NCBI GenBank assembly: GCA_016188575.1
Contig: JACPHN010000075.1
Location: 38,841-102,840 of the forward strand
Direction of reading: 5' to 3'
DNA length: 64,000 bases
Origin: Candidatus Schekmanbacteria bacterium
GTDB taxonomy: Bacteria; CSSED10-310; JACPHN01
Both the position numbers and the translations under genes were made by a program. Positions 1-64,000 of this stretch are shown piece by piece (position 1 is the stretch's first letter; every line of letters begins with the position of its first letter). Under the pieces are notes generated by a model. That model had not been told where the DNA came from and made no database searches. It saw only the letters and a list, made by a program, of their open reading frames with translations.

Positions 1-829
1 CACACCTACGCGGGCAACACGGACGACGGAACCAGAGAACTGAAGGATCTCTTTGGTGAGAAGGTCTTCGACAATCCAAAACCCGTACAGCTCATTGGGC
101 GGGTGATCGAGCATGGAAGCGACTCGAACTCCATCATTCTCGACTTCTTCGCAGGCTCCGGCACCAGCGGTCACGCCGTCATGTGCCAGAACGCAGCCGA
201 CTGTGGCAACCGCCGCTACATCCTCGTCCAGCTTCCCGAGCCGCTCGATTCGGAGAACAAGGACCAGAAGGTCGCTGCGGACTTTTGCGACAAGCTCGGG
301 AAGCCACGCAACCTCGCAGAGCTCACGAAAGAACGGCTACGTCGTGCGGGAGAGAGAGAGAGAGAGCAAAGCCGAGAACCCCATGTCCGCCGGCGATCTC
401 GGTTTCCGCGTCTTCAAGCTCGACTCGAGCAACATCCGCGCATGGCAGCCCGACCGCGAAAACCTGGCGCGGAGTCTCTTCGATGCCGTCGAGCATCTCA
501 AGTCGGGCCGCACCGAAGCAGACGTGCTGTACGAGCTGCTCCTGAAGCTCGGCCTCGACCTGTGCGTGCCCATCGAGACGCGGACGATCGCCGGCAAGGA
601 GGTCCACGCCGTCGGCGGTGGCGTCCTGGTGGCATGTCTCGCCACGAAGATCGGCCGTGAGGATGTCGAGCCGCTCTCCCATGGCATCCTTGAATGGCAT
701 GGAGCGCTCGCCCCGGCGGGCGATCCGACCTGCGTCTTCCGCGACAGCGCCTTCGCCGACGACGTCGCCAAGACGAACATGGCCGCTATCCTCGAGCAGC
801 ACGGCATCCGGAACGTGAGGAGCGTGTAG
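1..829 (+). CDS. mod: Type III R-M methyltransferase Mod, C-terminal part, frame broken at a GA repeat
   Basis: C-terminal part of a type III restriction-modification Mod subunit; the N-terminus lies left of the window. Mod subunits methylate adenine using SAM and provide site recognition for Res. From base 1 one frame shows SAM motif I (DFFAGSGTSGHAV, 142-180), then YILVQLPEPL and ELTKERLRRAG, all typical of the family. At a GA run (350-366) the family sequence moves to the next frame (+1), where MSAGDLGFRVFKLDSSNIR and the C-terminus run to the TAG at 827-829. Gaining one GA unit, or losing two, would join the halves; as read, Mod is mis-framed for its last 150 or so residues. RhuM starts 3 bases after the stop and res follows, so this looks like one operon. 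It may be a phase-variable OFF state, a fixed mutation or a sequencing error. Confidence 0.85.
350..366 (+). repeat. GA dinucleotide tract (8.5 units) inside mod
   Basis: Seventeen bases of uninterrupted GA repeat lie inside mod, exactly where the conserved Mod sequence changes reading frame. Dinucleotide tracts are prone to slipped-strand mispairing, and a one-unit gain restores the frame with no stop codon created inside the tract. It is therefore a candidate phase-variation switch, although known phase-variable mod genes usually carry their repeats nearer the 5' end. Confidence 0.8.
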
Positions 830-832
830 CGT

Positions 833-1906
833 ATGAGTATCCGCGAGGACGACCGTGAGACGGCGGGCGGCGAGCTCATCCTCTATCAGACCGAGGACGG
901 CCGTACGAGGGTCGAATGCCGATTCGACGCGGAGTCGGTCTGGATGACGCAGGCGCTGATGGCCGAGCTCTTCCAGACCACGAAGCAAAACATTGCCAAG
1001 CACCTCAAAGCCATCTTCTCGGAGGGGGAGCTCGGGCCGTCGGCAGTTGTCAACCAATGGTTGACGACTGCCGCCGATGGCAAACAGTATCGCGTCAACT
1101 ACTACAACCTCGACGCCATCCTCGCCGTGGGCTACCGGGTACGGTCGCCGCGCGGCACGCAGTTCCGGCGCTGGGCGACCGAGAGGCTCCGCGAGTACCT
1201 GCTCAAGGGGTTCGTGCTCGACGACGAGCGCCTGAAGCATCCACCGGTCCCGGGGCTCGGCGTCCCGGACTACTTCGACGAGCTGCTCGAGCGGATCCGC
1301 GACATCCGGGCCAGCGAGGCGCGAATGTACCTGCGGGTCCGCGAGATCTTCGCACTCGCGGCGGACTACCAGGCGAATACGACGGACACGCCAACGTTCT
1401 TCCAGACGATGCAGAACAAGCTCCACTTCGCGGCCAGCGGTCGGACGGCCGCCGAGCTGATTGTCGAGCGGGCGAACCACCTCCTTCCGAACATGGGGCT
1501 CACGACCTGGAAGGGTGGCGCCGTGCGGAAGGCCGATGTGACCGTCGCGAAGAACTACCTGAACGAGCAGGAGATCGCGGAGCTCAACCGCATCGTCGTG
1601 ATGTGGCTCGACTTCGCGGAGGATCAAGCTCGCAGGCGCAAGCAGGTGTTTCTGAGGGACTGGGAGCGGAAGCTCGACGAGTTCCTGGCCTTCAACGAAC
1701 GGCAGGTGCTCGCGGGCAAGGGCTCGGTGAGCAAGGCGGAGGCCGACGAGCGGGCCGAGAGGGAGTATGAAGCGTATGCGGCGCGACGCCGGGCGCTTCT
1801 CGAGGCGGAGGCCGAACGCCAGCAGCGACAGGCGCTCGAGGCCGCCGCCCGGGCGCTTCCGAAGGAGCGACCGGCGAATCCGCGAGGGGGCCGCAAGAAG
1901 CCATGA
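833..1906 (+). CDS. RhuM family protein between mod and res
   Basis: A 357-residue protein of the RhuM (virulence RhuM) family, whose biochemical role is not established. Such genes are commonly found beside restriction-modification genes. The N-terminus holds the family signature: FDAESVWMTQALMAELFQTT (about residues 29-48), then NIAKHLKAIFSEGEL and YNLDAILAVGYRVRSPRGTQ, which looks like a DNA-binding or antirepressor-type domain. The middle has the family block FFQTMQNKLHFAASG. The last 90 residues are charged and Ala-rich, probably coiled coil. The start ATG is 3 bases after the mod stop, and its stop overlaps the res ATG by 4 bases, so it is translationally linked to both R-M genes. It may modulate the R-M system; that is inference. 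Confidence 0.85.
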   Translation: MSIREDDRETAGGELILYQTEDGRTRVECRFDAESVWMTQALMAELFQTTKQNIAKHLKAIFSEGELGPSAVVNQWLTTAADGKQYRVNYYNLDAILAVGYRVRSPRGTQFRRWATERLREYLLKGFVLDDERLKHPPVPGLGVPDYFDELLERIRDIRASEARMYLRVREIFALAADYQANTTDTPTFFQTMQNKLHFAASGRTAAELIVERANHLLPNMGLTTWKGGAVRKADVTVAKNYLNEQEIAELNRIVVMWLDFAEDQARRRKQVFLRDWERKLDEFLAFNERQVLAGKGSVSKAEADERAEREYEAYAARRRALLEAEAERQQRQALEAAARALPKERPANPRGGRKKP

Positions 1907-4879
1907 AACTCCATTTCGAGCCCGATCTCGACTACCAGCTCCAGGCCACCGAGGCGGTATGCGACCTCTTCCGCGGGCAGGAGCTCTGCCGCACCGAGTT
2001 CACGGTCACGAAGGGCGCCGTCGGAGGCGCGTTCCTGCCCGGGATGGAGAGCGACCTCGGGATCGGCAACCGGCTGACGCTGCTCGACGAGGAGCTCCTG
2101 AAGAACCTGAACGAGATCCAGCTCCGGAACGGTCTGTCGCCGTCCGCGACGCTCGCCTCGGGCGATTTCACGGTCGAGATGGAGACGGGCACCGGCAAGA
2201 CGTACGTCTATCTCCGAACGATCTTCGAGCTGAACAAGCGCTTCGGCTTCACGAAGTTCGTGGTCGTCGTTCCGTCCGTCGCCATCAAGGAGGGAGTCTA
2301 CAAGACGCTCCAGATCACCGAGGACCACTTCAAGGGACTCTACGCCGGCGTTCCCTTCGATTACTTCCTCTACGACTCGACCAAGCTCGGCCAGGTGCGA
2401 AACTTCGCGACCAGCGCGCAGATCCAGATCATGGTGGTGACCGTCGGCGCCATCAACAAGAGGGACGTGAACAACCTCTACAAGGACAGCGAGAAGACCG
2501 GCGGCGAGAAGCCGATCGACCTGATCAAGGCCACGCGGCCGATCGTCATCGTGGACGAGCCGCAGAGCGTGGACGGTGGCCTCGAGGCAAGAGGCAAGGA
2601 GGCCCTCGGGGCCATGAATCCTTTGTGCACGCTCCGCTACTCCGCCACGCACGTGGACAAGCACCACATGCTCTATCGGCTCGACGCGATAGATGCCTAC
2701 GAGCGGCGACTGGTGAAACAGATCGAGGTGGCCTCCGCCACGGTGGAGGACGCGCACAACAGGCCCTACGTGCGCCTGGTCTCGGTCGCCAACCGGCGAG
2801 GCGTCATCGAGGCGCGCGTCGAACTGGACGTGGCGACCGCCGGCGGCAGCGTGCGGCGCCAGGAGCAGACCGTACAGGACGGCGACAACCTGGAGCAGAC
2901 CACGGGCCGGGCCATCAATGCCGGATGCCGGATCGGGGAGATCCGCGTCGAGAACGCCAACAAGTTCATGGAGCTGCGCGTGCCAGGCGGCGAGGAGTAT
3001 CTGCGCCCCGGGCAGGCGCGGGGCGACGTGGACGCGCTCGCGGTTCAACGCGAGATGGTCCGCCGCACGATCAGGGAGCATTTCGACAAGGAAAAGCGCC
3101 TGCGGTCGCAGGGGATCAAGGTCCTTTCGCTCTTCTTCGTCGACGAGGTGGCGCGCTACCGGAAGCACGACGCCGACGGCAATGCCGCGAAGGGAGACTA
3201 CGCGCTCATGTTCGAGGAGGAGTTCCGGCGGCTCGCCAGCCATCCGGACTACCGGTCGCTGTTCGCGGACATGGACCTCGGCCGGGCCGCAGAGGACGTG
3301 CACAACGGTTACTTCTCCGTCGACCGGAAGGGAGGCTGGAACCGATACCGCGGAGAACAACCAGGCCAACCGCGAGGCCGCCGAGCGCGCCTACAACCTG
3401 ATCATGAAAGAGAAGGAGAAGCTGCTGAGCTTCGACACGCGGCTCTCGTTCATCTTCTCCCACTCGGCGCTCCGGGAAGGCTGGGACAATCCGAACGTCT
3501 TTCAGATCTGCACGCTCCGGAACATCCGCACCGAGCGCGAGCGGCGCCAGACGATCGGGCGCGGACTGCGCCTCTGCGTCGACCAGGCGGGCCAGCGCGT
3601 GCGCGGATTCGAGGTGAACACGCTGACCGTGGTAGCCAACGAGAGCTACGAGGAGTTCGCGGCGAGCCTCCAGAAGGAGATCGAAACCGAGACCGGCATC
3701 CGTTTCGGTATCGTGGAGCGGCACCAGTTCGCCGCCGTGAGCGTAACGGCCCCGGACGGGAGCGTATCGCCGCTCGGACTGGAGCAGTCGGAGGCACTCT
3801 GGAAGCACCTCGAGGCGAAGGCCTACATCGATCCAAAGGGGAGGGTACTGGACACCCTGCGCGCGGCCCTGAAGGACGGTACGCTCGAGATTCCGGAGCC
3901 CTTGGCGCCGCACGCCGGACAGATCGCCGAGATCCTGCGGAAGCTCGCCGGCCGGCTGGAGATCAAGAACGCCGATGAACGCCGCCAGGTGCGGCCGCGC
4001 CAGGCGGTGCTTCACAGCCCGGAGTTCAAGGCTCTCTGGGACCGCATCAAGCACAAGACCACCTACCGCGTGTGCTTCGACAACGAGAAGCTCGTCGAGA
4101 ACTGCGTGCGAGCGCTCCGTGATGCCCCGCCGGTGCCGAGGACGCGGTTACAGTGGCGCAAGGCCGATCTCACGATCGGCAAGGCCGGCGTCGAGGCAAC
4201 CGAGCGCGAAGGAGCGCAGACGGTCGTTTTGAACGAGTCCGACATCGAGCTGCCGGATTTGCTCACCGATCTCGTCGATCGCACCCAGCTCACGCGGCGG
4301 ACGATCTACCGCGTGCTCGACGAGAGCGGCCGCCTGGACGACTTCAAGCGGAACCCGCAGGCGTTCATCGAGCTCGCGGCGGAGGCCATCAACCGTTCGA
4401 AGCGCCTGGCCGTGGTGGACGGCATCAAGTACCAGCGACTCGGCGACGAGCACTACTTCGCGCAGGAGCTCTTCGAGCAGAAGGAATTGACCGGCTACCT
4501 GAAGAAGATGGTCTCGGACACGAAGAAGTCGCTGTACGAGCATGTCGTCTACGACTCGGATACCGAAGCTGCCTTCGCCGACGCGCTCGAGAAGAACGAC
4601 GCGATCAGGATCTACGCCAAGCTGCCGGGGTGGTTTGAGGTCCCGACGCCGCTTGGAGCTTACAACCCCGACTGGGCGGTACTGGTCGAGAAGGAGGGGG
4701 CGGAAAGGCTGTATCTCGTGGTGGAGACCAAGGCGAGTCGCTTCGCCGATGATCTGCGTGTCAAGGAGGGCGCGAAGATCGCCTGTGGCAAGGCTCACTT
4801 CACGGCGCTCGAGATGGTGGAGACGCCGGCGAAGTACGTGGTTGCTCGCTCACTGGATGACGTGCTGCCGTCATCATGA
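1903..4879 (+). pseudogene. res: Type III restriction enzyme Res subunit with a one-base frameshift
   Basis: Res is the helicase-nuclease subunit that translocates or diffuses along DNA and cleaves it in complex with Mod. The first frame (1903 to about 3340) carries Walker A METGTGKT (about residues 92-99), PSVAIKEGV and the motif II block VIVDEPQS. After GYFSVDRKGGW the family sequence continues one frame later as TDTAENNQANREAAERAYN, with motif VI RRQTIGRGLRL and a PD-(D/E)XK nuclease (PDWAVL...LVVETK) near the C-terminus, ending at 4879. The shift is explained by one extra A at 3340-3341 (tggaacc instead of tggacc). Without it the protein would be about 990 residues, normal for Res. As read the nuclease domain is lost. 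The ATG overlaps the RhuM stop. Confidence 0.85.
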
Positions 4880-5015
4880 AGTGGCAGGCGTCCTCAAAGC
4901 GTCGTTAGCGCCGACGACCCCTGCAGGCGAGGAGCTCGAGAAACGAGATGGTTGAGACCACCACGCGGTCGAAGAAGGCGGGAGCAGGAGTGGAGGCGGG
5001 TCGAAGGGATCGCTC

Positions 5016-6260
5016 TCATCCTGCGCCGAGCGCGGAGCGCGCCAGCAACAAGCCGCCATAGGCAGCGCCCGCGGTAGCCAGTGCCCGGCGACACGCGTGA
5101 CGCTGTCGCTCGGTCCGCCGCTCCACATTCGCCGCGGCCAGGCCCGCCAGGGCGGCAAGCGCCAGGATGCCGAGGCTGCCGCCACACGCCGCCGCCCATG
5201 CGGCGCCGCCTTCGGTGCCGGCCGCGGTCGCGGTGCTGCCGGCAGCAAGTCCGAACACCCACAACGCGGGGAGCTCGACACCGGCCAAAATCCATCCCGC
5301 GCCCGCCAGCGCAGCGCCGAGCAGCGCCACCACAACGCCCGCGTCACCCCTCGCCAGCGCCCCCGCCGCGGCGACCGCACCAAGCGCCGCACAGGCGATC
5401 GCGTACCCACCGCGCGACCCCGCATCCCGCGCGGCACCGGTGGCTGCGGTGGCGCACAACAGCGCGACCGATCCCAACGCCGGCCCCGCGCCGGGCCGCG
5501 CCGCCAGGCCCAATACCAACCCGCTCTTCAGCATTCCCCCCATCGCAAACGCCGCTGCTAACCAGAGCGCGCGCCCGCGGCTGCCGGCCTCGTCAGCGCG
5601 GCCCGACGGCGAAGACACGATCAGCGCGACAAACAGGATCAGGGACGGCGCTGCCAGGGTTTCCAGCAGCGCCCGGCGCACTGATTCGCGGACCGCCGGT
5701 CTTTCGTCTTCGCCAGCGATCGGCCAGCGCCAGGTCCGATCTCCGTCCGTCAGGACTTTCTCTACCGCTCGACCTCCGTCTGCCGCGCGGAACGTGGCGA
5801 AATGGACGTGCGACGGCATGACGTCCAGGAGCAGGTCGCTGCGGAGCACGAGCGGCACCCGGGAGTGCGAGCAGTCGAAGCTCAGACGATAGCCGGCCCA
5901 CCCGTCGCGGCCATCCGCCAGTTGTTCCACCGGCCTGGCGATTGGGCATGGCGTCGCCGCGGAGCCGATCGCGAAAGCCGCGGTCAGGTAAGCCGCAACC
6001 GGCGCGGCTTCGTGTGCCGGCCACCCCTTTTCCTCACCCAGGCGCGCCAGGTCGCGCAGCGCCAGGCGAACGGTGGCGTCTATCATGCCGTTGTTGTCGA
6101 TTGTCCATGACGACGATGATGCCGACCGGACGTGCGCCCCGCCGGGCGTGGCCACGAGCGCCAGCGCCACCGCCACCGCCACCGCCGCCAGGGCGAGTCC
6201 CGCGCCGGCGGCCGCAGGATCGACGCGGCGCCGGTTGTCAGCTCGCAGCGACACCATCAC
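5016..6260 (-). CDS. HupE/UreJ-like multi-pass membrane protein
   Basis: A 414-residue membrane protein. Residues 1-45 form a signal-like hydrophobic segment ending near ATPGGAHVRS. A periplasmic-type domain follows, starting SSSSWTIDNNGMIDATVRL and containing Cys in ATPCPIA and FDCSHSR. The second half (from about residue 200) is a run of Ala/Gly/Leu-rich hydrophobic segments. The N-terminal domain pattern resembles the HupE/UreJ_2 family, sometimes proposed to be a metal transporter; substrate unknown. Its start overlaps the stop of the upstream isomerase gene by 4 bases, so it is the last gene of a tlpA-ppi-hupE operon. The family call is from pattern memory and moderate. Confidence 0.6.
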   Translation of the reverse strand: MMVSLRADNRRRVDPAAAGAGLALAAVAVAVALALVATPGGAHVRSASSSSWTIDNNGMIDATVRLALRDLARLGEEKGWPAHEAAPVAAYLTAAFAIGSAATPCPIARPVEQLADGRDGWAGYRLSFDCSHSRVPLVLRSDLLLDVMPSHVHFATFRAADGGRAVEKVLTDGDRTWRWPIAGEDERPAVRESVRRALLETLAAPSLILFVALIVSSPSGRADEAGSRGRALWLAAAFAMGGMLKSGLVLGLAARPGAGPALGSVALLCATAATGAARDAGSRGGYAIACAALGAVAAAGALARGDAGVVVALLGAALAGAGWILAGVELPALWVFGLAAGSTATAAGTEGGAAWAAACGGSLGILALAALAGLAAANVERRTERQRHACRRALATAGAAYGGLLLARSALGAG

Positions 6261-7120
6261 GGTTCATCCACAAGCTCGACACGAGCCTCTGCGCGCAGGT
6301 CGTCCAGGTACGCGCGCAACGCGTCGTCGGCGTGGCGCTTGCGCGCCTCGGCGCTGACTACCGCGACCATCTCGGAAAACGCCGGCGGCGAGTCAGTCTC
6401 GCGCGACACCACGCGCACGACCTCCAGACCTCCAGCGACGAGCAGCGGCGGCGAAACTTCTCCCGCCGCCAGCCGCAGGATCTCGGCAGTGGCCGGTGCG
6501 CCGAGATAGGCGGCGAGCTGCGCGGGGGAGAGCGAGGTTGCCGGCGGCGGAGCCGGGCTCGCATCCGCCAACGCCGCAACCTCGGCGGCGGCGGCGCCGT
6601 CCGCGAGCAGTGACCGCGCCTCCTCGGCACGCGTTAGCGCCGCGCTGCCTCCCGGAACGGCGCGAAAGAAAAAGGCCTCGACCTGGATTCGGCGCGGCGG
6701 GGCGAAGTAGGCGCTGTGCGTCTCGTAGAAGGAGCGCAGCGCGTCCTCGGAGGAATTGAACGTGGTTTTTGCGCTGTCGATGATCGTCTGGATCATCGCC
6801 CCGCTCAGCGCGCTCCGCACTCTGCGGTCCTTTACCGGCAACCCGAGGTCCAGCGCCCGCTGGATGAGAAGCTGCTCCTCGATCAGGCGACCGAGGACGC
6901 GGCGCCGCGAGGCTTCGGGCAGGGGGTGTCCGACATCCTCGGCAACGGCCGCGACGGCGCGGTCGTACTCCCCGCGGAGAATGGGTGCGCCATTGACGAA
7001 GGCGACAGCGCCCGCAGGGCGCGCGGGTGGCGCCGCCGGCGCGACATACAACCCGACGGCGGCGATGATTGCGCCCGCGGTTGACAGAACCGCGTATCCT
7101 CGCGGGCTGTTGTGCTCCAC
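6257..7120 (-). CDS. Parvulin/SurA-like peptidyl-prolyl cis-trans isomerase, membrane-anchored
   Basis: A 287-residue protein starting at GTG. An N-terminal hydrophobic segment (residues 9-30) should anchor it or export it to the periplasm. Then comes a SurA-type N-domain: VAFVNGAPILRGEYDRAVA and RRRVLGRLIEEQLLIQRALD (residues 40-85). The second half is a degenerate PpiC-like domain (PPRRIQVEAFFF; ILRLAAGEVSPPLLVAGGLE). It probably helps fold exported proteins, perhaps the membrane protein encoded next, whose ATG overlaps its stop. It lies 9 bases after the TlpA-like gene. The catalytic PpiC domain is short, so chaperone activity may matter more than isomerisation (inference). Confidence 0.75.
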   Translation of the reverse strand: MEHNSPRGYAVLSTAGAIIAAVGLYVAPAAPPARPAGAVAFVNGAPILRGEYDRAVAAVAEDVGHPLPEASRRRVLGRLIEEQLLIQRALDLGLPVKDRRVRSALSGAMIQTIIDSAKTTFNSSEDALRSFYETHSAYFAPPRRIQVEAFFFRAVPGGSAALTRAEEARSLLADGAAAAEVAALADASPAPPPATSLSPAQLAAYLGAPATAEILRLAAGEVSPPLLVAGGLEVVRVVSRETDSPPAFSEMVAVVSAEARKRHADDALRAYLDDLRAEARVELVDEP

Positions 7121-7129
7121 CGCAGTATC

Positions 7130-7723
7130 CTACGGCTCGGCCGGCGCCATGAGCGGCTCGACGGCGGCGACGAACGAGGCGAGCTCCTGCTTGTTGAGGA
7201 GTGTCAGGACCCGCTTCCCGGCGGCGTTGAAGACGAACGTGGCCGGCAGCTCACCGCCCCACTCGCTGTCGAAAAACTCCATGAACGCTTCGGGATTCTC
7301 GGTCCAGTCGACGAGCACGTTGCGAAACGCCGGTCGAAGCTCCACCAAGAACTTCTTGACCTCCCTGTCCTTTTCCCCGGGGTTATCGACCGAGATGCCG
7401 AGTACGTGGAGACCGCGCGCCGCGTAGTCGCGATGTAGGCGCACCAGCTCTGGATACTCGCTGCGGCAGGGCACACACCACGTTGCCCAGACATTCACGA
7501 CGAGCACGTGGCCGCGTGCAGATGCGAGCAACTCGCGCAGCGCGCCGACGGCGATCTGGTCGATCTCGGCAGCGACACCCGGGCTGCCGGAATCTCCTTT
7601 TGGAGTGTCCTGGGTGGCGCTGTCGGCGCACCCGAAGGCTTCCACTCCCAGCAGGACAGCCACGACCACCGCCGCGAGTCGTGCGGGGTGGGTGGCGCTC
7701 AGCTCACGTATTCGGCGGTTCAT
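7130..7723 (-). CDS. TlpA-like thioredoxin-fold lipoprotein
   Basis: A 197-residue secreted thioredoxin-like protein. The N-terminus has a hydrophobic stretch AAVVVAVLLGVEAFGC that reads as a lipoprotein signal with Cys after FG. The thioredoxin core is VNVWATWCVPCRSEYPELV, so the WCVPC active site has both redox cysteines; LHVLGISVDNPG follows. Such proteins reduce periplasmic disulfides, for example in cytochrome maturation; the partner here is unknown. The start is taken at 7723 rather than an in-frame ATG 12 codons upstream, because a strong -35/-10 promoter occupies 7731-7759 and its -10 ends only 7 bases before this ATG. First gene of a three-gene minus-strand operon. Confidence 0.8.
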   Translation of the reverse strand: MNRRIRELSATHPARLAAVVVAVLLGVEAFGCADSATQDTPKGDSGSPGVAAEIDQIAVGALRELLASARGHVLVVNVWATWCVPCRSEYPELVRLHRDYAARGLHVLGISVDNPGEKDREVKKFLVELRPAFRNVLVDWTENPEAFMEFFDSEWGGELPATFVFNAAGKRVLTLLNKQELASFVAAVEPLMAPAEP

Positions 7724-7730
7724 GATGGCC

Positions 7731-7759
7731 ACTTTAGGATAACCGCGCCCGCCGGTCAA
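7731..7759 (-). promoter_or_regulatory. Sigma-70-type promoter, probably leaderless, for the TlpA-like gene
   Basis: On the minus strand TTGACC and TAAAGT are separated by exactly 17 bases. The -10 ends 7 bases before the ATG at 7723, so the transcript should begin at or next to the start codon, and no Shine-Dalgarno sequence fits in between. Confidence 0.65.
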
Positions 7760-7779
7760 GTACGGGCGCTCCCCAAAAC

Positions 7780-7915
7780 CCCCGCCTGTTCGCGTGCAAG
7801 CTGAGCGGAAAGCGCATCGCGAAGAGCCCCCATCTCGCCTCCCCTCGCCCGCGGGGAGCGACGGAGGGGGGTATTATTGCGCCGACGGCACATGGGCGGT
7901 GGCTTCAGGCTACAG
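7780..7915 (-). repeat. Dispersed REP-like repeat, copy A
   Basis: About 135 bp between the 3' end of the NtrC gene and the 5' end of the TlpA gene. It shares with copies at 23731-23868 and 36270-36325 the blocks GCAAGCTG, AAGCGCAT, GCGAAGA and CCCCCA, then a C-rich/G-rich palindrome and (in A and B) GGCGGTGGCTTCAGG. The order and orientation are the same. It overlaps the last few bases of the NtrC gene. Confidence 0.7.
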
Positions 7916-9319
7916 CAGGCCGAGCTTCTGCGCCTTCTCGCGCAGCGTCGTACGCCCGAGCTCGGCGATGCGCGAGGCCTCGGAGAGGTTTCCTTTGGTT
8001 CGCTGCAGGAGGCGGCTGATGTAGTCCCGTTCGAACTCCTCGCGCGCTTCAAAGAAAGGCTTGTCGGTGAGGCGGGTGCGGATGGGGGCGGAACGGAGCC
8101 GCTCGTCGAGGAACCCGATGTCGTCGAGGCGCAGGGCCGGCGGCTTGGCGAAGATGACCGCTTTCTCGATGGCGTGCTCGAGCTCCCGGATATTGCCGGG
8201 CCAGGAATAGCGCGTGAGTCGGCCAAAGACGTCGGGTTCGATCTCGCGGATCTCCTTGCTGAACTTGACCGCGAACTTGCGCACGAAGTAGTCGGCGAGG
8301 TGGGGCAAGTCATCGAGGCGGTCGCGCAGGGGAGGCAAGTGGATGGTGACGACGTTGAGCCTGAAGTAGAGATCGCGGCGGAATTCGCCTTTGTCGACGC
8401 ATTCCTTGAGGTTTCGGTTGCTGGCGGCGACGACGCGCACGTCAACGCGCGTGGTGAGTCGCCCGCCGACGCGGCGGATTTCCCCTTCCTGTAGGACGCG
8501 GAGCAGCTTGGCCTGCATGAGCATGGGCATTTCGCTGACTTCGTCAAGCAGGACGGTGCCACCGTCGGCGGCCTTGAACAGGCCGTCGTGAGGTTCGACG
8601 GCGCCGGTGAACGCGCCGCGCTCGTAGCCGAAGAGCTCGCTTTCGAGCAGTGCCTCGGGAATCGCGGCGCAGTTGACCGGGATGAAGTTCTGGTCGAAGC
8701 GCTCGGAGCGATAGTGGAGGACCTTCGCGAGGAGCTCCTTGCCGGTGCCGGTTTCGCCGAGGATGAGTACCCGCGTGGGAAGCTCGGCGACCGCCTCGAT
8801 TTGCCCGATGATCTGGTGCATGGCCTCGCTCGAGCCGAACAGCCACGAGAGCGGCAGGGTGCGCAGCGCCGTGACGGGCTGGTTGTCCATGCGGACCATG
8901 AGATCGAAGAGCTCGTCGCGGCGGGCGCGGCGCGAGGCTTTCAAGACGTTTTCGACAGTGCCGACGAGGTCCTGCATCACGGCGTGTTTGAGCAGGTAGT
9001 CGTCGGCGCCGTGCTTCATCAGCTCGACCGAAATGCGTTCGCTGGTGCCGGCGGTGAGGATGATGACGGGAAGGTCCGGATAGCTGCGGCGGACCTCGCG
9101 CAGCAGCTCGAGGCCGTTTGAGGGCGGGAAGTAGTAATCGAGCAGCAGGACGTCGGGAGCGTTTTTTCTCAGCGCGTGCTCGAGCAGTGCGCCACTGCCG
9201 ACGGTGGCAGTGCGGAAGTGAGCTTCGTGGAGGATTTCCTGAATGAGCTCGGTGAGGACATCATCGTCGTCGGCGATGAGCACGAGACGAGGTGGCGTGG
9301 CGGTGGCTGAAGAAGTCAT
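7910..9319 (-). CDS. NtrC-family sigma-54-dependent response regulator
   Basis: A 469-residue two-component regulator. The receiver domain has acidic pocket DDDD at 17-20, phospho-acceptor Asp61 (VLLLDYYFPP) and Lys111. The AAA+ domain has Walker A GETGTGKE (188-195), the sigma-54-contacting loop GAFTGA (235-240) and GGTVLLDEVSEMP. The C-terminal 40 residues form a Fis-type helix-turn-helix (LSEASRIAELGRTTLREKA). When phosphorylated it should activate sigma-54 promoters. No partner histidine kinase gene is adjacent; the neighbouring kinase gene at 10068 is eukaryotic-like. Upstream is a 750-bp gene-free stretch. Family assignment is very secure; the regulon is unknown. Confidence 0.95.
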   Translation of the reverse strand: MTSSATATPPRLVLIADDDDVLTELIQEILHEAHFRTATVGSGALLEHALRKNAPDVLLLDYYFPPSNGLELLREVRRSYPDLPVIILTAGTSERISVELMKHGADDYLLKHAVMQDLVGTVENVLKASRRARRDELFDLMVRMDNQPVTALRTLPLSWLFGSSEAMHQIIGQIEAVAELPTRVLILGETGTGKELLAKVLHYRSERFDQNFIPVNCAAIPEALLESELFGYERGAFTGAVEPHDGLFKAADGGTVLLDEVSEMPMLMQAKLLRVLQEGEIRRVGGRLTTRVDVRVVAASNRNLKECVDKGEFRRDLYFRLNVVTIHLPPLRDRLDDLPHLADYFVRKFAVKFSKEIREIEPDVFGRLTRYSWPGNIRELEHAIEKAVIFAKPPALRLDDIGFLDERLRSAPIRTRLTDKPFFEAREEFERDYISRLLQRTKGNLSEASRIAELGRTTLREKAQKLGLL

Positions 9320-10067
9320 CGTTGGTGGCGCGGGTGGGCGGAGGGCGAGCCGTGGGAGTCACGGGCGCCGTGGGATGCCCACTGGCTTATCGGCTGGTCG
9401 TGGACAGCACTGGAGTCGCGCGGGGGGAGGCGGTTAAAAGCGAAGGGGGCGTAGGTCGCGCCCCCTTCAACCCGGTCATTCCGGTGTGCTCGTGGTGATG
9501 TAAGGACCGCCGAAAGGCTGGAGTAACCTCCAAATGCCGTCGAGGGGGCGCTCTCTATTATCAATCTCGCCCTGGTTCGACTCCCTGCGAAACAGATTTT
9601 CGATGACCGGCGCGGCCGGCCTCCGTTTTGATTCGCGAGTAATGTCAGCATATGTTGCAATGGGCGTGCCATCGGCGGCGCGGCGCGCGATGTGATCAGA
9701 TCATCGTTTCTCAACGGTCGTTACTCTTCTGCCTGGCGGCTTCCCGCCGAAATTCGGCCTGCAGATGGCGCTTTTCCGCCATCTGCCGATCGTCGTCTAC
9801 CCTGCGGTCGCAAGAATGCGTCAGCCCCGCGACTTCCTGCTCCTGCGCACCACGTCCAAAGCATACCGCGGATGGCGGAAACCCGCCATACGAAATGCCG
9901 CTTGCGCACTTTGAACGGCAGTGGTAGCGTCAGCCGTTGATCGCGGCGCCATGGTTCCCGCGCCAGACCACAGCCCCCCCGCCGTGGACGCCGGGGCCTG
10001 GCTCCGCGGTCCTCTCCCCGCGCTTGAAGTCGCGTGAAATACACGTTTGTGGTGAGGGTACCACGGG
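9320..10067. other. Gene-free interval between NtrC and kinase 1
   Basis: About 750 bp upstream of two divergent regulators. No convincing coding frame. It holds a GC-rich hairpin at 9442-9468, annotated separately, and somewhat less GC-rich sequence around 9540-9900. A GAGGG at 10054-10058 may serve as ribosome binding site for the GTG start at 10068. Confidence 0.5.
9442..9468 (-). terminator. Stem-loop with U-run on the minus strand
   Basis: GAAGGGGGC pairs with GCCCCCTTC around a 9-base loop. On the minus strand the stem is followed within a few bases by CTTTTAA, giving a short U-run like a rho-independent terminator. No minus-strand gene is evident upstream of it, so it may end a small RNA, or act as an attenuator before the NtrC gene. 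Confidence 0.4.
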
Positions 10068-13000
10068 GTGTCGGCTCTGCCCGAGCAGATAGGCCCTTAC
10101 AGGATTCAAGAAGCCGTCGGTATGGGCGCGATGGGCGCCGTCTACCGTGCCCAACACGTGCAGTCGGGCCTGGAGGCCGCGCTCAAGACCGTGCACGTCC
10201 CGCGCCAAGGAATTCTCCCGATGCTGCGCCGCGAGATTCAGGCCCTCGCGCGCCTCCGCCATCCCGGCATCGTGCGCATCCTGGACTCCGGCACCGAGAA
10301 CGGCATGCCCTGGTACGCCATGGAGCTCATCCAGGGAATGACCTTGCGCGAGTTCGCGCGCGCCGCCTGGAGCCCCGCATCGCCGGCGCCCAATAATGGA
10401 GGGCTCCTGCGCCTCTTGAGCGTCTTCCGCCGCGCCAGCTCCGCACTCGCCTACATCCACGGCGAAGGCCTCATTCATCGCGACCTGAAACCGGACAACA
10501 TCCTGGTTGCCAAGGACGACCGCCCGGTGCTCGTCGACTTCGGACTGCGCGTCGAGTTCGCCGGGGCTGACACCCGCGAATCGCTGTCCGGCGTCATCGA
10601 AGCCGGCGGTACCCTGCAGTACATGGCGCCCGAGCACATGCGCGGCGAGATGCTCGACGCCCGCAGCGACCTCTACTCGCTCGGCTGCATGTTCTATGAG
10701 CTCTTGACCGGACGCCTCCCGTTTTCCGGCGACTCGGTCGCGGAGATCATTCGCGGGCACCTCGAAGAACGACCCCAGCTCCCCTCCCGGCTTTCCCCTG
10801 CCCTGCCGCGCGAGCTCGATGACCTGATCATGAGTCTGTTGCGCAAGGAGCCTCGCCAGCGCACCGGCTATGCTTCCGACGTCGCGGCCGCGTTCAACGC
10901 TCTCGGGGCCGCTGATTGGGACACCGCTACGGTGCCGCCGATCCGCCCGTATCTGTACCGGCCGGCTCTGGTCGGTCGGGCCGCTGCCCTGAGCACCTTT
11001 GAACGTCTCCTCGTCGACATCACCGCGGGGCGTGGTCGCGTGGTGGCGGTGGCGGGCGAAAGCGGCGTCGGGAAAACCCGCCTCGGCATCGAGTTTGCCC
11101 GCGAAGCCCAGGCACACCAGGTGCAAGTCCTCACAGGGGAGTGTTTCCCGATATCCGTCAAGGAGCTCGCCGAACAGACCGGCGGCGGCCGCCCGCTGGA
11201 AGCGTTGCGCCGCGCTCTGCGCGCCGTCGCCGACCGCTGCCGCGAGCACGGCCTCGGGGAAACCGAGCGCCTGCTCGGCCGCCGCGGCAAGATCCTCGCA
11301 CCGTACGAACCCGCTCTCAACGGCCTACCCGGGCAAGATCACCACCCCGACCCCGCCGACCTGCCGCCTCCCGCGGCGCGCCACCGTGTCCTCACGGCGC
11401 TCGCCGACACCTTCGCGGCCCTCGCTCAGCACGCCCCCCTGGTCATCATTCTTGACGACCTGCAGTGGGCCGACGACCTCACGCTCCGCTTTGTCAACCA
11501 CGTTCAGCGATCCGGATGCTTTTCCCGGAGCCGACTCCTTTTTGTCGTTACCTATCGCACCGAGGAGGTCGCCGGTCTGGTGCGCGATTTTCTCGAGTCC
11601 CCCGGCCTGGAGGTCATGGAGTTGGACCGGCTCTCGTCCCGCGACGTCGGGCAGATGGTCGGTGACATGCTTTCGCTCGCGACGCCCCCCCAAGGATTCG
11701 TCGATTTTCTCTACGCCCACTCGGAGGGCAACCCGTTCTTCGTCGCCGAATACATGCAGTCGGCGATGAATGAGGGCGTGCTGATGCGCGACGCGCAGGG
11801 CAGATGGCACGTCGTCGCCGGCGAAGGCGGCTTCGACGATTCGGTGGTGTACTCCTCGCTGCCGGTCCCCAGATCCATGCAGGAACTGGTGCAACAGCGC
11901 CTCAACGCGCTTCCCGAGCGCGCGCTGATGATGGCCTACATTGCCGCCGTGGCCGGGCGGGAAACGTCGCTCGCGCTGCTCTCCCACATCGCTTCCATGG
12001 ATGAGGAGGAGCTCATGGAGCTGGCGGACGAGCTGGTCCGCCACCACGTCTTTCGCCAGACCGGCTCCGGGCGCATCCGCTTTGCCCACGACAAGATCCG
12101 CGAAGCGGCCTACGCCGCGATTCCAGAACCCCTGCTGCGCAAGCTCCACAAGGCCACCGCGCGCGCCATCGAGCGCCTCTTCGGACCGCGCAACGAAGAA
12201 TACGTCGGCCAGTTGGCGTATCACTGGGAGAAGGCCGGAGTCCTGGACCTGGCGCGCAGCCACTATCTCGAGGCCGCACGCGAAGCCGCGCGAAGCTACG
12301 CCCACGTGGAGTCCGAGCGGATGTATCGCGCTTTCCTCGAGCTGGTGGGAGAACCCTCGAGCGACTCGGTAACCGCCCGCAACGAATACGGGAAAAACGT
12401 CCTTTGCATTCAGGGGCGGTTTCCCGAAGCGATGGACCAGCATCGGATCGCGTTGCAGGAAGCGCGCACCCTGGGCGACCGCGCCGGCGAAGGCGTCAGC
12501 CTGCAGGGCCTCGCCGGCGCGAGCTACCTGGCGGGGCAGCTCGGCGATGCGGAACGTCTGGCGCGTCAGGCGCTGGCGATCCATCGGGTGCTCGGCGACC
12601 GCCTGTCAGAGGGCTTCTCGCTGAGCACTCTCGGTGCCATTGCCGGCGTCCAGGGCCATACCGAAGAGGCTCGCGAGCGATACCAGAGCGCTCTCGACAT
12701 GTTCCGCGAAACCGGGGACCGGCGCGCCGAGGGCGTCGCGCTCGCCAACCTCGCCATTACCTACTCGGAGCACGGCGAAACCGCCCGCGCCATCACGCTC
12801 AACGAGGAGGCGCTGGCGATTCATCGTGAAGTCCGAGATACGCGCGCCGAGGGCATCACGATGCTCAACCTGGCGATGGATCGGCGGAGCGAAGGCCATC
12901 TCGCCCAGGCCCACGACCTCTTGCTACGGGCGCTGTTGACCCACGAAGAAGTCGGCAATCGGCCGTGGGAAGGCATCACGCTGTTCTGCATCGCCTCCAA

Positions 13001-13481
13001 TCACCTCGGCCTGGGTCGCGTCGAGGAGGCGCGAACCGTCCTGAGGCGCTCTCTGGAGGTATTTCGGGAAATGGGCAATCCCCGCGTCGAGCTCGTGGCA
13101 CTCGCCGACCTCGCGCACATCGAACGGCTGGCGTACGGCAATTTCCCCGGTGCCGAGCGCTACCTCAAGCGCGCCGCGCGGCTGTTGCCGGCGGTTTCCG
13201 ATGCCCCGAGCCTGATTCCCTACCACTGCGAGCTCGGTCACCTGTGGATGGCGTGCGGGAAGTCCGCGCTGCAGATGCTCGCGCACGTGCGCGCCAAGGT
13301 GGCCGAGATTCCGCTGAGCGACGCCAGCGAGCTGGCGCAGGACGTGCGCCGGTTCGAGTCCGCGGTGGATGCTTTCGAGCGAGGCACGGCGCTGTTCCGC
13401 GGCGACCTGCCGCGGTTCCTGCCCGATGGCCTGCGCCGCTGGCTGCGCCAGCGCGGCGACTTGCCGGCGGCGCTGTCGTGA
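10068..13481 (+). CDS. Giant Ser/Thr kinase-AAA ATPase-TPR signalling protein 1
   Basis: An 1137-residue cytosolic regulator starting at GTG. Residues 9-275 are a Hanks-type kinase: glycine loop GMGAMG (18-23), Lys40, catalytic HRDLKPDN (137-144), DFG (157-159) and APEH. After PPIRPYLYRPALVGR comes an AAA/STAND-like ATPase with Walker A GESGVGKT (330-337) and Walker B IILDDLQWADD. From about residue 700 onward TPR-type repeats dominate (DRAGEGVSLQGLAG, DRLSEGFSLSTLGA). Such PknB-AAA-TPR fusions abound in myxobacteria and act as signal integrators. A closely similar protein is encoded at 29415, so the two are paralogues. The partner gene at 13510 may be co-transcribed. Ligand and substrates are unknown. 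Confidence 0.9.
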   Translation: MSALPEQIGPYRIQEAVGMGAMGAVYRAQHVQSGLEAALKTVHVPRQGILPMLRREIQALARLRHPGIVRILDSGTENGMPWYAMELIQGMTLREFARAAWSPASPAPNNGGLLRLLSVFRRASSALAYIHGEGLIHRDLKPDNILVAKDDRPVLVDFGLRVEFAGADTRESLSGVIEAGGTLQYMAPEHMRGEMLDARSDLYSLGCMFYELLTGRLPFSGDSVAEIIRGHLEERPQLPSRLSPALPRELDDLIMSLLRKEPRQRTGYASDVAAAFNALGAADWDTATVPPIRPYLYRPALVGRAAALSTFERLLVDITAGRGRVVAVAGESGVGKTRLGIEFAREAQAHQVQVLTGECFPISVKELAEQTGGGRPLEALRRALRAVADRCREHGLGETERLLGRRGKILAPYEPALNGLPGQDHHPDPADLPPPAARHRVLTALADTFAALAQHAPLVIILDDLQWADDLTLRFVNHVQRSGCFSRSRLLFVVTYRTEEVAGLVRDFLESPGLEVMELDRLSSRDVGQMVGDMLSLATPPQGFVDFLYAHSEGNPFFVAEYMQSAMNEGVLMRDAQGRWHVVAGEGGFDDSVVYSSLPVPRSMQELVQQRLNALPERALMMAYIAAVAGRETSLALLSHIASMDEEELMELADELVRHHVFRQTGSGRIRFAHDKIREAAYAAIPEPLLRKLHKATARAIERLFGPRNEEYVGQLAYHWEKAGVLDLARSHYLEAAREAARSYAHVESERMYRAFLELVGEPSSDSVTARNEYGKNVLCIQGRFPEAMDQHRIALQEARTLGDRAGEGVSLQGLAGASYLAGQLGDAERLARQALAIHRVLGDRLSEGFSLSTLGAIAGVQGHTEEARERYQSALDMFRETGDRRAEGVALANLAITYSEHGETARAITLNEEALAIHREVRDTRAEGITMLNLAMDRRSEGHLAQAHDLLLRALLTHEEVGNRPWEGITLFCIASNHLGLGRVEEARTVLRRSLEVFREMGNPRVELVALADLAHIERLAYGNFPGAERYLKRAARLLPAVSDAPSLIPYHCELGHLWMACGKSALQMLAHVRAKVAEIPLSDASELAQDVRRFESAVDAFERGTALFRGDLPRFLPDGLRRWLRQRGDLPAALS

Positions 13482-13509
13482 GCGGCACCGGTAGCGGACG
13501 CCGCGCGCT

Positions 13510-14130
13510 GTGAGCGCTTCCCGCCTACGCCTCGAGGATCTCGCCGCGCTCCCGCGCTGGCCGGCGGCACAAGTGCTCGCGCTCACAGGAAACTGCCGCG
13601 GCAGCCTGATGCAGCACTGGGCGCTGCACTGCACCCGGCGGTGGGGACCCGGCGCCGTGCCGCTGATTCGCCAGGATCTCGGGGTCGCAGGCAGCGGCCT
13701 GCCCGATGCGCCCACGCTCGGCGAGTGGGTGCCGGCGGCGCTACAGGTACGGCTCGTCGACATCGTCCTGGACCGCTTCCTCGGCGATGACTGGCGGACC
13801 GCGCGCGAGCTGTTCCACGCCGATGTCGAACGGAGCGGTGGGCGACTGCTGCGCGCCGCCGTGAAGGCGGTTGGCCCGTCACCCTTCTTTCACCACGCCG
13901 GCAAGATCCACCCCCACCTGTACGATGTCGGCGTCGCCGCCGGCGCGGTCGACGGCAAACACGCCACTGTAACCTGCTCGGGAGCCGGCCTCTTCCTCAA
14001 TCCGACCTGGCAGGCGCTACAGCTTCTCGGTTTCGAGGTCCTGCTCGCGCTGGCCTCGCGCCGCCCGCTCGACCTCTACGGCGAGACCCTGCCCCCCGAC
14101 GGCTTCCAGGTGACGGTCGAGTGGGCGTGA
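13510..14130 (+). CDS. Conserved-looking hypothetical protein, 206 residues
   Basis: Starts at GTG 28 bases after kinase 1. I do not recognise it firmly. It has no signal or membrane segment. It reads as a mixed alpha/beta soluble protein with conserved-looking blocks WGPGAVPLIRQDLG, LGEWVPAALQVRLVDIVLDR and KAVGPSPFFHHAGKIHPHLY. The overall plan recalls the roughly 180-residue DUF2378 proteins common in Myxococcales, but the match is weak and only by eye. Its codon use and position suggest a real gene in the kinase operon, perhaps a kinase substrate or adaptor (inference). Confidence 0.6.
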   Translation: MSASRLRLEDLAALPRWPAAQVLALTGNCRGSLMQHWALHCTRRWGPGAVPLIRQDLGVAGSGLPDAPTLGEWVPAALQVRLVDIVLDRFLGDDWRTARELFHADVERSGGRLLRAAVKAVGPSPFFHHAGKIHPHLYDVGVAAGAVDGKHATVTCSGAGLFLNPTWQALQLLGFEVLLALASRRPLDLYGETLPPDGFQVTVEWA

Positions 14131-14164
14131 GTTGCGGGCGCCAGGAGCCCGCCACCACGTCCCG

Positions 14165-14961
<797 letters not shown>

Positions 14962-15151
14962 GCGCTGTGTCTGTTTCCTGAAACCTGATCAAGGCTGATC
15001 ATGGCCTTTCCCCGGCGATTTCCCCGACCCGGGGTGCAGCCGGGCCCCTTTCGGCGGCCCTCCCACGGATCACCTTGCGGCCATGCGATGGGCATCGGCG
15101 AGCAACCAGAACGCGTAACGCCGTTCGGGTTCACACCACCGTTCCTTCTGC

Positions 15152-15209
15152 TTTGAGTTTCGGGTTTCTAGTTTCGAGTTTCGAGTTTCGAGTTTCGAGT
15201 TTCGAGTTG
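15152..15209 (+). repeat. TTTCGAG heptamer tandem repeat
   Basis: Five perfect copies of TTTCGAG at 15172-15206, flanked by degenerate copies (TTTGAG, TTTCGGG, TTTCTAG). A short inverted counterpart (CGAAACTCC, GCGAAACC) follows near 15230-15260. It lies at the 3' side of the TnpB-like fragment. Variable-number heptamers like this are slippage-prone. Confidence 0.85.
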
Positions 15210-15215
15210 AAGAGC

Positions 15216-15606
15216 TCACCCTCTTCGAGCTCGAAACTCCAAACTCAAGACGCGAAACCAACGATTGACAAGGCTGCGGACGCGTTCCGCCAAGGATGCC
15301 CATTGCCGGTCAACTGTGTCAAAGGCTTCCTTGAGCGCGCTTTTCCACTGGCGCGCCTGGAGGCTGTTCAAACTGACGTAGCCAATCTCAAGCCAAGCGT
15401 TGCGAACGGCGAGCGAAGTCGACATCTCGGCCCCAAAGCGTCGCGTTGGCCAAATCGAGAAGATGCCGATCTTTCTCGCGAGCGTACGCTTTGGCAGTCG
15501 CGTCCAACTCGTCCCATTTGCCACGGTTCGGCGGCAAGCTGATGCGGCGGATCGTGCGCGTGGGCCGACTCTTTGCCTTATTCGCTTGCGAGGTCCTTGT
15601 CAGCAT
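15216..15606 (-). pseudogene. N-terminal relic of a TnpB/OrfB-like IS200/IS605 protein
   Basis: Two overlapping minus-strand frames together resemble the N-terminus of IS605-type OrfB/TnpB. Frame 1 (15606-15388) reads RRISLPPNRGKWDELDATAK then REKDRHLLDLANATLWG. Frame 2 (down to 15216) continues LEIGYVSLNSLQARQWKSAL and KEAFDTVDRQWASLAERV, matching the family block around LQAR-WK-ALKDA. The sequence then runs into the TTTCGAG repeat. At least one frameshift is needed and the RuvC nuclease half is absent, so it is dead. The assignment is by remembered family pattern only and is moderate. Confidence 0.5.
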
Positions 15607-15790
15607 GATTCTGTAGATCTTTTTCTGTCGCCAATTGAGCGATTTTCTTTTTGTACTTGCGCAGACCGTATAATCGTGTAGATCTTAGCATCGATGATGA
15701 TGGAAGTCAATACGAGAATCGAGCTCCTTTGGCCCTGTTCGCGAAGGAGTCCGCGGCAACGACGGATTAGACGCCGGACGCCCCTGCGCT

Positions 15791-16240
15791 TCAGGAGCGC
15801 CCCGGCTTGTGACCTGAATCGGTGTTGAAGACCTTCGCCGAGCTACGCTTGCAGGACCAACGGCCGTCGGCCGAGCGGGAAAACGCGAAGATCTCGTACT
15901 TCCCGCTACGTTCCGCCGAGGCGAATGCGGAGACATATGCAGTGGAGAAGCCCCATTGCTCGGAAACTGGCCGGATAAGCTCGAACACCTCGAGAGCCTC
16001 CTGATCGAGCTCCTTTGATGCCGCTGCTGAGACCGCGGTGACGTACTCGAGAGCGAAGGCATCCTGATTGGCATGTCGTTCGCCGTGCTCGACGCCCCAC
16101 ACGAGCTGGCATGAAGTTACCTTGACAGATCTGCCTGACGGGAGCTGCTGGGAAAGAGTTGGCTGGGGAAAGCGGCCCGAATCGAGGCAGCCAAAACACC
16201 AGGCGAGGAGAAGCGATGCGTTCAGAATTCGTAGTGACAC
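15791..16240 (-). CDS. Small putative lipoprotein
   Basis: A 149-residue protein of unknown function. The GTG start at 16240 is chosen because GGAGG lies just upstream and it opens directly into a lipoprotein-like signal (LRILNASLLLAWCFGC, Cys at the end). The mature part has VTSCQLVWGVEHGERHANQD, a Glu-rich helix (KELDQEALEVFELIRPVSEQ) and a C-terminal strand YEIFAFSRSADGRWSCK. Several Cys could form disulfides. It is divergent from the secreted protease at 16578, with about 340 bp between. No recognised domain. Confidence 0.55.
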   Translation of the reverse strand: MSLRILNASLLLAWCFGCLDSGRFPQPTLSQQLPSGRSVKVTSCQLVWGVEHGERHANQDAFALEYVTAVSAAASKELDQEALEVFELIRPVSEQWGFSTAYVSAFASAERSGKYEIFAFSRSADGRWSCKRSSAKVFNTDSGHKPGRS

Positions 16241-16577
16241 AATGCCTCCATCATGCGGGGAGAGGTGCGACGCATAGAAGGGGGTTCCGGGTTCAACGGT
16301 TCGTGCTGCCATCATGGGTGCTCTCGGGCGTCTAACGGGGAGCCGGGTCAGTGGCTGGGCCCGAAAGTAGTATAGTACCGCTCGGCAATGTCTGCTGCGC
16401 GGCGGCATCCTGAGCCGGCGGGAGATCGACAGAGCGGCGCGCGCGCAGCGCCTCAGCCGGCGTCGGCTCGGCCTCGCGTAGCTCGATATGGAGCTGCTTT
16501 GCCGCGGCACAGGGCGAGTGAGCGCGGGATTGGAATCCGTGCTAGCATGATAGCGCCGTAGGCGCGGAGGCGTGGCG
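16241..16577. other. Intergenic region between divergent secreted-protein genes
   Basis: About 340 bp with no gene. It must hold the promoters of the lipoprotein (minus) and the metalloprotease (plus). A TATAGT occurs near 16370 but without a matching -35 at 16-18 bases. GGAGG at 16566-16570 is the ribosome binding site for the ATG at 16578. Confidence 0.5.
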
Positions 16578-17918
16578 ATGCTTTCCATGTCCAGAATCTT
16601 GCCCAGACTGCTCAGGCACCTGGCCGGTGCGGCGTGTCTGACCGTGATCTTCACCCTTCCGGCGGCCGCGAGGAAACCGGACCTGGCGGGACTGGCTGCC
16701 TACACCGAAACCGAGCTGCAGCTTGCAGTAGAGAAGTCTGGGAGGGGGCGAGCTCAGCTCGTCCTGGCCGGATCGCCCGTGACCTTGTTGCTCGAGCCCG
16801 TGGACTTGCGGGCTACCGGGTTTCGGCTTCTCGTTGCTGGGGCCGGCGGAGTCGAGCTCCAGGAGCCGCCTCCTCCGCGCACGGTTCGGGGTAGTGTCGC
16901 CGGTAACCCGGCCAGCTCGGTGCGGGGATCGATCACCGGCCATGGCTTTGCGGGCCTCGTGCGCGCCAACGGTGGCGCGTGGTACGTCGAGCCGCTTCGC
17001 CGGTACCTGCCGCAGGCTTCGCCCGAGGCTCATGTGGTCTACCGGCCACTGGATGTCGCGGCCGCCCCGCTGAGATGCGGAACCAGGCGCTCGATGGTCG
17101 AAACTGCCGACCTGCCTGCCGACGCACCCGCGCCCGTTCGCAGGGTTGCTGTCGTGCTGGCCGAGATCGCTCTGGACGCCGACTTCGAGCGCTTCCAGCT
17201 CGACGGCTCCGACCCACAAGCAACCCTCGAAAACATGGAACAGATCCTCAACCTGGTTACCGACCAATACGAGCGCGAGCTCGGCATCACCTACCGAATC
17301 AGCGCCAGCATCATTCGGACGGTCGAACCCGATCCGTACCGCGACCCGGACCAACATGCCGCCGGGTGGGTCAATGCGGACAACCTGATGGAGGAATTCA
17401 TGCGGGAATGGCGGACGAACCAGGTGGCGTTGCCTCGCGACGTGGCGCATCTGTTCACTGGCAAGAACCTCGGCTACCAGGCACCGGCCGGGTTGGCATA
17501 CCTGGGTTCCGTCTGCGACCCGTATCGCGGCTACGGATTCTCCGGGAACGGGACGGAGACCGTCCTGGCGCTGCGGCAGTCCTTGACGGCCCACGAGCTC
17601 GGGCACAGTTGGAGGGCGGAGCACTGCGACGATTCACTGGCGGACAACTTTTTCGCGGGTTGCTGCGGTCCGCCGAGCTACACGATGTGCTCCTATCTCG
17701 GCTCGGATCCGCGCAATAAATTTTGCCAGCCGTCGCTGAGCGTGATGGGTGCGTTTCGGGACAGTCTCGACTGCCTGTCCGAGGTGACTCCCGGTGGCGT
17801 CGCCGCGGATCGCGCGCCGGCACTGGCGATCCTGCTCGCATTGCTTTCCGTCGCTGCCGCTCGGCTGCCGGCGGGCACTTGCTTTCAGCGAGCGACCGCT
17901 CGGCGTCATCTTTCCTGA
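16578..17918 (+). CDS. Secreted zinc metalloprotease, metzincin-like
   Basis: A 446-residue exported protein. The ATG at 16578 is preferred over the GTG at 16572 because GGAGG (16566-16570) is correctly spaced from it. A signal peptide covers roughly residues 1-33 (GAACLTVIFTLPAAARKP). The catalytic motif is HELGHSWRAEHC, that is HExxHxxxxxH as in metzincins such as M12B reprolysin-like enzymes. Downstream CCGPPSYTMCSYLG may provide the Met-turn and disulfides. The propeptide-like N-half contains TVRGSVAGNPASSVRGSITG, resembling pro-domains of bacterial reprolysin-like proteases. The C-terminus ends with a hydrophobic stretch (APALAILLALLSVAAARL) followed by basic residues, which could anchor it. 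The substrate is unknown. Confidence 0.85.
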   Translation: MLSMSRILPRLLRHLAGAACLTVIFTLPAAARKPDLAGLAAYTETELQLAVEKSGRGRAQLVLAGSPVTLLLEPVDLRATGFRLLVAGAGGVELQEPPPPRTVRGSVAGNPASSVRGSITGHGFAGLVRANGGAWYVEPLRRYLPQASPEAHVVYRPLDVAAAPLRCGTRRSMVETADLPADAPAPVRRVAVVLAEIALDADFERFQLDGSDPQATLENMEQILNLVTDQYERELGITYRISASIIRTVEPDPYRDPDQHAAGWVNADNLMEEFMREWRTNQVALPRDVAHLFTGKNLGYQAPAGLAYLGSVCDPYRGYGFSGNGTETVLALRQSLTAHELGHSWRAEHCDDSLADNFFAGCCGPPSYTMCSYLGSDPRNKFCQPSLSVMGAFRDSLDCLSEVTPGGVAADRAPALAILLALLSVAAARLPAGTCFQRATARRHLS

Positions 17919-18615
17919 CGGCCCACTCATCCCAGCTCCGGAAGCTCGCATGACTCCCTCTGTTGGTTCGCGGCTCGGTAGACCCTCCCTCGATGTCGAT
18001 GGCGAGCTCGTAAAGACGGGGCGCGCCCGGGACCACCATCACGCCAATCATGGTGACCGCGACCGACGTTTCCTTCGCGACCGGCGCGTGTCGCCGTATC
18101 TTGGCGGCGGCCGGGCTGGTGGCGCGTGCGGGAGAAGATCGTCACGACCGGTCGGACGGCAGGCTCGACCAGCCTCGGTGCGCATGTGGTCAGCGGCCTC
18201 GCCGTGCGCGCTCATCACCTCGTAGTGCTGCTCGGAGAGCTTGCTCATGCGTTCGTTCCGCACTCTCTGGAGGGGGATGAAGGCAGTACGGCTCCCTACC
18301 ACGATGAGGACGAAGTCGGCGGTTTCAGCTTTTCACTGCGCTTCGCCGTCACTCTGTGATCGCAAGCGCCGCAATGGGAGCGGCGCCGCGAATGCCGGGG
18401 GCAGCACGATGCGGATGACCAGGCGTTGGCGCTCGCTTCTGAGCCATTCGTCGTCAAGCTGGCGGGCAGGCGCGAGGCAAGGCTTCCCCGGTGTTGACGC
18501 CAGTTCCTCGCGAATGCTCAGACCTTGTGGACAAGGCCCATGCTCAAGCTCTACTCAGGCAGCGCAATGCGAATCAGATAACGGCTTGGCATCGGCCGGA
18601 GCACGAACCGCAAGG
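17919..18615. other. Gene-free interval, possibly decayed coding sequence
   Basis: About 700 bp between the convergent protease and cyclase genes. On the minus strand, short stretches (for example FIPLQRVRNERMSKLSEQ near 18250-18290 and MVVPGAPRLYELAIDIEGG near 17990-18045) look codon-like but lie in different frames with no full gene. I read it as eroded sequence and assign no function. Confidence 0.4.
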
Positions 18616-19995
18616 TCATCGAGAATCGGGAATCCGCAGTGGAGAACCTCGCTCGGAGCCGTCAGGATCACCTTTGGTGTCGTCTCCGGTCCTGCTGACG
18701 AGGTACCAAGTGCGTCTCGGACCGACGCCCTTCACGTCGATCTCGCCACGCTCTTCGAGTTGGAACTTGCCAACGAGTCGATCGTAAGTGGCCTCGGTGA
18801 CTTGAATCGTCCCGGGTTTGCCGTGACTCTCCATGCGCGAGGCCATGTTGACGGTGTCGCCCCAGAGGTCGTAGATGAATCGCTTGCGCCCGATCACTCC
18901 GGCGACCACTGGGCCCGTGCTGATACCAATTCTCAATTCCAACGGCCTTTCCCCGGCGGACGCGAGCATCGGCGCGATGGCCATCATGTCGAGAGCCATG
19001 TTGGCAACACAGAAGGCATGGTCGTCACGCGCCTCCGGAAGCCCCGCAGCGGCCATATAGGCATCGCCAATGGTCTTGATTTTCTCGAGCCCATGTTTCT
19101 CGGCGAGCGCGTCGAACTCCGTGAAGACCCGGTTGAGGAGCTCCACCACCTCCGCTGCGCTCAGGCGTGCCGACATCGGTGTGAAGCCAGCAATGTCTGC
19201 GAACAGGACAGTGACTTCAGCAATGCCGTCTGCGATCGCGCTGTGATCTTGCTTGAGTCTGTGAGCAATGGAGGCTGGAAGGATGTTGAGGAGAAGACGC
19301 TCGGAACGATCCCGCTCTCGGAGCATCTCGGCCTCGGCAGTCGATACCAGACGGCGCATGCCGGTTGCGCACGTCACCGCCAAGGAGAATACGCCTGCAA
19401 TGGACGCGTACTCAATGATGACCCGGACCGTTGAAGAAAACTCCACGATGCGGAAGCCAGTGGAACGTACCCAGAGCCAGACCCCGATACCGATTGCGCA
19501 AAGAGCGATGGTCAACACCGCAGCCGTTTGCTCTTCGTTTGGAAACAAAAGCGCACACGCGAACGCAACCACCATGAACCACAGATAGATCGGTATCTGG
19601 CCTCCAAATGTGAAAGTCAGTGTTTCCGACCACACCAGAGCAAGAGCCGCTATGTATTTCCTCGCCAGAGCATGGCGTTGCATCCAACTCAGAACGATCG
19701 TTGCAAACAAGAGCAGCGATACAACAGCCGTGATCCTCGCCAGCACCGCGTGGCCGCCGAAACTCGCGATCGGAACGAAGACAGCCACCGCGAGACCGCC
19801 CGCCAGGGCAGCGAGGTTGGTAAACCTGACGTGTCGGGTTTCCTGCAGCGATTGCCCAGCAGGTGCACCGATTCCGAGCAGCCTCAGAAACAACTCGCCA
19901 ACGAAGCCGAACCCACCAATCGTCCGAACAGTCGCCACCTCGGACCGGACATCATCGAGCAGGCAGGAAGCCAATCTGGGGTTCTCCAACATCAT
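18616..19995 (-). CDS. Class III adenylate cyclase with membrane domain
   Basis: A 459-residue integral-membrane cyclase that should make cAMP. A GAGGAG ribosome site lies 7 bases before the ATG. Residues about 50-215 contain roughly six hydrophobic segments (LAALAGGLAVAVFVPIASF, ITAVVSLLLFATIVLSW, IPIYLWFMVVAFACALLF). A linker helix follows (MLRERDRSERLLLNILP), then the catalytic domain: metal-binding VTVLFADIAGF and KIKTIGDAYMA, adenine-selecting Lys in EKIKT and Asp in YDLWGDTVNMASR, and the transition-state Arg after NMAS. All key residues seem present, so it should be an active homodimer. The input signal is probably membrane-borne but unknown. It stands alone. Confidence 0.93.
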   Translation of the reverse strand: MMLENPRLASCLLDDVRSEVATVRTIGGFGFVGELFLRLLGIGAPAGQSLQETRHVRFTNLAALAGGLAVAVFVPIASFGGHAVLARITAVVSLLLFATIVLSWMQRHALARKYIAALALVWSETLTFTFGGQIPIYLWFMVVAFACALLFPNEEQTAAVLTIALCAIGIGVWLWVRSTGFRIVEFSSTVRVIIEYASIAGVFSLAVTCATGMRRLVSTAEAEMLRERDRSERLLLNILPASIAHRLKQDHSAIADGIAEVTVLFADIAGFTPMSARLSAAEVVELLNRVFTEFDALAEKHGLEKIKTIGDAYMAAAGLPEARDDHAFCVANMALDMMAIAPMLASAGERPLELRIGISTGPVVAGVIGRKRFIYDLWGDTVNMASRMESHGKPGTIQVTEATYDRLVGKFQLEERGEIDVKGVGPRRTWYLVSRTGDDTKGDPDGSERGSPLRIPDSR

Positions 19996-20879
19996 GATAT
20001 CTCCTCAGAATCAGCGTAACTTGTGCCCACTTCTCCGGAAACAGATAGACTGCTTCGGCACCGGAAAAAATAGGGCCCGGGCGGGCATGCTGGAATTGTT
20101 AGAACATCCTCCAGCGCCAGAGCCGAGCCATGTTCGATGGAGATAGTACTACGCCGAAACCCTCAGAGAGACAACCGCGATGGGATCGACTCTCCACAGT
20201 GCGGAATCTCGTTGTCCTCGAATGAGCTCGACCCGAGCTCTCGCACCGGCAGCTCGCGCGGCACAGCGGGGTGCCGCGTTCGACGTTGCAACACGGTCTC
20301 GCCCGCAAGCGGAGTCTCGGTGCCGATCCACGCGTACACGAATTTTTCGAATCTCCGCAGGGATTGGCCTTCGTCCGCCGACTCGTGGCCGCGGCGCAGG
20401 TCACTTTCGAACAGGTCGCCCCCTGTGGAGTACGGCTCGTGAGCCTCTCTTGACGCCTGAGTCGATTGGACTGCGTGGTGCCCGCCTCTGTCGGCTCCCA
20501 GCATGCGGTGGCTCGCGCCATCGATGCGCATTGTCGCACCCGCACCCGTATTTCGGCGCGATGAAGCGCGCCGCTACGGCCTCGCGAAGAGCGTAGGCGC
20601 GCGACTTGTCGCGCGCGAATACGGGAACGAGCTCTGTATTGGTGATCACAAACGATGTGCATTACGCGTTTCAGGCCGGGGTTCGGGAACCCTCCCAGCG
20701 CCTGAGGCAGCGGGCGCCGCCCTGGACCTCGCTACGCTCGGTTCCGCGGCGATTCCGCCCTGAGGGGCGGGGTTTCGGACCGGCTGACGAATGGATGACG
20801 CGGTTTCTGGAGTGCTCCGCCGGCCGATGTGCGGAGATGGGCTTGCCACGGCCATGCGGCCTCTCTATAGTCAGAGCCC
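19996..20879. other. Gene-free interval upstream of purM
   Basis: About 880 bp. Several overlapping open frames exist on both strands but none has a recognisable product or a credible start. A palindrome GCGCGCGACTTGTCGCGCGC sits near 20598-20617. The right end holds the purM promoter. Confidence 0.45.
20843..20871 (+). promoter_or_regulatory. Sigma-70-type promoter, probably leaderless, for purM
   Basis: TTGCCA and TATAGT are separated by 17 bases. The -10 ends 8 bases before the purM ATG at 20880 and the gap (cagagccc) has no Shine-Dalgarno sequence, so transcription should start at or within a base or two of the start codon. Confidence 0.65.
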
Positions 20880-21929
20880 ATGACCAATCGACGCGCCTGG
20901 AGTTACAGAGATGCCGGAGTGGACGTGGACGGCGCCGCGGAGCTTGTCGGCGACATTCGCGCGCTCGCGGCGCGGACCGCGCGGCCCGAGACGATCCTGG
21001 GAATCGGCGGATTCGCCGCGCTCTCCCGGGTACCGGTGGACCGCTACCGGCGTCCTGTGTTGGTATCCTCGACGGACGGCGTGGGCACCAAGATCAAGCT
21101 CGCGCAGGCGTGGGGTCGCCACCGGGGAGTCGGCGTCGACCTCGTCGCCATGGTCGTGAATGACTTGCTGCCCTGCGGCGCCGAGCCCTTTCTTTTTCTC
21201 GACTATCTCGCCATGGGGCGGCTGGACGCCGCGGTCATCCGCGAGCTCGTCGACGGCATTTCGGACGGCTGCGCGAAGGCGGGCTGCGCCCTCGTCGGGG
21301 GCGAGACCGCGGAAATGCCTGGAGTCTATGGAGACGGCGAATACGACGTCGCGGGGTTCGGCGTCGGGCTGGTCGAGGAGAACGAGATCGTCGACGGTAG
21401 CCGCGTCTGCCGAGGCGCGGCGCTTGTGGGGTTGGCCTCGAGTGGGCTGCACAGCAACGGCTTCAGCCTGGTGAGGCGTCTATTACCGCCCGAGGAGCTC
21501 GATGGCGGGACCATCCTGGCGCCGCTGACCGTGCCGCTGGCCGACGAGCTCCTGGCGCCGACCCGCATCTACGCCCAGTTGATTGCGCTGGTGCGCTCGC
21601 AGTTTGATATCTGGGCCATGGCTCACATCACGGGCGGCGGTCTGCTCGAAAACGTCCCCCGCACCTTGCCGGAGGGGCTGGGCGTCGCGCTGGACCGCCG
21701 CGCCTGGTCGCTGCCGCCGATCTTTCGCCTGCTTCAGGAGCGCGGCGACATCTCCGATCGGGAGATGCTGCGCACGTTCAACTGCGGTATCGGCTACACT
21801 CTGGTGGTCGAGGCCAACGCCGCCGATCGCCTGCTGGCGACCGTGCGGGACGTCTCGGATTGCGCGGCCTTTCGCATCGGCGAGATCGTCGAAGTGCCCC
21901 CGGGCGGGGAGCGAGTCGGATTCGCGTGA
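20880..21929 (+). CDS. purM: Phosphoribosylformylglycinamidine cyclo-ligase PurM (AIR synthetase)
   Basis: A 349-residue enzyme that converts FGAM plus ATP to AIR in purine synthesis; normal family length. Hallmarks are the N-terminal YRDAGVDVDGAAEL, the loop VSSTDGVGTKIKLA (about residues 62-75), DLVAMVVNDLLPCGAEPFLF, GGETAEMPG and the C-terminal HITGGGLLENVPR. All expected blocks are present and in order, so it should be active. It overlaps the purN start by 3 bases (GTGA), a classic purM-purN pair. Expression appears driven by the promoter at 20843-20871 giving a leaderless or nearly leaderless message. Confidence 0.97.
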   Translation: MTNRRAWSYRDAGVDVDGAAELVGDIRALAARTARPETILGIGGFAALSRVPVDRYRRPVLVSSTDGVGTKIKLAQAWGRHRGVGVDLVAMVVNDLLPCGAEPFLFLDYLAMGRLDAAVIRELVDGISDGCAKAGCALVGGETAEMPGVYGDGEYDVAGFGVGLVEENEIVDGSRVCRGAALVGLASSGLHSNGFSLVRRLLPPEELDGGTILAPLTVPLADELLAPTRIYAQLIALVRSQFDIWAMAHITGGGLLENVPRTLPEGLGVALDRRAWSLPPIFRLLQERGDISDREMLRTFNCGIGYTLVVEANAADRLLATVRDVSDCAAFRIGEIVEVPPGGERVGFA

Positions 21930-21937
21930 CCGGAAAA

Positions 21938-22561
21938 ATGCTTCGCGTCGCCGTTTTTGCTTCCGGAACGGGGACCAATCTGAGCGCCATCGTCGACGCC
22001 GCCCGCAGTGCGCCAGGGTTCTTCGCGGTTGCTCTGGTGATCGTGAGCCGCGCAGATGCGGGCGCCGGCGCGCGCGCGGCCGCGGCCGGAATCCCCTGCG
22101 CGCACATCTCCAGTGCGACCCACGCCACTGCGGCCGAACGCGATGACGCCATGTTGGAGCTGCTCGCCGCGCACCGCGTCGACCTGATAGCGCTCGCCGG
22201 ATACCTCAAGCGCATCTCGCCCTACTTCATTGCCCGCTTCGGCAAGCCGATCCTGAATATCCACCCGGCCCTGCTTCCGGAGTTTGGCGGCCAGGGGATG
22301 TACGGATGCCGGGTCTTCGAGGCGGTTCTCGCCTCGGGCGCCAAAGCGTCAGGCGTGACGATTCACCTCGTCGACGAGCAGTACGACCACGGGCCGATCG
22401 TGTTTCAGGAGGCGATTGCGGTCCTGGACGGCGACACGGTCGAGTCGCTCGCGGCACGCACGCAGGCGCTGGAGCACCGCGCGTATCCGCTCGTGCTCCG
22501 CCGCATCGCGGAAGGTGAAATCGACGTCGGTGGCGGCGGCAGCGATCGCCGCTCCGGCTAG
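21938..22561 (+). CDS. purN: Phosphoribosylglycinamide formyltransferase PurN
   Basis: A 207-residue enzyme that formylates GAR with 10-formyl-THF. N-terminal block VAVFASGTGTNLSAIVDAA binds the phosphate. The catalytic residues are visible: Asn and His in PILNIHPALLPEFGG, and the Asp in EQYDHGPIVFQE. The GTG at 21926 overlaps the purM stop and would add VTGK; the ATG at 21938 is the conservative choice and either may be used. It is translationally coupled to purM. The last few residues (GGGGSDRRSG) are a non-conserved tail. Confidence 0.95.
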   Translation: MLRVAVFASGTGTNLSAIVDAARSAPGFFAVALVIVSRADAGAGARAAAAGIPCAHISSATHATAAERDDAMLELLAAHRVDLIALAGYLKRISPYFIARFGKPILNIHPALLPEFGGQGMYGCRVFEAVLASGAKASGVTIHLVDEQYDHGPIVFQEAIAVLDGDTVESLAARTQALEHRAYPLVLRRIAEGEIDVGGGGSDRRSG

Positions 22562-22869
22562 CTCCCACACGCCGGCGGCGATCGGAACATGGAGATCGAA
22601 AGGAGCGCGCAAGGAACCGCGCCCGTCTGGTGAGATTCGAACCACAAGGGCCGTATCGACGACGACGAGGCTGAAGCGACGCCTCGTGGCTCGGGTGTCC
22701 TCCTCGATCGGCAGCGTGGCGGCAATCCGACCTTCGTTGGCTGTCAGACCCTGCTAGCCGACGAGTCCGATCGTTTCCACGAGCTGATTCGCCGGGATTC
22801 AGGGCGGGGACCGCTGCCGCGGTGTTCGCCGCGGCGGCGCCCCTGCGCGAGACCGGCCCGGCCGCGGGA
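22562..22869 (-). other. Interval with a decayed coding remnant
   Basis: About 308 bp between purN and the carbonic anhydrase gene. On the minus strand an open stretch reads GLTANEGRIAATLPIEEDTR and SLVVVDTALVVRISPDGRGS, with protein-like composition, but it begins right after an in-frame stop (near 22757), lacks a start and runs antisense into purN. I treat it as a relic without assignable function. Confidence 0.35.
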
Positions 22870-23631
22870 CTAGCTCGCCGCCACCTGCCGCTCGTGCAGC
22901 GGTTGCGTGGGTCGGGCGTTGCCGTTGTACATCAGGCGAAACGCTTCGAGCTGCTCTGGCGAAACCTGCACCGGCTCCTTCAAGACCAGCCAGCGGACAC
23001 CTTCCGTACAGGGCGGAGTGGTCAGCGAGCCCATGTACTCGAAACGCGCGTGGTGCGCGGGCAGGAAGGTAGAGAGGTCGAATGCGTGCTCGCCTTCGTT
23101 GATGGTCTCACCCGCCTTCGGCAGGCGCTCCCAAATCGGCGCGAGGAATGCATTCTCGGCGCCGGCAGACATCAGTACGCCGACCACGGCGAGCTTTCCT
23201 TCGGCATTCTTGTGGACGAGGTGAGCGGCCATCTCGAACGACTTGCCGCCGATGGTGTGCTCGCTTGGGCTGTGAAAGTGAAACTGGACGAGCTCGTACT
23301 TCTGATCTCCGACCACCAGAAACGACCCGGGTTTGACGTTCACCTGGATGGTGTGGCCGTTGTTTGCGATCTCGACGGGGGTTGGGGCGTAGCGGAATTC
23401 GAGCGCTTGGAGGTCACTTGCGGGGGCGTTTGTGAGATCCACGGGTGACTGCGCCGTACCGGTCTTGCACGCCGCAAACTCCGGCTTCATCTCGCCCCAG
23501 TGGGCGGGGCCGGTCTCGTCCGCATAGCCCCAGTGTTTTTCGTGCTCGCCCTCCGAATGACCGCAGCCGATGGACAGTGCCAGCGTGAGTGCGAATATCA
23601 AGACGGCAAGTGAACGTGACTTCTTGGACAT
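22870..23631 (-). CDS. Alpha-class carbonic anhydrase, exported lipoprotein
   Basis: A 253-residue periplasmic enzyme that interconverts CO2 and bicarbonate. The start ATG at 23631 follows a GGAG site and opens a lipoprotein signal (LAVLIFALTLALSIGCGH). The alpha-CA fold is clear: HWGYADETGPAHWGEMKPEF, QSPVDL, zinc ligands in FHFHSPSEH plus AAHLVHKN, and the C-terminal YMGSLTTPPCTEGVRWLVL. Both strands of the active site and the Thr gate (SLTTPPC) are present, so it should be active. Alpha-CAs are usually periplasmic in bacteria. The promoter at 23686-23714 gives a leader of about 50 bases. Confidence 0.95.
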   Translation of the reverse strand: MSKKSRSLAVLIFALTLALSIGCGHSEGEHEKHWGYADETGPAHWGEMKPEFAACKTGTAQSPVDLTNAPASDLQALEFRYAPTPVEIANNGHTIQVNVKPGSFLVVGDQKYELVQFHFHSPSEHTIGGKSFEMAAHLVHKNAEGKLAVVGVLMSAGAENAFLAPIWERLPKAGETINEGEHAFDLSTFLPAHHARFEYMGSLTTPPCTEGVRWLVLKEPVQVSPEQLEAFRLMYNGNARPTQPLHERQVAAS

Positions 23632-23685
23632 GGAAAACTCCAGACACCGGGTAGGCGGCGAGCTGCCGCAGGATTTGGTGCGATT

Positions 23686-23714
23686 AAGATAGCCAGTTCG
23701 TCGCGGCGCGCCAA
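23686..23714 (-). promoter_or_regulatory. Sigma-70-type promoter for the carbonic anhydrase
   Basis: On the minus strand TTGGCG and TATCTT are separated by 17 bases, about 55 bases upstream of the ATG at 23631. A GGAG ribosome site precedes that ATG, so this transcript has a normal leader. Confidence 0.55.
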
Positions 23715-23730
23715 GCCGGCGCCTGCCTCC

Positions 23731-23868
23731 CGAATCCCCCGCCGGTTCGACTGCAAGCTGTTCGCCAAGCGCATTGCGAAGACCCCCCACCTCACCTCCT
23801 CCGCAGGCGGGGAGGGGCAGAGGGGGCCGCTGTCGCGTCGACGTCGAACAGGCGGTGGCTTCAGGTGC
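23731..23868 (-). repeat. Dispersed REP-like repeat, copy B
   Basis: Same element as at 7780-7915: it carries GCCGGTTCG, TGCAAGCTG, AAGCGCAT, GCGAAGACCCCCCACCTCAC, a CCTCC/GGAGG palindrome and GGCGGTGGCTTCAGG. As with copy A it sits between the 3' end of one minus-strand gene and the promoter of the next, in the same orientation. Confidence 0.7.
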
Positions 23869-23884
23869 CTGGTCGTGGCCGTAG

Positions 23885-25684
23885 TCACGCGCACTGTTCC
23901 GACGTGCGTCTGAACGCCTCGCACTCGGCGGCCACCTCGGCCACCGAGGCTCGCCAGAAGTCCGGCCGGGTGAGGTCAGCGCCGACATGGCGCCGCACGA
24001 CAGCTTCGGTCTCGGCGCTGCCGCTGTCGCGCAGCAATGCGCGGTAGCAGGGCAGAAACGCCGCGCCTTCTGCGCGCGCCCGTGCGAAGAGCCCGCGCGT
24101 CAGCAGGTAGCCGAAGATGTATGGGAAGTTGTAGAAGCTGATGCTCGGTAAATAGAAGTGGAGCTTTGATGCCCAGAGCCACGCATCGAGCTGTTCGCGG
24201 TCGAGCGCGTCCGCAAAGGCCTCTTCCTGGGCCTTGAGCACGAGCTCCTGCAGCCGCGACACGGAAACCTCGCCGTGTTTTCTGGCCTCGTAGAAGGCAT
24301 GCTCGAAGTGAAAACGCGCGGGCACGCCGAGCAAGAAGACGACGGCGTCGAGCAATCGCTCGTCGAGCAGTCGAAGTCGCTGGGGAGGCGATTCGGCGTC
24401 GGCCAGTAGCTGCTCCACGAGAATTTGCTCGCAAAAAGTTGACGCCGTCTCCGCGAGGCCGATGGGATAGCGGCGGGCGAATACCTGTCGATCGCGGAGC
24501 AGCCAGTTATGATACCCGTGACCCAGCTCATGGGCCAGAGTCATGAGGTCGGGGGTGCTGCCGTTGAAAGTCATGAAGACTCGTGACTGCCCGAGCAGCC
24601 CCGAGGTCGAGCAAAACGCGCCGGGTTGCTTGCGCGGGCGCGGCTGGTAGTCGATCCAGCGGTGTGAGATCGCGTGACGAGCGAAAGTGCCCAGCTCCGG
24701 GTCGAACCTGTCAAAACAGCGGCAGAGCCGGTCGGTGGCCGCAGCCCACGGGACTTTTTCGAGGGTCTCCTGCCCTGCCGGGGCCGTGAGGTCCTGGATG
24801 CCAAGGCGTGCGAGGCGCAGCACGCGGGCCTTGTCCTTGAGATACTGGCGCATCAACGGTTGAGCTTCGCGGACTACGGCCATCAGCGCATCGAGGGTGT
24901 CGCGGCGGATCCCGGCGCTGCGCAGCGCCGGGTCGAGGAAGTGCTGCTCGCCGCGGCGTTCGTGAAGCAGCAGCCGGGCGCCGGCGATGCCGTTCAGGCA
25001 TGCCGCAGCGCTTTCGCCCATGCTCGCCCAGGCGCGGTTAGCGCCGGCGAGGGAGGCGCGGCGCACTGCGGGGTCCTTGTCTGCAAGTAGCGCCGTAGTC
25101 AAGGATATCGGCACCTCGCGCGCCGTTTCGCCCGGTACCTGGAGCGCGAAGGTCAACGTCGCCGAGATCTTGTCGTACAGACGGGACCATGCCGTGAGCC
25201 CGACGACCTCGAGGTCCGCGACCAAGTCTTCGTGTTCGATCGGCATGCTGAACTGGGCGGCGAGGCGATTGCGTCTGAACCAGTCCGCGATCGCGGCCAG
25301 CGCGGGATGCCTGACGACCTGCTCGTAGTCGCTGTCCCCGGCGGCTGCGAGGCGTGCGCGCAGGCGCACGTACAGCTTGGCGTGCTCGGCCTCCACGATC
25401 GCGAAGCGCGCCGCTTCTCCCGCGATCCGCTCATCGGTCCCGTCGGCGGCGCGCAGGCAGGCGAGGTACGAGCTCAGGTGGCCGATGCGCATGGCCAGTT
25501 CTTGGAGCTCTGCAAGAAACGGGCTCCAACTCCCGAGCGCCGGTTCGCCCAGAGCCGGCAGCGCCGCCGCCATTGCAATGAGGCGGCGAAGATCGTCTTC
25601 GATCGCGGTCCAAAAGCGGTCATACTCGGAGTCTCCGAGCTCCTGAAAATACGGCGTCATATCCCAGTCGGCGGAGGCGTTCAC
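23885..25684 (-). CDS. M3-family oligoendopeptidase (PepF-like)
   Basis: A 599-residue cytosolic zinc peptidase of the thimet/oligoendopeptidase F group, which degrades short peptides. The GTG at 25684 is chosen as start because GAGGAG stands 6-7 bases upstream and the protein then opens with WDMTPYFQELGDSEYDRFW, as in the family. The zinc site is LAHELGHGYHN (HExxH), with the third ligand region GLAETASTFCEQIL about 25 residues later. C-terminal blocks SKLHFYLPSISFYNFPYIFG and GYLLTRGLFARAR are also typical. Length matches the family. It stands alone, with the REP-like repeat just downstream. Confidence 0.92.
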   Translation of the reverse strand: MNASADWDMTPYFQELGDSEYDRFWTAIEDDLRRLIAMAAALPALGEPALGSWSPFLAELQELAMRIGHLSSYLACLRAADGTDERIAGEAARFAIVEAEHAKLYVRLRARLAAAGDSDYEQVVRHPALAAIADWFRRNRLAAQFSMPIEHEDLVADLEVVGLTAWSRLYDKISATLTFALQVPGETAREVPISLTTALLADKDPAVRRASLAGANRAWASMGESAAACLNGIAGARLLLHERRGEQHFLDPALRSAGIRRDTLDALMAVVREAQPLMRQYLKDKARVLRLARLGIQDLTAPAGQETLEKVPWAAATDRLCRCFDRFDPELGTFARHAISHRWIDYQPRPRKQPGAFCSTSGLLGQSRVFMTFNGSTPDLMTLAHELGHGYHNWLLRDRQVFARRYPIGLAETASTFCEQILVEQLLADAESPPQRLRLLDERLLDAVVFLLGVPARFHFEHAFYEARKHGEVSVSRLQELVLKAQEEAFADALDREQLDAWLWASKLHFYLPSISFYNFPYIFGYLLTRGLFARARAEGAAFLPCYRALLRDSGSAETEAVVRRHVGADLTRPDFWRASVAEVAAECEAFRRTSEQCA

Positions 25685-25851
25685 GATATCTCCTCGAGGC
25701 GTCCGTGTTGCCGGACGCGGGCGTGCGGGTCGATTTTGGATCGGGACTTCGTAGCGCTGTGGAGGCGCAGAATGCAACAGGGGCGGCAGTCCTGGGTGCC
25801 TGCGCTGCATCGCATTGGTGGTGCGGTCGCGCTATACTACACGATTGTCTC

Positions 25852-26238
25852 ATGAGCGCATGTGAACAGAAACTGCCAATGGCGCTGTCCCGCCGTGTCC
25901 GGCGACTGACAGTAGGGATGCTTCTCTGCTGCGGGGCGTGGGCGTGCGGCCCTGGTTTGGAGACATCGGAAGCGGAGCGGCCGACGGCGGCACACCGCAC
26001 GATCGACGGCGCGAAACCAGTTTCGGGTCGGGCCGCAGTCACGTCCCAATCCATCCCGAAATCGGCTCTCGTCGACAGCCAAGACACTCAGAAGTGGACG
26101 CGGCGTGTCTTCGTTCTCGAGCTCGCGTTTTTCCTCACCATCTTCTATGCGCTGGCGCGCGTGGCGACCCGCAAGCTCGAGCGCCGTATCGCCGACCCGC
26201 CCGCGGACTCTCCAGTGCTGGACAGGAAAGTCGACTGA
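25852..26238 (+). CDS. Small putative lipoprotein with C-terminal membrane segment
   Basis: A 128-residue protein of unknown function. From the ATG at 25852 (or 25879) a signal-like stretch RRLTVGMLLCCGAWACGPG ends at a lipobox-like Cys. The middle is polar and low in complexity. A single membrane helix follows (VFVLELAFFLTIFYALARVA), then a basic/acidic tail (RKLERRIADPP). A -10-like TATACT lies at 25833-25838, but a matching -35 is not clear. It is convergent with the FKBP gene. Confidence 0.45.
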   Translation: MSACEQKLPMALSRRVRRLTVGMLLCCGAWACGPGLETSEAERPTAAHRTIDGAKPVSGRAAVTSQSIPKSALVDSQDTQKWTRRVFVLELAFFLTIFYALARVATRKLERRIADPPADSPVLDRKVD

Positions 26239-26241
26239 GTC

Positions 26242-26265
26242 TCCCCACGGCTAAAGCCGGGGGGA
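26242..26265. terminator. Perfect-looking hairpin between convergent genes, IS200/IS605-end-like
   Basis: TCCCCACGGCT and AGCCGGGGGGA form a near-perfect stem around a 2-base loop, right after the stop of the upstream lipoprotein gene. It could terminate transcription. Its core (GGCTAAAGCC, or GGCTTTAGCC on the other strand, within a C/G-rich stem) is also the kind of hairpin found at ends of IS200/IS605-type elements, so it may be a relic end of one. Confidence 0.5.
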
Positions 26266-26353
26266 TTCGCGGCGAGACTTCGGTAATCGGAGAGCGGCCG
26301 GTCCCGAGCCACCCGGCGGGCACCTTGCCTCGCCGGGCGTCGGCGATCCGAGA

Positions 26354-27091
26354 TCAGGACTCGGGCTTCGCCACGATCTCCAGAAGCTCGACCTCAAATA
26401 CGAGGGTCGCCGCCGGGGGAATAACCGGGGGCCGGCCATGGTCGCCGTAGGCAATATCCGACGGGCACACCAGCTTGGCCTTGCCACCGACTTTCATCAT
26501 GCCCACCCCTTCCGTCCAGCACTTGATCACGCCCTTGAGCGGAAACTCCGCCGGGGTTCCGCGATCGACGGAGCTGTCGAATACGGTCCCGTCGGTCAAC
26601 GTGCCGTGATAGTGCACCTTCACCGTGTCCTCGGGAGTCGGCGCCGCACCCTCACCAGCCTTGACCTCGGAATAAATCAGGCCGGAGGGTAGCTGCTTGG
26701 CGCCGCTCTCCGCCGCGGCCTTCGTCAGGTAGGCCTGCGCCTCTTCTTTCAGCTTCGCGGTGCGTTTCTCCATCCGCACGCGATGAAACTGCGCGATTTT
26801 CGGTCGGTATTCCTTGAGCTCGGTGACCGCGAGCGGCTTCTTCAGAGCGGCGTCCGTAAACCCCTGCAATACGGATTTCACCTCATCGTCGCTCAGGCCA
26901 AAGGAATCGATGGACTGTGCTTGTGTCGCCCCGAGGGCATAGAGCACCTTCTGGTCGTCGGTAGTGGGGGCGGCAGGATTCGCGGCCGATGATGAGGTGT
27001 CGGAGCTCGTTCCTCGGTCACATGCCGAGGTGCCGGCGAGAATCAGGAGCGCGATTAACAGCGCGCCCGCGGTGAGGTTGAAGCGGTTCAT
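26354..27091 (-). CDS. FKBP-type peptidyl-prolyl isomerase, FkpA/Mip-like lipoprotein
   Basis: A 245-residue periplasmic foldase. A lipoprotein signal (GALLIALLILAGTSAC) covers residues 8-23. It is followed by an FKBP N-terminal dimerisation domain: KVLYALGATQAQSIDSFGLS, then DEVKSVLQGFTDA. A helical linker (KRTAKLKEEAQAYLTKAAAE) leads to the FKBP domain, with DTVKVHYHGTLTDGTVFDSS, GVIKCWTEGVGMMKVGGKAK, YGDHGRPPVIPPAATLVFEV and a final LLEIV. Active-site aromatic and Asp positions look intact. It is divergent from imuA; the two promoters lie within 27170-27234. Confidence 0.95.
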   Translation of the reverse strand: MNRFNLTAGALLIALLILAGTSACDRGTSSDTSSSAANPAAPTTDDQKVLYALGATQAQSIDSFGLSDDEVKSVLQGFTDAALKKPLAVTELKEYRPKIAQFHRVRMEKRTAKLKEEAQAYLTKAAAESGAKQLPSGLIYSEVKAGEGAAPTPEDTVKVHYHGTLTDGTVFDSSVDRGTPAEFPLKGVIKCWTEGVGMMKVGGKAKLVCPSDIAYGDHGRPPVIPPAATLVFEVELLEIVAKPES

Positions 27092-27169
27092 CGAGGAAGA
27101 CCTCCGAAGAAGAAGTAGGGGAACGTGGCGCCGCAGTGTTGGTCCGATGCCGAGCGTCGCGGGAACGCG

Positions 27170-27175
27170 ATTATA
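27170..27175 (-). promoter_or_regulatory. Consensus -10 box for the FKBP gene
   Basis: The minus strand reads TATAAT, a perfect consensus -10, about 80 bases before the FKBP start. No good -35 hexamer stands at 16-18 bases upstream, so it may depend on an activator. Confidence 0.4.
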
Positions 27176-27205
27176 GTCCAATACCCCAATGGTCGCACCA
27201 GCGGC

Positions 27206-27234
27206 TTGACTTTCGTATTTTTTTCGCTTATCCT
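27206..27234 (+). promoter_or_regulatory. Sigma-70-type promoter for imuA-imuB
   Basis: TTGACT and TATCCT are 17 bases apart, followed by a perfect AGGAGGA ribosome site (27241-27247) 4 bases from the ATG at 27251. I see no recognisable LexA palindrome overlapping it, so SOS control cannot be claimed from the sequence. Confidence 0.6.
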
Positions 27235-27250
27235 GCAGACAGGAGGAACG

Positions 27251-27925
27251 ATGGTGGCTGCAGAAATCACCGGCAGGGAGCGATTGACGGCGCTACGGGC
27301 GCTGGTGAGGAGCCGGTTTCCGGGGGTCTTCGACAATCTGTCATGCCGTGGGCGCCAATCGGGGGGCACGAGCCCACTGCTGCTGGCGGGATGGCCGGAG
27401 CTAAGCGCGGCGTGGCCGGGGGATGGCATCGTCGAGCTCATGGACGGGGCGGGGGCGCGGCGAACGTGGCTCGCCATGCGCCTGGTCGCGGCACAGGGGG
27501 AGCGCGGTGAGCCCGTGGCGTGGCTCGACCCTCTCGACTGCTTCGACCCGGTTTCGGCGGCTTTGCAAGGGGTCCGTTTGCCGCTGCTGTTGTGGGTCCG
27601 CCCGCAGGGGATACGAGCAGCCTTGACCGCAGCCGAGGTGCTGCTCCCATTCTTTTCGCTCGTCGTTCTCGACCTGGGATGGAGCAATGCGACCAGCGGC
27701 GAGCAGCAGGTCCGAGAATGCAGGTCGCTGCCGCCCTTGTCAGCATGGTTGCGACTGCAGCGAAGCTGCCGCCGGAGCCGCGCGGTGCTCGTCGTCATTG
27801 CGCCGGGTGGCGCCGAAAGCATGGTGCGAACGGCGGCGGATCTGCGGATCGGTGCCGGTCCGCGAGCCATTCCGTGGCCCCGGAGGAACCAGAATGAAGC
27901 GGGTCGGATTCGCGTTCTTGCCTGA
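27251..27925 (+). CDS. imuA: ImuA-like RecA-fold mutagenesis protein
   Basis: A 224-residue protein. In bacteria with an imuA-imuB-dnaE2 mutasome, ImuA (SulA/RecA-like) assists translesion synthesis. Visible here are an N-terminal ERLTALRALVRSRFPGVF, AGWPELSAAWPGDGIVELM (a strand set like the RecA-fold of ImuA), a Walker-B-like LVVLDLGWSNATS, and near the end SRAVLVVIAPGGAESM followed by DLRIGAG. The Walker A is not canonical, as in ImuA proteins. It overlaps imuB by 32 bases, so the two are co-translated. An ideal AGGAGGA precedes the ATG. Identification rests mainly on pairing with imuB. Confidence 0.75.
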   Translation: MVAAEITGRERLTALRALVRSRFPGVFDNLSCRGRQSGGTSPLLLAGWPELSAAWPGDGIVELMDGAGARRTWLAMRLVAAQGERGEPVAWLDPLDCFDPVSAALQGVRLPLLLWVRPQGIRAALTAAEVLLPFFSLVVLDLGWSNATSGEQQVRECRSLPPLSAWLRLQRSCRRSRAVLVVIAPGGAESMVRTAADLRIGAGPRAIPWPRRNQNEAGRIRVLA

Positions 27926-29303
27926 GCTTGGGACGCTGGCACCCAAAGAACGTCAGGACCTGCTGCGGGCGCTTTATGAGCTCTGCCCGGAAGTGGAAGA
28001 GTCGGAGACCGGCTATTACCTACAGCTTGTGGGTTTGGGACTCATGCATCCGAGTGAGAACGAGTACCTTCGGCGCGTGCGCAACCGCTTGCGGGCACAG
28101 GGGCGGGAGCACGTCGCCATGGGTGCAGCAGGTGGGAGGTTTGCCGCGCGCGCGGCGGCTCAATGGGCGCAATCCCGCGGTTTCGAGGTGGTGCAGGTGC
28201 CACCGGGAGAAGAGTCGACCTTTATCGCGTCCTTGCCCTTGCCGTTCTTACCCGCGAGCGCGGAGCTCATCGTCATCCTCCGCGACCTCGGCCTGCGGAC
28301 CGCCGGTGATTTCGCGGCCCTGCCCCGCGCCGCTGTTGTCCGGCGCTTCGGGGAAAGCGGCGCCGCGTTGCTCGCACTCGCACAGGGGAGCGACTCCGCG
28401 CTCCTTTCCCCTACTCCCATGCCGCATGAGCACGCCGTTTCAGGTGAATTCGAGCCCCCCTTGGTGGAGCGCGCCTCGCTTATCGAAGCCTTTCGCAGGC
28501 AGACCGCGGTGCTCATGTGGCGACTGCGTCGCCAGCGCGTCCTTGTCGATACGTTGGTGGCAACCATGACCCCGGAGACATCATCGCCCCTTTCCGTGAC
28601 CCTGCGCGCAGCGGTTGCTACCCGTCAAGCAGCGATCTTCCTCGAGCTGTTCACGCTGGCGCTCGAGGATCTCGCCCGGAGCTCCGGCGCCGATGAGGAT
28701 GCCTCCGTGCCCAGGTTTCAACGCCTCACGGTTGCCGCCACGGAAATCACCCAGGAAGCTCCCGGGCAGCGCGTGCTGTTTGCGCGCTCGGGTGCACGCC
28801 GTAGCAACGCTTTCCTGCTCGCGCTGCTCCGACTTTCGCGCCGGCTTTCAGCGCCGGCGCTCGCAGTGCCCGTGCTCGTCCCCCACGACTTGCCCGACCG
28901 CGCCTTCTCGTCCCGGCCGCTCTTCAGCCACAGCGAATCGCTGCAGGGCCATCCCGCGCGCGCCTGGATGGCGGAGCATGCCATTCCCACTCCCGTCATG
29001 CGCCCCCCGCTCGGCGATCTACACGTGTCACAGACGCTCCGTTCACTGCTGTCGCTCGGCCCACTGCGCCGCGTGTCGCCGCCCTGCATGATCCGCATTT
29101 CCGAGAACACTGCGTTTTTCGGACCGCCCCACGCCATTCGCGCCTGGCAAGGCCCCTTCCGATTAGCAGGGCAATGGTGGCAGGAGAGCGCCTACACGCG
29201 CGAGTACTATCGGCTGCTCCTGGAGAATGACCGAAGCCTGCTGATCTTTCGCTCCCTGGACCCACCGGAGGCACCGTGGATGCTTGCCGGCGTCTTCGAT
29301 TGA
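27894..29303 (+). CDS. imuB: ImuB-like Y-family polymerase homologue
   Basis: A 469-residue Y-family DNA polymerase-like protein. ImuB proteins lack polymerase activity and act as a clamp-binding scaffold. Visible are the N-terminal RVGFAFLPELGTL, ERQDLLRALYELCPEVEESE and GYYLQLVGLGLM. Then come FAARAAAQWAQSRGFEVVQV, an HhH-type segment LRDLGLRTAGDFAALPRAAV and, after it, PLVERASLIEAFRRQTAVLM. The polymerase catalytic acidic residues expected at the N-terminal FVDMD site are missing (FAFLPEL), as in ImuB. The C-terminus has AGQWWQESAYTREYYRLLLE, the common ImuB ending. No dnaE2 follows in this window. Confidence 0.85.
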   Translation: MKRVGFAFLPELGTLAPKERQDLLRALYELCPEVEESETGYYLQLVGLGLMHPSENEYLRRVRNRLRAQGREHVAMGAAGGRFAARAAAQWAQSRGFEVVQVPPGEESTFIASLPLPFLPASAELIVILRDLGLRTAGDFAALPRAAVVRRFGESGAALLALAQGSDSALLSPTPMPHEHAVSGEFEPPLVERASLIEAFRRQTAVLMWRLRRQRVLVDTLVATMTPETSSPLSVTLRAAVATRQAAIFLELFTLALEDLARSSGADEDASVPRFQRLTVAATEITQEAPGQRVLFARSGARRSNAFLLALLRLSRRLSAPALAVPVLVPHDLPDRAFSSRPLFSHSESLQGHPARAWMAEHAIPTPVMRPPLGDLHVSQTLRSLLSLGPLRRVSPPCMIRISENTAFFGPPHAIRAWQGPFRLAGQWWQESAYTREYYRLLLENDRSLLIFRSLDPPEAPWMLAGVFD

Positions 29304-29414
29304 TCCGGCGGTGCGCCGCAGGAAGGGCCCATGCTCGACCAGGATGACCAGGGGGATTGCCAAGCGCGCACGTCCGAAATACGGTACTGCTCTTCTAAGC
29401 TGCGTGGGCAAGAC

Positions 29415-32400
29415 ATGAGCAACGCCATTCGCCAACCGAGAATCGGACCGTTTCGCCTCTTGAGCACCCTCGGACAGGGCGCCATGGGTGTCGTGCACCT
29501 GGCCGTAAGCGTCGAAACGGGGGTTTCCGTCGCGCTCAAGACGCTGGCCGCTCCCACCGAGCAGCACCTTCCCGCGATCCGCAGGGAAATCCAGGCGCTC
29601 GCGGCCCTGCGCCACCCCAATATTGTCCGCGTGGTCGCGCACGGCGTCCACGCCGGCCTGCCGTGGTGCGCGCTGGAGCTCGTCGATGGCGTCGGGCTCG
29701 TGCCATTTTGCCGCAAGCTGTGGCATCCCAGAGCTCCACAGGGCGCCGCGCACAAGGCGACCAACCTGCGCGCCCTGCTCACCGTCGTGCGCCGGCTCTG
29801 CGAACCTCTCGCCTACCTGCACGGTGAGGGAATCGTCCATCAGGATCTCAAGCCCGACAACGTGCTCGTGCGCTCCGACGGCCAGCCGGTGATCGTCGAC
29901 TTTGGACTCGTGTCCCGTTTCGGCAGCGGGGAGGCAGACGAGGACGGCTGGTCGCGCGAAGTCCTGGAAAAATCGCCATCCGGTTCCGGCACCATCCCGT
30001 ACATGGCCCCAGAGATACTCCGGGGCGAGCTGATCGATGCCCGCACCGACCTCTATGCCGTGGGTTGCATGCTGTATGAGCTGCTGACCGAGCAGGTTCC
30101 CTTCGCCGAACAGTCGAGCCGCGACATGGTGATGGCGCACCTGCGCAGCACGCCACGACCTCCAAGCGAGCTCGTCGATGGCATTCCCAAAGCCCTGGAC
30201 GCGCTCATTGGCCGCCTGCTGATGAAGGACGCCCGCGCGCGCCTGGGTTATGCCGAGGACCTGGCCGCCGAGCTTGAACGGCTCGGCGCTTCAAGAGATG
30301 GACTGCTCGCTGGCCCGCCCCCGCGTCCCTACCTGTACCGACCGCGGTTCGTCGGCCGCGAAGAGACGCTGGAAACCCTGAATGACGCCATGCCGCGCTA
30401 CGGGAGCGGCCACGGGCGCCTCCTGCTGTTGCGCGGTGAAAGTGGTGTCGGCAAGACCCGCTTTGCGCTGGAAGCCATGCACAGCCCGCGCCTGCGGGGT
30501 GCCCGCGTGATGATTGGCGAATGCCCGCCTCCCGGCACCGGCGGAGCTCTTCTCTGCGCCTTCCGCGGCCCGCTGGAGACCCTTGTCGACCACTGTCGCA
30601 CCGGCGGCCGGCAGGCCAGCGACGCGATAATCGGCCAGCGTGGAAAGGCGCTGGAGGCGTACCACCCGAGTATCCGTGACCTCCCCGGGCAAGACGCCTA
30701 CCCGGAAGTCCCGGAGCTCCCGCCCGACATTGCGCGGCAGCGGCTGTACACGGCCTTTGTCGATTCCCTGCGCGCATGGCTCGGCGAGAAACCGGCCGTT
30801 CTGATGCTCGACGACCTGCAGTGGGCCGACGAGCTGAGCATGGGGCTGCTGCAGCACCTCGCCGCGCCGACGCAGCTCACCGCGCTACCTGTGCTGATAC
30901 TGGCCACCTATCGGCGCGAAGAGGCCACTGCGGCACTGAACGGCCTGGCGGCCCAGCCGGCGGCGACCGTGATCGACTTGCAGCGCCTCGACGCGGCGAC
31001 CGTCGGCGCGATGGTCGCCGACATGCTGGCCATGGATCAGCCGCCCGGCGAGCTCGCAGAGCGCCTGCACCGCTACTCGGAGGGCAATCCATTCTTTGTG
31101 GCCGAGTACCTGCGCGCCGCGATCGCCGCGGGACTGCTGCAGCGCGACCCCCAAGGGCGCTGGCAACCCGCGGGCGAGGATTGGGATCTCGCGTTGCCGA
31201 AGTCGCTGGAGCGACTGGTGCAAAGGAGGATTACAGACCTCCCGGCTGCGGCGCTAAAGGTGGCACAGGCGGCCGCGGTGGTTGGCCGCGAGGCGCGGCT
31301 CGAGCTCCTGGGCACCGTCACAGGGCTCGATGAGGCGGAGCTGTTCCTGGCCTGGAGCGAGCTTCGGCGCCGTGAGGTCCTCGACGAGGCCAGCGGCGGG
31401 TGCCTGCGCTTTGCTCATGAAACGATCCGCGAGGCAACCTACGCGGCCTTGTCCAAGGAGGAGCGCGAGCCGCTCCACCGCCTCGTTGCGGAAGGGCTGG
31501 AGGGGCTGGTCGGCGAGCTGGATGAGCACCTCAGCGAGCTCGGGCGGCACTGGGAGGAGGCCGGCGAGCGCGAACGCGCCGCTTCCTGTTACTTGCGGGC
31601 GGCACGGCGTAATCGCCGGCAATACGGGCTCGTCGAGGCGGAAGCGAGCTACCGCGCGTACCTGCGCTTGCAGACTGTGGAGACTGCCGAAAGAGTCGAA
31701 GCCAGCGTGGAGCTCGCAGAGGGCGTCCTGTACGTCCAGGGACGACTCCGCGAGGCCCTGGCGGAGCTGGAAGACGCGGACCGACGGGCCGCGGAGCTTG
31801 GGGCGCGAACGGTGCAGTGGCGCGCGCTGTGCACGCTGGCGCTGGTCAGCCACGATCTCGGGAAGGTGAGCGACGCCAACCAGATGCTCGAAGAGGCGCT
31901 CGCGATCGCCCGCGAGACCGGCGACGAAAACGGCGAGGCGCGCACGCTGGCCGCGCAAGCGTTGCAGGCCTATCAGTCCGGTCAGCTCGCCGCGGCGAGC
32001 GCGCTGTTCAGCGCCGCTCGCGAGCGCTACGGCCGCCGCGGGGACCGCCTCAATGAAGGCCTGACGCTCAATAGCCTCGCCGTCATCGCCGCCGCGGAAG
32101 GCAATGTCGATGGCGCCGTGGCGCTGTCCAAAGAAGCACTCGAGCTTCTTCGGGCCGCGCAAAACCGGATGGGCGAAGCGGCGTGCCTGGGCAATCTCGC
32201 CAACTTGCTCGAAGAGCTGGGACGCGAGGACGAGGCGGAGCGCCTGCAGCGAAGCGCGCTGGCCATTCTCCGGCAAGTCGGTCACCGGCTCTTCGAAGGC
32301 GTTACTCTCAACAACCTGGCGAGCCTGAGTCTCAATGCGGGAAACCTCGCGGAGGCGTCGCTGCTATGCGAGCAAAGTCTGCCGATCTTTCGCGAGCTCG

Positions 32401-32864
32401 GCCACCGGCGCTTCGAGGCGCACGCGATTTACTGTCGCGCCCGCATCGCCGCGGACACGGACCACTTCGAGCAGGCCATGTCGGACCTGGACGAGGCGCT
32501 CGCGATCCTGCGTCAGATCGGCGACCGTCGCGTCGAGGGGGCGGTGCTGCTGACGCGCTCGACCTTGCAGCGGCGGCGCGGCTTGTTGGAGGCGGCCGCG
32601 GCGGATCTGGACAGTGCTGAGGCGCTGCTCGCCGCGGCGGGGCACGTTCGCGATCGCGTTCAGGTGGCGTGCGAGCGCGGCTTCCTCGCGCTGGCTCAGG
32701 GGGCGAGCGCCGCCGCGCACATCGCGACCGCGCGCCAACATGCCGCGACGTTGGGCGCCGGCGGTGGCGGCCGGGTGGGGACGATCCTCGCGCAACTGGA
32801 GCGGGCTCAGGACGAGCGTGAAGCTACCGCCGGATCGGCCGCACCGGCCGTGCCCTGGCAATGA
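29415..32864 (+). CDS. Giant Ser/Thr kinase-AAA ATPase-TPR signalling protein 2
   Basis: An 1149-residue paralogue of the protein at 10068, with the same order: kinase (residues 10-290), AAA/STAND-like ATPase with Walker A GESGVGKT and Walker B MLDDLQWADE, then TPRs over the last 450 residues (RLNEGLTLNSLAVI; LEELGREDEAERLQRSALAI). The kinase has LGQGAMGVVHLA, VALK and APE, but the catalytic loop is HQDLKPDN (from about residue 142) instead of HRD; loss of this Arg often marks kinases not regulated by activation-loop phosphorylation. The DFG motif is intact. The start at 29415 is an ATG in place of one 28 codons upstream because it aligns with kinase 1. Its stop overlaps the next gene by 4 bases. 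Confidence 0.9.
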   Translation: MSNAIRQPRIGPFRLLSTLGQGAMGVVHLAVSVETGVSVALKTLAAPTEQHLPAIRREIQALAALRHPNIVRVVAHGVHAGLPWCALELVDGVGLVPFCRKLWHPRAPQGAAHKATNLRALLTVVRRLCEPLAYLHGEGIVHQDLKPDNVLVRSDGQPVIVDFGLVSRFGSGEADEDGWSREVLEKSPSGSGTIPYMAPEILRGELIDARTDLYAVGCMLYELLTEQVPFAEQSSRDMVMAHLRSTPRPPSELVDGIPKALDALIGRLLMKDARARLGYAEDLAAELERLGASRDGLLAGPPPRPYLYRPRFVGREETLETLNDAMPRYGSGHGRLLLLRGESGVGKTRFALEAMHSPRLRGARVMIGECPPPGTGGALLCAFRGPLETLVDHCRTGGRQASDAIIGQRGKALEAYHPSIRDLPGQDAYPEVPELPPDIARQRLYTAFVDSLRAWLGEKPAVLMLDDLQWADELSMGLLQHLAAPTQLTALPVLILATYRREEATAALNGLAAQPAATVIDLQRLDAATVGAMVADMLAMDQPPGELAERLHRYSEGNPFFVAEYLRAAIAAGLLQRDPQGRWQPAGEDWDLALPKSLERLVQRRITDLPAAALKVAQAAAVVGREARLELLGTVTGLDEAELFLAWSELRRREVLDEASGGCLRFAHETIREATYAALSKEEREPLHRLVAEGLEGLVGELDEHLSELGRHWEEAGERERAASCYLRAARRNRRQYGLVEAEASYRAYLRLQTVETAERVEASVELAEGVLYVQGRLREALAELEDADRRAAELGARTVQWRALCTLALVSHDLGKVSDANQMLEEALAIARETGDENGEARTLAAQALQAYQSGQLAAASALFSAARERYGRRGDRLNEGLTLNSLAVIAAAEGNVDGAVALSKEALELLRAAQNRMGEAACLGNLANLLEELGREDEAERLQRSALAILRQVGHRLFEGVTLNNLASLSLNAGNLAEASLLCEQSLPIFRELGHRRFEAHAIYCRARIAADTDHFEQAMSDLDEALAILRQIGDRRVEGAVLLTRSTLQRRRGLLEAAAADLDSAEALLAAAGHVRDRVQVACERGFLALAQGASAAAHIATARQHAATLGAGGGGRVGTILAQLERAQDEREATAGSAAPAVPWQ

Positions 32865-35029
32865 GGCGAATCTGCTCTTTCATGCTGAGTATGGGCCTGG
32901 CATTGCTCGTCGGGCTTCCGACCTCCCTCGGTGCTGACCGGGACACGCGCGCCGCAGCCCAGGCCGCGGTGCAGCGCGCCATGGCCGCCCTGGAAGCCAA
33001 ACGATACGAGGAGCTCCGGGAGAATCTTCTCACGGCGCTATCATACCGTCCGGATCACCCGGTGCTGCTTGCGTATCTCGCGAGAGCAGAGGCGCTGACC
33101 GGCCACGCTCCGGAATCCTTGCATCGCCTCCATCGCCTGCTCGAGCTCGGCGTCGATCCTGACCTCGATTTCGCTGCCACGGGCGAGCTCGGCAGCGTCC
33201 TTCTCCTCCCCGAATTCGCCGACTTTGCTGCGCGCCGCGAAGCGCTGCAGCGACCGATTCTACGATCCAACGCCCGGTGCCGCCTGTCGGCGCCACGTTT
33301 CCTCCCCGAAGGCGTGGCGTGGAACGTCGCCACGGAGATGCTCTATGTCAGCAGTGTCCACGAGCGACGAATCGTCGCGGTCGACGCGCAGTGCGCCGAA
33401 CGGCGGATCGCCGGCCCGGAGCAGGGACTCGACGCCGTCCTCGGTATGGTCTTCGACGCGGCGCGCAACGCGTTGTGGGCGGTCACGACCGCGCTACCGG
33501 AAATGACGGGCTACCGGGAAGGCGATGCGCATCGGTCGCGACTGGTCATGATTCCGCTCGGGCAGACGGACGCGGAGCCGCCGCGATTCTACGAGTGCGC
33601 CGCCGTGCCGCCGGGAAGTAGCGTGGAGCGGCCTGCACCGGAGCTCAACGACGTCACCCTGGCTCCGTCCGGAGAGGTGTTCGTCGCCGACAGCCGCGGC
33701 GGCGCCATTTACCGCCTGGCGAATCCGCAAGGCGCGCTGCAGCCGCTCGTTCCGGCGGGCACGTTCGTGTCGCCGGGAGGTCTGGCAACGGATGGTGGCG
33801 GCAAGTTTTTGTACGTCGCCGATTACGCGGGTCAGCTCGCCCGTGTCGAAATCGCCTCCGGCGCAGTGCTTCCTCTCACCCTCCCCGCGGATCTTACGCT
33901 GTACGGAGTCGACGGGCTGGCGCGGCACGGTGCCGCGCTCATTGCCGTCCAGAACGGCATTCGACCGCATCGGGTACTCTCGCTCCAGCTCTCGGACGCC
34001 GGAGACCGCGTCATCGCCTCCGAGGTGCTCGAACGCGCCCACCCCGCCTACCACGAGCCCACGCTCGGGGTCGTGGCCGGCGACACGTTCACCTTCGTGG
34101 CGAACAGTCAGTGGGAGCTCTTCGGCGCGACCGGCGCTGGTGGCGGAGCTGCCGAGCAAGAGACATCTCCGCCGCTCCTCCTGCGCCTGCCCTTGGGCGA
34201 GTCCGGGCCGGCGGCGGGTCTCGCCGAGCGTGAGCGGGCCTTCTCCGATCGCTCGGAGGCGCGCGGCGTGCGCGATGCCTTTCTCGAGTTCCTCGACGGT
34301 GACGCGATGCTCTTTCGCCCGCACCCTGTCAACGGGCGGGAGCATACGCAACAGCAACCCGATCCTCCCATCGGTCTGGTCTGGCGCCCCGCGCGCGTGG
34401 AAGTGTCTGCTTCCGGCGATCTGGGCTATTCGACCGGACCCTTCGTCGTCACCAAGAAAGGCGAGGCGTCGCCTGCGGGCGCCGGCCGGTTTTTTTCGAT
34501 CTGGCGCCGGGACGAGCTGGGCGAGTGGAAGGTGCTCGTGGACGCGGGTGCCGACGTCACCACCGCCTCGCCCGCGGATTCCTTGCGCACCACCTGTCAG
34601 CTCCTGTCCAGCCGGAGCCCGCGCGGCGCGGCCGGCGCCGATCATCGCGGCGATCAGGCAGCGCTCGATCTCGCCGAGGCGCGGTTGCAGGCCGTCTTCA
34701 CCTCAGCCGCCGGGACGGTCGCGGAGCGCCTTGCCGATATCGTTACCACCGACGGCTTCGCGCTGCGCGAGGGAGCCGGCGAAATACCGCTGGCCGGGCG
34801 TGCGGATGCCCGTGCGCTCAGTTATCCACCGGGAACCGCATTCGCCAGCCTGCGCTCAGGGATCTCGGCGGCGGGAGACCTCGCCTTCTCGGTTGCCGCG
34901 TATCGACTACCGGGCACCGCAGGCGACGCGGCACCGGATGGTTATGCGGTTCGCGTGTGGCGCTTCAGAGATCGATCCTGGCGCCTGGTAGCCGATAGCT
35001 CCACTCCCGTCCCCAGGCAAGCGCCCTGA
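32861..35029 (+). CDS. Exported protein with TPR, beta-propeller and tandem C-terminal domains
   Basis: A 722-residue protein with a signal peptide (SFMLSMGLALLVGLPTSLGA). Residues 25-110 are TPR-like (EELRENLLTALSYRPDHPVL). The next section is an SMP-30/NHL-type propeller with repeats such as FLPEGVAWNVATEMLYVSSV, LNDVTLAPSGEVFVADSRGG and GGLATDGGGKFLYVADYAGQ. The last 270 residues hold two similar alpha/beta domains: DAFLEFLDGDAMLFRPHPVN...VSASGDLGYSTGPFVV and LRSGISAAGDLAFSVAAYRL, resembling SnoaL/DUF4440-type folds. The ATG overlaps the kinase 2 stop, so it is probably co-translated. It may be the kinase's extracytoplasmic partner (inference). Confidence 0.75.
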   Translation: MRRICSFMLSMGLALLVGLPTSLGADRDTRAAAQAAVQRAMAALEAKRYEELRENLLTALSYRPDHPVLLAYLARAEALTGHAPESLHRLHRLLELGVDPDLDFAATGELGSVLLLPEFADFAARREALQRPILRSNARCRLSAPRFLPEGVAWNVATEMLYVSSVHERRIVAVDAQCAERRIAGPEQGLDAVLGMVFDAARNALWAVTTALPEMTGYREGDAHRSRLVMIPLGQTDAEPPRFYECAAVPPGSSVERPAPELNDVTLAPSGEVFVADSRGGAIYRLANPQGALQPLVPAGTFVSPGGLATDGGGKFLYVADYAGQLARVEIASGAVLPLTLPADLTLYGVDGLARHGAALIAVQNGIRPHRVLSLQLSDAGDRVIASEVLERAHPAYHEPTLGVVAGDTFTFVANSQWELFGATGAGGGAAEQETSPPLLLRLPLGESGPAAGLAERERAFSDRSEARGVRDAFLEFLDGDAMLFRPHPVNGREHTQQQPDPPIGLVWRPARVEVSASGDLGYSTGPFVVTKKGEASPAGAGRFFSIWRRDELGEWKVLVDAGADVTTASPADSLRTTCQLLSSRSPRGAAGADHRGDQAALDLAEARLQAVFTSAAGTVAERLADIVTTDGFALREGAGEIPLAGRADARALSYPPGTAFASLRSGISAAGDLAFSVAAYRLPGTAGDAAPDGYAVRVWRFRDRSWRLVADSSTPVPRQAP

Positions 35030-35034
35030 GACCG

Positions 35035-35069
35035 GGCGGCGGCGGAAGCGCCGGGCGCCGGCCGCCGCC
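35035..35069. terminator. GC-rich stem-loop between convergent genes
   Basis: GGCGGCGGC and GCCGCCGCC form a strong stem just after the stop of the propeller gene and just before the stop of the rhomboid gene on the other strand. No U-run follows, so it is only terminator-like. Confidence 0.35.
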
Positions 35070-35070
35070 A

Positions 35071-36153
35071 CTACGGGACGGGGAAAGACAGCGGTCGCGC
35101 CCGATAGACGTGACCGAAAGCGAGCCCCGTGAGGAATCCAACGACGTGCACGTCCCAGGCGATGCCCCCACCGTTGGCCGGCGTGCGCGCCAGCATGCTC
35201 AGGAGCTGCAGCAGGAACCAGAGGCCGAGATAGGTGAGCGCCGGGAGGCGAAAACGCATGAAGAAGATTACGGTGTAGACTTTTGCTCGTGGGAATAAGG
35301 CTACATAGGCGCCCATCAGCCCCGCCACGGCTCCGGACGCACCGCCGAGCGGAATCTCGCTCGATGGGTAGATCGTCACGTGCGCAAGCGCCCCCGCGAG
35401 ACCCGCTGCAAGATACAGCAGCAAGAAGCGGCCCTGCTCTAGCGCGTCCTCGACGTTGTCGCCGAACACCCGCAGGAACCACAGGTTGCCGAGCAAGTGG
35501 ACCCAATTGAAGTGAAGAAACAAATGGGTAACCAGGGCCAGCGGCGCCGCTCCGCGCCAGAGCTCGACGGGCACGAGCCCGAGGGCTTGCACCGCAACGC
35601 GCGAGGTGCCCGGGTCGGACACTTCCCCGGCGATGATCGGAACGAACGCCAGCGCGTTCAACGCCAGCAGGAACGTGGTGACCAGCGGCCTGCGGCCGAG
35701 CGGGTGCCACACCTCCAGCGGCAGCGCGGTAAACAGTTGGAACAGGTAGCTCATCGCCGTCGGTTTGGGCGCGAGCCCCATCTCCGGGTGCTGCCCGCCT
35801 TCGTGGACGAGGTCACGCAGCGTCAGGCACTCGCCGGCATCGAGCCAGAGCCCGGCGCACGCCGGGCATACATCGACCTCCACGCCGCGGCCGGCGAAGC
35901 TGACCAGATGCTCGATCAGCTCTGTCCGATCGCGCGGGCAGGCCAATCCTGAGAGTTGCTCCAGGCCATCCAGGCGCGACGACAGCCAGATTGCCGGCTC
36001 CGCGGACACGCCGATTGCCCGCGCCGCTTCGCCGGCATCCAGCCACGTCCCGCCGCAATGGGGACAGTGATCGAGCTCGACGCCCCGGTACGGGACCGTT
36101 TGCAGGAAAGCCCGACAGCGCGGGCACAGACATCGGTTGACGCCTGAGCTCAT
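35071..36153 (-). CDS. Rhomboid-family intramembrane protease with zinc-ribbon N-terminus
   Basis: A 360-residue membrane protease. The ATG at 36153 follows GGAGG. The N-terminus carries two TFIIB-like zinc ribbons: CPRCRAFLQTVPYRG with CPHCGGTWLDAGE, and ACPRDRTEL with VCPACAGLWLDAGE. Six or so membrane segments follow, with the rhomboid hallmarks THLFLHFNWVHLLGNLWFL, the catalytic serine GGASGAVAG and the catalytic His in VHVVGFLTGLAFGH. So the protease core looks intact. Zinc-ribbon-plus-rhomboid fusions are known; the ribbon may bind substrates or metal. Convergent with the propeller gene. Confidence 0.9.
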   Translation of the reverse strand: MSSGVNRCLCPRCRAFLQTVPYRGVELDHCPHCGGTWLDAGEAARAIGVSAEPAIWLSSRLDGLEQLSGLACPRDRTELIEHLVSFAGRGVEVDVCPACAGLWLDAGECLTLRDLVHEGGQHPEMGLAPKPTAMSYLFQLFTALPLEVWHPLGRRPLVTTFLLALNALAFVPIIAGEVSDPGTSRVAVQALGLVPVELWRGAAPLALVTHLFLHFNWVHLLGNLWFLRVFGDNVEDALEQGRFLLLYLAAGLAGALAHVTIYPSSEIPLGGASGAVAGLMGAYVALFPRAKVYTVIFFMRFRLPALTYLGLWFLLQLLSMLARTPANGGGIAWDVHVVGFLTGLAFGHVYRARPLSFPVP

Positions 36154-36269
36154 GGGAACCTCCGCCGCGAGAGAGCGGTTGCACCGATTCGCCCGCATCG
36201 CGGTGGTCGGCGACACGGTCGATCTACCGCCTGCGGCGAGAGATGTCAACTGCGCGCTACGTCCACAAT

Positions 36270-36325
36270 CCACCGTCGGTTCGCCTGCAAGCTATTCGGA
36301 AAGCGCATCACGAAGACCCCCCACC
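36270..36325 (-). repeat. Dispersed REP-like repeat, truncated copy C
   Basis: Carries GTTCGCCTGCAAGCT, AAGCGCATCACGAAGA and CCCCCCACC in the same order as copies A and B, then stops. The ISKra4-like left end starts at 36326, so the IS probably inserted in this copy. Confidence 0.65.
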
Positions 36326-36765
36326 GGTGTCGGTCCGGAGTGTCGGACCTTGCCGATTCGACCAGATTGGGGAACGAGGGGTTGACGAAGCGCGATGGAC
36401 TGTCCAGGGTGTTAACTGAGACGCCTGGAACGCGTTGTTGACACCCATTCAGGAGGACAGTCCGGTGACATCGTTGCCGAATTCGATGATCGAGTCTATC
36501 GCCGAAGCCCACTTCGAGCTCGCTTCGAACGAAGCCTTTCGCCGCTTATTGGCTTATGTCGACGAGCAAATGAACCGGGCTCCGGACGAGATCGCCGCGG
36601 ATCTCGCCGACATCGAGGCCAACGTGAGGGAGCTGCTCAATCGGTTGGGCAGTGAGATTACCGCGGCCACGCTCGCGCGGCTCGACGTCCGGGCGAATGG
36701 ATGAGAAAGGGGACCGACTCCACACGATCCGGCGCCGGACGGCGAAACGGGTGTAAGGTGATCCT
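36326..36765 (+). mobile_element. ISKra4-like element, internal-deletion derivative 1
   Basis: Begins with GGTGTCGGTCCGGAGTGT, the same left end as copies at 40716 (reverse) and 62360. It keeps the transposase start (about 36465: SLPNSMIESIAEAHFELAS, then RAPDEIAADLADIEANVREL to RLDVRANG at 36699). Soon after that comes a stretch encoding KGDRLHTIR (36713-36739), which in the copy at 62498 lies about 180 codons further on. So about 540 bp of the transposase gene were deleted, leaving a short non-autonomous form. Confidence 0.75.
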
Positions 36766-36804
36766 GAGTCGATGCGCGCCCCAGGCCTGGGGCAAGGAGG
36801 TCGC

Positions 36805-37701
36805 TTGAGCAAGGGCACGATCACGGCGCGCGGCCCCGTCGGCCGCAGGCTCATCCAGATGCTGCGCCGAGAGCGGGGCCGGAAGGTCGTCAGCTTCGCC
36901 ACCATGGCCGCGGGCGCCCAGCACGCCCGCGACCTGCAGCAGTCCGCGATCTCTCGCGACGAGCTGGACAAGCACGATCCCTCCCACGGCTGGTACGTCC
37001 TCGCCCGGCACCAGCTCTCGATCTTCATCCAGCAGACCGCGGCGCTGCGCGAGACGCGGTGCTTCACCGACCCGATCAACGACGCCGAGGACGAGTACAT
37101 GCCCACCGGTCCGCCGATGAGCCCGTTGACCCGGAGCTACTTCTTCTTCTGCTCGGCCTGCGACCTCTCGCCGAAGGGTGACGGCGAGACGCTCGCCAGC
37201 GCCACGCTCGACTTGGTGCGGGAGATCGGCACCGAGCCCCATCTGCTCGCCGCCATGGACGCCCTTGAGCGGTCGCGGATGGGGCTGTGGGTGCATCAGG
37301 GGCTCGACGGCAACCGCGTCGTGCTGCGGGAGCTGGTCACCGACGAGGAGCATCGGTGCGTCGTGCCGTCCGGCTACCGGGGGCGCAAGGGCGAGGTGTG
37401 GCTCGTGCGCGTGCTCCCCCCAGGTGCGCCCGGCCTTCACGCTGTCGTTATCACGACGCCCTACGTGCTCATCCGCACCGCGCCGGCGCACTGGCTCGCC
37501 TACCTGGACCGAGCGCTCGGGTCGTGCCCGGCCGAGCAGCGCCGGAAGGTCTACCCCCTGCTGATGAAGTACGGCGAGAACCCGCGCTATTGGCCGGAGT
37601 ACGTCTTCGCGGGCTACGTCAACTACCAGTCGGACGTGGTGTTCCTCACGGGGTTGCCCGACATCAAGGCGAGCCAGCCGCACTCGCGAATCAACTCGTG
37701 A
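36805..37701 (+). CDS. Unknown protein upstream of a helicase remnant
   Basis: A 298-residue soluble protein I do not recognise. TTG at 36805 is chosen as the start because AAGGAGG sits 4 bases upstream; an ATG 11 codons earlier lacks such a site. The sequence has an N-terminal basic block (RGPVGRRLIQMLRRERGRKV), SFATMAAGAQHARDLQQSA, an aromatic region LTRSYFFFCSACDLSPKGDG, and a C-terminal YPLLMKYGENPRYWPEYVF. The last bases overlap a GTG that opens a DUF3427-type helicase fragment, so the two belonged to one operon. Given a setting full of mobile elements and a helicase partner, a defence role is possible, but this is inference only. Confidence 0.6.
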   Translation: MSKGTITARGPVGRRLIQMLRRERGRKVVSFATMAAGAQHARDLQQSAISRDELDKHDPSHGWYVLARHQLSIFIQQTAALRETRCFTDPINDAEDEYMPTGPPMSPLTRSYFFFCSACDLSPKGDGETLASATLDLVREIGTEPHLLAAMDALERSRMGLWVHQGLDGNRVVLRELVTDEEHRCVVPSGYRGRKGEVWLVRVLPPGAPGLHAVVITTPYVLIRTAPAHWLAYLDRALGSCPAEQRRKVYPLLMKYGENPRYWPEYVFAGYVNYQSDVVFLTGLPDIKASQPHSRINS

Positions 37702-37985
37702 GGCTCGCCCCCGGCATCTGCGAGCAGCTCGTCACGACCGAGCTGCGGGCCCTTCTCGACGATCCGGCGTGGTTGGCCGGCGAGGAGGGACTCGGAGACG
37801 CCGCCGCTCCCGACCTGCTGGCACGCCCACGTCTACGAGGCCGTTCGGCGCGCGCTCGGGGGCGTCGGTGGGAACCGACGCATCGAGCGCCAGATCGATG
37901 TAGTCAACGGAGCTCTCGCGCTGCTCGCCGCGCGGCACCCCGACCATGTGGAGGCGAGCGACGCCGTCACGCTCCAGCTCCGCCG
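37698..37985 (+). pseudogene. N-terminal fragment of a DUF3427-type DEAD-box helicase
   Basis: Starts at GTG overlapping the previous stop. The first frame reads RLAPGICEQLVTTELRALLD and AAAPDLLAR. One extra C at 37825-37829 shifts the frame, after which HVYEAVRRALGGVGGNRRIE and QIDVVNGALALLAARHPDHV continue the pattern. This layout is that of the N-terminal domain in large helicases of the DUF3427 group. Similarity ends by about 37985, so the helicase and nuclease-like core are missing. Assignment is by remembered pattern and moderate. Confidence 0.5.
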
Positions 37986-38248
37986 CGGCACGGCTCGTTG
38001 GGCGCGCTCCAACCGCGTAAACCCTGGCAACGAACGACAGGCCGTGTCTTCTCCTCCCGCGCAGCCCACACCTCCGCCCTTTCGCGCCATCGCGTGCGCG
38101 GCAGCCTGAATTTCACATGTCGTACGTGCAAAGACACCCCCGGGCATGAAAGCTGGGCTGCGTGGACGCTGAGCCCGCCGTATCGCCGCCTGGCCACGCC
38201 CGGGCCGGATGCCGCAATGTCCTCGCTTCTGCCATTCTTGCTCGCGGC

Positions 38249-40013
38249 TTACCCCGGTGGTCGATCTCTTCCCGGTCGGATCGCCAATCTTCCGTAGACA
38301 TTGGCGTCCAGGGCCAGAAAGTGGAGGATCTTGTGCTGCACGTCATTGAGCGGGGTTATATGGTAGCCGAGCCGGCCGCCGGCGGTCACGGCACTGAGTG
38401 TCAGACCGGTAAAGACGCGAAGCATGGCCTCGGTTGTCGGCTTTTGGGTGGCCCGCCTCGGGTTTCCGGCGTACAAACCGCTGAGCTCCCTTTGCGCCTG
38501 GGCGAGATTTCGCCGGACGAAAAACTCGGTCAAGGTCAACACCATCAGTGCCAGAAACAGCAAGCGTGTCAGCCCTTTGACGTGGTCGTCGCGTTGAATC
38601 TGAATCGGCGCGAGCCCGAGCGGTTTGCCTTTCAGACGACCCCTCCCCCGCTCGATGGTGATGGCACCCCGATAGGTGTCGTACGCCTTTCGAGACGGGA
38701 GCTCGTTCACCTCCGCGTTGGTTACGTACAGGCGCCATCCGAGCATCGCGCGAGCCACGCGAATGACACCTGGCCGCCGCTGAGCTCGATTTCGTACCAC
38801 GTTATCTTCGCGGTGCGGGCCGGCCGGTCCTTGTAGCCGCGCGTGGCAATGTCCTTCTCCTTCTTGATCAGATTCACGGCGAGCTCGGCTTCGACGTCAG
38901 TGTCGCGCAGGAGCTTCATGACCTCCTTGCGAAGCGGTTCCTTGGCCGACCAAGTGCGATGACCAGGGCCGGGAGGCGGAGCCAGAGCGCGGAGCTTTGG
39001 TTCCAGGTCCGTCAGGCGCTGGTCATGGGTGTGGCGGAGCTTTCCCGCCAGTGCCGGGGAAAACACGACGATGACGCGCTCATCCCACCTGAGCACCTGA
39101 CTATCGACGACGGCCTGCTGCTCGCTGACGACCTCGAAACCAAGAGCCTGGGCCTTGTTTTCTCCTTCTTGCCGTCGGGGCGTTTGACCTCGACTTCGAC
39201 CCACCACACCGTGGAGCGACGACATGTTTTCGCTGCCGCATCTCTTGAAGCAGTCTCCACAGGAGCTCCTGATTGGTCGGGCTCCAGGGCAGCGACGTAG
39301 CGATCGCCCGCGGCCGCGATGTGCGCACGGGTGGCCACCGCGCTCATCTTGCAATCCGCCACGAAGAGCCGCGGCCCCTTGACGACGACGCCCTTGGTGC
39401 GCTCGATCACGGGCACGTAGAGGATGTCGTCACTGCTGTTCCCGGCAACCACCAAGGTCGCGATCGGCAATCCGAGCGGATCGACAGTCGCCATCATGAG
39501 CTTGAGCTGGGCGAGATCCGGCCGATGATCCTTGCTGTGACCCAGGCGGAACAGCCCGTCCGGGTCAACGGCACGGTAGCTCGAAGCCGTGGTTGCATCG
39601 AGGCGGAGTGGCTGCCCGGCGAGGTCGTACACGCGGATGATGCGCTGCCCGAGCTCCCGCTCGATTGCCGCCCAAGACGCCTCGTCCGCGAGGTACCAAA
39701 GCAGATCGGCAAGCCGATCATCCGCGAAATCCTTGGCCTGCGGTTCGACATTCGCGACGCCGGCGAGGACGGCCCGCAAGGTGCTCAGATGCGATGCCGC
39801 CCAGTCTTCGACGCGGCACATCCGATGATCGGCTTCGGAAAGAATGTAAGTCAGCCAGGTCGTGAGCAGCCAGCCAAAGCTGAGGCCGCCGCGGTTGCCG
39901 TGCGGCACCAGTGCCCGATCAACGACGCTGGGCAGTCCCATGCGATCTTGCAGGTGGATCAACAGAGGAATATCGTCGACGCGCTCGGCGCGAATATCGA
40001 GTTCGCTTGCCAT
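38249..40013 (-). pseudogene. IS1634-like transposase, two frameshifts
   Basis: An IS1634-family DDE transposase gene spread over three frames. The N-part from 40013 reads ELDIRAERVDDIPLLIHLQD and LVPHGNRGGLSFGWLLTTWL, then the first catalytic Asp in PLRLDATTASSYRAVDPDGL and GHSKDHRPDLAQLKLMM. The middle (frame 2, to 38722) carries EVVSEQQAVVDSQVLRWDER and GPGHRTWSAKEPLRKEVMKL. The C-part (to 38249) has LGWRLYVTNAEVNELPSRKA and YRGAITIERGRGRLKGKPLG with the closing Glu. Two frameshifts make it inactive. Full-length relatives are about 560-600 residues. Confidence 0.85.
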
Positions 40014-40127
40014 GGATTGGCAAGAATAGCAGAAGAGCACGAAAGTACAAGTCATTTATAGAGAATGGGCTCCATATATGATGCCCGCCAGTTCTCTCAT
40101 TTCACTCGGGAATGGTCGAACAGTGAG

Positions 40128-40716
40128 TCATTACGCCGTCCAATGACGCCGCGATGCAGGCAACACGGGGCTCGTCCGGCAAGCTCTCCGCGGCCCTGAC
40201 CTTGGCCTCGATGTCCTGGCGATCCGCCTCGATGATCTCGCCGGGCCGCTTGGGTAGTCGGTCGAGGCTGCTCACCGATGCGGTCATCCCGGAAGGGCAC
40301 CAAGCAGCCGATGCGACTCGGCCTTCCCATTCACGACGATGCCATTCGCCCGGACGTCGAGTCGCGCGAGCGTGGCCGGGGTAATCTCACTGCCCAATCG
40401 CTTGAGCAGCTCCCTCGCGTTGGCCTCGATGTCGGCGAGATCCGCGGCGATCTCGTCCGGAGCCCGGTTCACTTGCTCGTCGACATGAGCCGATAGGCGG
40501 CGAAAGGCCTGGTTCGAAGCGAGCGCGAAGTGGGCTTCGGCGATAGACTCGAGCGTCGAATTCGGCAACGATGGCACCGGACTGTCCTCCTGAAGGGGCG
40601 TCAACTACGCGTTTCAGGCGTCTCAGTTGACACCATGGACAGTCCATCGCGCTTCGTCAACCCCCCGTTCCCCAATCTGGTCGAATCGGCAAAGTCCCAC
40701 ACTCCGGACCGACACC
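40128..40716 (-). mobile_element. ISKra4-like element, internal-deletion derivative 2
   Basis: Reads on the minus strand from the left end GGTGTCGGTCCGGAGTGT (starting at 40716). The transposase start (about 40568: SLPNSTLESIAEAHFALAS, RAPDEIAADLADIEANAREL, RLDVRANGIVV) is joined directly to AESHRLLGALPG. Against the copy at 62498 this lacks about 60 codons. A later frame then gives MTASVSSLDRLPKRPGEIIE and ACIAASLDGVM, which stops at about 40128. The element is dead but keeps its left end and start. It cuts into the gene whose tail lies at 40717-40978. Confidence 0.75.
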
Positions 40717-40978
40717 GTCTGCAGTACGAGGTCACGACGCTCGCGTCCCGGAGCAGTCGAGCGCCGTCGAAGTCCCGGATCTCGGCGCCGTGGGACGCGA
40801 GCTCGAACGCCAGGTGACTCCGACCACCACCGAGAAGGGAGAGCAGCGCTACCGCCACGCCCTGGCGTGGGCTCTGGGTGACGTGCCAAATCTCGCGAAG
40901 AAGCTGATCACGGTGCTCTCCATGGGCGCGGAGGACGGCAAGAAGCTGTACCGCATCGAGCTGTCCCCCCGTGGATAA
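40717..40978 (+). pseudogene. C-terminal fragment of an unrecognised protein
   Basis: An open frame with no start, beginning exactly where the ISKra4-like end stops. It reads RVPEQSSAVEVPDLGAVGRE, TTEKGEQRYRHALAWALGDV and PNLAKKLITVLSMGAEDGKK and ends LYRIELSPRG before TAA at 40976-40978. The composition is that of a real, conserved C-terminus, but I do not recognise the family. It was probably truncated by insertion or recombination of the element. Confidence 0.45.
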
Positions 40979-41095
40979 AGCAGATGGCTACAGCCGCACG
41001 AGGATCCTGGCGCCGAGCAGACCATCCAGCCCGCGGGAAAAAGTCCCGCAGCGGTGCTATCCTCGATCAGGCAAGCCGCAAGAAAGGACAGGACG

Positions 41096-41646
41096 TTGAG
41101 CACAGCAGCGATTCAAGAACGTCTGATTACCGCCGACGAGTTCGAGCGCATCGCCCATCGATACGGTCGTTCCGAGCTTATCGACGGGAGGATTGTCCAG
41201 TTGAGCCCTACCGGTTGGAAGCATGGTGATATCGAAGCGCAAATCATTCTGCTCTTGCGGCCCTATGTGAGACGCCAGCAGCTCGGATTCGTCGGCACTG
41301 GCGAAGTCGGCTGCAGGTTGCCCAATGGCCGGGTTCGTGCGCCGGACGTGCTGTTTGTTCGCCAGGAAAGGCTTGTTGGCCTTCCCGAAGATGGCTTCCT
41401 GCCTTTCGCCCCCGACCTGGCGGTCGAAGTCGTCTCGCCCGACGACAGCCCGCGCGAGGTCCGCGACAATCCAACGATTGGCTCGCCGCCGGCTCTGAGG
41501 CCGTTTGGACCGTCGATCCCGCCACCCGCACCGTCACCGTCTACGCGCTCGCCAAGACCCCCCGCATCCTCGGCATCGGCGAGACTCTCGAGGGCGGCTC
41601 TGTTCTGCCCCGCTTCGCCTGCACCGTGGCAGAGATCTTCGGCTAG
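41096..41646 (+). pseudogene. Uma2-family PD-(D/E)XK endonuclease, one-base deletion
   Basis: A Uma2-type nuclease-fold protein (function of the family in vivo is unclear). The TTG at 41096 follows AAGAAAGGACAG. The first frame has ITADEFERIAHRYGRSELID, GRIVQLSPTGWKHGDIEAQI, LPNGRVRAPDVLFVRQERL and LAVEVVSPDDSPREVRD with catalytic Asp and Glu. At about 41469 one missing base shifts the frame. After it NDWLAAGSEAVWTVDPATRT and TVYALAKTPRILGIGETLEG run to the TAG at 41644-41646, exactly as in intact family members. The final 60 residues are lost as read. Confidence 0.85.
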
Positions 41647-41733
41647 ATTTGCTCGAGCACCTGGAGCAACCGTAACCAGGTTTCGGCCGCCAGCTCGTCC
41701 GCCGCGGCCGACCGGTCCCCTTGTGCGCGATTC

Positions 41734-42321
41734 GTGGCCACCTTCGAGGCCGCGGTAAAACTTTCCATGACCAATCCGACCCCGTTCGGCCGCGCCGCGC
41801 GCATCAAGCAGACGGTCAGCGAGCTGTGCGATGCCCGGGGGGTGCACGAGCGATGGTGCATCAAGGTGGCGGCGCTACTGTCACAGCTTGGTTGCGTGAC
41901 TTTGCCTCCGGACGTGGCCGAGCGGTTCTACTGCGGGCAGCCGCTAGTAGCGGAGGAGGGGCTCGTCCGCAAGCTTCCCGAAGTCGTCCTGCGGCTGTTC
42001 GGGCACATTCCGCGGCTCGAACCGATTCTGGAAATTCTCGCCGTCCAGTTGCGGAGCCAGGGCCGGCGACAATCACCGGTCCGCGGCCGGGCGAGCCAGC
42101 GCGCCAGTTGCATTCTTGCTGCCGCCATGGATTGCGAGGTGCTCGAGTCGCGCGGCTTGCCGATCCAGACGGTGATCGATACCCTGCTCGTAGGGTGCGG
42201 CTACGACGTGACCGACGGCTTCGTCGCCCGCGCCCACTCGTTTCCTTGTGGTCGCGTGAAGGAGCCGGTCAGAGTCATCGTGCGCCCGCCCGCGACCCCC
42301 GGGACCGGCGGCGGAGAGTGA
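41734..42321 (+). pseudogene. C-terminal part of an HD-domain phosphohydrolase regulator
   Basis: Frame open from about 41647, without a good start (GTG at 41734 is possible). The sequence LSMTNPTPFGRAARIKQTVS, then HERWCIKVAALLSQLGCVTL and LVRKLPEVVLRLFGHIPRLE, matches the back half of response-regulator proteins with a degenerate HD-GYP-like domain. The receiver domain and the HD metal ligands expected upstream are missing. I read this as a 5'-truncated gene. It is convergent with the phosphoesterase gene, and a short REP-like hairpin lies at about 42338-42373. Confidence 0.55.
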
Positions 42322-42337
42322 GGGGCGACCTCGCCTC

Positions 42338-42373
42338 TTCCTCACCTCCCTTCGCTTGTGGGTGGAGATGAGG
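42338..42373. repeat. REP-like palindrome at the end of the phosphoesterase gene
   Basis: CTCACCTCCC and GGTGGAGATGAGG form an imperfect stem, resembling the palindromic core of the dispersed element at 7780, 23731 and 52371. It overlaps the last codons of the minus-strand gene and may act as a transcription end. Confidence 0.4.
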
Positions 42374-43847
42374 AGGGGGGCCGGCAGGCCAACGGCTCTG
42401 CAGCGCCCTCCGGCCATTCGAACAGGGTCGCGCGGCGACCGCCAGTTGTTCCGCTATCGGGTTGCAGCCAGACGAAGGTTGCAGCACCGATGCGGCGGGT
42501 GCACCCGGGATCCGCGAAGGCGGGCGACCAGAAACCGCAGTTCAGGTAGTCGATGCCGCCGATTCGCGTCCGGGTTGGCTGGTGCGTGTGTCCAAAAACG
42601 ATCCGGCTCGCCCCGGTCACGGTCGCAATCAGCTCGGCCAGTGACGGCGTGAGCAGCGGGGAGCGGCCCGTGCCGGGGGTCACAGACAGCGAATAGACGA
42701 GGTAGGGAAAGAGCAGAATCGCGAGCGGCACGAAAACCCACAGCGGGCTGATCGGCCACACGAAGTTGACCATCAGGACGATCTGCCAGGCGACGTAGAC
42801 GATGATCACGAGCAAGAGGCCGCGGTCCAGCCACAGCTCGCGAACGATCGTGAACGGGTGCCGGCACGCCGAGGGCACGCTGGCCACGTGGAGCTTGCGG
42901 ACTGCCGATGCCGACACCTGCGAGCGGCGCGCGATCTCTGCGACCTTCCCATCGACCAACAGCGGGTCGCGCATTGCCGGCAGCCAGAAGTCTCGGAGCG
43001 CGATCACCAACGTCACCGTGGCGCCCCAGAACCAGGTCCACAGGAGGAGTGGCTGGGTCAACACCATGTGCCGCAGGTAGAACCGAGCGTACTCGCGGCC
43101 GCTCATGATGTAGTTTTCGGTAGCGTTGGGGTTGAAGTAGCCCATGCCGTTGAGCATGTACCGTTCCGCCAGGTCACCGAAGGGGATGCGAACGCGAGGC
43201 CGACCATCGCGCTCGATCAGCGGATCGATGGCGCTCTTGGCCACACAGAACGGGTCGTACTGGTGCCCGTGGCTGATGTAGGTGTCGGCGCCGCTGACAT
43301 AGAACCAGTCGCAAAATACCAGCGCTTCGGGTCGCTCGTCGGGGGGCTTCGCCGCCTCTGGTGCGGATTCGCCGATGAAGACGGCCCCTCCCTGCCGCCG
43401 CTCGAAACCGAGCGCCAGCCGGAGGCGCTCCTGGACCTTCGGCCAGGTGAGCTCGACGTCGTGGTTTCCGATGATGATGACGACGCGGTTGCCGCGCCGC
43501 AGAAACTCGCCGAGCCCCGTGAACCATTCGGGATGGTCCTCGATGATGCAGTCGAGCTTGAAGAGCGACATCCACTCTTCGCTGCCGAGGCCGCGCCGCC
43601 GCGCCAGCCAATCGACGGGCTGCTGGCCATCTTCGGGCAGCCTGGTGATGCTGTCGAAATCGAACGTATCGCCGTTCAGCACCAGCTCGACGGGCTCGCG
43701 CGCGGTCTCCTCGACGTGGCAAAGGAGGCGACAAAAATCGGCGTCCATAAAGTGCTGCCGCTGTTTGAAGGCTTTCCACAGCGGTCGCTTGGGATCGACG
43801 ACCGCTGCATCGGCGAGGTGCTGATCCGAGACGATGATCGTATGCAT
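42342..43847 (-). CDS. Membrane-bound calcineurin-like phosphoesterase
   Basis: A 501-residue protein. The N-half is a metallophosphoesterase: TIIVSDQHLAD (metal site DxH), ELVLNGDTFDFD, VVIIIGNHDVEL (GNHD) and TYISHGHQYDPF. The C-half has about three to four membrane helices (VLTQPLLLWTWFWGATVTLV, LLVIIVYVAWQIVLMVNFVW, PLAILLFPYLVYSLSV), after which a last phosphoesterase motif SRIVFGHTHQPTRTR appears. So the catalytic fold is split around membrane segments. It starts where the acyl-CoA dehydrogenase-like gene stops (1-base overlap) and is the third gene of an operon. Substrate unknown; lipid or nucleotide head groups are possible (inference). Confidence 0.85.
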   Translation of the reverse strand: MHTIIVSDQHLADAAVVDPKRPLWKAFKQRQHFMDADFCRLLCHVEETAREPVELVLNGDTFDFDSITRLPEDGQQPVDWLARRRGLGSEEWMSLFKLDCIIEDHPEWFTGLGEFLRRGNRVVIIIGNHDVELTWPKVQERLRLALGFERRQGGAVFIGESAPEAAKPPDERPEALVFCDWFYVSGADTYISHGHQYDPFCVAKSAIDPLIERDGRPRVRIPFGDLAERYMLNGMGYFNPNATENYIMSGREYARFYLRHMVLTQPLLLWTWFWGATVTLVIALRDFWLPAMRDPLLVDGKVAEIARRSQVSASAVRKLHVASVPSACRHPFTIVRELWLDRGLLLVIIVYVAWQIVLMVNFVWPISPLWVFVPLAILLFPYLVYSLSVTPGTGRSPLLTPSLAELIATVTGASRIVFGHTHQPTRTRIGGIDYLNCGFWSPAFADPGCTRRIGAATFVWLQPDSGTTGGRRATLFEWPEGAAEPLACRPPSSSPPTSEGR

Positions 43848-44761
43848 CAAGGTTCTCCGTCCGCGCCTCGCTTCAGCCGCCGCCAAGCGGCCTCCGACCG
43901 AAGCTGGTGCGCGCGCTCCGCGACCGACAGCAGCGCGATGTCGCGTTGCCAGCGCTGCCGAACAGGAGACGGGGCCACCGACCAGAGCCCATCCATTGCC
44001 GCCAGCAGGCGGCGCCGCAGGGAAGAGAAACCGGCGAGCGGCTCCACCCGACTCAGGGCGCCAACCTCCATAATGAGCGCGAGGATTCCCTCGCGGGTCG
44101 AATGAACCCACCGGTACCGCTGCGCCATACGCCACAGATATCCGAGCAGACCGGCGTTGACGTGGATGTCCTCAGTCGTGCGGAATGACTTGATGTACTG
44201 CTCGTAGCCGTCCCCGGACAGCACGGCGGAAGCGGGCTCAGGCACGTCGTCGAGCGTTAGCTCGGCGTGTGGGATTTCGGGGACGAACGACAGGTCGGGC
44301 ATCGCGTCCAGGATGACACCTGCTAGCCGCGCCGGGATGCGCACGAGCGTGAGGCGGTTGCGGCCCGCTTCGTCCTGCCCGATGGAGGCGGCGACCAGCA
44401 GACATTCTGCGCATTGCCCGAAGGTATTGAATCGCTTCTGCCCATCCAACCGGTAGCCGTCTCCATCCGGGCGAAGCGAGGTAGGGATTGAGCGCGGATG
44501 GCCGCCGCTCGGCTCGGTGACGCACAAGGCTACCATCTGCGCGGCGGGCAGCGCCGCCTGATAACCTGCGGCAAAGGCCCACCCCACGCCATCGGCGAGC
44601 ATGCCACCAACCACGGCGAGCTCAGCCGTGCTCGGCCACGATCGCGGCGCCTCCGCGAGCACCTTCCAGCGCTCGTGCGGCGCAGCAGGCGGCGGCGCCG
44701 CCGCCCGCAAGGCGGCTCCCTCCGCGGCGAACAAATGGACGAGAAACCTATGCTCGGTCAT
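43847..44761 (-). CDS. Acyl-CoA dehydrogenase-like flavoprotein
   Basis: A 304-residue protein resembling acyl-CoA dehydrogenases, but shorter than the usual 380-400 residues. The central beta-domain block is visible: ALCVTEPSGGHPRSI, then DGYRLDGQKRFNTFGQCAEC and LLVAASIG. The helical C-terminal domain has a conserved-looking YEQYIKSFRTTEDIHVNAGL and MAQRYRWVHSTREGIL. The catalytic Glu is not identifiable by eye. The start overlaps the end of the methyltransferase gene by 14 bases. Its role in the operon is not known; it might act on a carboxylate whose ester is made by the upstream methyltransferase (inference). Confidence 0.7.
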   Translation of the reverse strand: MTEHRFLVHLFAAEGAALRAAAPPPAAPHERWKVLAEAPRSWPSTAELAVVGGMLADGVGWAFAAGYQAALPAAQMVALCVTEPSGGHPRSIPTSLRPDGDGYRLDGQKRFNTFGQCAECLLVAASIGQDEAGRNRLTLVRIPARLAGVILDAMPDLSFVPEIPHAELTLDDVPEPASAVLSGDGYEQYIKSFRTTEDIHVNAGLLGYLWRMAQRYRWVHSTREGILALIMEVGALSRVEPLAGFSSLRRRLLAAMDGLWSVAPSPVRQRWQRDIALLSVAERAHQLRSEAAWRRLKRGADGEP

Positions 44762-45647
44762 CACCAGCAATGGCCTCGAGGACCCGAACCAGGCCATCGG
44801 GGACGGGGTGCGGCCAGACCCATTGCGATATCCTGGCCGCGACCCTCGCCGTGGGCGGCGGGTAGCTTGGCGCATGCACAGACACCGAGCCGAATCCCTG
44901 ACTTCGCAGCGAGGCCACGGCCGACGGCTCGTCTGCAAAATGCCAGTGTACGGCACCACCCGTATACCAGCTCAGCAGGTGCCGGAACATTTTCACGGCA
45001 CCAAGGGTGTCCGCCGCCATGCGTAGGTTCAGATCCGATATGTACGCACCCCTCGGAAAGCGCCGCAGAAACTGGGCCAGGCGGCGCCAAATGCCCTCGA
45101 CGGTCGCTCGATCGAAGTAAGGCAACAACCCTTCCGTGATGACGGCAGTGCCTTTCGCTTCGTCGACGACCCCGCGAGTGGCGGCGCCGAGGCTGAGCTC
45201 GCCGGTGTCGGCGAGCGCGTCCATGGCGACGATATGGTGGTTGGGCTCGAGCAGGCTGGCGGACGCGAGCACGGCCCGCTTCTGCGCGGCCATATCCGGC
45301 AGATCGCCCTCCACATACGTCAGACCTTCCGAACGGTAGCGCTCGGCGACGCGCACGCCACGCGCCGACAAGCCGCCGGCGATCTCCACCACCTGCCGCA
45401 CGTCGCCGCGGCGAATGAGGCGATCCAGCGTCTCGTCGATTAGACGATGCCGCAATAGCAGCGCGCCCTCAAGGGTCAGGCCGCCCGTGACCACCGAGCC
45501 CACCCGCAGGAACGGCTCCAGCACGTGAAACATCGCGGCGCCGCGGCGCGTCTTCAAGGCTGGCGAGGACAAGCCATTTCGGTACCAAACATGCCCCGTG
45601 TAATGAGCCGTCGGCGAGATCCGCGCGCTTTCCAGGTGATGGTGCAT
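44748..45647 (-). CDS. LCM-type SAM-dependent carboxyl methyltransferase
   Basis: A 299-residue enzyme of the leucine-carboxyl-methyltransferase family (PPM1-like), which O-methylates carboxylates of small molecules or peptides. Features are the N-terminal TAHYTGHVWYRNGLSSPAL, the SAM site VVEIAGGLSARGVRVAERYR, YVEGDLPDMAAQKRAVL and the acidic FDRATVEGIWRRL with LPYF. The C-terminus ends FADEPSAVASLRSQGFGSVS. First gene of a three-gene operon with the dehydrogenase-like and phosphoesterase genes. The promoter at 45656-45684 lies so close that the message is probably leaderless. Confidence 0.85.
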   Translation of the reverse strand: MHHHLESARISPTAHYTGHVWYRNGLSSPALKTRRGAAMFHVLEPFLRVGSVVTGGLTLEGALLLRHRLIDETLDRLIRRGDVRQVVEIAGGLSARGVRVAERYRSEGLTYVEGDLPDMAAQKRAVLASASLLEPNHHIVAMDALADTGELSLGAATRGVVDEAKGTAVITEGLLPYFDRATVEGIWRRLAQFLRRFPRGAYISDLNLRMAADTLGAVKMFRHLLSWYTGGAVHWHFADEPSAVASLRSQGFGSVSVHAPSYPPPTARVAARISQWVWPHPVPDGLVRVLEAIAGDDRA

Positions 45648-46283
45648 CTAGAGCGAGTGTATGTGCCCGTGACGCGGTCGTCAAGCGTACGTTCGCATGA
45701 TCCACCGCCGAACCCGTAACAAGGTGTTCTCGGAGCGCAGCGGAACGGCCTGTTCGGTGCTCACCTTCCCCCGGACAAGGCATTCGCCGTCCTGGCGCAT
45801 CTGCGCGAAGGTTGTGGGATCCGAACCAGGCCCCGACTCGTGGGCGCCCAGTGCTGCTGGCCGGTGCACACACGGGTCATGACCGAGTATCGACCTGCCC
45901 CATGTAGCCCAACGATGCCCGCCGGCCTGGTTGATCACCTGTGGACCATGGGGGAGTGGGAGGCCTTTCGGGCTTGCCACCCACAGCCATCATGGGGCAC
46001 CACCCCGCGGCCTTGATCCACCGCCCCCAAGCAATCGATGCGATGGCTGACCGGTAATGTGGGGTTCCGTCTTCACCAGCGCCGGACGGTCATGGTAGAA
46101 GCGCGACCAGACTCTGGCCGGCGACGCGGGGACAAAGGGGGCCGCGACGAGACGCTTGAACGCTGGTCGACTCGCCTTGGCGAGCTGACGGCCTGACCGG
46201 ATGCGGGCGGACGGATTCGATGCTCCGCCTGTGGGAACCGAGCGAGGGCGGCCAGGAATCCAGGAGGAGCAGGTTACGGGCTG
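45648..46283. other. Intergenic region of the carboxyl methyltransferase operon
   Basis: About 640 bp with no credible gene. The left edge holds the promoter at 45656-45684. The remainder shows only shadow frames. The right side merges with the IS1380-like remnant, whose 5' end I cannot delimit. Confidence 0.4.
45656..45684 (-). promoter_or_regulatory. Sigma-70-type promoter, probably leaderless, for the carboxyl methyltransferase operon
   Basis: On the minus strand TTGACG and TACACT are separated by 17 bases. The -10 ends 8 bases before the ATG at 45647, and the gap (CGCTCTAG) has no Shine-Dalgarno sequence. Confidence 0.65.
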
Positions 46284-46950
46284 ATGACACGCTCGCGCGC
46301 GAGGCGGGTCTTGGCGAAATCCAGGAGCAAGCCATGCCGCCGTCCCAGCGCCTCGAAGCAGCATTCCACCGCGACGAGGTGGAGAGGCTCGAAGGCGCGC
46401 GCACAGTCGAGGCTGTATTATATGATCATCGTCAGCTTGGTCTTGCTCCACCTGGCCCGTGGCGACTGCATTCAGGACCTCGACCTGCTGGCAGCCGACG
46501 ATGGCTTGCAGGGCGTGCTCGAAAGGGTCGATCTCACTCTGGTCCCCAAGGAGGAACGTCACGGGCTGCGCAAGCGGCAGCGACTACAGTGGCGTAGCGG
46601 GCGCGAGCAAGGCATCGTCCCCTCCCCAAGTGCAGCCTTGCGCTTCCTGGCGAGCTTTCACAATGCCCCGGAAGAAGCCAGGCGGCAGCCCGGGGCCCGG
46701 GGTGGCCTTCATTCCAGCTCCGAACGAGCACCTCCCTGGACTGACCAAGGTCATCGCCGACCTCGTCGCCCGCGTTGCCGAGAGGCGCGGACAGCGACAG
46801 GCCACCCTGGACGCTGACGCCACTCTGATTGAAACCCACAAGAAAGAGGCGCTCTTCTGCTACGAGGGCTACAAGGCCTACCAACCGTTCAACTTCTTCT
46901 GGGTCGAGCTGGGGATGGTCCTCTACACCCAGTTCCGCGGCACGAAGTGA
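46284..46950 (+). pseudogene. IS1380-like transposase N-terminal relic
   Basis: Fragments of an IS1380-family DDE transposase in two frames. The first frame (to about 46695) reads LVLLHLARGDCIQDLDLLAA, DDGLQGVLERVDL and IVPSPSAALRFLASFHNAPE. A shift then leads to GPGVAFIPAPNEHLPGLTKV, IADLVARVAERRGQ and the first catalytic Asp in QATLDADATLIETHKKEALF, with CYEGYKAYQPFNFFWVELGM. The frame ends at 46950 with no second or third catalytic residue. Dead, 3'-truncated element. Confidence 0.7.
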
Positions 46951-47340
46951 CGCTGTGCCGAGCAGGCTGTGCTTGGTTCGGTCCAAGCCGGACGTTAGAA
47001 AGAAGAAAACGCATACTAAATGAGCTCGACCGTTTAGCCCAGGCCAAAGGAGGGTAATAGAGGCGCTCCTCACGTTTGGCCCCTCCCGATACACGGCGCT
47101 GCTTTGCATTCGCGAGGTGGTCCACTCCAACAGAGCGCAGGTGGTTCAGTTCTGTAGCGCGTCGAAGCCATCGGCGCTGCCGCGGCGCAGCGCGGCGGAG
47201 GATACGGGCGGCTGCTTGTCCGGTGGCGGCGGCGTACTTGCGCTTCGCGGGCCTTGCGGCTTGTGGACTATGGCATGTACGCTACCCGTGTTGGTTTGCT
47301 TGGCGAGTACACGTGAGCCGAGAGCCGAGAGGACAAGAAC
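46951..47340. other. Intergenic region
   Basis: About 390 bp. No gene is supported. The right end has GAGAGGA as ribosome site for the start at 47341. Confidence 0.4.
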
Positions 47341-47931
47341 ATGGCGAAGTGCCCGGGCTGCGGAAAAAAGGTCAATTTCTTGACGAACTACTGTGACGCC
47401 TGCATCCGCGAACATCGGGCCGCCAACGCGGCACGAGCCGAGGAACAACGGGCCTTCGACGCGGCACGTGACGCCTGCATCCGCGAACAACGGGCCGCCG
47501 ACGCGGCACGAGCCGAGGAAGCGAGACGACGGGCCGACGAGGCGCAGGCAGTAGCCTTCCGGACTACACTGGAGGCGCTGCGCGCCCAGGTGGCCGGTGG
47601 CCGGCGACTGTTTCTCTATGAGAGTCTCTACCTTCCCGTGGACTCAGTAGTTCTCGCGGAGACAACGGCGCCAAGTTTCGACATCGGCGAATTGCGGGAG
47701 CTCGGACTGGCAGGGTGGGAAGTCGTTGGCGTTGTGCCTCGAACGGCGGGAGTCGCTCTCGAAAACAAAGACAGTGGTGCCTTTGGCTCAGTCTCATATG
47801 GGGGGGGCGTCGGAGGTAACGTCGTTGGGGTGCATCTTCTTATGCGCAAGGAAATGCGCGCCGATTCGGAAGATTTCACAGTTGAGCTTGCCGCTTTTGT
47901 CACCCAACATGGGATTACGGCGACACCTTGA
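47341..47931 (+). CDS. Zinc-ribbon/coiled-coil protein with DUF4177-like domain
   Basis: A 196-residue cytosolic protein. An N-terminal zinc ribbon has CPGCGKK and YCDACI. A charged helix follows in which a 25-residue (75-bp) unit is repeated: DACIREHRAANAARAEEQRA at residue 19 and DACIREQRAADAARAEEARR at residue 44. The C-terminal half (ELRELGLAGWEVVGVVPRTA, GNVVGVHLLMRKEM) resembles DUF4177-type domains, which lie in small proteins of unknown role. A GAGAGGA site precedes the ATG. It stands alone just after IS relics. The second half of the ribbon is repeated, so zinc binding could involve two partial sites. Confidence 0.7.
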   Translation: MAKCPGCGKKVNFLTNYCDACIREHRAANAARAEEQRAFDAARDACIREQRAADAARAEEARRRADEAQAVAFRTTLEALRAQVAGGRRLFLYESLYLPVDSVVLAETTAPSFDIGELRELGLAGWEVVGVVPRTAGVALENKDSGAFGSVSYGGGVGGNVVGVHLLMRKEMRADSEDFTVELAAFVTQHGITATP

Positions 47932-48933
47932 GGCAAGGTGCCGCTGCGAGGCGTCTCGATTCGAGGCGCGTTGCTGCAAGCGTCTTCTCCGTCAGCCGGT
48001 AAAAGCCGGTGCCCACTCCAAGAGCCTATCTCACCAGGCCGGCCGGCAATGCAAGACATGGGCGCGGCCAAAGCACAGAAACCCCTGATGGTCACGCGCT
48101 TTCTCCGCGCTCCGGCTGTTGCAAGCTCTTGCCTTATTCATCGCCCTAGCGGTAGCCCACGCGCACGGCGTACCTCGCAACCATCGGCCACGTTACGGAA
48201 TGTCCTCATGTAACTCTGTGCCGCAGGCATTTCCAGTCGATAATTGTCCCGGTTGCGGACAGTTCTTCGTTTGTGGCAGCCTACCTGGCGACAACGGCGT
48301 CACGACGCCATCGGCGACCGGTGCCGGATTGCCGCCTGAACGAGGTCTGAATACTGCTGCGGTCAAGATCCGTGGAGCGGATGCGGAGAGAAGGTGCGCG
48401 GAAAGCATAACACCGCATCACCGGCGGGCTTCGATGCTCGTCAATATGAGCGCAGCACCTGCATCCACCGTCGGTTCGGCGCGAGGGCGCTACCATCGCC
48501 ATGCCGGCGATGATCCCCCCCGGCGAAAGTCGGCATCGAATTCTGGTGCAGCCGCGCCGTGACTCCGACCACCCTTCCCCATGAGCGCCCGGATAAGGAG
48601 TGGCAGTGCGCAAGAACCCTCCTCCGCTCACTGGGGGGAGGCCGGGAGAGGGAAAGAACGGCGAGCCCGCCGCTGTCCGCCCCTATCTCGACCCTCCCCG
48701 CGCAAGCGGGGGAGGGGGACAGGAAGTGGCGCCCATCTTGTCCGAGCGCCTGTGGGGAGGGACGGAGGTGGGCGACGGCAGGAGCCCGAACAGGCGGTGG
48801 ATTCGGACAGACTCTGCCTTCTTGACAACCAGCCGGCGCCCGAGTAACGATGGGTCGGCTGTCGGCATTTCGGGATCGCCTGAGCGGATGCGGCCGGTAT
48901 GGCGCAAGGGCCACGTAGTGAAGGAGGACAGGG
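47932..48933. other. Gene-poor interval with REP-like hairpin
   Basis: About 1 kb. Several open frames overlap on both strands, but none has a recognised product or a credible start. At 48692-48716 there is a CCCTCCCCG/CGGGGGAGGG hairpin of the dispersed REP-like type. The right end has the AAGGAGGA ribosome site for the next gene (48921-48928). Confidence 0.45.
48692..48716. repeat. REP-like palindrome
   Basis: Stem CCCTCCCCG/CGGGGGAGGG with loop CGCAAG, in a G-rich setting (GGAGGGGGACAGG) like the core of the elements at 7780 and 23731. Confidence 0.5.
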
Positions 48934-49614
48934 GTGGGATGGCACGGTCCGTGTGTCCGATCGATCGCATTGGCTGCTCTGGCTCTGGCGCTGGGTTGTG
49001 GTTATGGCGCGGGAGGAAAATCCGCACGCGCCCCGGCATCCACGCCGCCGATACCCGTACGGCCGGCGCCGCGGGGCACCTGCGCAACCGGCGGCAAGTG
49101 CGTTGCCGTGCCGGCCGGGGAGCTCGGCTGGCACACGCTTGCCCAGCCGATCGCTGCGGAGGTGTCCGCGTGTCCTCCGGGGCTCGGTCACGCCTGTTGC
49201 AACAGCGCGGAATGCACCGGTGGGAGCGGCGGTGGCTGCTTTCTGGGTCCCCTGTGGTATTGCGGCGGAGCCGCGCCGCGGCAGGCGACCGAGTGCATGT
49301 ATGATGAGTGCGAGCTGGACGCGGATTGCCGGGAAGGCGATCACGGCCTGTGCCTGCCGCGCGGGGCGTTTGGCGAGGTCCGCAGCCGCTGCGTCAATGG
49401 GGGCTGTCGGCTCGATCGCGACTGCGGCGAGCGCTCGGGTGGCGCCTGCATGCCATTTTTCGATCCGTGCTCGCGCCGTCTCACCAGCTTCCACTGCACC
49501 TACGACGACTCGGCCTGCCGGACGGACCAGGATTGCGGCGGTCCCGGCATCGCGTACTGCAAGCCATTGGCGGCCGGCAAGACCGAGTGCGCCCGCTTCT
49601 ACCCGCGGCCATGA
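48934..49614 (+). CDS. Cys-rich secreted lipoprotein
   Basis: A 226-residue exported protein. The start is GTG at 48934 with AAGGAGGA just upstream. A lipoprotein-type signal (RSIALAALALALGC) is followed by a Pro-rich linker. The mature part is a series of Cys-rich modules: ECELDADCREGDHGLC, CRLDRDCGERSGGAC, ACRTDQDCGGPGIAYC, a pattern C-x-D-x-D-C seen in surface lipoproteins of myxobacteria. Twenty or so cysteines suggest disulfide stabilisation. The BNR-repeat gene lies 79 bases downstream in the same direction, so the two may be expressed together. Function unknown; probably cell-surface. Confidence 0.75.
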   Translation: MGWHGPCVRSIALAALALALGCGYGAGGKSARAPASTPPIPVRPAPRGTCATGGKCVAVPAGELGWHTLAQPIAAEVSACPPGLGHACCNSAECTGGSGGGCFLGPLWYCGGAAPRQATECMYDECELDADCREGDHGLCLPRGAFGEVRSRCVNGGCRLDRDCGERSGGACMPFFDPCSRRLTSFHCTYDDSACRTDQDCGGPGIAYCKPLAAGKTECARFYPRP

Positions 49615-49693
49615 CCCGGGGTGGCTCGTCCTGCCGGCGCTGGCAGCCGAGCACGCATGATCCTGACGAGTCATTAGAGGAGGAGGAGACCAG

Positions 49694-52228
49694 ATGAAGG
49701 CAAGCTCACGTAACCGCGGCACGATGGCCATGATCGCCGCTGTTGCCGCCTGCGCCCTGCAAGCCTGCTCGCAACCCGAGCCCACTGCGAAGCGCCAACC
49801 CCTGCGGTGGAGCGACAGGATCTCGGTGGCTCCGGTACCCGCGCAGACTCAAGGAGATGCTCCGGAGGAGCGCGAGAACTGGTTCTACGCCCAGCGAGCC
49901 TATCCCGATGGCATTCCGATCAACGCGCGGCAGAAGGCCATCGAGCAGGCTGAAGCCACCTTCGGACCGGCGTGGCGTAAGGCGGCGGCCGCAGCGGCAG
50001 GCACGTGGGCAAGCCTCGGACCGGCTCCGACCACCGGTTACTACGACCCGCCGGGCAACTGGGGCAACGTCACCGGCCGCTCGGGCGCCATCGTTGTCCA
50101 TCCGAGCAACCCGAACATCATCATCTACGGCTCCGCCACGGGCGGCATCTGGCGGACCGACAACGGCGGCAGCTCGTGGACGCCCGTCTCCGACTCCGCC
50201 GCGTCGCTTTCGATCGGCGATATCGCGATGGCCCGATCCGACTCCAACATCCTGTACGCCGCCACCGGCGAAGCGGATGTTGCGACAGGAGCCTTTCACA
50301 TCACCCAGGACTACTTCGGCTCGGGCATCCTCAAGAGCACCAATGGCGGCCAGAGCTGGTTCAAGGTCAGCAACGCGAGCTTTCCGGACTATGGGTTTTG
50401 CAGCCGGATCATCGTGCACCCGACCGACCCCAACCGCGTCTACGCTGCCATGTTCTTTGCGTTTCAGCCGCAGAGCGGAGCGGCGAGCCGCGGCGGCGTC
50501 TACCGCTCGACCGATGGTGGCGTGAGCTGGTCGAACGTCTACTCGGGCCTCATCACCGACCTGGACCTGCCGGTCAGCTCGCCGGATACGCTGTACGCGG
50601 CGATTTCCTTCCAAAGGACCGCCGCCGACCCGGTCGTCGTGGCTTCCGGGGACGGCGGCAGCTCGTGGCAGACGATCCTCGAGGTCGGCAGCATCGGGTT
50701 CGTCGCCTCGTCGATCAAGCTCGCCGCGGCGCCCAGCATGAGCGAGGTGATTTACGTGTCGGCCTACGCCGATGGCCGCTACATCATGGCCCATTCGCCA
50801 AACGGCGGCGGCCTCTGGTACACCGCGACGAACCCCTGCGGCGTTCACGCTCAGGGGAGTTACGATCACTACATCGCCGTCTCGCCGGTCGATCCGAACG
50901 TCGTCTACTATGCCGAACGCGATGTTCATCGCAGCGTTGACGGCGGCGCGCGCTGGGTGAACCTGACAAATGCCTTTAGCTGCTCCGACCCGAACGGCTA
51001 CACCTTCGGCCTCATTCACCCCGACCAGCACGCCATCGCGTTTCATCCGAGCGATCCGAATGTCGTCTTTCTGGGCAACGACGGCGGGCTCTACCGCAAG
51101 AACGCCGACGATTCGTTCACGAACCTCAACGCCAATCTCGCCACGCTGCAGTTCCACACCATCACCCAGCACCCCACGGATCGCAATCTGCTCTGGGGAG
51201 GCACCCAGGACAACGGCGTGCAGACCTATGCGGGGAGCTCGGTATGGACACAGATCGTTTATGGCGACGGGGGCCGCACGGCCTACGACCCCACCAACCC
51301 CAGCCGCATCTATGCTGGCTACACGAGCTTCCTGATCTACACGGCTGGCGATGCCGGGCGCTCACCCATCCCTCTGTCGGGCGACAGCCTCGCAGCCTTC
51401 GACCGCTTGTTTCCCCAAGGAGAGCTCGTCGGTTTCTACCCGCCGATCGTGTCGTCGCCTGACGGCGGCATCTACCTTGGGACGCAGCGCCTGTGGCGAT
51501 ACCGCGGTGGAACGGGCAATAGCGCATCGTGGCAGGCTACCGCAAGCGTGGCGCTCGTGGGTTCGGCAAACGGCGTGCTCAACGACGTCGCGTTTGCGCC
51601 GTCGAACGCGCGGATCGTGTATACGGCCAGCACCGATGGCGTTGCGGCCCACAGCGACGATGGTGGGGCGACCTGGTCGAACATCAGCGCCGGGCTGCCG
51701 AATCGGGTGCTCACGGATATCGACGTGCACCCGAGCAACCCGTCCGCAGCGTTTCTCTCGGCTTCCGGTTTCGGGACGGGGCACATCTTCAAGACGGTGA
51801 ACGGGGGAGCGAGCTGGTCCGATGTGTCTGGTGGTCTCCCCAACATCCCGTTCAACGCCGTGGCGTTCGATCCCAAGGACAGCAACCGGATCTTCGCCGG
51901 CTCGGACATCGGAGTGTTCTTGTCGACCGACGGGGGGAGCTCGTGGGCCACCGAGAACAACGGGCTTCCGAACGTTCCGGTGACGAGCTTCGCGTTCAAC
52001 GGATCTCTCGGGACGTATCGGGCGGCAACGTTCGGACGCGGGGTGTGGGAGTGGTCGAGCGGCGGTGGCGGCGGCGATGATGATGGCGACAGTGGCGGAG
52101 GCTGCTTCGCTGGCGGGGTCACGGAGGGGCGGGGCGAGCGGCCGGGAATAGGCCTGGATGGACTGGTCCTCGCACTGTTGGCGGCCGGCGCCGGTCTGCT
52201 CGCCCGACGGACGCGGCGCGCGTGCTGA
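49694..52228 (+). CDS. BNR/sortilin-type beta-propeller surface protein with C-terminal anchor
   Basis: An 844-residue exported protein. A GAGGAGGAGG site lies before the ATG. The N-terminus is a lipoprotein-type signal (AMIAAVAACALQACS). The body is a many-bladed propeller with Asp-box/BNR motifs: IWRTDNGGSSWTPVSDS, ILKSTNGGQSWFKV, VYRSTDGGVSWSNV, AHSDDGGATWSNISAG, IFKTVNGGASWSDVSGG, VFLSTDGGSSWATENNG. This is the VPS10/photosystem-assembly-like propeller seen in sortilin-family and glycosidase-like proteins. The last 60 residues are GGGGGDDDGDSGGGC, a membrane helix LDGLVLALLAAGAGLLA and RRTRR, a tripartite C-terminal sorting or anchoring signal of the PEP-CTERM/MYXO-CTERM kind. Ligand unknown. 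Confidence 0.9.
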   Translation: MKASSRNRGTMAMIAAVAACALQACSQPEPTAKRQPLRWSDRISVAPVPAQTQGDAPEERENWFYAQRAYPDGIPINARQKAIEQAEATFGPAWRKAAAAAAGTWASLGPAPTTGYYDPPGNWGNVTGRSGAIVVHPSNPNIIIYGSATGGIWRTDNGGSSWTPVSDSAASLSIGDIAMARSDSNILYAATGEADVATGAFHITQDYFGSGILKSTNGGQSWFKVSNASFPDYGFCSRIIVHPTDPNRVYAAMFFAFQPQSGAASRGGVYRSTDGGVSWSNVYSGLITDLDLPVSSPDTLYAAISFQRTAADPVVVASGDGGSSWQTILEVGSIGFVASSIKLAAAPSMSEVIYVSAYADGRYIMAHSPNGGGLWYTATNPCGVHAQGSYDHYIAVSPVDPNVVYYAERDVHRSVDGGARWVNLTNAFSCSDPNGYTFGLIHPDQHAIAFHPSDPNVVFLGNDGGLYRKNADDSFTNLNANLATLQFHTITQHPTDRNLLWGGTQDNGVQTYAGSSVWTQIVYGDGGRTAYDPTNPSRIYAGYTSFLIYTAGDAGRSPIPLSGDSLAAFDRLFPQGELVGFYPPIVSSPDGGIYLGTQRLWRYRGGTGNSASWQATASVALVGSANGVLNDVAFAPSNARIVYTASTDGVAAHSDDGGATWSNISAGLPNRVLTDIDVHPSNPSAAFLSASGFGTGHIFKTVNGGASWSDVSGGLPNIPFNAVAFDPKDSNRIFAGSDIGVFLSTDGGSSWATENNGLPNVPVTSFAFNGSLGTYRAATFGRGVWEWSSGGGGGDDDGDSGGGCFAGGVTEGRGERPGIGLDGLVLALLAAGAGLLARRTRRAC

Positions 52229-53088
52229 GGCGCGGTGGGTGGCCGTCCGCCGCGAATGAATACGGGGTGCTGCACCTTCGTAAGCACATTGGGAAACCTG
52301 CCGAGGACAAGTAAGGATGAGCACCAAAGAACGGACGCCGGCTCGCCCGCAAGAAGATCCCCCACCTCACCTCCCCCCGCTTGCGGGGGGGAGGACTTAT
52401 GGCTCGGCCGAGGGCGTGTTGAAATATGCCCGAGACCGAGGGATGAGCGACCATGAAGCGGCTGCTTATGTTCTCGCGCGGCGTGGTCTGGCAAGCACAA
52501 AGCGCGGACAATTGCCGGGAGAACGGGTCACTGCCAGCGTACGGGCTCGGATCATGGAGCTCGTCAGGGATTTGACGAATTATCGGAAAGAGCTCAAGGC
52601 AAGACTCTCGAGTCCTGAACTTGGCGATCGAGAAAAACAAAGGCTCATGGCTTGTATTCGAACGGTGGGCCGCTGGATCGGATGGCTCACGAAATGGCAA
52701 CAAGTCAATCATGGCGGTCGGGCATGGTTTGTCGGAGTCATTTGCGAAATGCGCCGGCGCCGTTGGCCACGTGTTTTCCTTCTTGGCGGTAGCAATGGAA
52801 GCAAGAAAGCCGCCGAGAAGCAGGGCGTCTTACGGACGGCCGGGGCTGGGAAGCGCTACCCTAACCTGACGGGGGCGATAAGAAGAGCATTCTTCGGAAG
52901 GAACCCTCTGAGTTGCGCGGCTCCGGATCAGGATCTATCCCAAAGGCCAATTGGGCGCTGCGCGCATGACGGGGTAGAACCGAGCGGGTTGGAGGCCCGC
53001 CCCGAGGGACCTGACGAGTCGGCCGCGAGGGCACTGAACCTGGTCTGGTCCCGGCGCGATCGAGCTCGCTTCTTCCGAGTGAACCTAA
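52229..53088. other. Gene-poor interval with REP-like hairpin and one doubtful frame
   Basis: About 860 bp. At 52371-52394 a CTCCCCCCGC/GCGGGGGGGAG hairpin of the dispersed type lies inside an open frame (52317-53114). That frame has helical-looking stretches (KYARDRGMSDHEAAAYVLAR, MELVRDLTNYRKELKARLSS), but it crosses the hairpin, overlaps the sigma gene and degenerates after about 52740. I do not call it as a gene. Confidence 0.4.
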
Positions 53089-53139
53089 TTGTCGATTCAG
53101 CACGGAAAAATTAGCCAGGGGGGAACGATTACCTCGGCG

Positions 53140-53709
53140 TTGCCGGGCGACGAGTGCCGCAACCTTGATCGCGCAGCGGTTGCGGCGTGTCGTCGCGGCG
53201 ATGCCGCGCAGTTCCGCCGACTCTTCGACACCTACCGCGACGCCGGATACCGCGTCGCGCTGGGCGTCGTCGGACGGCCGGACGACGCGTTGGACGTTTG
53301 TCAGGACGCCTTTATCAAGGCCTTTCAGAATCTCGATCGCTTTGACGAGCAGCGGCCGTTCGCGCCCTGGTTCTTGCGCATTGTGAGAAATACGGCGCTC
53401 GACTTACTGCGTGGTCGACGCCGTTTCGTCGAGCAGGACGAAGATGACGGCGATGAAGCGCCGCGGGAGCTGGCAATCGAGACGCGCACGCCCGAGGAGG
53501 AGGCGAGGAATGTGGAGCTTTCGCAGGCCTTTGACCGGGCCTTGCGGGCGCTGGGACCGGATCACCGGGAGACGCTCTTGCTACGGGAGCGGGAGAACCT
53601 GCAGTATGACGAGATCGCCGAGGTTACCGGGGTGCCGCGCGGGACGGTCATGTCCCGCCTCTTCTACGCCAGAAAGGCGCTGCGCCGTGAGTTGGAGGCC
53701 TGGCTATGA
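53140..53709 (+). CDS. ECF-type RNA polymerase sigma factor
   Basis: A 189-residue sigma-70 family ECF factor. Region 2 is GDAAQFRRLFDTYRDAGYRV, PDDALDVCQDAFIKAFQNLD (the usual DxxQDxF-type block) and PFAPWFLRIVRNTALDLLRG. Region 4 is LGPDHRETLLLRERENLQYD with EIAEVTGVPRGTVMSRLFYA and ARKALRRELEAWL. The start is uncertain: TTG at 53140 (AGGGGGG site about 17 bases upstream) or TTG at 53089. Its stop overlaps the next ATG by 4 bases, the typical layout of a sigma/anti-sigma pair. It should direct a stress or envelope regulon, which is not visible here. Confidence 0.92.
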   Translation: MPGDECRNLDRAAVAACRRGDAAQFRRLFDTYRDAGYRVALGVVGRPDDALDVCQDAFIKAFQNLDRFDEQRPFAPWFLRIVRNTALDLLRGRRRFVEQDEDDGDEAPRELAIETRTPEEEARNVELSQAFDRALRALGPDHRETLLLRERENLQYDEIAEVTGVPRGTVMSRLFYARKALRRELEAWL

Positions 53710-54539
53710 AGTCCCAGGACGATGAACAGCTTTTCTTCTCGTACTTCGACGGCGAGCTTGCGGCGCCGGAAGAAAACGCCGCGGCGGCGCGCGCGCGCGC
53801 AGATTCCCGGGCGGCGGCGATTCTCGAAGATCTGGAGCTCTTGCGAGCCCTCTCCGCGGGCGCGGCGCCCGCGAATACGCCGCGCTCGGAATGGGAAGCG
53901 CGGTGGCTTGGCATCGAATCGGCCATCGGGGCCGCCGTTGCAAGTGATCGTGCGGCCGAGGCGCCCTATCTGGCCCTGGCGCTGGAGGGATTTGATGAGC
54001 TCATGGGCGAGCTGCGCGTGCCGCCGTCGGGCGCGGCCGCCGCGCGCTTGGTGGTAGAGCGGTTGCTAATGGCCGGGGTGTCGCCTCTGCAGTCACAGTG
54101 GCTCGGTGCGGTGGCGATGGCAGGCGCCGGTGTGGCTCGGCTGCGGTCGTTACTCGACCACCACCGGGCGGCGGGAAAATCCGGCGCTGATCTCGTGGCG
54201 GTGCTGCTTCGCGATGGCACCTGTCGGACGGTGGTCAAGGAGCTCCGGGCAAGCGCGGTCGAGGCTGTTCGCGCTGAGCTCGACATCGCTCTCGCCAACC
54301 TGGGGGCGGAGGGGTCCGTTGCGGAAGGCGCACGCTCCTTGTTCGCGGCGATGGTCCGCGCGGACGTCCCGGCGCTCACGGCCTTTGCGTTGGTCTTGTT
54401 TTCCGTTCGCACTGGCGCGACGGACACGATCGGCGCAGCGGTAGCGGGCGCCGTCCGCATTGGCAAGCGGGGCCTGGACCTCGTGCAGGCATGTGGTGCC
54501 GATCCGCGCGTCGCGAGGCTCATCCCCGACCTCACATAG
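53706..54539 (+). CDS. Putative anti-sigma factor
   Basis: A 277-residue protein translationally coupled to the ECF sigma gene (ATGA overlap). The N-terminus DDEQLFFSYFDGELAAPEEN looks like the first helix of an anti-sigma (ZAS) domain, which often starts with D-x-x-L-x-x-Y-x-D-x-E/L, but the zinc-binding HxxxCxxC is absent. The rest is Ala-rich and helical (ESAIGAAVASDRAAEAPYLA; AELDIALANLGAEGSVAEGA) with no clear membrane helix. So it may be a soluble anti-sigma or a sigma partner. The assignment comes mainly from context. Confidence 0.55.
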   Translation: MKSQDDEQLFFSYFDGELAAPEENAAAARARADSRAAAILEDLELLRALSAGAAPANTPRSEWEARWLGIESAIGAAVASDRAAEAPYLALALEGFDELMGELRVPPSGAAAARLVVERLLMAGVSPLQSQWLGAVAMAGAGVARLRSLLDHHRAAGKSGADLVAVLLRDGTCRTVVKELRASAVEAVRAELDIALANLGAEGSVAEGARSLFAAMVRADVPALTAFALVLFSVRTGATDTIGAAVAGAVRIGKRGLDLVQACGADPRVARLIPDLT

Positions 54540-54591
54540 AGTGGGGCCAGGGCCGAGGAATCTTTGAGACGAACAGGAGGAGACGACGAAC

Positions 54592-55392
54592 ATGGAAGTA
54601 AAGGGTCCACGGTCATACCCGCTCGGACCGCCAGCGGGAGAGGGTCCGGACGCGGCACAAGAGTCGACCAGTAGTGCGAAGAATCTGCAAGCGCCCGCCA
54701 CCGAGCCGCGGCCGGAGGTCCCGCAAGCGGCGGCCGGCGGCTTTGCATCGCGAGAAGCAGCCACGAGGAGCGCCGGGGAACGAGCACTTGGGCAGCCGAG
54801 CCGAACGGCGCGGTTTGCGGCGGCCCAGGTCGACGCGGCGGTCACGGCCGGCAGCGAGAATGAGCTTGCCGCGGGGGTGCGCGCAGCATTTCGCGATCAC
54901 TTCCGCGCTACCGCTGGGCGGCTCGCGCAGGCTGTCGCGGGGTCGGCTCCCGCCGGAAAGGCGAGTCCATGGAGGGATGGAGGTCTTGCGGAGGCCGCGA
55001 CACCGGGAAGCCATCGCCACGTGTCGCTCGCGGCAACACTGGGACTGGACCGCGTGCTCGCGGGGCCCAAGCGGGGTGAGACGACGCCCGCAGCGGTTGC
55101 GTCGATCCAGAAGCGTTTGGAGGAGGTGCTGAGAGCACAGGGGAAGGAGCGCGTCGAGCTTGCCACCGACGCTCTGCGGAAAGACGTTACTGCGGCCGTC
55201 GAACGCGCCCGGTCCGACGCGGGCGAAGCGGCGCGGCTGGCGTCCTGGTTCGAACATTCGGTGCTGCCGAGCTCTGGCCACGGGATCTTCGCGCGCCTGT
55301 ACCAGCACGCCCCTGCCGAGATGGCCGCCATCGAGCAGCTCTGGAGGCAGCGGCTCGCATTTTCCGCGCGCTGGCTGCTACCCTCGCGTTGA
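54592..55392 (+). CDS. Hypothetical protein downstream of the sigma/anti-sigma pair
   Basis: A 266-residue soluble protein, 52 bases after the anti-sigma gene and preceded by AGGAGG. It begins with 70 residues rich in Pro, Ala and Glu (PPAGEGPDAAQESTSSAKNL). Then helical sequence follows: RFAAAQVDAAVTAGSENELA, AAFRDHFRATAGRLAQAVAG and a final WFEHSVLPSSGHGIFARLYQ, then FSARWLLPSR. No signal, no membrane segment and no known domain seen. Its place in the operon suggests a function connected with the sigma factor regulon, perhaps a target or sensor. Confidence 0.6.
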   Translation: MEVKGPRSYPLGPPAGEGPDAAQESTSSAKNLQAPATEPRPEVPQAAAGGFASREAATRSAGERALGQPSRTARFAAAQVDAAVTAGSENELAAGVRAAFRDHFRATAGRLAQAVAGSAPAGKASPWRDGGLAEAATPGSHRHVSLAATLGLDRVLAGPKRGETTPAAVASIQKRLEEVLRAQGKERVELATDALRKDVTAAVERARSDAGEAARLASWFEHSVLPSSGHGIFARLYQHAPAEMAAIEQLWRQRLAFSARWLLPSR

Positions 55393-55521
55393 CCGCCTGG
55401 GAAGGAGCGCCGGAAAACGGGCGCCGGCCGAATCCCAAGGCTCTCCGCTTGACAGCCCTGCGGCTCGGTGGCACCGGGCCATCTAGACACAGGCTGAAAG
55501 CCTGTGCCACCAGCCTGCACC

Positions 55522-55541
55522 TGTAAAGGACATTCGGCCGA
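55522..55541 (-). repeat. Outer end of a second TCGGCCGAATG element
   Basis: Reads TGTAAAGGACATTCGGCCGA, the mirror of the end at 55558-55577 with 2 mismatches. The two ends face each other across 16 bases, so this may be the right end of a second, abutting element, or a long hairpin. Confidence 0.55.
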
Positions 55542-55557
55542 GGTCGGAAAAATGGCG

Positions 55558-55756
55558 TCGGCCGAATGTGGTTTACACCTGAGCCGCCACGCAGGGGCGC
55601 GATTTATCGCGCCCGGTCATCGCGGCCGGTAATCGGGGCGGAACATTCTCGGCCCGATGATCCCCGGCCCGGCATTGGGGCGCGATGAATCGCGCCCCTC
55701 CGCGCCGAAGCTGCGGCGGGAAGAAGTGTAATGGACGAAACCGGACATTCGGCCGA
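55558..55756. mobile_element. Short non-autonomous element (MITE-like) with TCGGCCGAATGT ends
   Basis: About 199 bp bounded by TCGGCCGAATGT (55558-55569) and ACATTCGGCCGA (55745-55756), exact inverted repeats, each followed inward by a TTTACAC/GTGTAA block. Inside are two perfect palindromes, GGGCGCGATTTATCGCGCCC and GGGGCGCGATGAATCGCGCC, and no gene. A matching left end lies at 63760-63780. The WD40 gene fragment begins directly at the right end, showing that the element cut off its 5' part. This looks like a miniature inverted-repeat element mobilised by an unseen transposase. Confidence 0.7.
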
Positions 55757-56022
55757 TCCCGAACATCCGCACCTTCGAAGGGCATACGGACCGGGTCTGG
55801 TTAGTGGCCCTGAGCCCGGACGGCCGGCTGGCGCTCTCCGGCAGTTGGGACAAGACCGTCAAGCTGTGGGAGGTCGACACCGGCCGGAACATCCGCACCT
55901 TCGAAAGGCATACGGCCGGGGTCCAGCCAGTGGCCCTGAGCTCGGACCCAACGCTGGCTTTATCCGGGGACGCAGCGGGCAAGCTCATCGTGTGGCGCCT
56001 GATCTGGGACCTGGAGCTCTGA
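55757..56022 (+). pseudogene. WD40-repeat C-terminal fragment (kinase-WD40 gene, copy 1)
   Basis: Open frame with no start, ending at 56022. It holds two WD40 blades: IRTFEGHTDRVWLVALSPDG with SWDKTVKLWEVDTG, and IRTFERHTAGVQPVALSSDP. It closes with AGKLIVWRLIWDLEL. The same ending recurs at 57416-57469, downstream of a kinase start at 57119, so this was the C-terminus of a kinase-WD40 protein. The 5' part was removed at the MITE boundary (55756). Confidence 0.8.
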
Positions 56023-56057
56023 GGTGCGCACAAGACCACGACCGCGGGAGACAAACC

Positions 56058-56219
56058 ATGGATGCGAGACCCGAGGCGATCGAGGCCCCGGAGACGAACA
56101 AGGCGCTCCCTGTGCTCGAGGCAACGACCTGGGTTGTTGGGCGGAGCTCGGCGTTCGGTGCCTTTCCGGCACCTCGAGCTCCGAGAGACGCCCCCGTGCT
56201 GCCGCGGTTCGTGCTATGA
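56058..56219 (+). CDS. Short ORF of 53 codons between WD40 gene and Rpn gene, copy 1
   Basis: ATG at 56058 with a GGGAG site 8 bases upstream; ends with TGA at 56217-56219, about 40 bases before the Rpn gene. The product reads MDARPEAIEAPETNKALPVL then TTWVVGRSSAFGAFPAPRAP, with no known domain. It is conserved in frame and length in copy 2 (57506-57667). Comparing the two by eye gives about 7 amino-acid-changing and 4 silent differences, so selection for the protein is not evident. It may be a leader. Confidence 0.3.
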   Translation: MDARPEAIEAPETNKALPVLEATTWVVGRSSAFGAFPAPRAPRDAPVLPRFVL

Positions 56220-56259
56220 GGGAAGATCCACCATCCTTCATCATTGAGAGGAGCCCACG

Positions 56260-57087
56260 ATGCTTCAAGTCGTCCCTCTGAGGTATGGCGTCGCCTTCAA
56301 GAAGGCATTCCGCGACGTCGAGGTCTTCCGCGCCTTCGTGGCCGATGTCCTCGGGATCGAGATCGAGATCAGCGAGGTCCGCGAGGAGTTCACCTACCCG
56401 GATCCGGTCGGCAAGGCCAGGACCGAGTATGACCTGTTCGCCGAGGACGAGCGCCACCGGATCATCGTCGAGGTGCAGCACGTCAAGGAGGCGGACTTCT
56501 ACGACCGGTTCCTCTACTACCACCTCGTGAGCCTCGTCGAACAGGTCAGCGGCTACCGGGAGTATCGGCTCGCGAGGACGGTCTACACGGTGGTCGTGCT
56601 CACGAGCGTGCCACGGGACGGGACCGCGCGCTTCGGCGTGGCCGCCAGCGACATGGACCTGACGGATGACGAGGGGAGGCGTCTGGGGATCTACGGGCAC
56701 CGGCTGGTGTTCCTCAACGCCCGCCGGGCGAGCGAACGGATGGCGCCCGGGGTGCGCAAGTGGCTGGAGCTGATCGAGGACACGCTCGACGGCGCCGTGG
56801 AGGAGGAGCGATACGAGGACGAGATTCGCCGGAGGGTGATCGGGGCGATCCGGACGGAGCGGATCACGCCCGAGGAGCTAGCGCGGGTCAAGGACGAGGC
56901 CGCCTGGGAGGCCGCCAAGCAGGAGGCCCGCAAGGAAGGCATCGAGGAAGGCGTCGAGGAAGGGATCGAGAAAGGGATCGAGAAAGGTCGCAAGGAGATC
57001 GCGCGGCGGATGCTTGAAGAAGGCATGCCCGTAGAGCAGATCGCCTTGCTGACAGGTCTTTCCGCCGGTGAGATCGCCGGGACCTGA
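56260..57087 (+). CDS. Rpn-family PD-(D/E)XK nuclease/putative transposase, copy 1
   Basis: A 275-residue protein of the Rpn (recombination-promoting nuclease) / PD-(D/E)XK transposase group. E. coli Rpn proteins are DNA endonucleases and some act against phage. GAGGAG lies before the ATG. The N-terminus LQVVPLRYGVAFKKAFRDVE is the family start. The nuclease core has Asp in YDLFAEDE and the E-x-Q motif in RIIVEVQHVKE, then FYDRFLYYHLVSLVEQVSGY. A helical C-terminus follows: LELIEDTLDGAVEEERYEDE and ARVKDEAAWEAAKQEARKEG. It ends with a short tandem repeat GIEEGVEEGIEKGIEKG and EQIALLTGLSAGEI. An in-frame ATG at 56740 could start a shorter C-terminal product. Confidence 0.9.
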   Translation: MLQVVPLRYGVAFKKAFRDVEVFRAFVADVLGIEIEISEVREEFTYPDPVGKARTEYDLFAEDERHRIIVEVQHVKEADFYDRFLYYHLVSLVEQVSGYREYRLARTVYTVVVLTSVPRDGTARFGVAASDMDLTDDEGRRLGIYGHRLVFLNARRASERMAPGVRKWLELIEDTLDGAVEEERYEDEIRRRVIGAIRTERITPEELARVKDEAAWEAAKQEARKEGIEEGVEEGIEKGIEKGRKEIARRMLEEGMPVEQIALLTGLSAGEIAGT

Positions 57088-57118
57088 GAGTCCACCCAGT
57101 GAAGATGGAGGTAGGGCC

Positions 57119-57469
57119 ATGGGTTTCCTGAGCAGGTTGTTTGCCCGATCGAAACCAGAGCAGGTCGCGGCGGATGCCGGCGCAGGGCGGCAAGGACCCC
57201 CGGAGGATACGACGAACGACGACGCCGGGGCGCCGGCACCCGCGACCGGCGCCACGGGGACCGTGCTCCGCCGCCCCAGCCGCGATGGCGCATTGCCGGG
57301 GGAGCGACCCGGCCCGGGACTGACGGCCCTCGAGATCGCCGAGCAGGCGGCGTGGGAGGTCAAGTCCCTGCGCCCGTGGGAGCCTGGCGAGGTGATCCTC
57401 GCTCGCTCTGTCCGGGGACGCGGCGGGCAAGGTCATCGTGTGGCGCCTGATCTGGGACCTGGAGCTCTG
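57119..57469 (+). pseudogene. Kinase N-terminus fused to WD40 tail by deletion (kinase-WD40 gene, copy 2)
   Basis: ATG at 57119 after GGAGG; codes MGFLSRLFARSKPEQVAADA, a linker, then TALEIAEQAAWEVKSLRPWE and PGEVIL. In copy 3 (58640) this is followed by DTYEVEDVLSGGMGHVYIV, the kinase. Here, after PGEVIL (about 57402) the DNA jumps to the WD40-tail sequence GCGGCGGGCAAGG at 57419 and reads it out of frame. So a deletion removed nearly the whole kinase and WD40 domains. The shifted frame stays open and runs into the short ORF at 57506, giving a possible 182-codon chimaera ending at 57667. Confidence 0.8.
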
Positions 57470-57505
57470 AGGTGCGCACAAGACCACGACCGCGGGAGAC
57501 CAACC

Positions 57506-57667
57506 ATGGATGTGAGACCCGAGGCGATCGAGGGCCCCGAGACGGGCAAGGCACTCCCGGTGCTCGAGGCAACGACCTGGGTTGTTGGGCGGAGCTCGGC
57601 GTTCGGTGCCTTTCCGGGACCTCGAGCACCGAAAGACGCCCCCGCGCTGCCGCGGTTCGTGCTATGA
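57506..57667 (+). CDS. Short ORF of 53 codons, copy 2
   Basis: Counterpart of 56058-56219, same length: MDVRPEAIEGPETGKALPVL with changes A3V, A10G, N14G, A38G, R43K and V47A. CGGGAG precedes the ATG. In this copy it is in frame with the truncated kinase start at 57119, so it could also be translated as its tail. Coding status doubtful. Confidence 0.3.
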   Translation: MDVRPEAIEGPETGKALPVLEATTWVVGRSSAFGAFPGPRAPKDAPALPRFVL

Positions 57668-57704
57668 GGCAAGATCCACCATCCTTCATCGTCGAGAGGA
57701 GCCC

Positions 57705-58547
57705 ATGATGCTTCAAGTCGTCCCTCTGAGGTATGGCGTCGCCTTCAAGAAGGCCTTCCGCGATGTCGAGGTCTTCCGCGCCTTCGTGGCCGATGTCCTC
57801 GGGATCGAGATCGAAATCAGCGAGGTCCGCGAGGAGTTTACCTACCCGGAACCGGTCGGCAAGGCGAAGGCGGAGTATGACCTCTTTGCCGAGGACGAGA
57901 AGAACCGGATCATCGTCGAGCTCCAGCACGTCAAGGAGGCCGACTTCTACGACCGGTTCCTCTACTACCACCTCGTGAGCCTCGTCGAACAGGTCAGCGG
58001 CTACCGGGAGTATCGTCTCGCGAGGACGGTCTACACGGTGGTGGTGCTGACGAGCGTGCCGCGAGACCGCAGTGCAGACTTTGCAGTAGCGGTCAGCGAC
58101 ATGGACGTGACGGATCAACATGGCAAGCGTCTGGGCGTCTACAGGCATCGGTTGGTCTTCCTCAACGCCCGCCGGGCGAGCGAACAGATGCCGGCGGGGG
58201 TGCACAAGTGGCTGGAGCTGATCGAGGACACGCTCGACGGCGCCGTGGAGGAGGAGCGATACGAGGACGAGGTGCGCCGGAGGGTGATCGGGGCGATCCG
58301 GACGGAGCGGATCACGCCGGAAGAGCTGGCGCGGGTCAAGGACGAGGCGGCCTGGGAGGCCGCCAAGCAGGAGGCCCGGAAGGAAGGCCTGGAGGAAGGC
58401 ATCGAGAAGGGCATCGAGAAAGGGATCGAGAAAGGCAGCCGGAGAAGGAGTCAAGAGATTGCGCGACGCATGCTCGAGCAAGGCATGTCTGTCGAGCAGG
58501 TCGCCTTGCTCACAGGGCTGCCTCCGGATGACGTCGCCGGGATCTGA
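57705..58547 (+). CDS. Rpn-family PD-(D/E)XK nuclease/putative transposase, copy 2
   Basis: A 280-residue paralogue of the protein at 56260, about 90% identical by eye. ATG ATG at 57705-57710 follow GAGAGGAG. The catalytic blocks are kept (YDLFAEDE; RIIVELQHVKE), although the segment around TSVPRDRSADFAVAVSDMDV differs strongly from copy 1. The C-terminal repeat is changed to GLEEGIEKGIEKGIEKG then SRRRSQEIARRMLEQG, so unit number and junction vary between copies. An in-frame ATG at 58188 matches the internal ATG of copy 1. Both genes look intact; two active paralogues side by side are unusual. Confidence 0.9.
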   Translation: MMLQVVPLRYGVAFKKAFRDVEVFRAFVADVLGIEIEISEVREEFTYPEPVGKAKAEYDLFAEDEKNRIIVELQHVKEADFYDRFLYYHLVSLVEQVSGYREYRLARTVYTVVVLTSVPRDRSADFAVAVSDMDVTDQHGKRLGVYRHRLVFLNARRASEQMPAGVHKWLELIEDTLDGAVEEERYEDEVRRRVIGAIRTERITPEELARVKDEAAWEAAKQEARKEGLEEGIEKGIEKGIEKGSRRRSQEIARRMLEQGMSVEQVALLTGLPPDDVAGI

Positions 58548-58639
58548 GCAGCGAAGACGGGCCGGGAGCACCTGCCGCGGTTGCGCCTTCACGGCTCGGC
58601 GGAGCGAGAGGTAGTCATCATGAGCTTGCAGGTGTGGCC

Positions 58640-59165
58640 ATGGGATTCCTGAGCAGGTTGTTCGGCCGATCGAAACCGGAGCGAGCCGCCGTAGATACCG
58701 GCGAAGGTAACCGCGAAATCGATGGGGACGCGACGAAGGATGGCAGTAGTCCACCGGAGCCACCGGCGACCGGCGCCAGGGGGACGCTGCTTCGCGGCTC
58801 GGGTGGTGACGGAGCGTCGCCGCAAGAGAAGCCCCCTGCTAGGCTGACGGCACTGAAGATAGCCGAGCAGGGGGCGTGGGAGGTCAAATCGCTGCGCCCC
58901 TGGCAGCCCGGCGAGGTCATCCTTGACACCTACGAGGTCGAGGACGTCCTCTCGGGCGGCATGGGCCACGTCTACATCGTGACCCACAGAGACTGGCGCA
59001 TGAAGGTCGCCATCAAGGCACCGAACCAGCTCATGCTCTCCGAGCGCGACCTACTCGCCCGCGTGCTCAGGGAGGCGGATTCCTGGACGAAGCTCGGGCT
59101 TCATCCCCACATCGCCTACTGCTACCACGTCCGCCGAATCGAAGGGGTGCCGCACATCTACACGC
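58640..59165 (+). pseudogene. Kinase N-terminal part, truncated (kinase-WD40 gene, copy 3)
   Basis: ATG at 58640 (or GTG at 58634). It codes MGFLSRLFGRSKPERAAVDT, a linker, then TALKIAEQGAWEVKSLRPWQ, PGEVILDTYEVEDVLSGGMG, VYIVTHRDWRMKVAIKAPNQ and LHPHIAYCYHVRRIEGVPHI. This is the N-lobe of a Hanks-type kinase (glycine loop SGGMGHVY, Lys in VAIK). The similarity ends near HIYTHIS (about 59168), where an inverted WD40 segment begins. So the C-lobe is gone. The N-terminal MGFLSRLFGRSK recurs in copies 2 and 3 and may be a short amphipathic membrane-targeting helix (inference). Confidence 0.8.
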
Positions 59166-59174
59166 ACATCTCGC

Positions 59175-59654
59175 CGCGCCGCCGCAGCACGCGATCAACA
59201 GCGCGCTCGAGGCCTGGAACGTGTTCGACGAGACGTCCTGCCGGTCGAGATCCCACAGCTTGAGGGTCTTGTCCCAGCTCCCCGCGGAGATCGCCCGCCG
59301 GCCGTGCGGGCTCAAGGCGACGGAGACAACGGCAGCCGTATGCCCTTCCATCCTGCCGAGGCACTGGCCGGTGCCGAGATCCCAAAACCTGATGGTCTTG
59401 TCGTTGCTGCCCGAAAGCGCGCGTCGACCGTCAGCGCTCAGAGCAACGGAATAGGCTGGCTCCGAATGGCCCTCCAACATTCGCAGGGATCGACCCGTCT
59501 CCAGATCCCACAGCTCGAGCGTGCTGTCCGCGCTCGCCGACAGTACCCGTTGTCCGTTGCCATTCAGCGCGACCGAAACAATCGTTTCCGAGGCTCCAGT
59601 TGTCTTACGATTGTGCGCCCGATCGCCTCTTTCCACCGCCCAGTCAGCGATCAA
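59175..59654 (-). pseudogene. Inverted WD40-repeat fragment
   Basis: Minus-strand frame with about three WD40 blades: ETIVSVALNGNGQRVLSASA with LELWDLETGRSLRMLEGHSE, then YSVALSADGRRALSGSNDKT with IRFWDLGTGQCLGRMEGHTA, and SVALSPHGRRAISAGSWDKT with LKLWDLDRQ. It abuts the truncated kinase head-on at about 59170, so a DNA inversion joined them. An ATG at 59654 exists but no ribosome site. It may be a piece of the same kinase-WD40 family, turned around. Confidence 0.75.
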
Positions 59655-59817
59655 CCCATTCGCTCATGGCATCGTATGTCGAATGCGCGCTGGTGGCCAG
59701 CACCAGGTTCCACAGGGGCAGAACCACGAAGGCCGCGCCTTGACCTCACCTGTCAAGGACGTTACAACGCCGTAGACCGGTTCGTCGATCTCGACCCCTT
59801 CCGCGGAGAGACGGAAC

Positions 59818-60600
59818 ATGACCATCATCGCACTCCTGCTCGCTGGCACCACGGCCGCCATGATCTGCGTCGCCGCCTTCGTGCGGTGGGGAACCCGATG
59901 GGGTGCTACCGCGGCGGAGCGCTCGGCGCCGATGGCCGGAGACGACTGGCTCGAGGGCGGCCCTGCCGCGCGCGTGGCGATGACCCGCGGCCTCTCCATC
60001 AACCGGACGCCCGAGATTGTCTGGCCCTGGATCGCCCAGCTCGGCCGCGGAGCCGGGTTCTACAGCATCGACTGGCTCGACAACGGCCGTCGCAGCTCGG
60101 CGCGGCACCTGGTCTCGTGGATCCCCGCCGCCCGCCTGGGCGACGCAAGTGCGATCGGCTATCTGCGGCACCTGCAGCCCGGCCGCGAGCTGGCCTGGTG
60201 GGTTCCAGGCGAGCGTTTCCTCGGCGCCACGACCAGGATGGCCGTCAGCGCCGCGCTGCGGCCGGATGGCCAGGGGGCGAGGTTGGTGATCCGCATCTCG
60301 GGGGATGCCGCCGGCCCGGGCTCCTGGCTGGTCGGGCTGCTGTTTCCTGTGGTCGATAGCATCATGGCACGCCGGCAGCTCCTGGGGATCCGGGAACGCG
60401 CCGAACGGCATGGCGCCCGCACGGCCGATCCGGAAGCCCCGGAGACCGGCGCTCGCGATCAGTATCAGTTTTTTGAGGTGATCTACGCGTCCGGCGAGAG
60501 GGCAGGCGTGGCGGGGAAGGAAGCGGCGGCCCTGTGGCGGGCGGCCGCACTGGAAGCGGGAGCAGTCGAAGCGCGGTCTGGCGAGGTAATGCACGGTTGA
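59818..60600 (+). CDS. SRPBCC-fold (START-like) membrane-anchored protein
   Basis: A 260-residue protein. The first 25 residues form a membrane anchor (TIIALLLAGTTAAMICVAAF). The rest resembles SRPBCC ligand-binding proteins: RGLSINRTPEIVWPWIAQLG, GRGAGFYSIDWLDNGRRSSA and WWVPGERFLGATTRMAVSAA, then ARLVIRISGDAAGPGSWLVG. These fold around a hydrophobic pocket that binds lipids or small molecules; the ligand is unknown. It is followed at 60614 by an oxidoreductase fragment in the same direction. Confidence 0.75.
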   Translation: MTIIALLLAGTTAAMICVAAFVRWGTRWGATAAERSAPMAGDDWLEGGPAARVAMTRGLSINRTPEIVWPWIAQLGRGAGFYSIDWLDNGRRSSARHLVSWIPAARLGDASAIGYLRHLQPGRELAWWVPGERFLGATTRMAVSAALRPDGQGARLVIRISGDAAGPGSWLVGLLFPVVDSIMARRQLLGIRERAERHGARTADPEAPETGARDQYQFFEVIYASGERAGVAGKEAAALWRAAALEAGAVEARSGEVMHG

Positions 60601-60613
60601 CGAGCCAAACACG

Positions 60614-60943
60614 ATGAGGGACCGGGGCTTTGGCCCGCCCGCGCTTCTGGTGGACGCGAACCGCAGCCCACGCGAAGTAGCGTTCCGCATAGAGCTCGAC
60701 GAGCTGACCACCCGCTCGAGCCACATCGAGGTGCTCCATACGGCCAGTCGCGTAGAGCCAGGTGATTCCTGGACGCATCGCGTCGGTCGAATCGATCCGC
60801 CACTACTCGGTGAGGTCGCGGGGCCGGCTGGATTCGTCCGGACTGCCGCGAGCGGTTTGATCGCGGCTGGGATCGCTCGCGACGACATCCGGATCGAGCT
60901 CTTTCGAGGCTACGAGGACGACCCCGATGCGGTCGAGACCTGA
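60614..60943 (+). pseudogene. C-terminal fragment of an FAD/NAD(P)-binding oxidoreductase
   Basis: A 109-codon frame that looks like the NAD(P)-binding half of a ferredoxin-NADP reductase-type enzyme: PPALLVDANRSPREVAFRIE (NRS-x-x-D/E-V pattern), IEVLHTASRVEPGDSWTHRV and the tail GPAGFVRTAASGLIAAGIAR then RIELFRGYEDDP. The FAD domain and the first part of the NAD domain are absent, although an ATG stands at the start. I read it as a 5'-truncated gene. Confidence 0.6.
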
Positions 60944-60994
60944 AAGCGCTCGGACCCGATGTTGGGGACGCCAGGGAGCGAGGTATCGGATTCA

Positions 60995-61565
60995 AGGTGG
61001 CGCGCGAGACCGTGGAAAATATGCCGATTGACAGGCGATTTGACGCTCGCTCACCAGGAGCCCACGTCGCCGGATTGCCCAAGCGATCCGTCTCACTAAC
61101 TGCGACGTGTGCCCCGTTCAAATCGACGCCGGCGGCGGCGCCCGTCGAGGTCGGCGACCAGCAGCACGAAGAGACGGCGGCTGCGATGATCGCGCTGTTG
61201 AACCATGGGTGCGGGTTGCCCCTCCACCGCATCCGTCGAGAGCTTTCCCGCGGCAGTCGCCTAGGTGCTGGAAGCGCTCGGGCAGGTGTACGAGCACGAG
61301 GGGGAGACGCACCGTCTGGGTCTGTCGCCGGAGGAACGCCTGCGCCTCCATCAGCAAGAAGCGCTCCGGTGATGGAAGAGCTGAAAACCTGGCTCAGGGC
61401 GCATTTTTCCGAACAGAAAGCGGTGACGTCTTCATGAGCCTGATCCACATCGCCGAGCTGTGCGGGGTCAACACCTTCGCGTATCTGGTGGCCGTGCACC
61501 GGCATCGCGACGCCGCTCAGGCATGCCCGGGAGACTGGCTGCGCTGGACCTGTCTCCGGACCCTG
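60995..61565 (+). pseudogene. IS66 TnpC relic with internal deletions
   Basis: Scattered pieces of an IS66-family transposase in order. HEETAAAMIALLNHGCGLPL with HRIRR (about 61167-61235). ALGQVYEHEGETHRLGLSPE with ERLRLHQQ (about 61272-61351). MEELKTWLRAHFSEQKA (about 61372-61422). Then SGDVFMSLIHIAELCGVNTF with AYLVAVHRHRD (about 61420-61515), which is the IS66 C-terminal domain. The pieces fall in several frames and hundreds of codons between them are missing. Dead element. Confidence 0.8.
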
Positions 61566-61697
61566 GCCGCTCTCGCCTCATTCCCAGTTCCCGCCCCCGA
61601 ACATCCAAGAGACGCCATCTCCCGCCGGTCGGAACCCCGTGCGCACGCTTGCCGAAAGGACGCCAGACGTCGGGAAGAGGCCGGCTTGACCGGCACG

Positions 61698-62267
61698 TCA
61701 CCCGGCTTGTTGCCCCCCGATACGGTCCCGCACGGTCATCAGGGCGAAGCCAAGCAGGTTGGTCCCCTGCCATTCCCCCGGATCGCTCGCTCGCGGATCG
61801 TCTCGGTGCAGCCCGATCCCCCAAACCGCATCTTCCGGACTGGCCTCCACCAAGACCTTGGGCGAGGTGCTCAGCAGGTATCGGTGCAGGCGCGGGTTTT
61901 GGGTGAATTTCGCGATATTGCCTCGAATAACGAGCTCCACGCGCCGCGCGGTCCATCGCTCCTGAGCGAATCCCTGGACTTTCCGGCCGAGCCCCTTTGC
62001 ATCCTGTGCCGTCAGCGCCTCGAGAATGCGCGCTTCGGTCCCGTGATCCCCGAACAGGCGAGCCTTCTCGGCCATCATGAAGTGTTCGGCAGTCCGGTAC
62101 CGCACGCCGCCGATCGCAAAGTCGGCCGCATACCACTGGCTGAGGCAGCTCGGACCGATGCGACCATCTGGTTGCGGCCGGTGTCCCCAGAAAAAGAGGA
62201 CCTCGTAGGCCTCGCCCCGGCCGCGAGCCGCGAGCAGTGCCTCGCGAGAATCCAGCGCTAGCATCAT
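61698..62267 (-). CDS. NADAR (YbiA-like) N-glycosidase-fold protein
   Basis: A 189-residue protein of the NADAR family. E. coli YbiA hydrolyses damaged riboflavin intermediates; other NADAR proteins reverse or control ADP-ribosyl signals. Hallmarks: VLFFWGHRP, CLSQWYAADFAIGGVRYRTA, EHFMMAEKARLFGD (catalytic E-H-F-M-x-x-K block), WTARRVELVIRGNIAKFTQN and WGIGLHRDDPRASDPGEWQG followed by NLLGFALM. All are present, so it should be active. GAAGGTGAG precedes two ATG codons. It lies between IS66 and ISKra4 relics, a setting where NADAR may belong to a defence or toxin-antitoxin system (inference). Confidence 0.92.
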   Translation of the reverse strand: MMLALDSREALLAARGRGEAYEVLFFWGHRPQPDGRIGPSCLSQWYAADFAIGGVRYRTAEHFMMAEKARLFGDHGTEARILEALTAQDAKGLGRKVQGFAQERWTARRVELVIRGNIAKFTQNPRLHRYLLSTSPKVLVEASPEDAVWGIGLHRDDPRASDPGEWQGTNLLGFALMTVRDRIGGQQAG

Positions 62268-62359
62268 CGCTCACCTTCGCGTGTCGTACAAGCTCTGCAG
62301 CTCAGACCGAGTCGACGATCCGTTGAGCCGCGAATCCTGCTCCACGGTAATCTGGACCC

Positions 62360-63440
62360 GGTGCAAGTCCGGAATGTCGGACGTAGCCGGTTCGGGCCAA
62401 TCGGGCGCCGAGGCCTGGACAATCGTGAAAGGACTGTCCAGGGTGTCAACAGTATGAACGTGAAATCGTCGTCGACACCCTTTCGTGAGGACAGTCCATG
62501 ACATCGTTGCCGAATTGCTGCCTCGATTCTATCGCTACTGCCCATTTCGCGCTCGATTCGAGCAAAGCTGTTGGAGCATTATCGGCCTTTCCCGCGGAGA
62601 AAACGAATCGCTCGCCAGAGGAGATCGCCGCGGATCTCAGCGGCATCGAGCTCGAGCTGAAAAACCTCCTGAATCGGCTGGGTACGGAGATTGCCGCCGC
62701 GCTGCTCGCCAGGCTCGACCTCCGGGCGAACGGCGTCATCGTCGGCGAGCAGGCGTACCGTCGTCGGCGCGAAGATGGCGCGACCGAAATCATGTCGACG
62801 TTCGGCCCGACGGCGATCACCTACGCGCTTTACGAAGAACGTGGTGGCCATGGTGGAAAGACGATAGCGCCGCTGTTGATGCGAATCGGCTTGGTCAACG
62901 ACTTCTGGACGCCGCGCGCGGCGGAAGTCGGGGCGCTATTCGTCCAGGCTACGACTCCCGCCGAATCGCACCGACTACTGGCGGCGGCTTCCGGAATGAC
63001 CGCCTCGCCGAGCAGCCTCGACCGACTGCCAAAGAGCATCGGTGAGGTCGTGGAGAAGGATCGCGAAAACCTCGAGGCCAGCATCAGGGCAGCGGAAACC
63101 TTGCCCGCCCCGTCGTGTGTCGCCACCATTGCAGTCTCCTTGGATGGCGTCATGGTGCCGTTAAAGGACGCGAAGCCGCAGTCTGCTTCAGGTCGTGGGA
63201 GCGAGCACGCTCAGGGGTACAGGGAGGCCGGCTGCGGGACGATTTCCCTGTACGACAGGAAAGGCGACCGTCTGCACACCATCCGCTTGGCCCGCATGCC
63301 CGAGGCTCGCAAGGTGACGTTGCATGCCCAGCTCCAAGCCGAGCTCGCGGCAATCCGGCAGCGCCGAAGAAAACTGGCGAATTCTGCGCGAAATCTCCGC
63401 CAAGTTGGGAATCGAGCTCGTCGAGGAAATCATCGATGGC
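62360..63440 (+). mobile_element. ISKra4-like element, the longest copy
   Basis: Starts at GGTGCAAGTCCGGAATGT, matching the left ends at 36326 and 40716. It has the longest transposase reading frame of the three copies, but its 3' part is lost. Similarity to the family ends near EELVEEIID-type sequence at about 63440, where the next element (IS1595-like) follows. Confidence 0.75.
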
Positions 63441-63478
63441 TCATTATGGAATCCGGGGAGCTGGCCCGCGTCGAGTAG
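62498..63478 (+). pseudogene. ISKra4-family transposase, truncated and frameshifted
   Basis: A 326-codon frame of an ISKra4-family transposase. It begins MTSLPNCCLDSIATAHFALD, then EEIAADLSGIELELKNLLNR, LARLDLRANGVIVGEQAYRR, SFGPTAITYAL-like FGPTAITYALYEERGG, TTPAESHRLLAAASGMTASP and the catalytic-type block ATIAVSLDGVMVPLKDA. After VTLHAQLQAELAAI (about 63357) the family continues in another frame as SAEENWRILREISAKLGIEL, so a frameshift is present there. The C-terminal half of the protein is absent. The fragments at 36326 and 40716 derive from the same transposase gene. Confidence 0.8.
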
Positions 63479-63551
63479 GCCGATGGCTCCCGGTGCTCTG
63501 GAGAGAGGAGGCGGCGTTGCGCGGCGCGGTCCCCAGAGCGATACTTGCGGC

Positions 63552-63759
63552 ATGATAAACATCCAGACTCTCATTGACGACGCGAGGTGTTTCGAGACGG
63601 TGCGGCAGATGCGCTGGCCAGAGGGAGCCCGCTGCCCGGACTGCGGCTCGGAACAAGTGACCAGACAAGGGCGAGACGAGACTCAGCGGGAGCGGCAGAG
63701 CTACCTGTGCAAGGCCTGTGAGCGGCGCTTCGACGACCTGACGGGGACGATTTTCGGCG
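63552..63759 (+). pseudogene. IS1595-family transposase N-terminus, cut by an inserted element
   Basis: ATG at 63552. It codes MINIQTLIDDARCFETVRQM, then RWPEGARCPDCGSEQVTRQG with a C-x-x-C zinc ribbon, and SYLCKACERRFDDLTGTIF with a second C-x-x-C. This is the zinc-ribbon N-terminus of IS1595-type transposases. At about 63755-63760 it stops abruptly at the TCGGCCGAATGT element end, so the DDE catalytic domain is gone. Confidence 0.8.
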
Positions 63760-63780
63760 TCGGCCGAATGTGGTTTACAC
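63760..63780 (+). repeat. Left end of the TCGGCCGAATGT element, second locus
   Basis: TCGGCCGAATGTGGTTTACA plus C, identical to 55558-55578, and preceded in both places by GGCG. It interrupts the IS1595 transposase. The rest of this element is not seen, because the group II intron begins about 35 bases further on. Confidence 0.7.
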
Positions 63781-63814
63781 TTGCCGGAAGTTGAAAGAGG
63801 TGCGACACCTGATA

Positions 63815-64000
63815 GGGGTAGGAAGGGCCGGTTACTCCCGGCCCCTCCCCCCTCCGAACCCGGCGTGCGGATTTCCCGCGCTGGGCTCTCCAGTTGGTGG
63901 TATTACCTGCGAGAGGATTGACAGGCCTTGGCATTGGCTGCGGTCAGTGAGAACAGCCCATGTTGGGCAAAGAAGACATTAGGCCAGCGGTTGTGATCGC
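63815..64000 (-). mobile_element. Group II intron, 3' end with maturase C-terminus
   Basis: The right edge holds the 3' part of a minus-strand group II intron. From the edge down to 63903 the frame reads DHNRWPNVFFAQHGLFSLTA then ANAKACQSSRR and a TAA, like the C-terminus of an intron-encoded reverse transcriptase/maturase. Then 63856-63888 forms a 33-base hairpin starting GAGCCCAGCG and ending CCGGGTTC, the form of domain V with the GAAA-type loop region (GGGAAATCC). A domain VI stem with AGTAAC follows (to about 63815), and the intron should end near CCTACCCCTAT. The 5' end lies outside the window. Confidence 0.8.

Follow-up and report, generated by a model that had tools for sequence, protein, structure and literature searches.

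The closest described relatives of the nuclease genes reported here are the Rpn proteins, RpnL/RpnS (COG5464/TIGR01784; PMC10327210, Kingston et al. 2017 PMC5350276). The full-length Rpn nuclease is toxic, a C-terminal small protein inhibits it, and protection is given against T-even phages (PMC10327210). The rpn arrays arise when stretches of the genome are duplicated in tandem (Zhong et al. 2023, PMC10327210). A tail with a varying number of four-residue repeats is a hallmark of these proteins, and in E. coli RpnC a change of the repeat number by one abolished the recognition between RpnL and RpnS (PMC10327210). The positions of the catalytic D, E-x-Q and R of RpnA are established, and Asp11 is needed for RpnA activity (PMC5350276).

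The present genes score above the cut-off for this family and share with RpnL/RpnS a PD-(D/E)XK core, the D...E-x-Q...R motif, a tail with four-residue repeats and an RpnA-S-like predicted fold, many copies per genome, and arrays formed by tandem duplication of regions. They differ in having Gly at the position of RpnA Asp11, in lacking a convincing internal RpnS start and in lying between relics of kinase-WD40 genes, and their activity is a prediction from sequence. The relics are most like Hanks-type kinase-TPR-WD40 genes, to which they are 50-62% identical in the N-terminal region and the N-lobe of the kinase and with which they share the C-terminal WD40 propeller ending. Intact homologues in other genomes combine kinase, TPR and WD40 parts in some 940-1500 residues, and at 11 loci in several phyla the gene has conserved neighbours, namely a PP2C phosphatase, an FHA-domain kinase or both. 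Unlike those loci, the present one holds fragments only, and neither a PP2C nor an FHA gene was recognised among the flanking ORFs scanned. To the kinase defence genes PD-T4-6 and MAD6 there is generic kinase-domain similarity only, over about 80-100 residues of the N-lobe; the MAD6 match is far under the curated cut-off, and the other parts of both systems are absent.

The window, the whole stretch of 64,000 nucleotides that was analysed, is part of a contig of 102,840 bases and reaches the end of that contig, in a draft genome of 9.2 Mb. The locus is most likely the product of ordinary duplication and decay and not a new defence system. The reading preferred here, with a probability of roughly 0.8, is an Rpn array made by regional tandem duplication, with decay of the kinase, a passenger, and retention of the Rpn genes, which would work in the manner of RpnL/RpnS. 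The features are the following, in window coordinates.

55553-55756 (about), no strand assigned: MITE copy with an internal inverted repeat, one of ~40 genome copies, directly upstream of relic A
55757-57087: unit 1 (WD40 gene end, spacer and rpn), from direct repeats and base-by-base alignment
55757-56022, plus strand: relic A, the last ~88 codons of a kinase-WD40 gene, with two WD40 repeats and the ending ...WRLIWDLEL-stop
56058-56219, plus strand: 53-codon ORF copy 1, an open frame, doubtful as a gene and probably spacer
56260-57087, plus strand: Rpn-family PD-(D/E)XK nuclease gene copy 1, 275 aa, intact (TIGR01784, PF12784)
56944-57081, plus strand: RpnS-like tail of copy 1, IEKG tetrapeptide repeats followed by a three-helix bundle (structural match 7TH0)
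57119-57397, plus strand: relic B, 5' part, the first 93 codons of a kinase-WD40 gene, from alignments including the homologue in L013
57400-58547: unit 2 (WD40 gene end, spacer and rpn), from direct repeats and base-by-base alignment
57400-57470, plus strand: relic B, 3' part, the last ~22 codons of the WD40 gene, from alignments including L013
57506-57667, plus strand: 53-codon ORF copy 2, an open frame, doubtful as a gene
57708-58547 (start may be 57705), plus strand: Rpn-family nuclease gene copy 2, 279 aa, intact (TIGR01784, PF12784)
58640-59170, plus strand: relic C, the first 177 codons of a kinase-WD40 gene, kinase N-lobe only (partial Pkinase match, 9-66 of 263)
59177-59651, minus strand: three inverted WD40 repeats joined to relic C (Pfam WD40, E 6.5e-29)

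The earlier note had described a unit of WD40 gene tail, spacer and Rpn gene occurring twice in tandem, and direct repeats together with base-by-base alignment of the units bear this out. The repeat 55952-56251 / 57400-57699 spans 300 nt with 93% identity, far above chance. Over the stretch that begins with the final WD40 codons and runs into the first part of rpn, identity between the units is ~93-96%; it drops to about 75-81% in the 3' ends of rpn and the 5' ends of the kinase genes; dS is 0.79 for the kinase starts versus 0.31 for rpn. The divergence is thus uneven along the units, so that a single simple duplication is insufficient and gene conversion or successive duplication events are needed. 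As the copies differ by 7-25%, an assembly artefact is ruled out for the duplication, a conclusion that covers the duplication and not the inversion junction at 59170.

All three copies of the kinase-WD40 gene are dead. Kinase starts with MGFLSRLF had been placed at 57119 and 58640, and both are confirmed, with 61% amino acid identity over 110 aa; they are the only such starts in the host genome. Erosion by deletion, inversion and a MITE, as the note had it, is likewise recognisable in an internal deletion, a junction with inverted WD40 repeats and a MITE abutting relic A. Bases 29-232 of the query 55525-55760 recur ~40 times in the genome, in full or in part, most copies being 80-96% identical. 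Relic A (Pfam WD40, E 9e-12) aligns to the very C-terminus (residues 873-944, 72 residues) of an intact 944-aa homologue in L013. The 5' part of relic B matches up to about residue 93 (57397), or up to residue 97 against the L013 homologue, and its 3' part is out of frame with it; judged by L013 the internal deletion is roughly 2.5 kb. Relic C is 51-62% identical to intact homologues and reaches residue 177 of the one in L013. The inverted WD40 repeats at 59177-59651 match relic A with 78% identity at the DNA level. An intact kinase-WD40 gene is visible neither in the window nor in the rest of the assembly, so the Rpn nucleases of this genome persist without the kinase.

The 53-codon ORF, counted by the note as part of the unit, is open in both copies and is unsupported as a gene, without frame-specific constraint. 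Between the copies dN is 0.063 and dS 0.097 (dN/dS about 0.65), other frames giving similar values, and the differences by codon position are 1/6/4. The overlapping frames scanned gave no Pfam match, the spacer that holds the ORF does not occur elsewhere in the host genome, and copy 2 is no more than the end of a frame continuing from the kinase relic. A role as third component was rejected, the coding signal and any other copy in the genome being absent.

Both Rpn nuclease genes are intact, as had been stated, with open frames of 275 and 279 codons, and both proteins are members of the Rpn family as judged from their profile scores. Copies 1 and 2 score 64.4 and 59.3 bits with TIGR01784 (curated cut-off 52.1) and 31.3 and 38.9 with PF12784, PDDEXK_2 (gathering 27.4). 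The two are 87% identical as proteins, with dN 0.07, dS 0.31 and dN/dS 0.22 (NG86), and the low dN relative to dS shows that purifying selection has acted. The catalytic motif D58...E71-V-Q73...R83 is kept in both; these residues correspond to D63, E82, Q84 and R94 of RpnA, with matching spacing in E-x-Q and from Q to R. Where the alignment places RpnA Asp11, both copies carry Gly10; of six close relatives, five (L072-L076) have Asp there and the sixth (L077) has Gly. Catalysis may be altered by this Gly; the position bears on activity and is no criterion of the TIGR01784 and PF12784 family models. The predicted structure is a mediocre model (mean pLDDT 64). Its N-domain/core resembles the PD-(D/E)XK nucleases McrC and Bax1 with Z about 6, values below 8 being weak on their own, and a search of the whole model by Foldseek alone returned nothing significant.

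The C-terminal tail has its best structural match in E. coli RpnA-S, 7TH0 (Z 7.4, 46/46 residues, 2.1 A, 35% identity, from the predicted structure), and a phmmer match falls at the same place (E 0.19). The four-residue repeats are IEKG here and REEG in relatives, and their number varies among six homologues in three genomes. Copy 2 differs from copy 1 by one four-residue insertion, located in the antitoxin-type helix. Given the effect of repeat number in E. coli RpnC, this insertion could keep the two copies from cross-reacting. That a single four-residue insertion separates the antitoxin-type tails fits the published view of Rpn proteins as fast-diversifying toxin-antitoxin/anti-phage nucleases. 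As for starts of an RpnS-length product, the in-frame internal ATGs lie 25 and 20 codons from the end and the GTGs at least 83 codons from it; a Shine-Dalgarno sequence with good spacing was not found at the candidate in-frame starts.

The series of events suggested by these observations would begin with tandem duplication of a region in which a kinase-WD40 gene was followed by an rpn gene. Copy B of the kinase-WD40 gene would then have become a pseudogene by internal deletion and copy C by a rearrangement that inverted the WD40 repeats, and copy A would have lost everything upstream of its WD40 end, next to the MITE, with both rpn genes probably retained by purifying selection. Each full-length Rpn protein would most likely be a toxic, poorly sequence-specific PD-(D/E)XK DNA endonuclease like E. 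coli RpnL/RpnS, with a C-terminal helical domain of its own type, probably made as a small protein by separate translation, restraining it; phage infection or stress may release it. Read in this way the locus clearly exemplifies an Rpn array that arose by regional tandem duplication, its nucleases preserved and its passenger gene lost to decay.

Another account, which we consider unlikely, makes Rpn a DNA-mobilising nuclease whose own cutting favoured duplication, deletion and inversion at this site, which would be a recombination hot spot and not a defence locus. Overexpression of RpnA raises RecA-independent recombination (PMC5350276), and RpnL has been speculated to drive rpn duplications (PMC10327210). 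A deletion, an inversion and tandem copies are all present here, and the host genome has about ten further Rpn loci, including one more adjacent Rpn pair, on contig C66. However, the host genome, rich in MITEs, carries transposase genes able to yield the same rearrangements, no terminal repeats flank the Rpn unit, and one locus cannot reveal causation.

The remaining question is that of the kinase as a functional partner. The earlier note was right that an ancestral gene pair, kinase-WD40 and Rpn, was tandemly multiplied and that the kinases decayed with both Rpn frames left open; its further proposal, of a kinase-WD40 partner that serves to sense or control the nuclease, found no support. A lineage-specific two-gene system, in which the kinase-WD40 protein phosphorylated or sensed a trigger of the Rpn nuclease and the operon was duplicated before the kinase was lost in this strain, has in its favour the operon-like order (31 and 92 bp from Rpn stop to kinase start, on the same strand) and the multiplication of the pair together. 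Homologues of the kinase-WD40 gene came from named genomes and from 386 genomes sampled across the domain, and Rpn profiles built for this analysis were run over their fetched flanks (0 to 10 kb on each side). An Rpn gene was found near none of 22 genes with a kinase match and WD40 repeats, from ~16 other genomes, many of the contigs being short so that some flanks are cut by contig ends. Of ten genomes with such kinases, eight lack any TIGR01784 match and two have their matches on other contigs. At the six loci of the closest Rpn relatives (L072-L077, in genomes G134, G277 and G254; 43-49% identical) the fetched flanks hold neither a kinase-WD40 nor another WD40 gene; one generic kinase lies ~8 kb off, and the neighbours are ordinary genes such as those for aromatic amino acid biosynthesis, for glycosyltransferases and for tRNA synthetases.

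Adjacency confined to this genome, which the earlier note took to count against its proposal, is what the searched set gives. A search of the phylum of G134 gave no further Rpn loci, and nothing was found on viral contigs (Rpn and kinase searches) or on plasmids (Rpn search), the plasmid kinase matches being generic Streptomyces/Nostoc kinases. No paper on Rpn together with WD40 was found in a literature search, and beside the locus no known defence genes were recognised in the flanking ORFs scanned except a NADAR protein. Chance adjacency is plausible: the host genome of 9.2 Mb has no fewer than 188 kinase matches besides its Rpn loci, so that one chance neighbour pair of Rpn and kinase is unsurprising; on the assumption of about 8,000 genes its probability is put at roughly 40%. 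Kinases near the host's other Rpn loci (five fetched loci) were rejected as partners, the abundance of kinases explaining them without clear enrichment.

The kinase-Rpn partnership is therefore rejected on this comparative evidence, to which are added the conserved partners of kinase-WD40 genes elsewhere (PP2C, FHA kinase) and the survival of the Rpn genes in a genome without an intact kinase-WD40 gene. The sample holds seven other genomes of the host phylum and none of the host's family, so that the ancestral intact arrangement is not observable, and a lineage-specific partnership is accordingly left with a very low probability. A shade less probable still is a phosphorylation-controlled kinase-WD40/Rpn defence operon, amplified in tandem, of which the nuclease half alone survives in this strain. 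The possible kinase-nuclease defence or mobile system suggested by the note is unsupported, as none of the other genomes examined pairs the two families. One duplicated locus is poor ground for inferring a functional partnership.

That both Rpn copies are now decaying and functionless is the least probable reading of all, for which the Gly aligned with the essential RpnA Asp11 could be cited, but both long frames are open, the low dN/dS and the catalytic residues stand against it, and the same Gly occurs in the distant relative L077.

The kinase-TPR-WD40 gene is directly adjoined by a PP2C phosphatase gene, a gene for an FHA-domain kinase or both in 11 loci from several phyla (L013, L015, L016, L019, L060, L061, L063, L131, L132, L136 and L137), and together these genes form a conserved signalling module. 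The host genome is strongly kinase-rich: its 9.2 Mb contain no fewer than 188 matches to protein-kinase domains.

Seven contig ends of the host genome (C9, C72, C18, C213, C126, C98 and C43) interrupt Rpn genes, which suggests that the assembly was broken by near-identical Rpn copies. A second adjacent Rpn pair of the host genome, belonging to a distinct subfamily, is found on contig C66 (L045:8528-10641), and a close relative of one copy is located elsewhere, on contig C218 (L046:3430-4389).

Two further features were found in the window:

61701-62267, minus strand, NADAR-domain protein, above the cut-off of the riboflavin intermediates N-glycosidase model
62498-63475, ISKra4-family transposase-like fragment, scoring below the curated cut-off

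Against an anti-phage NADAR model, the NADAR-domain protein gave a weak match. The MITE family has about 40 copies in the host genome, with window sites at 55553-55756, directly upstream of a WD40 relic, and at 63756-63783; a truncated IS1595-type transposase ORF (63324-63794) is also terminated by MITE end sequence.
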